From Actinomycetota bacterium (GTDB lineage: Bacteria > Actinomycetota > Actinomycetes > S36-B12 > CAIYMF01): a stretch of DNA of 35,250 bases. The DNA is taken from positions 1-35,250 of the forward strand of contig CANGPO010000021.1 in assembly GCA_947455705.1 (NCBI GenBank), given 5' to 3'. A model generated the notes under the pieces. The model made no database searches. It worked only from the letters and a program-made list of their open reading frames with translations, and had not been told where the DNA came from. Numbering within the stretch: the stretch's first letter is position 1; every line of letters starts with the position of its first letter. The translations under genes were made by a program, and so were the position numbers. Positions 1 to 35,250 of the stretch are shown here, one piece after another.

Positions 1-282
1 CACGTCATCAAGTGATGACGAGTGGATTTCCAAGACGCCGAACTGACGTTCGACGAACAAGATGCCCGGCTCAATATCGGGCACGCTCGTAAGCGCGAGG
101 TGCGTGACTCGCTCAATAGCAAGCCCTGGCGCAACCTCGACGATAAGCGCGTGCTGACCGGCGAACGGCGGGTACCCGCGAGCACGCGTCGGCGTGCCCA
201 TGTACGCGGCAAACTGCTGCTGGAGGTCTTCCACCAGCAGGTAGACGCGTAACTCAGGTCCCGCGAACGGGACTGAGGTCAC
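1..282 (-). CDS. BMC-T shell protein, 5' part (runs off left edge)
   Basis: The first 94 codons of a trimeric (tandem-domain) microcompartment shell protein; the rest lies beyond base 1. The frame starts with GTG at 282, whose GTGA overlaps the stop of the BMC-H gene, so the two are translationally coupled. The N-terminus reads ELRVYLLVEDLQQQFAAY, followed by an IVEVAPGLAIE segment and GILFVERQFGVLEIH. These align block for block with the complete BMC-T at 1369-1971 (ELRSFIFLDRLQPQT, IIEVAPGLDIE, GILVVERQFGYLELH), so the two are paralogues. BMC-T proteins form pseudohexameric tiles with larger central pores. The order T-H-P-X-T-aldehyde dehydrogenase matches, from memory, the mycobacterial RMM shell operon. 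The family call is solid; the pore type cannot be judged from half a protein. Confidence 0.85.
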   Translation of the reverse strand, partial: MTSVPFAGPELRVYLLVEDLQQQFAAYMGTPTRARGYPPFAGQHALIVEVAPGLAIERVTHLALTSVPDIEPGILFVERQFGVLEIHSSSLDDV

Positions 283-569
283 GCTGACGCCTCGCCCGAA
301 ACGTTGAAGTGCTTCGAGAGCTCGTTGTGCGGACGTGGGATCACGTGAACGGAAACCAGTTCACCAATCGATGACGCCGTCTCGGCACCAGCTTCGGTTG
401 CAGCCTTAACCGCGCCGACATCACCAACGATGGTGATGGCAACAAGGCCGTCTCCAACCTGATCGCGACCAACGATGACAACGTTGGCAGCCTTAACCAT
501 GGCATCGGCAGCAGCCAGCGCGGCTACGTAACCCTTGGTCTCGATGAGACCAATTGCGTTGTTCGACAT
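279..569 (-). CDS. BMC-H hexameric shell protein (PduA/EutM-like)
   Basis: 96 residues, the usual length of a single-domain BMC shell protein that tiles the compartment facet as hexamers. It aligns without gaps to PduA over most of its length: AIGLIETKGYVAAL, AADAMVKAANV, GDVGAVKAATEAGAE and VHVIPRPH. The pore loop, KIGSG in PduA, reads QVGDG here, placing Asp40 where PduA has the pore-lining Ser40; six copies would ring the pore with negative charge. The ATG at 569 has a good Shine-Dalgarno (AAGGAG). The stop overlaps the GTG start of the downstream BMC-T. A 78-bp gap separates it from the BMC-P gene, one of the few real gaps in this operon. The family call is near certain; the effect of Asp40 on permeability is inference. 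Confidence 0.95.
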   Translation of the reverse strand: MSNNAIGLIETKGYVAALAAADAMVKAANVVIVGRDQVGDGLVAITIVGDVGAVKAATEAGAETASSIGELVSVHVIPRPHNELSKHFNVSGEASA

Positions 570-647
570 TGCTGTCTCCTTCTTTGTTCGCCACGTTGTC
601 GTGGACAGTTCGGTTCACCACGTCAGACGTGGCTGTTGGGGATGGAA

Positions 648-932
648 CTACTTCTTACGTGACGTAGCGGTATTCGTGTCCGTTGTGGACGGAACGGGAT
701 CGATCGAGCCGATGATGAGCGCATCGATCGGCGGTGAGACGGGCCCAGGAAACCAGGACGCCGCAACTGAACCGGTGGCGACGAGAACTGTCTCACCGAT
801 ACCGGAGCCAAGAACATCGAAGGCGATGAGCTTTGCTCCACCATCGATTTCAACTTCGAGGAATGCACCTGCAGGGATCTGTTCCAACCGACGGCTGGCC
901 CAGACATTGCCGATTACCTTTGCGCGCAGCAT
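648..932 (-). CDS. BMC-P pentameric vertex protein (EutN/CcmL family)
   Basis: 94 residues, typical of the EutN/CcmL/PduN family that forms pentamers closing the vertices of the shell. Family signatures are MLRAKVIGNVWASRR at the N-terminus, then FDVLGSGIGETVLVATGS and PPIDALIIGSID. The chosen start is ATG at 932, five bases after GGAG; a GTG one codon upstream (935) is possible but too close to the ribosome site. The ATG shares one base with the TGA of the preceding gene (TGATG), so translation is probably coupled. The C-terminus (about 14 residues, Ser/Thr-rich ending in RKK) is outside the conserved fold. One vertex protein per locus fits a closed shell. Confidence 0.93.
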   Translation of the reverse strand: MLRAKVIGNVWASRRLEQIPAGAFLEVEIDGGAKLIAFDVLGSGIGETVLVATGSVAASWFPGPVSPPIDALIIGSIDPVPSTTDTNTATSRKK

Positions 933-1372
933 CACGTCTCCTTTGTGATTTTGACGCCAGCCGCCCGTGCGCGATCGCGCGCGAGCGGAGTCATGACAGC
1001 CCGTTTACCAAGTACGAGAATCGCACCGGTGTCAGCGGCCTCGCGAACATGCTTTTCCGTTACCGCACCTTTTTCAACACGAACGATCGCATCAGATGAC
1101 ACGCTGGTCGATGCGTCGGCCGCCGGTGAGGCTGCTGTTGGTGCCAAACGGAAACTTAGGGTTCCGGCGACGATCGCGTCCCGCTGCGCTTGAGTCGCTG
1201 TCGCGATACGTCGCGCGAACGCTTGCAGCTCGGCATCGGAGCCAATGGTTACCGTGTCGGCTGTGGTGCCGATCGGGGCCATCGCCATCGTTTGTGGAAC
1301 CACGTCAGCGAGAACTTGACGCACCATCTGGCGCAGCAAGTCTCGCTCGTTATCCCCCAAGCCAACCGTCAC
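932..1372 (-). CDS. BMC-associated protein of unknown function, possible luminal adaptor
   Basis: 146 residues; I do not recognise a named family. It sits inside the shell operon between BMC-T and BMC-P, at the position occupied in mycobacterial RMM loci (from memory) by an uncharacterised gene. Three parts can be seen. Residues about 7-28 (ERDLLRQMVRQVLADVV) form an amphipathic helix much like encapsulation peptides; PduD has LLRQIIEDVLSEM. A middle segment (about 42-80) looks like a small helical domain. After a Pro/Ala/Ser linker, the C-terminal 45 residues carry TEKHVREA, then MTPLARDRARAAGVKI, a pattern also seen near the N-terminus of the EutT adenosyltransferase. The GTG start at 1372 overlaps the BMC-T stop (GTGA). 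A role as adaptor or scaffold is inferred from the helix and position only. Confidence 0.75.
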   Translation of the reverse strand: MTVGLGDNERDLLRQMVRQVLADVVPQTMAMAPIGTTADTVTIGSDAELQAFARRIATATQAQRDAIVAGTLSFRLAPTAASPAADASTSVSSDAIVRVEKGAVTEKHVREAADTGAILVLGKRAVMTPLARDRARAAGVKITKET

Positions 1373-1971
1373 AGGACACCACGCAGTGCTGCCTCGGCCG
1401 CCTCAGCGGCTTGACGGACGTCACTCTCGCTACCGGACAGATAAACCCGGCCGGTTGCACCAATCATCCGGTAGTCAACCACCTTGATATCGGCTGCCTT
1501 CTCCGCTTCGTTCGTCGCAAGAATCGCGTACGACGCGGGTGCCATTTCAAGAACGAACAGTGATTCACCCGGTAACGCCATCGAGCCAACCTTGTTGCGG
1601 TTGATCAGGAATGCGTGCTGACGATCAAGCATCGTGACGATCCGGGAAGCCAAGATCTGCGGACGAACCGCCGACGAGGTGTCGGTACCAAGAGCCTCGA
1701 GAACTGCCTCACCGGCCGCCTTCACCTGGCCGGTGGGTCCGTGTAGTTCCAGATAACCGAACTGACGCTCAACAACCAAGATGCCGGCCTGCACTTCGGC
1801 ATATTTCAGCGCAACATCGGTGAGCGGTTCGATATCCAATCCTGGCGCTACCTCGATGATCTGGGCGGCGACATCTGCCCGTGGCAGCGCACCCTTGATC
1901 CACGTGCCGAGATAGCACATCGTCTGCGGCTGCAGGCGATCAAGGAAGATGAACGAACGAAGTTCTGCCAC
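1369..1971 (-). CDS. BMC-T tandem-domain shell protein
   Basis: 200 residues, two BMC folds in one chain. Each half ends with the same kind of segment: ERQFGYLELHGPTGQVKAAGEAVLEAL-type in the first (about residues 68-94), and IGATGRVYLSG followed by DVRQAAEAAEAAL in the second (about 168-197). Each half begins with a strand-rich piece that in canonical BMC-H lies at the end, so the domains look circularly permuted. Such trimers form pseudohexamers and are often proposed to have gated pores for bulky cofactors or CoA. The GTG start at 1971 follows AGGGG by nine bases and lies five bases after the aldehyde dehydrogenase stop. The stop overlaps the next start. It is a paralogue of the partial gene at the left edge. 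Confidence 0.9.
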   Translation of the reverse strand: MAELRSFIFLDRLQPQTMCYLGTWIKGALPRADVAAQIIEVAPGLDIEPLTDVALKYAEVQAGILVVERQFGYLELHGPTGQVKAAGEAVLEALGTDTSSAVRPQILASRIVTMLDRQHAFLINRNKVGSMALPGESLFVLEMAPASYAILATNEAEKAADIKVVDYRMIGATGRVYLSGSESDVRQAAEAAEAALRGVL

Positions 1972-1976
1972 GTAGG

Positions 1977-3542
1977 TCAGCCCCTGACAATCGCGTTGAG
2001 CTCTTCAATGATCAGACGACGGATTTCATCGCGAAGTTCATCTGGGGCGTCGTTGGACATTGCAACGGTAGATGGAACAAGTGGTGCCGCATTCGCATCA
2101 TTCGATGCTCGCGGATACGTCGGCACAACACCCTCTGGTGCATGCCACGGCGTCAAACCAGCAAAGTTCGCCATTGGCACGGAGGCATTGGAGTTGTATG
2201 CAATCCGCGTCCAGTTGATCAAGTGCTTTGGCTCGAGGTTTTCACCCACGGATGAACGGCCCAGAAAGCCAGTACCGATCGTCATCGTTGGAGCCAGATT
2301 CGTCTCGATTCCTGATGCACCCAGGCTATTGCCGACGTTCACCGACACACGCAAAACGCGAACGGCAGCCGAAAACGCCATGATGGTCTGGGGATTCGAG
2401 GAATGAATCGCTGCCGAATGCCCTTGACCCGTAATGCGCAAAACTGCTTGGGCCGCATCGATGCCACGACCCACAGTGGGTACGCGAACAAGTCCAAGCA
2501 CTGGGCACAGTTTCTCATGTGCCAACGGTTCTTCAGGCACAACTAGATCGAACGGTGCCACCAAAATCTTGGTTCGCGCATTCACCCGCACATTGGCCGC
2601 CGAAGCAATCGCGGTGGCGTCCTTGCCAACCCACTTGGGGTCAAAGTGGCCGTCGGGGAAGACGAGGTCTCGCACGCGATCACGTTCATCGTCAGAAAGG
2701 ACGTGAGCCCCCGCGCGCGTCATCGCGTTTAGCAGAGCGGCACTCGCCGCTTCTTCAACGATGAGAACGCTCTCATTCGTACAGAGAATTGAGTTATCGA
2801 AGGACTTGCTGTCGACGATCCGTTGCGCCGTGGCGTTGATGTCTGCAGTTGCGTCGACCAAGACGGGAACGTTGCCTGGCCCCACCCCGATCGCCGGATT
2901 ACCGCTTCGGTAAGCGGCTCGAACCATGGGAGTTCCACCGGTGGCCAAGATGACGTCTGTACGTGGATCGGTCATCAATGCGTTGATCAGCGGGATAGAC
3001 GGTTCTTCGACGACCTGGATGCATCCGTCCGGAGCGCCGGCCGCGACGGCGGCAGCCGCCATAGTGCGAGCGGCTTCGGCACACACTGCCTTGGCATAGG
3101 GGTGGGGGCTAATGACGATCGCGTTACGCGTCAGCAGTGCCAACGTTATCTTGAACATCACCGTGGCAACTGGGTTGGTCGAGGGCGTCAGTGCCAGGAC
3201 GACGCCAGCTGGCCGCGGAATTTCAACCATCTTGCCTGCGTCGTCTACGACAACATCGATGTAATCGCTCGCGCGGTACTTTGCCGCGATCCCAGTTGAG
3301 CAGGCAAGGTTTTTGAGCAGTTTGTGCTCCGCGACACCGTAGCCGGTTTCGCGCACAGCCCACTCGGCGAACTCCTTAGCGCGCGCCGCACCAGCTTGTG
3401 CGGCGGCATCGACGATGCGCTGCACGGTGGCTGAGTCATACGAGGCGAAGGCGCGGGCAGCCCATTCAGCACGTTCAATCATTGCCCTGCCCCGCGGAAC
3501 ACCAGCGGGGTCAAGTGGCATCTCGAACATCGTGTCAACCAT
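1977..3542 (-). CDS. CoA-acylating aldehyde dehydrogenase with C-terminal encapsulation peptide
   Basis: 521 residues; converts an aldehyde, CoA and NAD+ to acyl-CoA, the standard signature enzyme of catabolic microcompartments (PduP/EutE family). Visible are the nucleotide-binding region around LALTPSTNPVATVMFK (about 117-131), GVGPGNVPVLVD (219-230), and the catalytic Cys254 in SILCTNES. After the core comes a Pro/Ala-rich linker (about 465-497), then an amphipathic helix, PDELRDEIRRLIIEELNAI (500-518). This is a C-terminal encapsulation peptide; PduP carries its peptide at the N-terminus instead, and here the N-terminus shows none. The ATG at 3542 overlaps the aminotransferase stop (TGATG). 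The natural aldehyde is not readable from the sequence; propanal or an amino-aldehyde are candidates given the neighbours. Confidence 0.93.
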   Translation of the reverse strand: MVDTMFEMPLDPAGVPRGRAMIERAEWAARAFASYDSATVQRIVDAAAQAGAARAKEFAEWAVRETGYGVAEHKLLKNLACSTGIAAKYRASDYIDVVVDDAGKMVEIPRPAGVVLALTPSTNPVATVMFKITLALLTRNAIVISPHPYAKAVCAEAARTMAAAAVAAGAPDGCIQVVEEPSIPLINALMTDPRTDVILATGGTPMVRAAYRSGNPAIGVGPGNVPVLVDATADINATAQRIVDSKSFDNSILCTNESVLIVEEAASAALLNAMTRAGAHVLSDDERDRVRDLVFPDGHFDPKWVGKDATAIASAANVRVNARTKILVAPFDLVVPEEPLAHEKLCPVLGLVRVPTVGRGIDAAQAVLRITGQGHSAAIHSSNPQTIMAFSAAVRVLRVSVNVGNSLGASGIETNLAPTMTIGTGFLGRSSVGENLEPKHLINWTRIAYNSNASVPMANFAGLTPWHAPEGVVPTYPRASNDANAAPLVPSTVAMSNDAPDELRDEIRRLIIEELNAIVRG

Positions 3543-4840
3543 CAGCGGAACTTCCGTTCTGACATGACATCCGCACGGGCTTTGGCGATCCCAACCTCGG
3601 TGCGGTCCAGAAGTTCTTCGGCAAGCTCAGGCTTGACCAGAATGCCTGGCTTGTACTGCAAAACGCGCGGATCAAGAGTGGAGAAGATCGCCCAAACACC
3701 GTTTTCGTAAAGCCGCTTCATCACAAACTTGGCACCCTGTGGGTCAGCGAATTCCAACCCCATCACAACGCCGTTTTGACGGATCCCAATAAACCAGTCC
3801 GGATAGGTGGCTTGGATTTCGCGAAGGCCGCGGCCGATGAAGTCCGAGATGTAATGGACCATGGAACGAGTCTCGGCGCGGTTGCAGATCTCCAATGCCT
3901 TCAGGGCGGCGATACAGCCGAGCTCGGCACCACCGAACGTCGAAATATGTCCGAAGCCGTCCTCGGTAAGCCACCCCGCACACCGCTCACTCACCAGCAC
4001 TGCGGCGATGGGGTACATACCGCCAGAGATTCCCTTGCCGGTGACCAGAATGTCTGGCTCAATTCCGTGCTTGGTGATCCCCCACAATTCACCAGTACGC
4101 ATCAGACCTGTCTGAACCTCATCGGCGATGTACAGGGCGTCGTACTTTTCGCACAACTGCTTGACTGCTTCGAGATAGCCCGGGTTAGGCAGCGGGAAGC
4201 CATATGTCGCGGGAATCGTCTCCATGATGACCGCGGCAATATCCCGACCCTTGAGAACCTCTTCCATCGCCTCGAGGTCATTGAACGGTACGTGTGGGAA
4301 GTCTTCCTCGTTGTCAGACAGGAAGAGTTTGGAGAAGCGGTCGTCTCCGGTACCAACCGCTAGGCCAGTATGGCCGTGGTACGCCTTGATGATCGACAGA
4401 ATCTTGCGCTTCTGCGTGGCATGGCGAGCCGTCTTAATAGCGATATCGATGGCCTCACCACCACCGGATCCGTAGATGACCTTGGTCAGGTTCTGCGGCG
4501 CACTGGCGATCAATGCCTCGGCAAGGGCCGTCCGTGCAAGCGACGGGAAATGATGGTTACCCATGTCGAAGTGCTGCATCGCAACCGTGATGGCCTGGAC
4601 CATCTCGCGATTGCGGTGACCGAGGTTGTAGGTGCCGCCGTTGAGGTGCACATCGATCAGGCGCTTGCCCGAGACGTCATAGATGAAGTACTCCTCACGC
4701 CGGTCAATGACCAGCGGAACCCCGGACTCAGACCAGAAACTGGTCTTTCCCGGATTCCAGTACTCCTTACTCTTCTCCAGCACCTCATCCTTTGAGGCGA
4801 AAGAGAAAAAGCCGTAGTCCAGCGCAGTGGCATCGGACAT
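3542..4840 (-). CDS. Class III PLP enzyme (aminotransferase or amino-alcohol phosphate lyase)
   Basis: 432 residues from ATG at 4840, which follows GGGGAGG by four bases; an upstream in-frame extension covers the promoter and is rejected. Fold-type I class III features: YGSGGGEAID at 123-132 for phosphate binding, AYHGHTG at 153-159, IADEVQTG at 238-245 with Asp240 for the pyridine nitrogen, and TGKGISGGMYP with Lys269 as Schiff-base lysine. Members of this family either move amino groups or, in the RMM amino-2-propanol pathway, eliminate phosphate and ammonia from a phosphorylated amino alcohol. Sequence alone does not separate the two. No kinase is seen in the window, although one could lie beyond the left edge. 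First gene of the shell operon, directly upstream of the aldehyde dehydrogenase it probably feeds. Confidence 0.88.
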   Translation of the reverse strand: MSDATALDYGFFSFASKDEVLEKSKEYWNPGKTSFWSESGVPLVIDRREEYFIYDVSGKRLIDVHLNGGTYNLGHRNREMVQAITVAMQHFDMGNHHFPSLARTALAEALIASAPQNLTKVIYGSGGGEAIDIAIKTARHATQKRKILSIIKAYHGHTGLAVGTGDDRFSKLFLSDNEEDFPHVPFNDLEAMEEVLKGRDIAAVIMETIPATYGFPLPNPGYLEAVKQLCEKYDALYIADEVQTGLMRTGELWGITKHGIEPDILVTGKGISGGMYPIAAVLVSERCAGWLTEDGFGHISTFGGAELGCIAALKALEICNRAETRSMVHYISDFIGRGLREIQATYPDWFIGIRQNGVVMGLEFADPQGAKFVMKRLYENGVWAIFSTLDPRVLQYKPGILVKPELAEELLDRTEVGIAKARADVMSERKFR

Positions 4841-4854
4841 GGGACCTCCCCATC

Positions 4855-4866
4855 GGTCTGTAGACC
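4855..4866. promoter_or_regulatory. Inverted repeat, candidate operator of the BMC operon
   Basis: GGTCTGTAGACC is an inverted repeat with 5-bp arms. It lies just downstream of the minus-strand -10 hexamer and upstream of the ribosome site of the class III PLP gene, a typical place for a repressor. GntR/FadR-type regulators favour related GGTC/GACC half sites, but no regulator gene is in the window, so the link is inference. Confidence 0.4.
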
Positions 4867-4868
4867 AA

Positions 4869-4896
4869 ATCATACCGATTATCCATACCAATACAA
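4869..4896 (-). promoter_or_regulatory. Candidate promoter of the BMC shell operon
   Basis: On the minus strand TTGTAT (4896-4891) and TATGAT (4874-4869) are separated by 16 bases, a fair sigma-70-type promoter. Transcription would begin near 4862, inside the GGTCT/AGACC inverted repeat, and read into the class III PLP gene at 4840. Confidence 0.45.
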
Positions 4897-4908
4897 GACC
4901 AAAAGGTC
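4897..4908. promoter_or_regulatory. Inverted repeat GACC-AAAA-GGTC next to the -35
   Basis: 4-bp arms GACC/GGTC around AAAA, immediately upstream of the -35 of the shell operon. Together with the repeat at 4855-4866 it brackets the promoter with the same half-site letters. TTGGTCCAC near 5130 and TCGGTCCACC near 5053 could be further half sites towards the permease. The rest of the 332-bp divergent gap (4841-5172) shows no gene. Confidence 0.35.
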
Positions 4909-5172
4909 GGCCAATCGGGGCCACCTTCGTGGTGCCTCCAGATCAATGTGGCGTGTCGAGGACGTTTCATCGGTGTAAAACTTCGCGATCCGTGAGCGTG
5001 AACCGCGCCAAAACACCACGTCACAACCGAATTGGTTCAGCAAAGTGCTTGATTCGGTCCACCGTGTCACGACATACTCCCCTGCAACATGTGATCGGTG
5101 TCACCAGACACCGTTTCACTCGTTTGGTCCACTGATATGCGCGCATCCGCGAGCGAAAGGAACATCACTCGA

Positions 5173-6759
5173 ATGAGTACTGCCCTCCCCGGAGATCACC
5201 AACTGACCTCCTCTGAGCACAACAAGCTGAAGGCCGGCACCGTCGGCCTCTTCGGCGTGCTGTTCATGGCACTCGCTAATGCAGCGCCAATCACCGCAAT
5301 GACCGGCAACGTCCCGATCGCCATCGCGTTCGGTAACGGCATCTACGCTCCCGCTGGCTTCGTTGTGGCGACGATCGTTCTCACGCTGTTCACCATCGGA
5401 TTCATTTCGATGGCCCGCTACATCACCACGACCGGTGCGTTCTACGGCTTTATCAGCCACGGACTCGGACAGATCTGGGGTATGGCGACCGGCTTCATGG
5501 CCACGATGTGTTACATCGTGTTCGAAGGCTCACTCATTGGCATCTTTGCCTACTTCGCTAGCCAAGCGATCGAAACGTGGACCGGCGCCGTCATCAACTG
5601 GCTGCTCATCGCGCTAGTCGGCATCATCTTGGTCGGCATCCTCGGATACTTCGACATCTCCATTGCTGCGAAGTTGCTCGGCTTCTTCCTGATCTGTGAG
5701 GTCGTTCTTCTGGCTGCGCTGGCTTTCTCAGTGCTGTTCAAGGGTGGCGGTCCGGATGGCCTGATGTCAGACATCGTCAATCCGCTCAATGCCTTCAAGA
5801 GTTTGCCTGAAGGTGGCGGACTGAATCCGGCCGTCATGGTCGGCGACCCGGCAGCACCGATCGCCGCTGGCGCCGCAGCCCTGGGCGTGTTCTTCGCCTT
5901 CTGGTCGTGGATCGGTTTCGAGACCACCGCCGTTTACGGTGAAGAGTCACGTAACCCGCGCAAGATCGTTCCTCAAGCAACCCTGTTCGCCGTTATCGCG
6001 CTTGGCGTGTTCTACTCATTCGTCTCGTGGATGGTGATCGCCGGTAACGGTGCCAACCAGGCGATCACGAAGTCGTACACCAACGCCATCACGATGTTCA
6101 CCGACCTTGCGGTGGCGAACCTTGGTGGCGAGTGGGTCCGTACCGTTTACCTGGTTCTGATCGTGTCGGGCTCATTCGCTTGTGCACTGGCTTTCCACAA
6201 CGCAGCGTCGCGTTACCTCTACGCCATCGGCCGTGAGGTGCCCGCCCTGCGCAGCAACCTCGGCACAACGCACGCCACCCACGGCTCACCGCACATCTCC
6301 TCGATCGTTCAGACCGTCATCACGATCGTGCTGACGATCGGCTTCTACTTCCTGACGCCGAATGGCAGCGATGTGCTTCAGGGTGGATACATCTTCGAGT
6401 ACGGACTGCTGGCACTGCTCGGAACGTTGGCCATCCTGCTCGTTATGGCCATCTGTTCTGTTGCCGTGATCTGGTACTTCTGGGTCAAGAAGGTGCACAC
6501 GGGCAACGTGTTCACCACGCTCATCTCCCCCGCACTCGGATTCCTCGGCATGATGTACGTCGTCTACCTGCTCCTGAGCAACATCACCTTCGCCGGTGGT
6601 GGCGCTGCTGGTTCGGCATTCTTCGTCGCAATTCCGTGGATCACGATCGCCACCTTCGCAGCCGGTCTGCTGTTCGCCCTCTGGATCAAGAAGAGCCAGC
6701 CGGACGTGTACGCAGAAATCGGTCGTACCGTGCTCGAGGAAGCTCACGAGCGCGTCTAA
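5173..6759 (+). CDS. APC-superfamily amino acid/amine permease
   Basis: 528 residues and strongly hydrophobic, with about 12 membrane segments. The N-terminal signature LKAGTVGLFGVLFMALANAA, followed by APITAMTGNVPIAIAFGNG, is that of the amino acid-polyamine-organocation superfamily. FFAFWSWIGFETTAVYGEE marks the conserved segment 6 region. The start is taken at ATG 5173 because GAAAGGA lies about 11 bases upstream and the conserved N-terminus begins there. In-frame starts further upstream (5098, 5137) lack a ribosome site and add non-conserved residues. Divergent from the BMC shell operon and followed by a strong hairpin before the dehydratase genes. APC carriers import amino acids and amines, which suggests the locus uses a nitrogen-bearing substrate. 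The substrate itself cannot be read. Confidence 0.88.
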   Translation: MSTALPGDHQLTSSEHNKLKAGTVGLFGVLFMALANAAPITAMTGNVPIAIAFGNGIYAPAGFVVATIVLTLFTIGFISMARYITTTGAFYGFISHGLGQIWGMATGFMATMCYIVFEGSLIGIFAYFASQAIETWTGAVINWLLIALVGIILVGILGYFDISIAAKLLGFFLICEVVLLAALAFSVLFKGGGPDGLMSDIVNPLNAFKSLPEGGGLNPAVMVGDPAAPIAAGAAALGVFFAFWSWIGFETTAVYGEESRNPRKIVPQATLFAVIALGVFYSFVSWMVIAGNGANQAITKSYTNAITMFTDLAVANLGGEWVRTVYLVLIVSGSFACALAFHNAASRYLYAIGREVPALRSNLGTTHATHGSPHISSIVQTVITIVLTIGFYFLTPNGSDVLQGGYIFEYGLLALLGTLAILLVMAICSVAVIWYFWVKKVHTGNVFTTLISPALGFLGMMYVVYLLLSNITFAGGGAAGSAFFVAIPWITIATFAAGLLFALWIKKSQPDVYAEIGRTVLEEAHERV

Positions 6760-6786
6760 GCACTGTTGCACTACCTGTAAATGATC

Positions 6787-6827
6787 TGCGGGGTGCGTTG
6801 CGTGGTTTCCACGTAACGCACCCCGCA
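6787..6827 (+). terminator. 19-bp hairpin after the permease
   Basis: Arms TGCGGGGTGCGTT and AACGCACCCCGCA pair perfectly. They extend inward through GCGTGG/CCACGT (one G-U) to a TTT loop, giving a 19-bp stem. No T-run follows, so it may stop or attenuate transcription, or protect the mRNA end, between permease and dehydratase. A short frame starting at 6831 or 6855 follows and ends in an ATGA overlap with the dehydratase start. Confidence 0.6.
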
Positions 6828-6883
6828 GTCATGTTGGGCACTACCGTTGGCCTTATGAACACCACGAAGGAGCGCACGTCGCA

Positions 6884-9127
6884 ATGACGGACACGCAGCC
6901 CATTGGCCGGTTCAGATTTATGGACGCGCAGCGCGTAAATCTCGACGGCTTCGCGGTCGAAGATCAATCCCTTGGCTTGATAGCATTCAATGCGGACGCA
7001 GACCCCGACCCCTCCCTAGTTCTTGACGGCGGAGGCAACGTCGTCGAGATGGACGGGAGAGCCGCCACCGACTTTGATCTCATCGATGAGTTCATCGCTC
7101 GACACGGCCTAGATCTCAGCGTCTCAGCCGAAGTGATGGCCCTCGATGACGACGACTTCGCGCGACGCATCGTCGACATTAACGTTCCCCGCGCCGAGAT
7201 CATTCGGCTCACTGCCGGGGCGACACCGGCAAAACTTGCTCGCGTACTATCTCGGCTTCGTGCAGCAGAACTCGTGATAGCCATGACGAAAATGCGCGCC
7301 CGCAAGACGCCTAGCAATCAGGCTCATGTCACGAATAGGTCAGACGATCCCCTGCTGTTGGCTGCCGACGCAGCAACAGCCGCGGCCTTCGGATTCCGCG
7401 AGATTGAAACAACCGTTCCCGTTCTTGGCGATGCGCCGAGTAACGCCGTGGCAGTGTCCATTGGCGCTGCCGTAGGTGCAGTTGGGGTGCTCGTCCAGTG
7501 CTCAGTGGAAGAAGCATTGGAACTTGAGTTGGGGATGGCAGGTCTGGTCTCCTACGCAGAAACTGTCTCGATTTACGGAACCGAACAGATCTTTATAGAT
7601 GGCGACGACACCCCATGGTCTAAGGCGCTCCTCACGTCCGCCTATGCGAGCCGCGGAATGAAGATGCGTGTTACGTCCGGCGGCGGCTCCGAGGCGTTGA
7701 TGGGTGCGGCTGAAAATCGCTCCATCTTCTACCTCGAAGCTCGATGTGTGGCACTTGCCAGAGCCCTTGGCTCACAAGGCGTTCAGAACGGCGGCATTGA
7801 TGCAGCATCCGTCTCAGGGTCTGTTCCTGGCGGTGCGCGCAGCATGATGGCCGAGAACCTCATGGTGATGATGCGCAACCTCGAAGCGTGTACCGGCAAT
7901 GATGCCCTGATGAGCGAATCGGATGTGCGTCGCACCTCACGGACCCATCCGATCTTCATCGCCGGTACCGATTTCGTGTGCTCAGGATTCGGCTCGATCC
8001 AGCGTTACGACAATATGTTCGGGCCGAGTCAATGGAACTCCGAAGACATCGACGACTTCCTCATCATGCAACGTGATTGGACGGTTGACGGTGGCCTGCG
8101 CAGCGCAGCCGAGCCCGATGTCGCCCGGCTTCGTCGTCGCGCCGCCAATGCGGTGCGTGATGTCTATCGGTTCCTAGGCCTTGCCGACTTTCAGGATGTC
8201 TGGGTTGAGCAAGCCATTGATGCTGCTGGCTCGAAAGACATTCCGGCGGCAGATCTGATGACTCCGCTTGAGGCCTCCCGGATCATTCGGCAGTCACACG
8301 TCACGATGGTCGATGTCGTGGCCGCCCTCGACGCATGCGGATATGAGATCGAAGCCGAACGGCTACTTGCCATGCTGCACGCGCGCGTCGACGGAGATTA
8401 CCTACATACGGCCGCGATCTTCGATGAGCAGATGAACGTCATGTCACTGGTTACCGATCCGAATGATTACGCCGGCCCCGGAACAGGATACGAGCCAGCA
8501 GGATCTCGACTGGCCGAACTCAACTCGGTCCGCCAACAGCGATCCGTGTCAGATCTACGCGATGAACAGGCCGCTGCCGCAGGCGATCACTTCACGGTGG
8601 TCGGCGCCGCAGGTCAAGGCTCCGATCCCACGGAGGTCTCGATCGGAGTGTCCGCAGCAACCGGACGAGCCATCTGGACGACGCTGTCCGGGCTTTCGGT
8701 CGTCGACGTACTCGACGAACTACTGGCCGGCCTAGAAGAAGAAGGATGCCGCGGCCGCATCATCCGGATCAACGACACCGTCGACCTGGGCATGATCGGC
8801 CTCACTGCGGCACGTCTATCGGGATCCGGAATCGGGATCGGCCTACAGGCTAAGGGCACGGCTCTTATCCACCGTCGGGATCTGTCACCGTTGGCAAACC
8901 TCGAGCTCTACAGCGTTGCACCAACTGTGACCCCCGAGCTGTACCGCGCACTAGGGATAAATGCCGGCCGCCACGCCAAAGGCGCCACTCCTGAACCATT
9001 GCGAAATCCTTACTCCGACATGGCAATCGAAGCGCGATTCCACACGAAAGTTGTGTCACTCGTCGCCATCGAACGCACATGCCTAAAACCGGAGATTGGC
9101 CCCGAAGATCTGGAGTTACGCCAATGA
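6884..9127 (+). CDS. Diol/glycerol dehydratase, large and medium subunits fused
   Basis: 747 residues. Residues 1-550 are the B12-dependent dehydratase large subunit and align without gaps with Klebsiella diol dehydratase alpha through the active site. Residues about 568-747 are the medium subunit (RLSGSGIGIGLQAKGTALIH, NLELYSVAP). Conserved are Gln146, His148, Glu175, Glu226, Gln301, Asp340 and Ser367, matching Klebsiella Gln141, His143, Glu170, Glu221, Gln296, Asp335 and Ser362 (metal and substrate contacts). Two side-chain pocket residues differ: Klebsiella Ser301 is Asp306 and Gln336 is Ala341. The 40-residue N-terminus of PduD, which carries its encapsulation peptide, is absent; a linker of about 20 residues joins the parts. 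The ATG at 6884 has GAAGGAG 11 bases upstream. It makes an aldehyde from a vicinal diol; the true substrate may not be propanediol. Confidence 0.93.
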   Translation: MTDTQPIGRFRFMDAQRVNLDGFAVEDQSLGLIAFNADADPDPSLVLDGGGNVVEMDGRAATDFDLIDEFIARHGLDLSVSAEVMALDDDDFARRIVDINVPRAEIIRLTAGATPAKLARVLSRLRAAELVIAMTKMRARKTPSNQAHVTNRSDDPLLLAADAATAAAFGFREIETTVPVLGDAPSNAVAVSIGAAVGAVGVLVQCSVEEALELELGMAGLVSYAETVSIYGTEQIFIDGDDTPWSKALLTSAYASRGMKMRVTSGGGSEALMGAAENRSIFYLEARCVALARALGSQGVQNGGIDAASVSGSVPGGARSMMAENLMVMMRNLEACTGNDALMSESDVRRTSRTHPIFIAGTDFVCSGFGSIQRYDNMFGPSQWNSEDIDDFLIMQRDWTVDGGLRSAAEPDVARLRRRAANAVRDVYRFLGLADFQDVWVEQAIDAAGSKDIPAADLMTPLEASRIIRQSHVTMVDVVAALDACGYEIEAERLLAMLHARVDGDYLHTAAIFDEQMNVMSLVTDPNDYAGPGTGYEPAGSRLAELNSVRQQRSVSDLRDEQAAAAGDHFTVVGAAGQGSDPTEVSIGVSAATGRAIWTTLSGLSVVDVLDELLAGLEEEGCRGRIIRINDTVDLGMIGLTAARLSGSGIGIGLQAKGTALIHRRDLSPLANLELYSVAPTVTPELYRALGINAGRHAKGATPEPLRNPYSDMAIEARFHTKVVSLVAIERTCLKPEIGPEDLELRQ

Positions 9128-9486
9128 GCACCGCGCGATCAGGACGCGACACCACTGACGTCACCTTGGATTCGATCCGTCTTGGCGAGGTGACAATGGA
9201 CGACGTCACCATCCACCCGGACACCCTGATCAGGCAAGCTGAGGTCGCGTATGAACACGCCAATCCACAACTCGCGGAAAACTTGCTGCGGGCGGCTGAA
9301 CTTACATTGATTCCCGACGATGAGGTCCTTGCGATGTATGAGGCGTTGAGGCCCGGACGATCAACGGTCGACGAGCTGCGCGCACTGGCCACATCACTTC
9401 GTGATCGCCGAGCACCACGCACGGCCGCCCTCATTGAGGAAGCGGCCGATGCATATGCACGCCGCGGCATCGCCAAACAGGCCTGA
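9124..9486 (+). CDS. Diol/glycerol dehydratase small subunit (PduE-like)
   Basis: 120 residues. It aligns with the C-terminal two thirds of PduE: TIHPDTLIRQAEVA, AENLLRAAELTLIPDDEVL, YEALRPGRSTVDEL, then an ALIEEAADAYARR tail. PduE of enterobacteria is about 173 residues; the missing part is its N-terminal 50 residues, including the amphipathic helix that helps encapsulation. ATG at 9124 overlaps the fused-subunit stop (ATGA), ensuring coupled synthesis; an upstream in-frame ATG at 9079 lies inside the fused gene and is rejected. The small subunit completes the (alpha-beta-gamma)2 enzyme and caps the large subunit. Confidence 0.92.
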   Translation: MSTARSGRDTTDVTLDSIRLGEVTMDDVTIHPDTLIRQAEVAYEHANPQLAENLLRAAELTLIPDDEVLAMYEALRPGRSTVDELRALATSLRDRRAPRTAALIEEAADAYARRGIAKQA

Positions 9487-9500
9487 GAGCTACCACTGCC

Positions 9501-11177
9501 GTGAGCATCATCGCTGGAGTCGATGTCGGTAACTCGACGACGGAGATAGTCGTGGTCGACACCTCAACGTCGCCACCAACCCCCATCGTGTGGGACCGCA
9601 TCCCGACCCGCGGGATCAAGGGCTCGGCCGATTCCGCCCAAGCCGCCGCACAGATCCTTCGACGACTGGCCAAGCGAGCTGACCTCAGGATCGACCACAT
9701 CGTCGTGGCCCCACAGCATCCCGTTGACTCACGGACCGTTGTCATTGATGAACCACCGCCAAACACGGGACGCCTAGCGATCATCGGCGCCGGCACGACC
9801 ACCCCTGCAGGGTCAGGGATCGGTGTCGGCTCGCCACGCCTGATTGATGATGACATCGACACCAGTGCGCCCATCGTTCTCGTAGCACCTGAGCCTCGAT
9901 CCTTTCGTGCCACCGCGACCCGGATTAATGAATGGCTAGATGCGGGCGCCGACGTCGTCGGCATCGTGCTGTCCGGCGACGAAGCAGTCTTGGTTTCGAA
10001 CCGCATTGCCAAAGATTTGCCGGTGGTTGATCAGGTCGACGTCGAAACAGCAATCCAGGCTGACCTTGTTGCGGTTGAGGTATCAACGTCGATTGTTCGT
10101 GACCTCGCCGATCCTGTGCGCATCTCGGCCCTGACCCGACTCGATCGTTCCGAGCATGGAGATGCTGAAGCAATCGCTGGGCAGTTGCGCGGATTACGCG
10201 ATGCGGCGATCGCGATCTTTGCTGAGCCGCGTAGTTCATCAGTTGCTGCCAGTCGCACAGCGCAGGTTGAGGTTGGCGACAGTCATCGAAGCCTTCGTGA
10301 CATAGCGATGCGCCCCCTGGCCGCACGTCAAAGTGGCTCACTCACACTCGATGCAATGACGTGGCTTGGGTTCTCCGATCTGTGGGCCGTCGACCTGGCG
10401 GAGGTTGCAGATACCAGCGCCATCCGACCGCACAGTGTTCATGAACGCGCCATATCCCTTGCCACACTTGCCGATGCAACAGGTTCCCCGATTGATCTGC
10501 CAGCGCAGATTTTGCGTGACGAGTGTGACGTGCCAGTGTTTCTCGTTTCCAGCGAGGCAACGGCCGCTCGCGTGGGCGCACTCAGTACCCCTGCGGCAAA
10601 TTCCGATGCCATGGTGCTCGATCTCGGTGGCGGCACGATCGATGCCGCCACGGCCGCCGATCACAGCATCGTTGTGGCTGGTGCCGGAGACCTGCTCACA
10701 GCCGCGGTAGCGCACCTACTTAACATTCCACGAGGCGCCGCGGAGTGGGTCAAGCGTGAGCCTAGTGCCCGACTTGAAGGTCCACACGTACTCGTGGGCG
10801 AGGACGGCGTTCGACGATTCGTCGATGCCCCCGTCACCGCCGATGCGGTCGGCGCACTCGTCGTTCCGGGGCCGGCCGGCTTCCTACCCTTCCATGGGCA
10901 GTTGGCCCCCGGTGAATGGCGGATGCTTCGTCAACAACTCAAGCGAGCAGTGATCAGCAAGAACATTGAGCGGGCGACAACCGACATTGACACTGCGCGC
11001 GACGCAATCTTGGTCGGTGGGCCCGCTGGCGATACCGAACTGCTAAGCATGGCGGTGCGAGCTCTGCCGGGATGCACTCCGGGCCGCGCCGACGTGGCCG
11101 GCCAACTCGGTCACCGATGGGCTGTGGCGTATGGCTTAACGCTTCTACATCAACGTGGTGAAACCGAACCCGCCTAG
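9501..11177 (+). CDS. Diol dehydratase reactivase large subunit (DdrA/PduG-like)
   Basis: 558 residues, GTG start, 14 bases after the small subunit gene. It belongs to the actin/Hsp70 ATPase superfamily: phosphate-1 loop GVDVGNSTTE at the N-terminus and phosphate-2 loop MVLDLGGGTIDAA at about 370-382, followed by VVAGAGDLLTAAVAHLL and ILVGGPAGD near the C-terminus. DdrA releases damaged cobalamin from inactivated dehydratase at the cost of ATP. The protein is about 50 residues shorter than Klebsiella DdrA, with poor conservation in the middle. The partner DdrB/PduH (about 125 residues), normally adjacent, is not in the window: the next gene, ddl, is convergent 15 bases away. No B12 adenosyltransferase is seen either. 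Confidence 0.9.
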   Translation: MSIIAGVDVGNSTTEIVVVDTSTSPPTPIVWDRIPTRGIKGSADSAQAAAQILRRLAKRADLRIDHIVVAPQHPVDSRTVVIDEPPPNTGRLAIIGAGTTTPAGSGIGVGSPRLIDDDIDTSAPIVLVAPEPRSFRATATRINEWLDAGADVVGIVLSGDEAVLVSNRIAKDLPVVDQVDVETAIQADLVAVEVSTSIVRDLADPVRISALTRLDRSEHGDAEAIAGQLRGLRDAAIAIFAEPRSSSVAASRTAQVEVGDSHRSLRDIAMRPLAARQSGSLTLDAMTWLGFSDLWAVDLAEVADTSAIRPHSVHERAISLATLADATGSPIDLPAQILRDECDVPVFLVSSEATAARVGALSTPAANSDAMVLDLGGGTIDAATAADHSIVVAGAGDLLTAAVAHLLNIPRGAAEWVKREPSARLEGPHVLVGEDGVRRFVDAPVTADAVGALVVPGPAGFLPFHGQLAPGEWRMLRQQLKRAVISKNIERATTDIDTARDAILVGGPAGDTELLSMAVRALPGCTPGRADVAGQLGHRWAVAYGLTLLHQRGETEPA

Positions 11178-11192
11178 GTGTGTGGACCGTGA

Positions 11193-12302
11193 CTAACGCA
11201 GACCCGTACCTCGACGTAGCGCATCTTGGACGAGTGCATCGACCAACTCCGGATACTCGATTCCACTTTCCGCCCATACTCGCGGATACATGGAAATCGA
11301 GGTGAATCCTGGCATCGTGTTGACCTCGTTGATCAGCCACCGACCGTCGCTGGTCAAGAAGAAGTCGCACCGAGCTAGACCTTCACAGCCCAGTGCCTCA
11401 AAGGCCTTCACAGACAGATCTTGGACGGCACGAAGCTCACCCTCGGAGAGATCAGCCGGTACGACGAGCTCGGCTGCGTCATCTAAGTATTTGGCTTCGA
11501 AGTCATAGAACTCGTGATCACCATGCACGATGATCTCCGCGCACACACTGGCTCGTGGTGTCCCCGTCTCATCAACGAGAACGCCACACTCGATCTCGCG
11601 CCCATCTGCGACACCGGCCTCGACGACGATCTTCGGATCATGTTGGCGCGCCTGCTCGATAGCGTCGACGAGCTTCGACGCGTCCTTAACTTTGGTGATG
11701 CCAACACTTGATCCTGCTCGGGCTGGCTTAACAAACATCGGGAAGCCCAGTTGTTCGATCCGCTTCAACGAGCCTTGCTTGTCAGTGCGCCACTGTCGAT
11801 CCGTCACGACGACGTAGGGTGCTTGCTCAAGGCCAGCGACGGCGAACATCGCCTTCATCGCGCCCTTGTCCATGGCTGCAGCGGACGCCAAAACCCCAGA
11901 CCCGACATACGGGATCCCAGCCATCTCGAGTAGACCTTGGATCGTGCCGTCCTCACCGTAGGGGCCATGTAGAACGGGGAACACAACGTCCACGGCGGCC
12001 AGTGACGACGGCACTTCACCGGGCGCGTGCACAGCAAGGTCTGCACGGGTTGGATCGGCTGCCAGAACCACAGAAGAGCCGTCCTCGTTCACCTGCGGCA
12101 GTTTGCCGTCATTGATGCGAAGCCGCTGCGGGTCTACTGACTCTAAAACCCAGCGGCCATCGGGAGTTAAACCAATGGGGACGACGTCGTAGCGGGCGGG
12201 ATCCAGGGCCCGCATCACCGAGCCAGCGGACACACACGAAATCGCGTGCTCACTGGAACGTCCACCAAAGATGACGGCAACTCGAATTCGGGGAGATGAC
12301 AC
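11193..12302 (-). CDS. ddl: D-alanine--D-alanine ligase
   Basis: 369 residues, ATP-grasp enzyme joining two D-alanines for peptidoglycan precursors in the cytoplasm. Recognised by VAVIFGGRSSEHAISCVSAG at the N-terminus, LHGPYGEDGTIQGLLEMAGI (about 112-131), FVKPARAGSSVGI (ATP site) and the metal-binding C-terminal LINEVNTMPGFTSISMYP. Start is GTG at 12302 with only a weak upstream purine run. It lies convergent to the reactivase gene, at the border between the BMC locus and core genes. In Streptomyces, from memory, ddl also lies beside gpsA, which supports core synteny here. Confidence 0.95.
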   Translation of the reverse strand: MSSPRIRVAVIFGGRSSEHAISCVSAGSVMRALDPARYDVVPIGLTPDGRWVLESVDPQRLRINDGKLPQVNEDGSSVVLAADPTRADLAVHAPGEVPSSLAAVDVVFPVLHGPYGEDGTIQGLLEMAGIPYVGSGVLASAAAMDKGAMKAMFAVAGLEQAPYVVVTDRQWRTDKQGSLKRIEQLGFPMFVKPARAGSSVGITKVKDASKLVDAIEQARQHDPKIVVEAGVADGREIECGVLVDETGTPRASVCAEIIVHGDHEFYDFEAKYLDDAAELVVPADLSEGELRAVQDLSVKAFEALGCEGLARCDFFLTSDGRWLINEVNTMPGFTSISMYPRVWAESGIEYPELVDALVQDALRRGTGLR

Positions 12303-12358
12303 CAGATCACCCTACGCCCGATCTCCCGCGAAACCATGTAGACCGGTAGCGTCTGCAC

Positions 12359-13486
12359 ATGACTTCTTCTGAATACCGCAGCGACCTGTCTGTTGACTCC
12401 CTTGTTGTAGCGGCCGGACGGCCAGCCCATGAGGTAGATGGTCCCATCAACGTTCCAGTGGTTCTGTCGTCTACGTTCCACGCGGGTGGGCCAGTCGCCT
12501 ATGGGCGTACCTCAAATCCCACGTGGGAAGCCCTGGAAGAGGTCGTCGGCGCACTTGAGGGCGGCATGGCTCTGGCTTTCGCCAGCGGCATGGCCGCAAT
12601 CTCGACGGTGATGGACATCATCAAGCCCGGTGGAGTGGTAGCGCTGTCGGCGCACACCTATTCAGGCGCAGCAGCACGCATGCGCGATCTTGAGGCCGCC
12701 GGCCGCGTCACCGCACGCCTGGTTCAGATCGACGATCCGGCGGCGATCGAGCAGGCGTGCATCGGCGCCGATGTGCTTTGGCTGGAAAGCCCTACCAATC
12801 CAGCCATGGAGGTGTGCGACATCCCGGCAGCCGTTGCAGCGGCGAAGAAGAATGGCATCCTGGTCGTATGCGACAACACGTTTGCCACCCCACTACTTCA
12901 GCAGCCGCTGCAACTCGGTGCCGACATCGTCGTTCATTCGGCTACCAAGATGCTTGCCGGCCACTCGGACGTTCTCATGGGCATCGTCGTCACGAATGAC
13001 GACGAGATCCGCGCCAAACTCATCCGGGCCCGCACACTTCTCGGCGGGATTCCTGGGCCGTTTGAGGCATACCTGGCCCTGCGTGGAATTCGCACGTTGG
13101 CTTTGCGTGTCCGGCAGTCCCAAGCAAGCACCGCGATCCTTGCCGAGCGACTCGCCAGCCATCCTGCAGTCACTCGCGTTCGCTACCCAGGGCTACCAAA
13201 CGATCCGGGTCACCTGGTGGCCACCCGTCAGATGAAGGGCTACGGATCGGTCCTGTCGTTCGAAACGATTGGCGACGCAGCGGCCGCGGAGAAGGTGTGC
13301 GACTCCGTTCACCTCATGACGCATGCAACGAGCCTCGGCGGGGTTGAGACCCTCATCGAACGCCGTCGCCGTTGGGTTGAAGAGCGCCCAGATATCCCCG
13401 AGACGTTGATTCGCCTCGCGGTTGGCATTGAGGATGTTGAGGACCTGTGGGCCGATCTCAATGGTGCGTTGAACACCATCGTCTAG
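12359..13486 (+). CDS. Cystathionine gamma-synthase/lyase-type PLP enzyme
   Basis: 375 residues of the Cys/Met metabolism PLP family. Visible are YGRTSNPTWEALEE with the conserved tyrosine and arginine, ALAFASGMAAIS (phosphate region), LWLESPTNPAMEVCDI, CDNTFATPLLQQPL and the Schiff-base lysine in VHSATKMLAGHSD. The C-terminal SLGGVETLIE is also typical. Family members are gamma-synthases, gamma-lyases or methionine gamma-lyases; the sequence does not decide. No Shine-Dalgarno precedes the ATG, but TAGCGT lies six bases upstream, so a leaderless mRNA is possible. It is divergent from ddl across 56 bases and convergent with gpsA. Confidence 0.9.
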   Translation: MTSSEYRSDLSVDSLVVAAGRPAHEVDGPINVPVVLSSTFHAGGPVAYGRTSNPTWEALEEVVGALEGGMALAFASGMAAISTVMDIIKPGGVVALSAHTYSGAAARMRDLEAAGRVTARLVQIDDPAAIEQACIGADVLWLESPTNPAMEVCDIPAAVAAAKKNGILVVCDNTFATPLLQQPLQLGADIVVHSATKMLAGHSDVLMGIVVTNDDEIRAKLIRARTLLGGIPGPFEAYLALRGIRTLALRVRQSQASTAILAERLASHPAVTRVRYPGLPNDPGHLVATRQMKGYGSVLSFETIGDAAAAEKVCDSVHLMTHATSLGGVETLIERRRRWVEERPDIPETLIRLAVGIEDVEDLWADLNGALNTIV

Positions 13487-13493
13487 GCGCGTG

Positions 13494-14543
13494 TTAAAGC
13501 CCTTGACGGGTTGATTCATCGACGACAGACAACACGTCGACGTCCATTTCAGCCTCTGGTTTCGTCGCCCGAGACATGAAGCGCGACAGGCATTCTACCG
13601 GCGAGAGCCCGTGATGAACGACCTGAACGATCGCCTCAGTGATGGGCATCTCGATACCTTCCGTAACGGCGAGGTCGAGGATCCCCTGACAGCTTTTCAC
13701 GCCCTCACAGGTCTGCGTCATCGCCGCAGTGGCCGCGTCGATCGAAAGACCCCGACCTAGATGCTCACCGAAGGTTCGGTTGCGCGACAGTGGCGACTGA
13801 CACGTAGCGACCAAGTCGCCAATGCCAGCAAGGCCAAGGAACGTCAACGGTGAGGCACCGAGCGCAATACCAAGGCGCGTCATCTCAGCAAGCCCGCGAG
13901 TAATCAACGCCGATTGGGCGTTCTCACCGAAATCCATCCCGACAGCCATCCCGTTGGCTAGGGCGATGACGTTTTTGACCGCGCCACCGATTTCGGTGCC
14001 TACGACGTCCGTAGTCCAGTAAGGACGAAAGTACGAGGTGGTTGAAGCATCGGCGTACTCTTCTGCAACGGCAGCAACGGGCGAGGCAATCGTCGTAGCC
14101 GCCGGCTGGCGTTCGATGATCTCGCGAGCCAAGTTTGGCCCTGACACCACGGCAATGCGCTCGAGGGAGATGCCTGCGACTTCGCTCATCACCTCGCTCA
14201 TACGCTCGTTCGTCCCCTCCTCGATCCCCTTAATCAGGGACACCAGCAGGGCTGACGGGTCTAGTAGCGGGGCCCATGCACGCAGATTGGTGCGCAGAGT
14301 TTGTGCTGGCACCGCCAATGCCACAACGGTCGAGTTGCGCAGTGCAGCGGCCGCATCCGTCGTTGCGGAGATACTGCGTGGGAGCTGGACGCCAGGATGG
14401 TAAGCCGGGTTTTCATGACGCGTTTGAATCGCGTCGGCTACCTGCGGATCACGACTCCAGATCGTCACCTCGTGGCCGGCGTCGGCAAGGACTTGAGCGT
14501 AGGCAGTGCCCCACGACCCACTTCCCATCACCGCACAGCGCAC
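13494..14543 (-). CDS. gpsA: Glycerol-3-phosphate dehydrogenase [NAD(P)+]
   Basis: 349 residues; reduces dihydroxyacetone phosphate to sn-glycerol 3-phosphate for phospholipid synthesis. N-terminal Rossmann motif VMGSGSWGTAYAQVLADAGH, then ALAVPAQTLR, LVSLIKGIEEGT, VVSGPNLAREI, GAVKNVIALANGMAVGMDFG containing the catalytic lysine, and GLAGIGDLVATCQSPLSRNR. Three bases separate it from the plsC stop, so plsC-gpsA are co-transcribed; the products act in consecutive steps of phosphatidic acid synthesis. The final 20 residues are variable. Start ATG at 14543. Confidence 0.96.
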   Translation of the reverse strand: MRCAVMGSGSWGTAYAQVLADAGHEVTIWSRDPQVADAIQTRHENPAYHPGVQLPRSISATTDAAAALRNSTVVALAVPAQTLRTNLRAWAPLLDPSALLVSLIKGIEEGTNERMSEVMSEVAGISLERIAVVSGPNLAREIIERQPAATTIASPVAAVAEEYADASTTSYFRPYWTTDVVGTEIGGAVKNVIALANGMAVGMDFGENAQSALITRGLAEMTRLGIALGASPLTFLGLAGIGDLVATCQSPLSRNRTFGEHLGRGLSIDAATAAMTQTCEGVKSCQGILDLAVTEGIEMPITEAIVQVVHHGLSPVECLSRFMSRATKPEAEMDVDVLSVVDESTRQGL

Positions 14544-14546
14544 TGA

Positions 14547-15308
14547 TTACTCCTCGACTTGCTGGTCGTGCGCCTGATGCGCCTTGAGGTCATATCGTTC
14601 CACGGGCGCTCGTTCACCGCGCAGGATCTCCAATTGTGCCGTAATCGCAGCCATCAGGCGCTCGGTTGCCAGATCCAGCACTTCGGCATCGATCGGCCGG
14701 TGACGTAAATCATCAAGATCGATGGGTGGTCCGGCCAGAACCTTCATCGTTTTGGGCGGTAAGAGCCGCAGTTCCTTGGCATAGGGGCGCACAACATCTT
14801 GGGCACCCCATTGAGCCAGCGGGACCAACGGCGCTCCGGTCATGAGTGCGATGCGGGCGGCCCCCGTCTTTCCCGTCATGGGCCATAGGCCGGGGTCACG
14901 ACTGATGGTGCCCTCCGGGTATATGACAACGCACTCGCCCTGATTGACCCCCTCGACGGCCGCTCGGATGGCATTTGCAGCATCTTCTGTCTCTCGATAC
15001 ACCGGGATCTGCCCGGCCCCGGTGATGATCTGCCCGATAACCGGCAGATCAAACACCTCGTGCTTGCCAAGGAATCGTGGAAGGCGACCGTTGTCATAGA
15101 GATAGTGGGCACATTGAAGTGGATCGAAGTAACTGATGTGATTGGCCGCGACCACGATTCCCTGCTGAGTTCCATCGGTACGAACCGACGCAAAGAGGTT
15201 GTCCGTTCCGCGCCAATCACGCCGAGTGAACGCCATCAACCACGGACGTAGCAGCACGACAGCGGTCATGTAGGCCGCACCGGGCGCCTTGCCACTGGGA
15301 TGGCTCAC
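14547..15308 (-). CDS. plsC: 1-acyl-glycerol-3-phosphate acyltransferase (PlsC family)
   Basis: 253 residues, membrane-associated acyltransferase. Motif I is NHISYFD (His57 and Asp62 catalytic pair); the motif III region reads VIYPEGTISRD at about 127-137. A hydrophobic N-terminal stretch (about 12-25) may anchor it. It likely acylates lysophosphatidic acid made from the product of GpsA, its operon partner three bases downstream. Start is GTG at 15308 preceded by AAGGGAC. The last 20 residues are charged and His-rich (ending HQAHDQQVEE). Exact acyl acceptor cannot be read. Confidence 0.92.
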   Translation of the reverse strand: MSHPSGKAPGAAYMTAVVLLRPWLMAFTRRDWRGTDNLFASVRTDGTQQGIVVAANHISYFDPLQCAHYLYDNGRLPRFLGKHEVFDLPVIGQIITGAGQIPVYRETEDAANAIRAAVEGVNQGECVVIYPEGTISRDPGLWPMTGKTGAARIALMTGAPLVPLAQWGAQDVVRPYAKELRLLPPKTMKVLAGPPIDLDDLRHRPIDAEVLDLATERLMAAITAQLEILRGERAPVERYDLKAHQAHDQQVEE

Positions 15309-15489
15309 CGCTGTCCCTTCGTCTGAAAAACGTGCCTGCCGATCATGGATCCGAACTCTTACATAGTGGAGCCTGCATCCTGCCCAATCATCGCGTGGAT
15401 GGGGCGCGCGTGCATGGCGGTCGAGCCTGACCGATGGTGATGCCTAGCCCCCAGCACTCGTGAGGTATCGAATCGGCGATGATGTAGCC

Positions 15490-16152
15490 ATGATCGATAG
15501 CACCCCGCCACTGGCTTGGGTCGTTGTCATGCCCGTAAAACCACTCATCCGGGCTAAGACGCGGCTTTCCACTCGCCCGGCAGGTGAGCGTCGATCCCTC
15601 GTGCGTGCGTTCGCCTGGGACAGCGCCCACGCGGTTCTGGCCAGCGAGGCCGTCATTGACGTCGTTATGGTGACCGACGATCCGCTCTTACAAGGCGACA
15701 TTACGAACCTCGGTGGATCGTGGATTCCAGATACCCCCGATAACGGACTCAACGCAGCCTTGAACCATGGAGAGCAGTATGTCCGGGCCACGCATCCCGG
15801 GGCGGGAATTGCTGTAGTGACCTGCGATGTGCCCGCGTTGAAAACCTCAGAGTTGGAGGCAGCGTTGCGGGCTGCCTGCGCTGTGGAGCGGGGCTATGTC
15901 AGCGATGCAGCAGGAACGGGGACGACGATGTTGACGGCTCAACCCGGAACGTCGCTGAACCCTGCTTTCGGAGTGCGATCCGCAGCCGCACATAAGGCCT
16001 CGGGGGCTATTCCCCTTGACTGCGGACTTGTTCCCGGCCTTCGTCGCGACGTCGACACCGAGATCGACCTATGGGACGCCCGACGCATTGGGGTTGGTAC
16101 GGCCACCGCGCGGGCGGTCGTGCTGGACAGGGACGAAACTGATCGCGGCTAA
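15490..16152 (+). CDS. cofC: Phospholactate/phosphoenolpyruvate guanylyltransferase (F420 biosynthesis)
   Basis: 220 residues from ATG 15490; a GTG at 15460 would add ten poorly conserved residues and neither start has a clear ribosome site. The protein is a CofC/FbiD-type nucleotidyltransferase: VVMPVKPLIRAKTRL (nucleotide-binding N-terminus), VVMVTDDPLL, DTPDNGLNAALNHGE, VVTCDVPAL and a late LVPGLRRDVDTEIDLWDA. It activates phosphoenolpyruvate or 2-phospholactate with GTP for the side chain of deazaflavin cofactor F420, which is widespread in actinobacteria. It stands alone here, divergent from plsC; the other F420 genes are not in the window. Confidence 0.88.
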   Translation: MIDSTPPLAWVVVMPVKPLIRAKTRLSTRPAGERRSLVRAFAWDSAHAVLASEAVIDVVMVTDDPLLQGDITNLGGSWIPDTPDNGLNAALNHGEQYVRATHPGAGIAVVTCDVPALKTSELEAALRAACAVERGYVSDAAGTGTTMLTAQPGTSLNPAFGVRSAAAHKASGAIPLDCGLVPGLRRDVDTEIDLWDARRIGVGTATARAVVLDRDETDRG

Positions 16153-16186
16153 ATGCCACCCTGGTGGCACGCCCATGCCGACATGC

Positions 16187-16223
16187 AGTTGGGGCCGCAT
16201 CCTTTGCGGATACGGCCCCAACT
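16187..16223. terminator. Bidirectional hairpin between cofC and hup
   Basis: Arms AGTTGGGGCCGCATCC and GGATACGGCCCCAACT pair over 16 bp with one wobble around a 5-base loop, between two convergent genes. A smaller GCCACC/GGTGGC hairpin lies at 16155-16168 just after the cofC stop. Neither has a strong T-run. Confidence 0.65.
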
Positions 16224-16240
16224 AGTAACTCTTTAAGCGA

Positions 16241-16633
16241 CTAGCGCTTTGCTGCTGCCTTCTTGGCCGGAGCGGCCTTCTTTGCCACGGCCTTCTTGGC
16301 AGGTGCTGCCTTCTTGGCCGGAGCGGCCTTCTTCGCTGCTGCCTTCTTGCCTGCAACGGCGTTCTTGAATTCGGCACCGGCACGGAACTTCGGCACCGAG
16401 GTTGCCTTGATCTTTACGGTTGCACCAGTCTGCGGGTTGCGACCCACGCGAGCGGCACGATCTGCCTTCTCGAACACACCGAAGCCGCTGATGGCCACCT
16501 TGTCACCCTTGGCGACACTCTTGGTGATCTCATCGACGATTGCCTCGATTGCTTCGCCAGCTGACTTCTTGGTGATGTCAAGGCGAGCGGCGAGCCGGTC
16601 GGTGAGCTCTGCCTTGTTCACGCTCTCTGCCAC
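16241..16633 (-). CDS. hup: HU-type DNA-binding protein with Lys/Ala-rich tail
   Basis: 130 residues from GTG 16633, preceded by GGAGG at six bases; longer in-frame starts are upstream noise. Residues 1-92 are the HU fold: NKAELTDRLAARLDITKK, GDKVAISGFGVFEK, and the DNA-arm sequence GRNPQTGATVKIKA. Residues 96-130 are a basic tail of repeated PAKKA/KKAA units, the histone-H1-like extension seen in actinobacterial HupB/HupS. It compacts the nucleoid and coats DNA. The next gene upstream is leuD, as in Streptomyces from memory. The tail is encoded by near-repeated DNA (16244-16350) and could vary in length between strains. Confidence 0.95.
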   Translation of the reverse strand: MAESVNKAELTDRLAARLDITKKSAGEAIEAIVDEITKSVAKGDKVAISGFGVFEKADRAARVGRNPQTGATVKIKATSVPKFRAGAEFKNAVAGKKAAAKKAAPAKKAAPAKKAVAKKAAPAKKAAAKR

Positions 16634-16654
16634 GATATTCCTCCACGAAAATGA

Positions 16655-16672
16655 GCTAGACCCTTGTCTAGC
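16655..16672. promoter_or_regulatory. Perfect inverted repeat in the hup leader
   Basis: GCTAGAC and GTCTAGC (7-bp arms, 4-base loop) lie 22 bases upstream of the hup start, before its ribosome site. It could be an operator or a small 5'-UTR hairpin. The 180-bp gap up to leuD shows no gene. Confidence 0.35.
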
Positions 16673-16816
16673 AACGTTGAGAAACCTAATCGCCACAACA
16701 CGAATTCGCAAAGCGGCGCGCCGTGATTTTCCTAACTCTCGCAAGGAATTCACGCCGATTGTGAACTGCCTATGAACACCCCAATAGGGGTTGCGCAATT
16801 GCCCCGAACAGGGTAT

Positions 16817-17404
16817 TCAACGCGTCGTGGGTAACCAGGCGGGTCGGTTGGCTTCGAACTCGGTGATCAACTCTTCGTGACGAAGGGTCAGGCCAATATC
16901 GTCCAGCCCTTCGATCAGCCGCCAGGCGGTGTAGTCATCGACATCGAAGCTCGCAACGAGATCGCCAACGCGTACCTCCCGCGACGGTAGATCGACTGTC
17001 ACCTCAGCTTGTGGATCCGCCTCAACAATCGCCCATAGTTGCTCGATGACGGCTTCATCGACAACAGCAGTCAGGAGTCCGATCTTGCCGCTATTGCCGC
17101 GGAAGATGTCAGCAAAACGTGACGAGAGAACGACTTTAAATCCGTAGTCCTGAAGCGCCCATACTGCGTGCTCACGCGATGAACCGGTGCCGAAGTCCGG
17201 GCCAGCAATCAAAATGCTGACGTCCGCGTAATCGGAGTTGTTCAAGATGAAGTCGGGATCCTTACGCCATGCAGCGAACAGTGCGTCTTCAAAGCCATGG
17301 CGGCTGATGCGCTTGAGGTACTCGGCCGGGATGATTTGATCGGTATCAACATTGCTGCGACGCAAGGGCAGCGCATGACCGGTGTGAACAGTGAACTTTT
17401 CCAT
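16817..17404 (-). CDS. leuD: 3-isopropylmalate dehydratase small subunit
   Basis: 195 residues, normal length. With LeuC it isomerises 2- to 3-isopropylmalate in leucine synthesis. It shows [19 protein letters not shown] near the N-terminus and the swivelling-domain signature [17 protein letters not shown] (about 68-84), followed by [21 protein letters not shown] with the conserved Arg/Asn region. It starts 16 bases after the leuC stop and is clearly in the same operon, probably under the NdgR-like regulator encoded divergently from leuC. Confidence 0.97.
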
Positions 17405-17420
17405 GATCGGTCCTTAATCC

Positions 17421-18833
17421 TTAAGCGTTCGACGCGACGAGGTCAGCGGGTGATGCCAGGTGGCCGGCAACTGCCGTTGCAGCAGCAACCTGTGGTGAGA
17501 CTAGGTGGGTGCGTGAACCCGGACCCTGACGACCTTCGAAGTTGCGGTTCGAGGTCGATGCACTGCGCTTACCGGGGGCCACCTTGTCGGCGTTCATCGC
17601 CAAACACATCGAGCAACCAGCATTACGCCATTCGACGCCCGCCGCGGTGAAGATCTTGTCCAGACCCTCGGCCTCGGCTTGGAGACGCACGCGAACCGAA
17701 CCTGGAACCACGATGGCGGTAACAGTCTCGGCGACCTGGCGGCCGTCGAAAACAGCCGCAGCTTCACGCAAATCCTCGATGCGACCATTCGTGCAGGAAC
17801 CGATGAAGACGGTGTCCACGGCGATTTCCTTCATCGGCGTACCCGCGGTCAGGCCCATGTACTCGAGCGCGCGCTCGATCGAGACCCGCTCATTTTCGTC
17901 ACGTGCGTCATCTGGCGAAGGCACTGATGCCGAGAGTGGCAGGCCCTGGCCCGGATTGGTACCCCATGTGACGAACGGCGAAAGAGTCGAGGCATCGAGG
18001 GTGACGACGGCATCGAAAGTTGCATCGTCATCGGTGACGAGCGTCTTCCAGTACTCGACTGCGGCATCCCAATCTGCACCCTTAGGCGCATGCTCGCGTC
18101 CCTCGAGGTAATCGAAGGTGATCTGGTCTGGGGCGATCAGGCCGGCACGAGCACCTGCTTCGATCGACATGTTGCACACCGTCATCCGAGCTTCCATCGA
18201 CAATGCGCGAATCGCTTCACCGCGGTACTCAAGGACGTAACCCTGACCACCGCCGGTGCCGATCTTCGCAATCACGGCAAGGATGATGTCCTTACTCGTC
18301 ACACCGTCGGGCAGAGTGCCTTCGATCTCAATGGCCATGGTCTTAAAAGGCTTGAGCGGCAACGTCTGCGTCGCAAGAACATGCTCAACCTCGGACGTTC
18401 CGATACCAAACGCGAGCGCACCGAATGCACCATGGGTGGACGTATGCGAGTCGCCACAGACAACCGTCATGCCCGGCTGAGTTAGGCCTAGTTGCGGACC
18501 AACGACGTGCACGATGCCCTGCTCGATGTTTCCGAGCGAGAAGATGGGAACACCGAATTCATCGGCGTTGATACGCAATGCCTCAACCTGCGCGCGTGAA
18601 ATCGGATCAGCAATGGGCTTATCGATATCGAAGGTCGGCACATTGTGATCTTCAGTCGAAAGGGTGAGGTCCGGACGACGGACCGGACGACCGGCACCGC
18701 GGAGGCCGTCGAAGGCCTGCGGGCTGGTGACCTCATGGGTCAGGTGTAGGTCGATGTAGAGCAGATCGGGTTCGCCTTCAACGCGACGTACTACGTGTGC
18801 GTCCCACACCTTCTCTGCGAGGGTCTTAGCCAT
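17421..18833 (-). CDS. leuC: 3-isopropylmalate dehydratase large subunit
   Basis: 470 residues from ATG 18833, six bases after GGAGG; an in-frame start eight codons upstream overlaps the regulator region and is rejected. Aconitase-family enzyme with a 4Fe-4S cluster: [20 protein letters not shown], then [17 protein letters not shown] with the first cluster cysteine and [14 protein letters not shown] with the other two. It acts with LeuD in leucine synthesis, and the same pair can serve the citramalate route whose first enzyme (CimA) is also encoded in this window. Divergent from ndgR with only 53 bases between start codons. Confidence 0.97.
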
Positions 18834-18854
18834 CTGTGCCTCCGTCCAATTTGC

Positions 18855-18873
18855 CATCTCATATGTTGAGATG
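18855..18873. promoter_or_regulatory. Operator-like inverted repeat between leuC and ndgR
   Basis: CATCTCA and TGAGATG are perfect 7-bp arms around a 5-base spacer, centred in the 53-bp gap between the divergent leuC and ndgR starts. A 19-base relative (13 of 19 identical) lies in the leuB-leuA gap at 32234-32252. This is the expected place for autoregulation and leuCD control by the IclR-family NdgR/LtbR type regulator. Confidence 0.65.
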
Positions 18874-18886
18874 TCAGTATCACTCC

Positions 18887-19606
18887 ATGGACAACTCTAG
18901 CGGAGTCGGCGTACTCGACAAAGCCGCGGGTGTCCTTGCCGCCCTCGAGGCCGGCCCCCTTACCTTGGCCGGCCTAGTGCAGGCCACCGGACTTGCCCGT
19001 CCCACCGCTCACCGGTTGGCGACGGCGCTGGAACATCACCGATTGGTGGCTCGCGATCTTCAAGGTCGATTCGTCCTAGGCCCTCGCCTGGCTGAGCTCG
19101 CGACCGCCGCCGGTGAAGATCGTCTGCTTGCTGCGGCCGGGCCGGTCCTGACGGCCCTGCGCGATACGACCGGTGAGTCGTGTCAGCTTTATCGTCGCCA
19201 AGGCGAACAGCGCATTTGTGTTGCGGCAGCGGAACGTCTCAGCGGCCTTCGTGACACCGTGCCGATCGGCGCCGTGCTGACAATGCACGCCGGCTCAGCC
19301 GCCCAAGTCCTGCTGGCCTGGGAAGAGCCCGAGCGCATGCACCGCGGCCTGATGGGCGCGAAGTTCAGCGCCACAACACTGGCCGGCGTACGTCGTCGCG
19401 GCTGGGCTCAGAGCGTCGGCGAACGGGAGGCTGGCGTGGCATCGGTCTCAGCACCAGTTCGTGGGCCCGGCAACCGAGTTGTCGCCGCAGTCTCGGTCAG
19501 CGGCCCAGTGGAACGCCTTGGCCGCGCACCCGGCCGCCTACACGCCCAAGCCGTTGTAACCGCGGCCGCCCGTCTCACCGAAGCCCTGCGGCGAACATCG
19601 ACGTAG
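18887..19606 (+). CDS. ndgR: IclR-family regulator of leucine genes (NdgR/AreB/LtbR type)
   Basis: 239 residues from ATG 18887; an earlier in-frame start would run through the operator. The N-terminal helix-turn-helix ([22 protein letters not shown], about residues 27-48, shown here in overlapping parts: [23 protein letters not shown]) is followed by the effector domain with [38 protein letters not shown] and [19 protein letters not shown]. The sequence is very close to Streptomyces NdgR as I remember it, a regulator of leuCD and amino-acid-dependent growth; the corynebacterial counterpart is LtbR. The divergent leuCD position is the conserved arrangement. 142 bases follow before the ABC permease; I see no gene there. 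Confidence 0.93.
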
Positions 19607-19748
19607 GCGACTACTGTCGAGGCCCTACCGAGGGACGCGACGACGATCGGCGGAGACGAATCCCATTCGTTCGCTCACCGGTCCACATCAGCGGCCGACG
19701 TGGGGCCAAGCCGACGCTGAGCAGCACTTTCTCGACGTCTGCCATTCA

Positions 19749-20924
19749 TTACCCCCGCAAGTTCGTGGAGATATCTCCCCTTGCTGACCGAAATGCAGCG
19801 GGAACTCCCGCGAGTACACCGAGAGTCACACCGACAAGTGGTGCCGCCCAGACCACCCAGCTTGAGATGGTCGCGGTCCATTCGCGCGCAACCGACACAG
19901 CCACGACGAGCAGCAAAGCACCGCCGAGCCCCAGCATCCCGCCGAGTAGTCCCGTTAGGCCAGCCTCGAAGAGGAACTGCCCGGCGACCTGACTCCTCTT
20001 GGCACCTAAGGCGCGGCGCACGGCGATCTCATGACGGCGCTCAATCACGGCGATAAGCCCGCTGTTCGCAATCACAACAGCTCCGATCAGCAGAACAACG
20101 ACAGAGCTTGCAAAAACTAGGGACGCGACATCATTCTCCACAACGTTGCGGAACGTAGATGGGTCCGGAGGGGCGAGCGCTTGTAGAGAGTCCGGCATGT
20201 CCGGCCGGAGGGCGAACACGGACTCTCGTGCAACCTGAGCGGCTGACCCGGGACGAACATCGACGAGCCCTTGGAACTGCTGGTCAGGTGCGGTGCCGAA
20301 GTCGCGCATGGCGGAGCTCACCGGAATCACGGCAGAAGTCAGGATGTCAGGCAATCGCGCATCTGCATCGATGATCCCAATCACCAAGTACAGACGATCA
20401 CCGATGAGTACCGCAGGAAAGTTGTCGACCTGATCAATGCCAAGCTGTTTGGCAACAACGCGTCCCAACAGAGCGACGCGATCGCCCCGCTGCTGCGCAC
20501 CCTCGTCGTATGCGCGTCCTTCAGCTAGACGCGGCAGGCTGGCCGCAACAGCTCCTGGCGTCGCGGCCAGTACACTTCCTCCAGACGCCGTTCCTGACGA
20601 GAAAGCAATGAAGGCTCGCGGGCTCAGGCCAACACGGTCCAGAGCCGTGTACACCCCGCCAGCACGCACACCATGCAGGTTTGCTAGGCGGGCGTCCGTA
20701 TCGACGGGAAAAGGATCTTGGCCCGAACTTGAGGCTTGCAGCAGTACTTGTGTGGCCTTCAACCGATCAAACTGCCTGCCGATCTGGGCTGATGCTGTGG
20801 ACATGATGCCAGTAGTCGCGACAAATGCTGCGATTCCGAGAGTGGTCCCCAACATCGTGAGCAGCGTTCTGAGCGGCCGCTGAGTGAGGCTAGCGAATGC
20901 CTCAGCCGCAATGTCGATCAGCAC
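19749..20924 (-). CDS. MacB/FtsX-type ABC transporter permease
   Basis: 391 residues. One membrane segment near the N-terminus (PLRTLLTMLGTTLGIAAFVA), a large extracytoplasmic MacB-type domain (about 45-255), then three segments at about 265-290, 315-340 and 350-375, with the typical IERRHEIAVRRALGAKRSQV cytoplasmic loop. GTG start at 20924 overlaps the ATPase stop by seven bases. In these mechanotransmission exporters the permease works with the ATPase and an adaptor to move substrates at the cell surface; here both partners are upstream in the same operon. Substrate unknown; the divergent secreted protein and lipoprotein are candidates or partners. Confidence 0.88.
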   Translation of the reverse strand: MLIDIAAEAFASLTQRPLRTLLTMLGTTLGIAAFVATTGIMSTASAQIGRQFDRLKATQVLLQASSSGQDPFPVDTDARLANLHGVRAGGVYTALDRVGLSPRAFIAFSSGTASGGSVLAATPGAVAASLPRLAEGRAYDEGAQQRGDRVALLGRVVAKQLGIDQVDNFPAVLIGDRLYLVIGIIDADARLPDILTSAVIPVSSAMRDFGTAPDQQFQGLVDVRPGSAAQVARESVFALRPDMPDSLQALAPPDPSTFRNVVENDVASLVFASSVVVLLIGAVVIANSGLIAVIERRHEIAVRRALGAKRSQVAGQFLFEAGLTGLLGGMLGLGGALLLVVAVSVAREWTATISSWVVWAAPLVGVTLGVLAGVPAAFRSARGDISTNLRG

Positions 20925-21679
20925 GGCCGGTCGGCATTCGTTCGCCAGAACCCATCGAGCTCCGGATCGTTCTCAAGCCGGCCATCACGCATCGAAATGA
21001 CACGGCGCATGAAGCGGGCGACTCCCGGATCATGGGTCACGACTACGAGCGTCACGCCATCATCGACAAGTTCCCTGAGCAGACGAAGTACTCCCTCACT
21101 GGTCTGGCTATCAAGGTTTCCCGTCGGTTCATCACAGAGCAGGATGGAGGGGCGGGCAACGAGAGCTCGGGCGATCGACACCCGCTGTTGCTCCCCTCCG
21201 GACAATTGGGTGGGCATGGCGTTGAGTTTCCGCCCAAGTCCGACGCGAAATAAAGCTGCCGTTGCACGCGCTATTCGTTCCTCCCGCGGGGCGCGAGCAT
21301 ACATAAGGGCGAGTTGCACGTTGTCTAACACGGACCGGCGAGGCATCAAGTGAAACGACTGGAAGACGAAGCCAATCCGGCCCGCACGCCAAGCGCTGCG
21401 TTGTCCATCGGTCAGTAGTGACGTCTCTTTTCCTGCGAGAAAGTACTCCCCTGAATCTGGTCGATCGAGAAGCCCAAGAACGTTAAGGAGACTTGATTTG
21501 CCAGAGCCGGAGCGGCCCACCACAGCCACGCTTTCACCACGCTCGATCGTCATCGTTACGCCATCGAGCGCACGAGTCGGTGCTGCACCGTAGAAATGTC
21601 TCGACACGCACTCAAGACGGACGAGCGGCTGGGCTGCATCGAACATTGGATCGGGTAAGGGGGCCGATACAAGCATCAT
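20918..21679 (-). CDS. MacB/LolD-type ABC transporter ATPase
   Basis: 253 residues. Walker A VVGRSGSGKSSLLN, Q-loop IGFVFQSFHLMP, signature LSGGEQQRVSIARALV, Walker B ILLCDEPTGNLDSQT and H-loop VVVTHD are all intact, so the enzyme should hydrolyse ATP. The GNLD/LGLLDRPDSGEY features place it in the MacB/LolD group that pairs with FtsX-like permeases. ATG at 21679 overlaps the adaptor stop (ATGA) and its own stop overlaps the permease start, so the three genes are tightly coupled. Confidence 0.95.
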   Translation of the reverse strand: MMLVSAPLPDPMFDAAQPLVRLECVSRHFYGAAPTRALDGVTMTIERGESVAVVGRSGSGKSSLLNVLGLLDRPDSGEYFLAGKETSLLTDGQRSAWRAGRIGFVFQSFHLMPRRSVLDNVQLALMYARAPREERIARATAALFRVGLGRKLNAMPTQLSGGEQQRVSIARALVARPSILLCDEPTGNLDSQTSEGVLRLLRELVDDGVTLVVVTHDPGVARFMRRVISMRDGRLENDPELDGFWRTNADRPC

Positions 21680-22848
21680 CGAATTCCCACGACGACTCGA
21701 TCGTCGACCATCAAGTCTGCCGGTTGAATCGGCACCACTTGTGCGTACCCATCGGCCGTGAGTCCAACGTTGACCTCGACTTTCGTTGACTGCTCACCCG
21801 CCTTTCGCACTTGGACATAAGACGCTCCCGAAGGCCCCGTATAAAGAGCGGAAAGAGGCACGGTAAGCCCCGGTCTAGCCGAACTCGCCCGAACAATCGT
21901 CACCCGGACGGTTGCTCCCGCCAGAGAGTTCGGGACTGGAGTGCGGATCGAGATCCAGACCGGCGCGGAGGTGGTGCCGTCGACATTTGGGCCAGCCAAC
22001 GCACCCACCGTTTCAATGACCCCACGAAAATGCGAATTGGTCGCCTCATCGAGCAGATCCGCCGGCAGGCCCGATCTCACCAGCCCCACATCGTTCTGAC
22101 TAACGTCCGCGCGCACGCGTAACGCACCCACAGTCAGAACGCCGATATCCGGAACAGTTTCCCCGGGTTTGGCGCCCGTTGCCGAGCCCAGGTCTCCTGT
22201 GTTGTACCTCGCAGGAAACTGCGGTACGTACACAATCTCACCCTCGGGGACAACGAGTCCTTCTATGTCCGTTCCACTGAGCTCGCGTCCACCGACCCCC
22301 AGTGGTTGGTAGCCGTGAGACCGGTAGAGCTGCGCAACGCACCTAGCTGTAGCCACCCCAAAGCGGTCATGATCTTTGGATGCATTGCAACCGAGGCGCA
22401 GCAGCGCGGCCTGCAGTTGACGAACATCCCTACCGATCAATCCTGCGGATAAAGTCCGGTAGGAAGGCACCGTCCCCTCGATCGCGAAGACGGGACGGCC
22501 TGAAACCTCGACTGCAAGCCCTCCGTCCCGAAGGTTTCCCCCCGGTTTGAGCGGACGATAGCTAACCACAACCGTGCCGGTGACTGATGCGGGCACCTTC
22601 AGAGCGATCGTCGCGGCAGGGGCGACGACCCCCCTGACGATCAGAGTTTGACTTAGAGCCCGCAACTCCACGGGCGCTGTGATGACCGTAGGCGATGGGG
22701 GTGCAGCGAGCGCTTCTGCCTGAGTCGGTGACTGAATTCTCGACGCTAGAGTCCACGACCCAACGACGAGCAACGTCGCCCCTGCACAGACGGCCAATAG
22801 GCGGCCACGCCGAGGGCTGCGTCCTGAGAGTCCATCGTGGTGAGCCAT
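21676..22848 (-). CDS. Membrane-fusion adaptor with peptidoglycan-binding-like domain
   Basis: 390 residues from ATG 22848, six bases after GGGGG (an ATG two codons upstream is too close). One N-terminal membrane helix (LLAVCAGATLLVVGSWTL, about 18-35) anchors the protein with the rest outside. A PG_binding_1-like module follows (LIGRDVRQLQAALLRLGCN, then a degenerate second helix), flanked by barrel-sandwich strands as in HlyD/RND-type adaptors (VLTVGALRVRADVSQNDVG, then TVPLSALYTGPSGASYVQV near the C-terminus). The combination adaptor-ATPase-MacB permease is common in Gram-positive actinobacteria. It may link the exporter to the cell wall. Confidence 0.82.
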   Translation of the reverse strand: MAHHDGLSGRSPRRGRLLAVCAGATLLVVGSWTLASRIQSPTQAEALAAPPSPTVITAPVELRALSQTLIVRGVVAPAATIALKVPASVTGTVVVSYRPLKPGGNLRDGGLAVEVSGRPVFAIEGTVPSYRTLSAGLIGRDVRQLQAALLRLGCNASKDHDRFGVATARCVAQLYRSHGYQPLGVGGRELSGTDIEGLVVPEGEIVYVPQFPARYNTGDLGSATGAKPGETVPDIGVLTVGALRVRADVSQNDVGLVRSGLPADLLDEATNSHFRGVIETVGALAGPNVDGTTSAPVWISIRTPVPNSLAGATVRVTIVRASSARPGLTVPLSALYTGPSGASYVQVRKAGEQSTKVEVNVGLTADGYAQVVPIQPADLMVDDRVVVGIR

Positions 22849-22859
22849 CGTCATCCCCC

Positions 22860-22920
22860 TCGAGACACGAGGATACGCCGCAGCTCTTTCCGCGGGAAGC
22901 CCGCGGATCCAGAGTCTCGA
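22860..22920 (-). promoter_or_regulatory. Structured leader upstream of the adaptor gene
   Basis: Outer arms TCGAGAC (22860-22866) and GTCTCGA (22914-22920) enclose a perfect 8-bp hairpin TCCGCGGG-AAG-CCCGCGGA (22889-22907). The fold ends right at the GGGGG ribosome site of the minus-strand adaptor gene, so it could affect translation. The remainder of the gap to 23037 is AT-rich and probably carries the divergent promoters; I cannot fix their hexamers. Confidence 0.35.
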
Positions 22921-23037
22921 CGAATCATCCTTTTGCCACTTCATCAACCCGTCATCACTATAAAAAGAATGGCTGCGGATTACTACCTTAATTGATATCT
23001 TTGTCACTAATCCGTTAACTGCGATGGGAGATGACCA

Positions 23038-23529
23038 ATGAGAAAGCCCGCAATTGTTTTAGTGGCAACAGCTCTGATGACTTTTTCACCGGGGATCGCG
23101 AACGCCTATTCGCCGTCGGCGCCCGGAGGGTTCGCGAACAACAGTTACAACGCGGATGTTCGCAGTGTGGGCTGCGGGACCGGCTACGTGTGCATGTCCA
23201 AGAACTCAGGGTCGAACGACACGACCTGTGGAGGACAATGCTGGGAAACGAGGTTCAACACAGCCACGCCTATTCCTTGGGCCGGTATTAACAACAGCCC
23301 CATCTCCACTCGACAATGGAGCGATGGCACATACATCTATTCTGTGGGAACTCAGGTACGCAATCGAGACGTCTCGAGTCGCACCGCGTGCTACTACTCG
23401 CTAAATAGTTACAACCCGTCTCCGGGCGCATTCGTGACAAAAACCTACGGTTCTGCGTGGGCGTCTGTTTCTTGGTCGGGCTTTGGAAGTTGGGCTGTGA
23501 TTCCTAATGCGGTCGGATGGACATGTTGA
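23038..23529 (+). CDS. Secreted Cys-rich protein of unknown function
   Basis: 163 residues; ATG at 23038 follows GGGAG by eight bases. A clear Sec signal peptide (RKPAIVLVATALMTFSPG, cleavage likely after ANA at 23) leaves about 140 residues rich in Ser, Tyr, Trp, Asn and Gly. Six cysteines are in the mature part: GCGTGYVC, TCGGQC, ACYYS and the very last residue in GWTC. This suggests a small disulphide-bonded beta domain. I do not recognise the family; a crystallin-like or I36-inhibitor-like fold is possible but unproven. It is divergent from a MacB-like exporter and overlaps the lipoprotein gene by 13 bases, so the two are made together. Base composition is lower in GC than the neighbouring core genes. 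Confidence 0.8.
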   Translation: MRKPAIVLVATALMTFSPGIANAYSPSAPGGFANNSYNADVRSVGCGTGYVCMSKNSGSNDTTCGGQCWETRFNTATPIPWAGINNSPISTRQWSDGTYIYSVGTQVRNRDVSSRTACYYSLNSYNPSPGAFVTKTYGSAWASVSWSGFGSWAVIPNAVGWTC

Positions 23530-24371
23530 AGATTGCATTCAGCGTTGCGATCTCACTTGCGGCGATTTCCGGATGTTCTGCGGCACCGGCCACCGCTATC
23601 GTCCCGTCGAATTCGAATTCGAATTCGAATGCTGTCGCTTCCGATTCAGAATCCAAAGACACACGTTTTGACGACCTTACGATGTACGCAGACTCACTGA
23701 GACAGCCGGGCGATCGAAGTGTTTGGTCTGCTCGCGAGGAAGTAGTTTCGACATGTCTCGCCGCGGCGGGGATCCGCTATGTGCCATCACCATATCCTGG
23801 TGGTGCACCGCCGCGAGTTCGTTACGAGTATCCGAACCCCCAACTAGTTCAGCGTTACGGATACGAAGCGACTGCGCACCAACCCAACATGCTCGTCGCG
23901 CCTACCAGCAGCCAGATTCCTGACTCGGAGTTGTCCATCCGAGATGCGTGCAACCAGAAGGCGTCGAAGGAACTGGAGGAGGACAGGGTCAACGAAATCC
24001 GTGACCTGATTGCCCAAGCCAACCAAACCATCGGGTCTCGCGTTGTTGCTTCGCCCTCGTACCAAGCCGCCATCGCCAAGTGGTCGAGCTGCATGGCGGG
24101 TCGCGGGTTTCACTACGCCAGCATGAAACAGGCCATGGAAGCGGCTGGGACAGCGCGAGGATCTGGACCGACCCCCGCGCGTCCGGCTTTGGACATCGCA
24201 AACGCCGATTTCGAATGCCAGCACAACGTCAAACTCATCGAGTTGACACACTCAATAATGGCTGACGAAGTGACAGCTTGGGTAGACGCCAACAAACAAA
24301 CCCTCGACGATTATACGAATGCGGTTAGATCACTTGATTCTCGCGCTCAGGCTGTACTCGCTGGTGGTTAG
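23517..24371 (+). CDS. Lipoprotein of unknown function with duplicated Cys motif
   Basis: 284 residues. Lipobox LAAISGC with lipid-anchored Cys20, then a Ser/Asn-rich linker encoded by a 6-base repeat. The body holds two similar modules. Module 1 has STCLAAAGIRY (Cys80) then IRDACNQ (Cys145). Module 2 has SSCMAGRGFHY (Cys192) then ADFECQHNV (Cys234). The four cysteines could form one disulphide per module. I recall similar lipoproteins beside adaptor-containing MacB-like operons in actinobacteria, but know no function. The start could also be ATG 23523; both overlap the secreted protein gene. After the stop the same frame continues with protein-like codons (see 24372-24536). Confidence 0.8.
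   Translation: MDMLKIAFSVAISLAAISGCSAAPATAIVPSNSNSNSNAVASDSESKDTRFDDLTMYADSLRQPGDRSVWSAREEVVSTCLAAAGIRYVPSPYPGGAPPRVRYEYPNPQLVQRYGYEATAHQPNMLVAPTSSQIPDSELSIRDACNQKASKELEEDRVNEIRDLIAQANQTIGSRVVASPSYQAAIAKWSSCMAGRGFHYASMKQAMEAAGTARGSGPTPARPALDIANADFECQHNVKLIELTHSIMADEVTAWVDANKQTLDDYTNAVRSLDSRAQAVLAGG
23607..23630. repeat. Four tandem TCGAAT units
   Basis: Four perfect 6-base units inside the lipoprotein gene. They encode the Ser-Asn repeat of the linker after the lipid anchor. In-frame unit changes would lengthen or shorten the linker without a frameshift. Confidence 0.9.
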
Positions 24372-24536
24372 CCTTTGGCCGTAGCCTCGAAGTCCGACGA
24401 GGAGATCAGGACCGCTGACGCTGACTTTGCTGCGGCGGCTGCGTTGAACGTGGCGCCTACGTGTGTTGAGCCGCTGAGCGGCCGGGCCGAGACCGGCGAC
24501 GACACAAAACGCCGAAGGCCTAGGTCAGTGACCTAG
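24372..24536 (+). pseudogene. Possible remnant of a lipoprotein module after the stop codon
   Basis: Directly after the TAG of the lipoprotein, the same frame stays open for 54 codons and encodes SDEEIRTADADFAAAAALNV and then APTCVEPLSG. This resembles the ALDIANADFECQHNV part of the lipoprotein (shared ADADF/ANADF), with the key cysteine replaced. It may be a decayed paralogue or a former C-terminus cut off by a nonsense change. The last part overlaps the terminator hairpin and is not protein-like. Confidence 0.25.
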
Positions 24537-24542
24537 GCCTTC
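24514..24542 (-). terminator. Terminator after the tRNA-Glu gene
   Basis: Perfect 13-bp stem GAAGGCCTAGGTC/GACCTAGGCCTTC with a 3-base loop, six bases past the tRNA-Glu 3' end. On the minus strand it is followed by GGCGTTTTG. It can also serve the lipoprotein operon from the other side. Confidence 0.75.
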
Positions 24543-24547
24543 TTACG

Positions 24548-24620
24548 TAGCCCCGACGGGATTCGAACCCGCGCTACCGCCTTGAGAGGGCGGCGTGCTA
24601 GGCCACTACACAACGGGGCC
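24548..24620 (-). tRNA. tRNA-Glu (anticodon CTC)
   Basis: 73 bases folding as a cloverleaf: acceptor GGCCCCG/CGGGGCT (first pair G-U) with discriminator A, anticodon stem CCGCC/GGCGG with loop CTCTCAA giving anticodon CTC, and T-arm GCGGGTTCGAATCCCGT. CCA is not encoded. It lies next to tRNA-Gln and downstream of gltX, the synthetase that charges it. Confidence 0.96.
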
Positions 24621-24740
24621 GTGCTTTCGTACATACCGATCGTCACGCGTGGCACGTGAATCAGCAAGAAGGTGTTGGAGCCAACAACCCACCTCGACGG
24701 CAGAGCATCTAAGGTGCGTTCTCGTGATCAACACGATCCG

Positions 24741-24812
24741 CTGGGGTACCAGGACTCGAACCTAGACTAACTGAACCAGAATCAGTTGGGCTGCCAATTA
24801 CCCCATACCCCA
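24741..24812 (-). tRNA. tRNA-Gln (anticodon CTG)
   Basis: 72 bases; acceptor TGGGGTA/TACCCCA, discriminator G, anticodon stem ACTGA/TCAGT with loop TTCTGGT giving anticodon CTG, T-arm CTAGGTTCGAGTCCTGG. Upstream of tRNA-Glu by 120 bases that show no further gene. In many actinobacteria tRNA-Gln is first charged with glutamate by GltX, whose gene lies just upstream. Confidence 0.95.
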
Positions 24813-24933
24813 AGGACGCTTATCGGGGTGAATCAGCGCCGCGAGAGATCATAGCCGTTGAAGGGACTCGCGCCCAAACCGCACCCATCAGATGAGACGA
24901 AGGTCTGTCCATCATGGAGCGATATCAGCGCTG

Positions 24934-26481
24934 CTACGACGCGGGAATCGCCTCAATGGCCGCGGCCAATCGCGCCGTTGAACGTTCGCGTCCAAGCAAT
25001 TCCATCGACTCGAAAAGTGGCGGTGAAATCCGACTTCCCGTGACAGCAACGCGGACTGGACCAAATGCCACCTTCGGCTTGAGTCCAAGGCCATCGATCA
25101 AGGCTGCACGCAATGCAGCCTCGATTGACGCGTGATCGAATTCGGCTAAGCCCTCCACCGCATCGAGCGTGGACTGTAGGACTATGCGCGAATCGGCCGT
25201 CAGTACCTTCTCGCGGTCGTCAGGATTGAGGGCGAAGTCGGCCTCATCAACGAGCAGGAAGCGAAGTGACTCAGCCCCCTGTGAGAGCGTCTCCATCCGC
25301 TCCTGAATCAGCGGTGCGGCAGCGTGGATCACGTCGCTCTGCTCAGGTGTCGGGTCAGCGCTCAGGATCCCAGCAGCCTGCAGGTACGGCGTGAGCCGCT
25401 CGGCAAGATCGTCGGCAGTGATGTGTCGAGTCCAGTCGCCGTTGATGGCTAGACACTTCTTCGGATCGAAGCGAGCCGGATTCGGCTGCACCTTCTTGAT
25501 ATCGAAAAGCGCCGCCATCTGACGAGGTGAGAAGAACTCGAGATCGTCACCGGGCGACCAGCCAAGCAATGCCAAGTAGTTCAGCAGGCCCTCGGGTAGG
25601 TAGCCCTGCTCACGATAGAGATTCAGTGAGCTCTGCGGATCACGTTTGGACAGCTTCTTGTTGCCCTCCCCCATGACATACGGGAGATGACCGAATAGCG
25701 GAGTCGTTCCGTCGCCAACACCAATCGCGGCCAACGCCTCGTACATGGCCAACTGCCGTGGCGTGCTCGACAGCAGATCCTCACCCCGAAGCACGTGGGT
25801 GATGCCCATCAACGCATCGTCGACTGGATTCACCAAGGTGTAGAGCGGATCGCCGTTACCGCGCACGATGACGTAATCGGGAACATGCTCAGGCTCGAAT
25901 GCCACTTCACCACGAACGAGGTCGTCCCACATCCACGTCTTCTGCGGCATGCGAAGGCGAAGAACCGGCTCACGGCCTTCGGCGCGGAATGCAGCCTTTT
26001 GCTCATCGGTCAGGTTGCGGTCGGCGTTGTCGTAGCCAAGCTTGGGATCCTGGCCCGCTGCCTTACGTCGCTCTTCAACCTCATCGGGAGTACTGAAAGA
26101 CTCGTAAGCCCAACCTGATTCGAAGAGTCGGCGCGCAACATCTGCGTAAATGTCCATGCGCTCGCTCTGACGATACGGCGCATGTGGTCCACCAAGCTCG
26201 GGGCCTTCATCCCAATCGAGGCCCAGCCAACTCAGCGCGCCAAGTAAGTCGTTGTACGACTCTTCAGAGTCGCGAGCAGCGTCCGTATCTTCAATGCGGA
26301 AGACGAAGGTGCCACCCACGTGCCGGGCGTACGCCCAGTTGAACAGGGCCGTACGCACCATGCCCACGTGTGGATTACCCGTCGGGGACGGGCAAAAGCG
26401 CACCCGGATCGGAGACGACCCGGTAGCAGGCAACTGCGGATTCTCGCTCACATCATGTGCACGTACTTCTTGCTCAGTCAC
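24934..26481 (-). CDS. gltX: Glutamyl-tRNA synthetase
   Basis: 515 residues from GTG 26481, which overlaps the end of the FAH-family gene by eight bases; an in-frame start at 26520 lies deeper inside that gene. Class I synthetase: [20 protein letters not shown] is the HIGH region, [11 protein letters not shown] follows, and [11 protein letters not shown] is the KMSKS loop. The C-terminal anticodon-binding domain is present ([18 protein letters not shown], then [15 protein letters not shown]). It charges tRNA-Glu and, in organisms with the transamidation route, tRNA-Gln. The substrate tRNA genes lie immediately downstream. Confidence 0.96.
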
Positions 26482-27268
26482 GCAAAGCCACCCGGTTCGT
26501 AAGAGTTCCAATACCTTCAATAGTGACGCTCACACGATCACCGTCGTTCAACGGGCTCACGCCGGCAGGTGTGCCGGTGATGATCACATCACCTGGCAGC
26601 AGCGTCATCACATTGCTAATCCAGGTCACCAGTTCAGGGATCCCGTGGACCATGAGCGACGTCCGTGAGTCCTGCTTTAACTCACCGTTGACGCGGCACT
26701 GGATCCCGAGATCTGAGGCGTCAATGCCGGTAGTGATCCACGGACCGATCGGGCAGAAGGTGTCAAAGCCCTTTGCCCTGCCCCACTGGCCATCGGTCTT
26801 CTGCAGATCGCGAGCACTGACATCGTTGGCGCAGGTGTAGCCGAAGATCACATCGTTCACCCGATTACTCGGCACTTCACGACACAGCCGACCAATGACG
26901 ATCGCGAGCTCGGCCTCATGCTCAACCTGTTCGGATTGCGGCGGCAAATCAATCCGATCCCCTGGGCCAACGACAGAGGTCGACGGCTTGAGGAAGATCA
27001 TCGGCTCAGGCGGCACTTCGTTGCCCATTTCGGCCGCGTGGGCTGCGTAGTTACGACCCACCGCAATGATTTTGCTGGGCAAAATCGGCGCAAGTAGGCG
27101 CACGTCGGCGAACGGGATCGGCTTACCAATCGGATCGATCGACCCAAATGGGTGTGCATCGATTTGGGTAATCGTCGTTTCAGGTGACGGAATTCCCTCG
27201 TCACCCAGATTGTCGATCACGCCGAAGTTAACGACTCCATCTGGGCCTGCATAGCGCGCAATGTTCAC
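26474..27268 (-). CDS. Fumarylacetoacetate hydrolase (FAH) family protein
   Basis: 264 residues. C-terminal catalytic fold: [33 protein letters not shown], then [12 protein letters not shown] with the metal-binding acidic residues, [14 protein letters not shown], and [14 protein letters not shown]. Members cleave or decarboxylate acylpyruvates and related keto acids; oxaloacetate decarboxylation and 2-hydroxyhepta-2,4-diene-1,7-dioate isomerisation are other family activities. The specific reaction is not readable. GTG start at 27268 without a strong ribosome site. A gene of this family often precedes gltX in actinobacteria, by my recollection, and the two overlap here. Confidence 0.88.
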
Positions 27269-27332
27269 ACCCCGAGCCTAGTTGCTCGAAGCGCCCCGCG
27301 TGCACCCAGGACTCGCGTGCGTGCCGAGCGAC

Positions 27333-28925
27333 CTACTGGTCCGAGAAGGACCGTCCGGCCTTCATGAGGCCATATGCGACCGCATCTTCCAACGCGATCC
27401 ACGACGCCGCAATGACGTTCTCGTGGACGCCGACGGTCGTCCAGTCGTCGCGGCCATCCGTCGTACCGATGAGAACGCGGGTAACGGCATCGGTACCCGT
27501 GACGCCCTCGAGGATGCGCACCTTGTAATCGACGAGTTCTAGCGCGGCCAATTCTGGGAAGGCTGTGGCCAATCCAGCTCGTAGGGCGTTGTCGAGCGCG
27601 TTAACCGGACCGTTTCCTTCGCCCGTGGAAATAATGCGCTCACCGCCCGCATGCACTTTCACCGTCGCCTCGCTCACGACCTGACCAGACGGCAACTGCT
27701 CGACGATCGTGCGCCACGACTCGACGGTGAAGTGACGGCGTCGCTCACCGTTGATCTCATCGCGCATGAGTAACTCGAACGACGCGTCGGCTGCCTCGAA
27801 CGTCCAGCCTGAAGCTTCGAGATCCTTCACCCGCTCAACCACACGACCAAGGGCTGCGGTATCGCTAGCGATATCGATCCCAAGCTCGCGGCCCTTGAGC
27901 TCAACCGATGCGCGGCCGGCCATCTCCGTCACCAGGATGCGCATGTCATTGCCGACCAGCTCCGGATCCATGTGGTTGTACAGATCCGCATTCACCTTGA
28001 GTGCACTGGCATGCAGCCCCGCCTTGTGCGCGAATGAACTCACACCAACGAACGGCTGATGGGTATCCGCCGGGAGGTTGGCCATGTCAGCGAGCGCATG
28101 CGAGACACGCACCATCTCGCGCAGTTTTCCATCGGGCAACACCCGCATATCGAGCTTGGTTTCCAGATTGCCAACAACGACGAACAAATCGGCGTTGCCA
28201 GTACGTTCGCCATATCCGTTCGCCGTGCACTGAACGTGGGTGGCGCCAGCCTCAACGGCGGCAATCGTGTTCGCCACCGCACAGCCGGTGTCGTCCTGGC
28301 AGTGAATACCGATCCGTACCCCAGAGCGAGTGAGAACGTCGGAGACGATGGCGTTGATACGGCTCGGGAGCATGCCGCCATTGGTGTCACAGAGAACCCC
28401 TACGGATGCACCAGCCTCGAAGGCCTCTACGAGCAGACGCACACCGTAATCAGGATCGCTGCGATACCCGTCAAAGAAGTGTTCGCAGTCGATGAACACG
28501 CGACGTCCCTCACCGACGAGGTAGGAGACGGTGTCACGCACCATCGCCAGGTTTTCCTCCGGCGTCGTACGCAACGCCTCCGTGACGTGACGCACATCAG
28601 ACTTGGCCACCAACGTGATCGCCGGAGTTTGCGCATCTAGAAGTGCCTGAACCTGAGGATCGTCGTGCACCGCGACACCGGCTTTACGGGTCGCACCGAA
28701 GGCCACCAACTGCGCATTAACGAGGTTCAGTTCCTCGCGAGCTCGTGCGAAGAACTCGGTGTCCTTGGGCAGGGCTCCCGGCCAGCCACCCTCGATGAAG
28801 CCAACGCCGAAATCATCAAGCAGTTTGGCGACGGCCAACTTGTCGTTGACCGAGTATGAGATTCCTTCACGTTGGGCCCCATCGCGCAGCGTGGTGTCGT
28901 AAACGTGGAACTCGTCGGTGATCAT
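27333..28925 (-). CDS. cimA: Citramalate synthase
   Basis: 530 residues. HMGL-like TIM barrel at the N-terminus (VYDTTLRDGAQREGISYSVN with the catalytic Arg-Asp, FIEGGWPGALPKD, IHCQDDTGCAVANTIAAVEA with metal histidine region, and HVQCTANGYGERTGNADL), followed by the linker and the LeuA-type dimer domain that binds the feedback inhibitor (about 400-525). The ERTGNADL and HKAGLHASA patterns and length fit CimA rather than LeuA or homocitrate synthase. It condenses pyruvate and acetyl-CoA to citramalate, opening a threonine-independent route to isoleucine. ATG 28925 has GAAGGA eight bases upstream. A leader ORF with Ile codons and a U6 terminator lie upstream. Confidence 0.92.
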   Translation of the reverse strand: MITDEFHVYDTTLRDGAQREGISYSVNDKLAVAKLLDDFGVGFIEGGWPGALPKDTEFFARAREELNLVNAQLVAFGATRKAGVAVHDDPQVQALLDAQTPAITLVAKSDVRHVTEALRTTPEENLAMVRDTVSYLVGEGRRVFIDCEHFFDGYRSDPDYGVRLLVEAFEAGASVGVLCDTNGGMLPSRINAIVSDVLTRSGVRIGIHCQDDTGCAVANTIAAVEAGATHVQCTANGYGERTGNADLFVVVGNLETKLDMRVLPDGKLREMVRVSHALADMANLPADTHQPFVGVSSFAHKAGLHASALKVNADLYNHMDPELVGNDMRILVTEMAGRASVELKGRELGIDIASDTAALGRVVERVKDLEASGWTFEAADASFELLMRDEINGERRRHFTVESWRTIVEQLPSGQVVSEATVKVHAGGERIISTGEGNGPVNALDNALRAGLATAFPELAALELVDYKVRILEGVTGTDAVTRVLIGTTDGRDDWTTVGVHENVIAASWIALEDAVAYGLMKAGRSFSDQ

Positions 28926-28999
28926 CGGGTGTCCTTCATCGTGTATTCGGGTCTATCCGGGCTTCGGTAGAGCGGATGGGCGTGCCGTGCTACGTCATG

Positions 29000-29029
29000 A
29001 AAAAAGCCCCCCGCATGGGTGCGAGAGGC
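29000..29029 (-). terminator. Attenuator-type terminator in the cimA leader
   Basis: On the minus strand GCCTCTCGCA-CCCA-TGCGGGGGGC forms a 10-bp stem (two G-U pairs) followed directly by six T. It lies 75 bases upstream of the cimA start, in the same direction, so it can only act before cimA. This is the cleanest intrinsic terminator in the window. Confidence 0.8.
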
Positions 29030-29059
29030 AGCGCGTCGGCGAATGATCGCTGACGCGCT
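29030..29059 (-). promoter_or_regulatory. Hairpin between leader ORF and cimA terminator
   Basis: AGCGCGTC (29059-29052) and GACGCGCT (29037-29030) pair over 8 bp, with an inner GCGA/TCGC. The first arm begins inside the leader stop codon and the second arm abuts the terminator stem, the position of a pause hairpin in ribosome-mediated attenuation. Confidence 0.55.
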
Positions 29060-29084
29060 AGTTAATGATCGAGCGGTGCTGCAT
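29058..29084 (-). CDS. Putative cimA leader peptide with Ile-Ile
   Basis: ATG at 29084 opens an eight-codon frame, M-Q-H-R-S-I-I-N, ending in TAG. Two adjacent isoleucine codons (ATC ATT) lie just before the hairpin and terminator that precede cimA, an isoleucine pathway gene. No Shine-Dalgarno is seen, so translation would be leaderless or weak. Supported by position and content only. Confidence 0.45.
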   Translation of the reverse strand: MQHRSIIN

Positions 29085-29172
29085 GTAAAGAGGATGCCAC
29101 GAAGTGGTCTCATTGCGATAGTCAGGGGGCCGTAGCGTTCGCCGCACCTACCCCGCCACGTAGGCTGTACCA

Positions 29173-29949
29173 GTGCCTGACCCCGTTACCTCGACGAGCA
29201 TGACTGCGCTCCAGCGGGGAATCCTGTTCGTCGGAGTCTTGGTGCTTTCATTGGCAGGAATCGCGGTTGCTGCGAAGGTCATCAAAGCGACAATGGCCTC
29301 GCCTGCTCCGACCCCCACTGCAGTAGCCAGCTCAACGGCCGTTGCCACCACGCGCCCTTCCCCCACCTCCACACAACTCGACGCGTCGGAGCCGACGTTA
29401 GTTCTGGGTGATTCACTCGCACTAGATGTGTATCCGTACCTTGCGAATCTGCTCCCCGATCGCTACGTGTCTTATGTGGCCAAAGTCGGACGTTCCACTC
29501 TGGAGATCGCAGCAGCGTTAGCTGAGCAAACCGATATCCCCAACGTTGTCATTGTGAGCGCCGGAACCAACGATTGGTCGTCAACCGACTTCACCACGTC
29601 GGCCGAGAACATCATGAACATGATTGGTCCACATCGGTGCGTGGTGTGGATGGATGTACATAGGCCGCAGCGCACAGATCCGAATCTTGGACTTCAAGAA
29701 CCAGACACCGCGATCAACGCCGCGTTAGATGTACTTGCCGCCGAGCACTCCAACATTCACGTTGTGCGCTGGAGCGAGCTAGCCGCGAGCCATCCTGAAT
29801 GGTTCGGCGCTGACGGAATCCATCCGAATGACGATGGCATCAAGGCTCGCGCCGATGCGATGTCACAGGCGGCCGTGAACTGCTCAGCCTTGAATCCAAC
29901 TGCGCCGATCGCCCCGCAGGAAAGTTTGCCCCCGGAAGCGTTCAACTAG
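29173..29949 (+). CDS. Membrane-anchored SGNH hydrolase
   Basis: 258 residues. An N-terminal helix (ILFVGVLVLSLAGIAVAA, about 17-34) anchors it, followed by a Ser/Thr/Pro-rich linker (about 43-70) and an extracellular SGNH domain. Block I is LGDSLALDV with the nucleophile serine, block III is VSAGTNDW, and block V is DGIHPNDDG with catalytic Asp and His. Such domains act as esterases or O-acyl transferases on cell-wall or glycan substrates; the substrate is unknown. GTG start at 29173 with no clear ribosome site. It stands alone, divergent from cimA and convergent with ilvE. Confidence 0.85.
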   Translation: MPDPVTSTSMTALQRGILFVGVLVLSLAGIAVAAKVIKATMASPAPTPTAVASSTAVATTRPSPTSTQLDASEPTLVLGDSLALDVYPYLANLLPDRYVSYVAKVGRSTLEIAAALAEQTDIPNVVIVSAGTNDWSSTDFTTSAENIMNMIGPHRCVVWMDVHRPQRTDPNLGLQEPDTAINAALDVLAAEHSNIHVVRWSELAASHPEWFGADGIHPNDDGIKARADAMSQAAVNCSALNPTAPIAPQESLPPEAFN

Positions 29950-29963
29950 CCGATCAGCGTTTC

Positions 29964-29980
29964 ATCCTCATAGTGAGGAT
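29964..29980. terminator. Small hairpin between SGNH gene and ilvE
   Basis: ATCCTCA-TAG-TGAGGAT, a perfect 7-bp stem at the junction of two convergent genes, touching the ilvE stop codon. No T-run. Confidence 0.45.
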
Positions 29981-31104
29981 CAGGCGGAGACAATCGGGTG
30001 CAGCCACGCGTGCTTGTCGTGAGCCTCGCCGGTCTGAATATCCAGCAATGCCTGACGTAGCCGCATCGTCACCGGACCCGATTCACCCGAGCCAACCTGC
30101 CACGAACCATTGCGCGACTTCGCTTGGCCAACAGGAGTAATCACCGCAGCGGTACCACAGGCGAAGACCTCAGTGATATCGCCATTGGCACAGCCATCAC
30201 GCCAGTCATCAACGCTGATGCGTTCCTCATTGGCACGGATTCCAAGATCAGCTGCGATCGTCAGTAGTGAATCGCGGGTGATGCCCGGTAGCAAAGTTCC
30301 GGTCAGCGACGGTGTCACGAGGCGAGCGCCGTCACCTGAACCCATAACGAAGTACAGGTTCATGCCGCCCATTTCTTCAATCCACCGACGCTCGACGGCG
30401 TCGAGCCAGACGACCTGATCGCAGCCATGTGCTGACGCCTCGGCCTGCGCGATCAGGCTCGCCGCATAGTTACCGGCGCACTTTGCTTCGCCCGTGCCAC
30501 CATCAGCGGCACGCACATAGTCGTCGGAAAGCCATACGTTCACGGGCTTTACGCCACGTGGGAAGTACGCGCCAGCTGGGGATGCAATCAGCATGTACTC
30601 ATATGCATTACCCGGGCGAACCCCAAGGCCAACCTCGGTGGAGAACATAAATGGACGAAGGTACAGCGACTTCTCCGAGCCCTCTGGAACCCAGGCGTGA
30701 TCCTGGCGAACAAGAGCCTCGATCGAGCCCACGAAAAGTTCGTCTGGCAGTTCTGCCATGGCGAGTCGACGGGCCGAGCGCTTGAATCGACCTGCATTCA
30801 TGTGCGGACGGAAGGTGACGATCGACCCGTCCGCATGGCGATACGCCTTCAAGCCTTCGAAAATCGACTGCCCGTAGTGAACGAAATTCGTTGCTGGATC
30901 GAGCATGAGTGGGCCGTACGGCACCAACTCAGCGTCATGCCAGCCAGCCTCTTCGGTCCACTTCGCACGAACCATGTTGTCGGTGAAATAACGACCAAAT
31001 CCTGGGTCGGCAAGGATCTCCGCACGACGCTCCGGGCTCGCCGGATTCGTTGATGGGTTGAGGGTGATTGGCCACAGGGCCGTACCCGTCGCATCAGCAG
31101 TCAT
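29980..31104 (-). CDS. ilvE: Branched-chain amino acid aminotransferase
   Basis: 374 residues from ATG 31104, nine bases after GGAG; ATG 31110 and GTG 31119 are alternatives. Class IV PLP fold: VHYGQSIFEGLKAYRHADG, FRPHMNAGRFKRSARRLAM, LYLRPFMFSTEVGLGV, and Schiff-base lysine in GEAKCAGNYAASLIAQAEA, then EMGGMNLYFV and FACGTAAVITPVG. It performs the last step of leucine, isoleucine and valine synthesis. It follows leuB by about 40 bases and is probably in its operon; a small hairpin lies at its 3' end. Confidence 0.96.
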   Translation of the reverse strand: MTADATGTALWPITLNPSTNPASPERRAEILADPGFGRYFTDNMVRAKWTEEAGWHDAELVPYGPLMLDPATNFVHYGQSIFEGLKAYRHADGSIVTFRPHMNAGRFKRSARRLAMAELPDELFVGSIEALVRQDHAWVPEGSEKSLYLRPFMFSTEVGLGVRPGNAYEYMLIASPAGAYFPRGVKPVNVWLSDDYVRAADGGTGEAKCAGNYAASLIAQAEASAHGCDQVVWLDAVERRWIEEMGGMNLYFVMGSGDGARLVTPSLTGTLLPGITRDSLLTIAADLGIRANEERISVDDWRDGCANGDITEVFACGTAAVITPVGQAKSRNGSWQVGSGESGPVTMRLRQALLDIQTGEAHDKHAWLHPIVSA

Positions 31105-31146
31105 TGACATGATCTCCACGGTACCTTTCTTGCCTTTGCAGCGGAA

Positions 31147-32193
31147 CTAGTTAGCCACGCGTGCGGCGATCGCGTCGCCGATTTCAGAGGTCGAACGCAC
31201 CGCGGTTCCACGGGTTTCTAGGTCTTCACCGACGGCAGCTTCCACCTTCGCAGCAGCGGCAACTTCACCCAGATGGTCGAGCATCATCGACACGGACATG
31301 ATGGCTGCAGTGGGATCTGCAATCCCCTTGCCCGCGATGTCCGGCGCCGAGCCGTGCACAGGCTCGAACATGCTCGGGTGCTTGCGACTCATGTCGAGGT
31401 TGCCACTCGCGGCAAGACCAATTCCGCCCGCGATTGCCGCGCCTATGTCGGTGATGATGTCGCCGAACAGGTTGTCGGTGACCACGACGTCGAACCGCTC
31501 CGGATGGGTAATGAAGAACATGCACGCCGCGTCGATGTGGCAGTAGTCCGTCTCAACGTGCGGGAATTCGGCAGCCACTTCATCGAAGGTGCGCTTCCAC
31601 AATCCACCCGCATGTACGAGCACGTTCGTCTTGTGAATCAGCGTGACCTTCTTGCGACGACGATCAGCACGCGCGAATGCATCGCGGATGATGCGCTCGG
31701 CACCATAGCGAGTGTTGACGCTCTCCTCGGTGGCGATTTCGTGCGGAGTGCCATGACGAAGGAAACCACCGGCACCTGCGTAGGGGCCCTCGGTACCTTC
31801 GCGACACACGACCATGTCGATGTCTTCCGGGCCTTTACCTGCCAGCGGAGTGGCCACACCTTTGTGCAACTTCACTGGTCGAAGGTTCACATGGTGATCA
31901 AGTTCAAAGCGCAGACGAAGCAGAAGTCCGCGCTCGAGCACACCGGGCGGCACACTCGGATCGCCGATGGCGCCGAGCAGGATCGCATCGTCCCCCTTGA
32001 GCTCCTCGATCACCGAATCTGGGAGCGTCTCACCGGTCGCGTTGTAGCGGCGAGCGCCTAGATCATAGGCGTTTCGCTCAAAACTCAGATTGTTGGTGGC
32101 TGCGACGGCATCAAGCACTTTGAGGCCTTCGGCAACGACGTCGGTCCCGATCCCGTCACCGGGGATCACAGCAAGGCGATATGAGGTTCCCAT
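31147..32193 (-). CDS. leuB: 3-isopropylmalate dehydrogenase
   Basis: 348 residues from ATG 32193; longer in-frame starts run into the promoter. NAD-dependent beta-decarboxylating dehydrogenase of leucine synthesis: [85 protein letters not shown] and [15 protein letters not shown]. No ribosome site precedes the ATG, but TACCCT lies seven bases upstream, suggesting a leaderless mRNA. A copy of the ndgR/leuC operator motif lies about 40 bases upstream. Confidence 0.96.
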
Positions 32194-32200
32194 GGGTGCG

Positions 32201-32206
32201 AGGGTA
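32201..32206 (-). promoter_or_regulatory. Candidate -10 of leuB (leaderless)
   Basis: TACCCT on the minus strand, seven bases before the leuB ATG, which would place transcription start at the A of ATG. The leuA leader on the other strand shows the same hexamer at the same distance. Confidence 0.45.
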
Positions 32207-32233
32207 CCGCCGTGTCCCACGATGCGGCCCTCG

Positions 32234-32252
32234 CGTCCCAAAATACGAGACA
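32234..32252. promoter_or_regulatory. Second copy of the NdgR-type operator motif
   Basis: Read on the minus strand, TGTCTCGTATTTTGGGACG matches the 19-base leuC/ndgR repeat CATCTCATATGTTGAGATG at 13 positions and is itself partly palindromic. It lies between the divergent leuB and leuA-leader starts, a known target place for NdgR/LtbR-type regulators. Confidence 0.5.
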
Positions 32253-32291
32253 GCCTCAGTTGGTGTGCGGCGAGTCACGTTGAGGGCCTGC

Positions 32292-32297
32292 TACCCT
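32292..32297 (+). promoter_or_regulatory. Candidate -10 of the leuA leader
   Basis: TACCCT, seven bases before the ATG of the leader ORF at 32305. No good -35 is seen at the usual distance, which fits a regulated promoter. Confidence 0.4.
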
Positions 32298-32304
32298 AAA
32301 GGGG

Positions 32305-34190
<1,886 letters not shown>

Positions 34191-34207
34191 TCGTTCGCTA
34201 CACGTGA

Positions 34208-34246
34208 TTCGGTGAGCCTCGGCCTCAAAGGTCGAGGTTCACCGAA
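34208..34246. terminator. Hairpin at the leuA-serA convergence
   Basis: TTCGGTGAGCCTCG and CGAGGTTCACCGAA form a 14-bp stem with one wobble around an 11-base loop; CACG/CGTG can extend it. It overlaps the last codons of serA, so the same bases serve coding and termination. Confidence 0.6.
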
Positions 34247-35250
34247 CGTGCCGACGACGCATCAACCTCAACGCCGATCGCGTTGAGAACCTCTGCGGGG
34301 ATCGCCGAGTCCACGGTCAACGCGATAAGTGCTTCTCCACCAACATCATTTCGACTCACCTGCATCCCACCGATATTGATGCCAGCCTCGCCGAAGATGC
34401 GCCCAGCCACACCAACGATGCCCGGGCGATCGTTGTAACGCAGGAATGCCAGATGCTGACTCATCGGGACATCGATCGCGAAACCGTCAACCTCAACCAG
34501 CCGCTGCAAATTGCGTGGACCGCTGACCGTCCCACCGACTACGACTGTCTGACCGTTAGACAGGGCGAGGTGCAGGCGAACCATGTTGCGCCAATTCGCA
34601 CTCTCGGTCGACGTTGTCAACGACACGGCCACACCGCGCTCAGCGGCAAGTAGTGGAGCGTTAACGTACGAGACTGGCTCGGTGATCAACTGACCGAAGA
34701 CGCCTTTGAGCGCGGCCAGTTCAAGGACGCGAACATCCTTCTCGGCAATCTCACCCAGAATCTCAACGTCGATGGCTTGAAGTGGAGCCGATGCCAACGA
34801 CGCTGCGATACGACCGAGGTTCTCGCTCAGTGAGATACCCGGACGCACGAGCTCATCAATCGGGCCACCTTCAATGTTGACAGCATCCGGTACGAGCTCA
34901 CCGGCGAGAGCGAGCCGAACCGAACGAGCAACAGCAATACCGGCCTTTTCCTGAGCCTCGTCCGTGGACGCGCCAAGGTGTGGAGTGGCGACCACATTCT
35001 CAAGTTCAAATAGTGGCGAATCAGTGCACGGCTCAGTTGCGAAGACATCAAGGCCTGCACCGGCAACTCGGCCCTCCTTGAGCGCGAGATACAACGCCTC
35101 TTCGTCGACGATGCCACCGCGGGCTGCGTTGATGATGCGCACCGATGGCTTCACCTTCGTCAGCGCTTCCTTACCAATCAAGCCGACCGTATCGGGTGTC
35201 TTGGGCAGGTGAACGGTGATGAAATCGCTCTCGGCGAGGAGCTCGTCAAG
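34225..35250 (-). CDS. serA: D-3-phosphoglycerate dehydrogenase, C-terminal part (runs off right edge)
   Basis: 341 residues visible; the frame stays open to base 35250, so the N-terminal part is outside. First step of serine synthesis, oxidising 3-phosphoglycerate with NAD+. Visible are SDFITVHLPKT, IINAARGGIVDEEALYLAL with the conserved arginine region, and ATPHLGASTDEAQEKAG with the catalytic histidine. An intervening ASB domain follows (about two thirds along), then a C-terminal ACT domain (NDRPGIVGVAGRIFGEAGIN, IGGMQVSRNDVGG) that binds serine in type I enzymes. A TTG at 35181 is not a real start, since conserved sequence continues upstream. Near leuA/leuB, as in Streptomyces from memory. 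Confidence 0.96.
   Translation of the reverse strand, partial: LDELLAESDFITVHLPKTPDTVGLIGKEALTKVKPSVRIINAARGGIVDEEALYLALKEGRVAGAGLDVFATEPCTDSPLFELENVVATPHLGASTDEAQEKAGIAVARSVRLALAGELVPDAVNIEGGPIDELVRPGISLSENLGRIAASLASAPLQAIDVEILGEIAEKDVRVLELAALKGVFGQLITEPVSYVNAPLLAAERGVAVSLTTSTESANWRNMVRLHLALSNGQTVVVGGTVSGPRNLQRLVEVDGFAIDVPMSQHLAFLRYNDRPGIVGVAGRIFGEAGINIGGMQVSRNDVGGEALIALTVDSAIPAEVLNAIGVEVDASSARSVNLDL

Follow-up and report, generated by a model that had tools for sequence, protein, structure and literature searches.

The window, that is, the whole stretch of 35,250 nucleotides that was analysed, encodes a coenzyme-B12-dependent diol/glycerol-type dehydratase with fused large and medium subunits, in which an aspartate and an alanine occupy the putative C3 pocket. 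We propose, with confidence a little short of even, that this enzyme is the Asp306-defined fused-subfamily dehydratase of the RMM2 amino-alcohol compartment and that it naturally acts on a vicinal diol bearing an amine. Both the dehydratase family and the compartment type are already known. As far as the searched literature shows, the single-origin Asp306 clade and its spread to alphaproteobacteria with one-strand loci are new, and so are the near-constant company of an aminopropanol kinase and the absence of a reactivase in one branch. No description of the Asp306 signature and its kinase coupling was found in the literature searched, and the searches for S301D or for amino-propanediol dehydratases returned nothing on point. 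The fixed pocket charge, the one-strand linkage in a second phylum and the near-constant kinase make the role of the RMM2 dehydratase open to direct test. Should the enzyme prove to act on an amino-diol, it would represent a new substrate class for B12 dehydratases and a natural template for amino-aldehyde-making enzymes.

The fused dehydratase and its substrate pocket

The dehydratase ORF (Table 1) translates into a chain of 747 amino acids, in which Pfam recognises both Dehydratase_LU (9–555, E 9e-225) and Dehydratase_MU (607–703). The domains of the large, medium and small subunits (PF02286, PF02288 and PF02287, respectively) are all found, the large and medium ones fused and the small one separate. 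The fusion, which was absent from an earlier sequence-only reading of this DNA, is a feature of this chain and of all its D306 relatives. The window enzyme resembles PduCDE and DhaB (PDB 1dio and 1iwp) in whole-length homology, with 47–50% in the large subunit, and has the metal and catalytic residues, the small subunit and the reactivase in common with them. It differs from them in the fusion of the large and medium subunits, in the replacement of Ser301 by Asp and of Gln336 by Ala, and in the alteration of Tyr178, Phe181, His340 and Asp380 (K. oxytoca numbering) across the D306 clade.

Table 1. Features of the window, with coordinates, strand and basis of assignment
Feature	Coordinates	Strand	Basis and remarks
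Second BMC-T gene, cut by contig end	1..278	-	continues on contig C82
BMC-H (hexamer) shell protein	279..569	-	PF00936 hit G000:C21:330-557, E 5e-25
BMC-P (pentamer) shell protein	648..935	-	sequence reading and conserved position only
Conserved locus protein, 146 aa	932..1372	-	position kept in relatives; N-terminal helix resembles encapsulation peptide
BMC-T shell protein (CcmP-like tandem)	1369..1971	-	sequence homology
CoA-acylating aldehyde dehydrogenase (ALDH)	1977..3542	-	homology; C-terminal extension resembling encapsulation peptide (tail read)
Class III aminotransferase-fold PLP enzyme; candidate amino-alcohol-phosphate phospho-lyase of the RMM pathway	3542..4924	-	Pfam Aminotran_3, E 1e-69
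APC-superfamily amino-acid/amine permease	5098..6759	+	Pfam AA_permease_2
Fused large-medium subunit coenzyme-B12-dependent diol/glycerol-type dehydratase, Asp306 and Ala341 in C3 pocket	6884..9127	+	Pfam, PDB alignment, translation
Codon GAT, Asp306 (Klebsiella Ser301)	7799..7801	+	codon read
Codon GCC, Ala341 (Klebsiella Gln336)	7904..7906	+	codon read
Dehydratase small subunit	9079..9486	+	Pfam Dehydratase_SU, E 4e-34; true start may lie downstream within the ORF
Dehydratase reactivase large subunit (DDR/PduG-like)	9501..11177	+	Pfam DDR, E 1e-44, and DDR_swiveling

The residues Q146, H148, E175, E226, Q301, I305, D306, D340, A341, S367, M378 and F379 were read from the translation. The alignment to the PDB diol and glycerol dehydratases is free of gaps around the active site, and in it QNGGID aligns with QNGAVS and GNDAL with ANDQT. 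The metal and catalytic set (Gln141, His143, Glu170, Glu221, Gln296, Asp335 and Ser362 in K. oxytoca numbering) is intact. The sequence-only reading had claimed a gap-free alignment with all metal and catalytic residues kept, which the translation and the PDB alignment confirm; its second claim, that Asp306 and Ala341 replace Ser301 and Gln336 of the Klebsiella enzyme, is borne out by the alignment and by the two codons. The pocket of the characterised enzymes, Ser301/Gln336/Met373/Phe374, is thus matched at Met378 and Phe379 and changed at the first two positions, a mismatch that concerns the substrate and not the family membership. In window numbering, the residues Ser306, Gln341 and Met378 are common to the enzymes of K. 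oxytoca, Salmonella, Citrobacter, Ilyobacter and haloarchaea.

Ser301, together with Asp335, faces the C3 hydroxyl of glycerol, and the S301A/Q336A exchange makes room for longer 1,2-diols and 1,2,4-butanetriol (PMC7674605, PMC9850924). These reports agree with the widening to longer diols that the sequence-only reading had named for the double exchange. The engineered S301A/Q336A enzymes of K. oxytoca and K. pneumoniae are altered at the same two positions as the window enzyme, with Ala at the Gln336 position in both cases. At the Ser301 position, however, the natural variant has Asp where the engineered enzymes have Ala, which means that charge is added and not only space. Its alignment to Ser301 would place Asp306 at the substrate C3. 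The AlphaFold model (18 close homologues) had a mean pLDDT of 57, with values below 50 across most of the active-site region.

Spread and origin of Asp306

A tree was built from 45 sampled sequences with the pocket columns left out. The D306 sequences form one clade of 31 members in this tree (support 100/100), which corresponds to a single Ser-to-Asp change. The clade extends to Alphaproteobacteria at about 48% identity. Asp306 was found in all 25 loci from public genome contigs and in the relatives from the whole-genome search, and Ala341 in nearly all of them, with one locus ending before position 341 and a 60% relative having Asn. Among the distant fused D306 relatives are an actinobacterium (60% identity), a member of another phylum (57%), Agrobacterium (49%) and alphaproteobacterial-type genomes (47–49%), the alphaproteobacterial label of the latter being based on their mutual kinship and their kinship to the Agrobacterium enzyme. 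Alignment with dehydratases of known substrate and with fused forms, the check proposed in the sequence-only reading, gave Ser/Gln in the former and D306 in the subfamily relatives.

Asp306 is kept in every subfamily relative examined, and position 341 is occupied by A, T, N or C and position 378 by M, A or S. Since Asp306 is kept in all of these relatives and falls into one clade with a single change, the pattern is more than chance, and its invariance while 341 and 378 vary indicates a retained function at position 306. Sequence decay or error as the cause of the pocket change is excluded by the invariance of D306 in 31 diverse members. Sister to the D306 clade are two fused dehydratases, L057 and L104, with Ser306, Ala341 and Thr or Leu at position 378. 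The loss of Gln341 may predate Asp306, because it is common to this Ser306 pair.

Strict or near clade-wide companions of D306 are L157, D/N183, S/A186, R293, E345, G370 and N385. Three of the clade-wide changes, Y178 to Asp/Asn, H340 to Glu and F181 to Ser/Ala, drop bulk or add acid and may lend support to an amino-diol substrate; K288 to R, S365 to G and D380 to N also shift together with 306. The joint change of columns 178, 288, 340, 365 and 380 with 306 would also suit an aspartate that does not touch the substrate. According to this explanation, Asp306 would be part of a rebuilt network (with 341, 345, 183 and R293) that keeps the adenosyl group, the barrel or the fused medium subunit in place, and the enzyme would accept much the same substrates as ordinary diol dehydratases. 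Every D306 member seen is a fused chain, and the change could therefore track the fusion. The fused Ser306 relatives L057 and L104 show, however, that fusion alone needs no Asp306, and the equivalent Ser301 has been reported in contact with the substrate C3-OH (PMC7674605). We consider a purely structural role of Asp306 distinctly unlikely.

The RMM2-type microcompartment locus

The window covers the end of a microcompartment locus of the RMM2 type, which is already catalogued. The locus continues on contig C82 from the same genome, with which the start of the window shares a 406-bp overlap (99.3%); this contig adds BMC-T2, an APH-family kinase, an SDR and a GntR regulator. Together, the window and C82 hold the permease, PLP enzyme, ALDH, shell, kinase, SDR, GntR and dehydratase genes. 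The complete locus set lies on a single contig in the sister genome G013, and about 20 actinobacterial loci hold the full RMM2 gene set. The conserved 146-aa protein evolves fast (28–84% identity) within an otherwise well conserved locus.

The APH kinase shares 50% identity with PDB 6ef6, and for the SDR the match to 6ci8/6ci9 has an E of about 1e-93; we take these structures to be the M. smegmatis (S)-1-amino-2-propanol kinase and the corresponding dehydrogenase. As judged by this homology, orthologues of the aminopropanol kinase and the 1-amino-2-propanol dehydrogenase of the AAUM pathway are very probably present. The closest solved structures of the PLP enzyme are putrescine aminotransferases; its role is presumably that of a phospho-lyase, in keeping with the RMM literature. 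The permease belongs to the same family as those of dehydratase-free RMM-type loci, and a 50% identical homologue lies beside the kinase and the PLP gene in G173. The locus resembles the RMM1/AAUM aminoacetone (1-amino-2-propanol) microcompartment of Mycolicibacterium smegmatis in its kinase and its closely related SDR, and the permease, PLP and ALDH families are the same. Unlike the window locus, RMM1 has no dehydratase. Studies of the M. smegmatis aminopropanol kinase and dehydrogenase are cited in PMC8007038. RMM2 as described by Axen et al. 2014 (PMC4207490) and Sutter 2021 (PMC8217296) has the same core, BMC-T/H/P shell, GntR regulator and dehydratase genes as the window; here its hosts are freshwater actinobacteria and also alphaproteobacteria, the latter with a one-strand gene order.

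Linkage of the dehydratase to amino-alcohol genes

Within some 20 kb, four alphaproteobacterial genomes (G631, G1255, G1165 and G1292) encode the dehydratase on the same strand as the SDR, kinase, PLP enzyme, ALDH and shell. The kinase, PLP enzyme and SDR genes are found within about 15 kb of the dehydratase in G897, G714 and Agrobacterium, three further proteobacterial loci where no shell gene is nearby. Among 247 genomes of the class, the kinase is present in 14/15 genomes with the dehydratase versus 28/232 without it, and the sole dehydratase-bearing genome that lacks the kinase is 78% complete. A Fisher test on these counts treats related genomes as independent, so that shared descent weakens its value and it is descriptive only. 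Near the seven Ser306 control loci, the kinase, the PLP enzyme and the related SDR were all absent. These observations support that the dehydratase belongs to the amino-alcohol pathway. Because D306 arose once, its link with the amino-alcohol genes amounts to one evolutionary contrast.

Exceptions to the linkage were found. The D306 gene does not adjoin the kinase in G173, G450 and G618. The related SDR stands beside the D306 gene in G954, with the kinase absent from the stretch read, and the kinase, permease, dehydrogenase and PLP gene of G173 are on another contig than the D306 dehydratase. Furthermore, 28 of the 42 kinase-bearing genomes of the class have no dehydratase at all. The sequence-only reading had tied the dehydratase to the neighbouring permease and PLP enzyme. 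This holds insofar as D306-type dehydratases travel with amino-alcohol genes, but the permease and the PLP enzyme themselves are part of the RMM core, which is also found without a dehydratase. Since the core occurs with or without the dehydratase and is split from it between contigs in G173, the permease, kinase and PLP neighbours do not name the dehydratase substrate. The permease and PLP enzyme were dropped as proof of an amine substrate, as the core without dehydratase exists and is an established amino-alcohol pathway.

In the window, as in RMM2, the dehydratase and the core genes lie on opposite strands; in the alphaproteobacterial relatives they share one strand. Axen et al. 2014 described the opposite strand of the RMM2 dehydratase genes and favoured the reading that they are not used by RMM2 (PMC4207490). 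The dehydratase would then be a mere passenger of the locus, in line with its orientation against that of the ALDH, PLP and shell genes, both in the window and in the majority of actinobacterial loci, and with the separate contigs of dehydratase and kinase in G173. Against such a passenger stand the shared strand from dehydratase to shell in the four alphaproteobacterial loci, the retention of the kinase in all but one of the dehydratase-bearing class genomes, and a linkage that persists through sequence divergence of about 50% and across several arrangements of the genes. We regard it as very improbable that the compartment makes no use of the enzyme.

Proposed reaction and substrate

The usual radical mechanism is expected for the enzyme, since its metal and catalytic residues are unchanged. 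The vicinal hydroxyl groups would be chelated by the metal through Q146, E175, E226, Q301 and S367. The adenosyl radical would take a hydrogen from C1, the hydroxyl group would move from C2 to C1, and the aldehyde would form as water leaves. Asp306, with the space gained from the lost Gln341, would grip a hydrogen-bond-donating and most likely cationic C3 group. The natural substrate would accordingly be a vicinal diol with an amine, resembling 3-amino-1,2-propanediol or one of its N-substituted forms, and the product aldehyde would pass to the shell-associated acylating dehydrogenase. In this scheme, the dehydratase would be no bystander: it would join the kinase/PLP-enzyme route for 1-amino-2-propanol as a second signature enzyme.

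Three lines of reasoning lead to this proposal. The unchanged metal site points to a vicinal diol, an acid gained in a roomier C3 pocket to a hydrogen-bond-donating C3 group, and the company of amino-alcohol genes to nitrogen on the substrate. The binding of an amine by Asp306 is plausible from its aligned position. That a 3-amino-1,2-propanediol-like substrate is converted into a 3-aminopropanal-like aldehyde is possible, with a likelihood we would place somewhat below even. Against an amino-diol it can be said that an aspartate can equally bind a hydroxyl group, as in glycerol or a triol, that a 3-aminopropanal-type product is not obviously a feed for the kinase or the PLP step, and that a glycerol kinase gene adjoins the dehydratase in convergent orientation in G714.

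Two other routes were considered. Direct deamination of 1-amino-2-propanol by the dehydratase, in the manner of ethanolamine ammonia-lyase, was set aside, as the chelators of two vicinal oxygens are all kept; position 306 moreover matches the C3 side and not O1. A linear pathway leading from the dehydratase product to the kinase was not found, since the amine of the product would not stand vicinal to the newly formed aldehyde carbon.

The pocket and the locus could also be explained by a compartment with two entries for propanal. The dehydratase would make it from neutral 1,2-propanediol (or would convert glycerol or another polyol into 3-hydroxypropanal), the kinase/PLP route would make it from 1-amino-2-propanol, and both would feed one acylating ALDH within one shell. 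Asp306 would hydrogen-bond the C3 hydroxyl or merely tolerate the substrate. A bifunctional RMM2 was indeed kept as an alternative by Axen et al. 2014 (PMC4207490), and converging aldehydes fit the single ALDH per locus. The sugar/polyol-type ABC genes (SBP_bac_1, UgpC-like) beside the dehydratase in G954 and Agrobacterium and the glycerol kinase of G714 point in the same direction. A buried carboxylate next to the methyl group of 1,2-propanediol would, however, be unfavourable. The Klebsiella enzyme is inactivated by glycerol as a suicide substrate (PMC7674605), yet a reactivase gene is found in 0/7 of the alphaproteobacterial-type D306 genomes. In addition, G897, G714 and Agrobacterium have the dehydratase together with the kinase even though no RMM-type acylating ALDH or shell was found nearby; two entries converging on one ALDH would give no reason for this company. 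A neutral-diol entry is a serious possibility, although we would expect it to prove wrong.

Some dehydratase loci carry further genes of nitrogen metabolism type. On the contig of the gammaproteobacterial MAG locus L030 (1346-9434), the D306 dehydratase is directly preceded, on the same strand, by ABC genes of the oligopeptide type and by an FAD oxidoreductase/GCV_T fusion that resembles dimethylglycine dehydrogenase; RMM genes were not found on this contig. The alphaproteobacterial dehydratase loci L103 (12280-13889) and L118 (9542-10213) contain an isochorismatase-type amidohydrolase and a class-I glutamine-amidotransferase-type gene, which might release an amine from an amide. Two C-N-hydrolase-type genes sit between the dehydratase and the transporter in L103. 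These genes and the L030 fusion are hints at nitrogen that are independent of the RMM core.

Absence of the reactivase in one branch

B12 dehydratases are generally regarded as needing a reactivase. The reactivase gene of the window is the sole match to PF08841, the reactivase ATPase domain, in its genome. Genome-wide, no PF08841 match was found in G897, G954, G714, G631, G1255, G1292 and G1165 (7/7), the D306 genomes that hold the loci L096-L103 and L105-L107. The fused Ser306 genomes G1151 and G420 gave no PF08841 match either. A branch without a reactivase gene would challenge the view that B12 dehydratases need one. In its widest form, our proposal would make the D306 clade a natural family of amine-selective B12 dehydratases, converting amino-diols into amino-aldehydes and water, and a second RMM2 signature enzyme in Actinomycetota and Alphaproteobacteria, with an alphaproteobacterial branch that works without a recognised reactivating factor. 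That all of this holds together is doubtful.

Among the collected records, L014, L015 and L034 are freshwater actinobacterial contigs filed as Bifidobacterium breve, an apparent mislabel. The record L065 (NZ_OL790696.1), 4.8 Mb in length and filed as an E. coli plasmid, contains an ordinary pdu dehydratase and looks like a misfiled chromosome.
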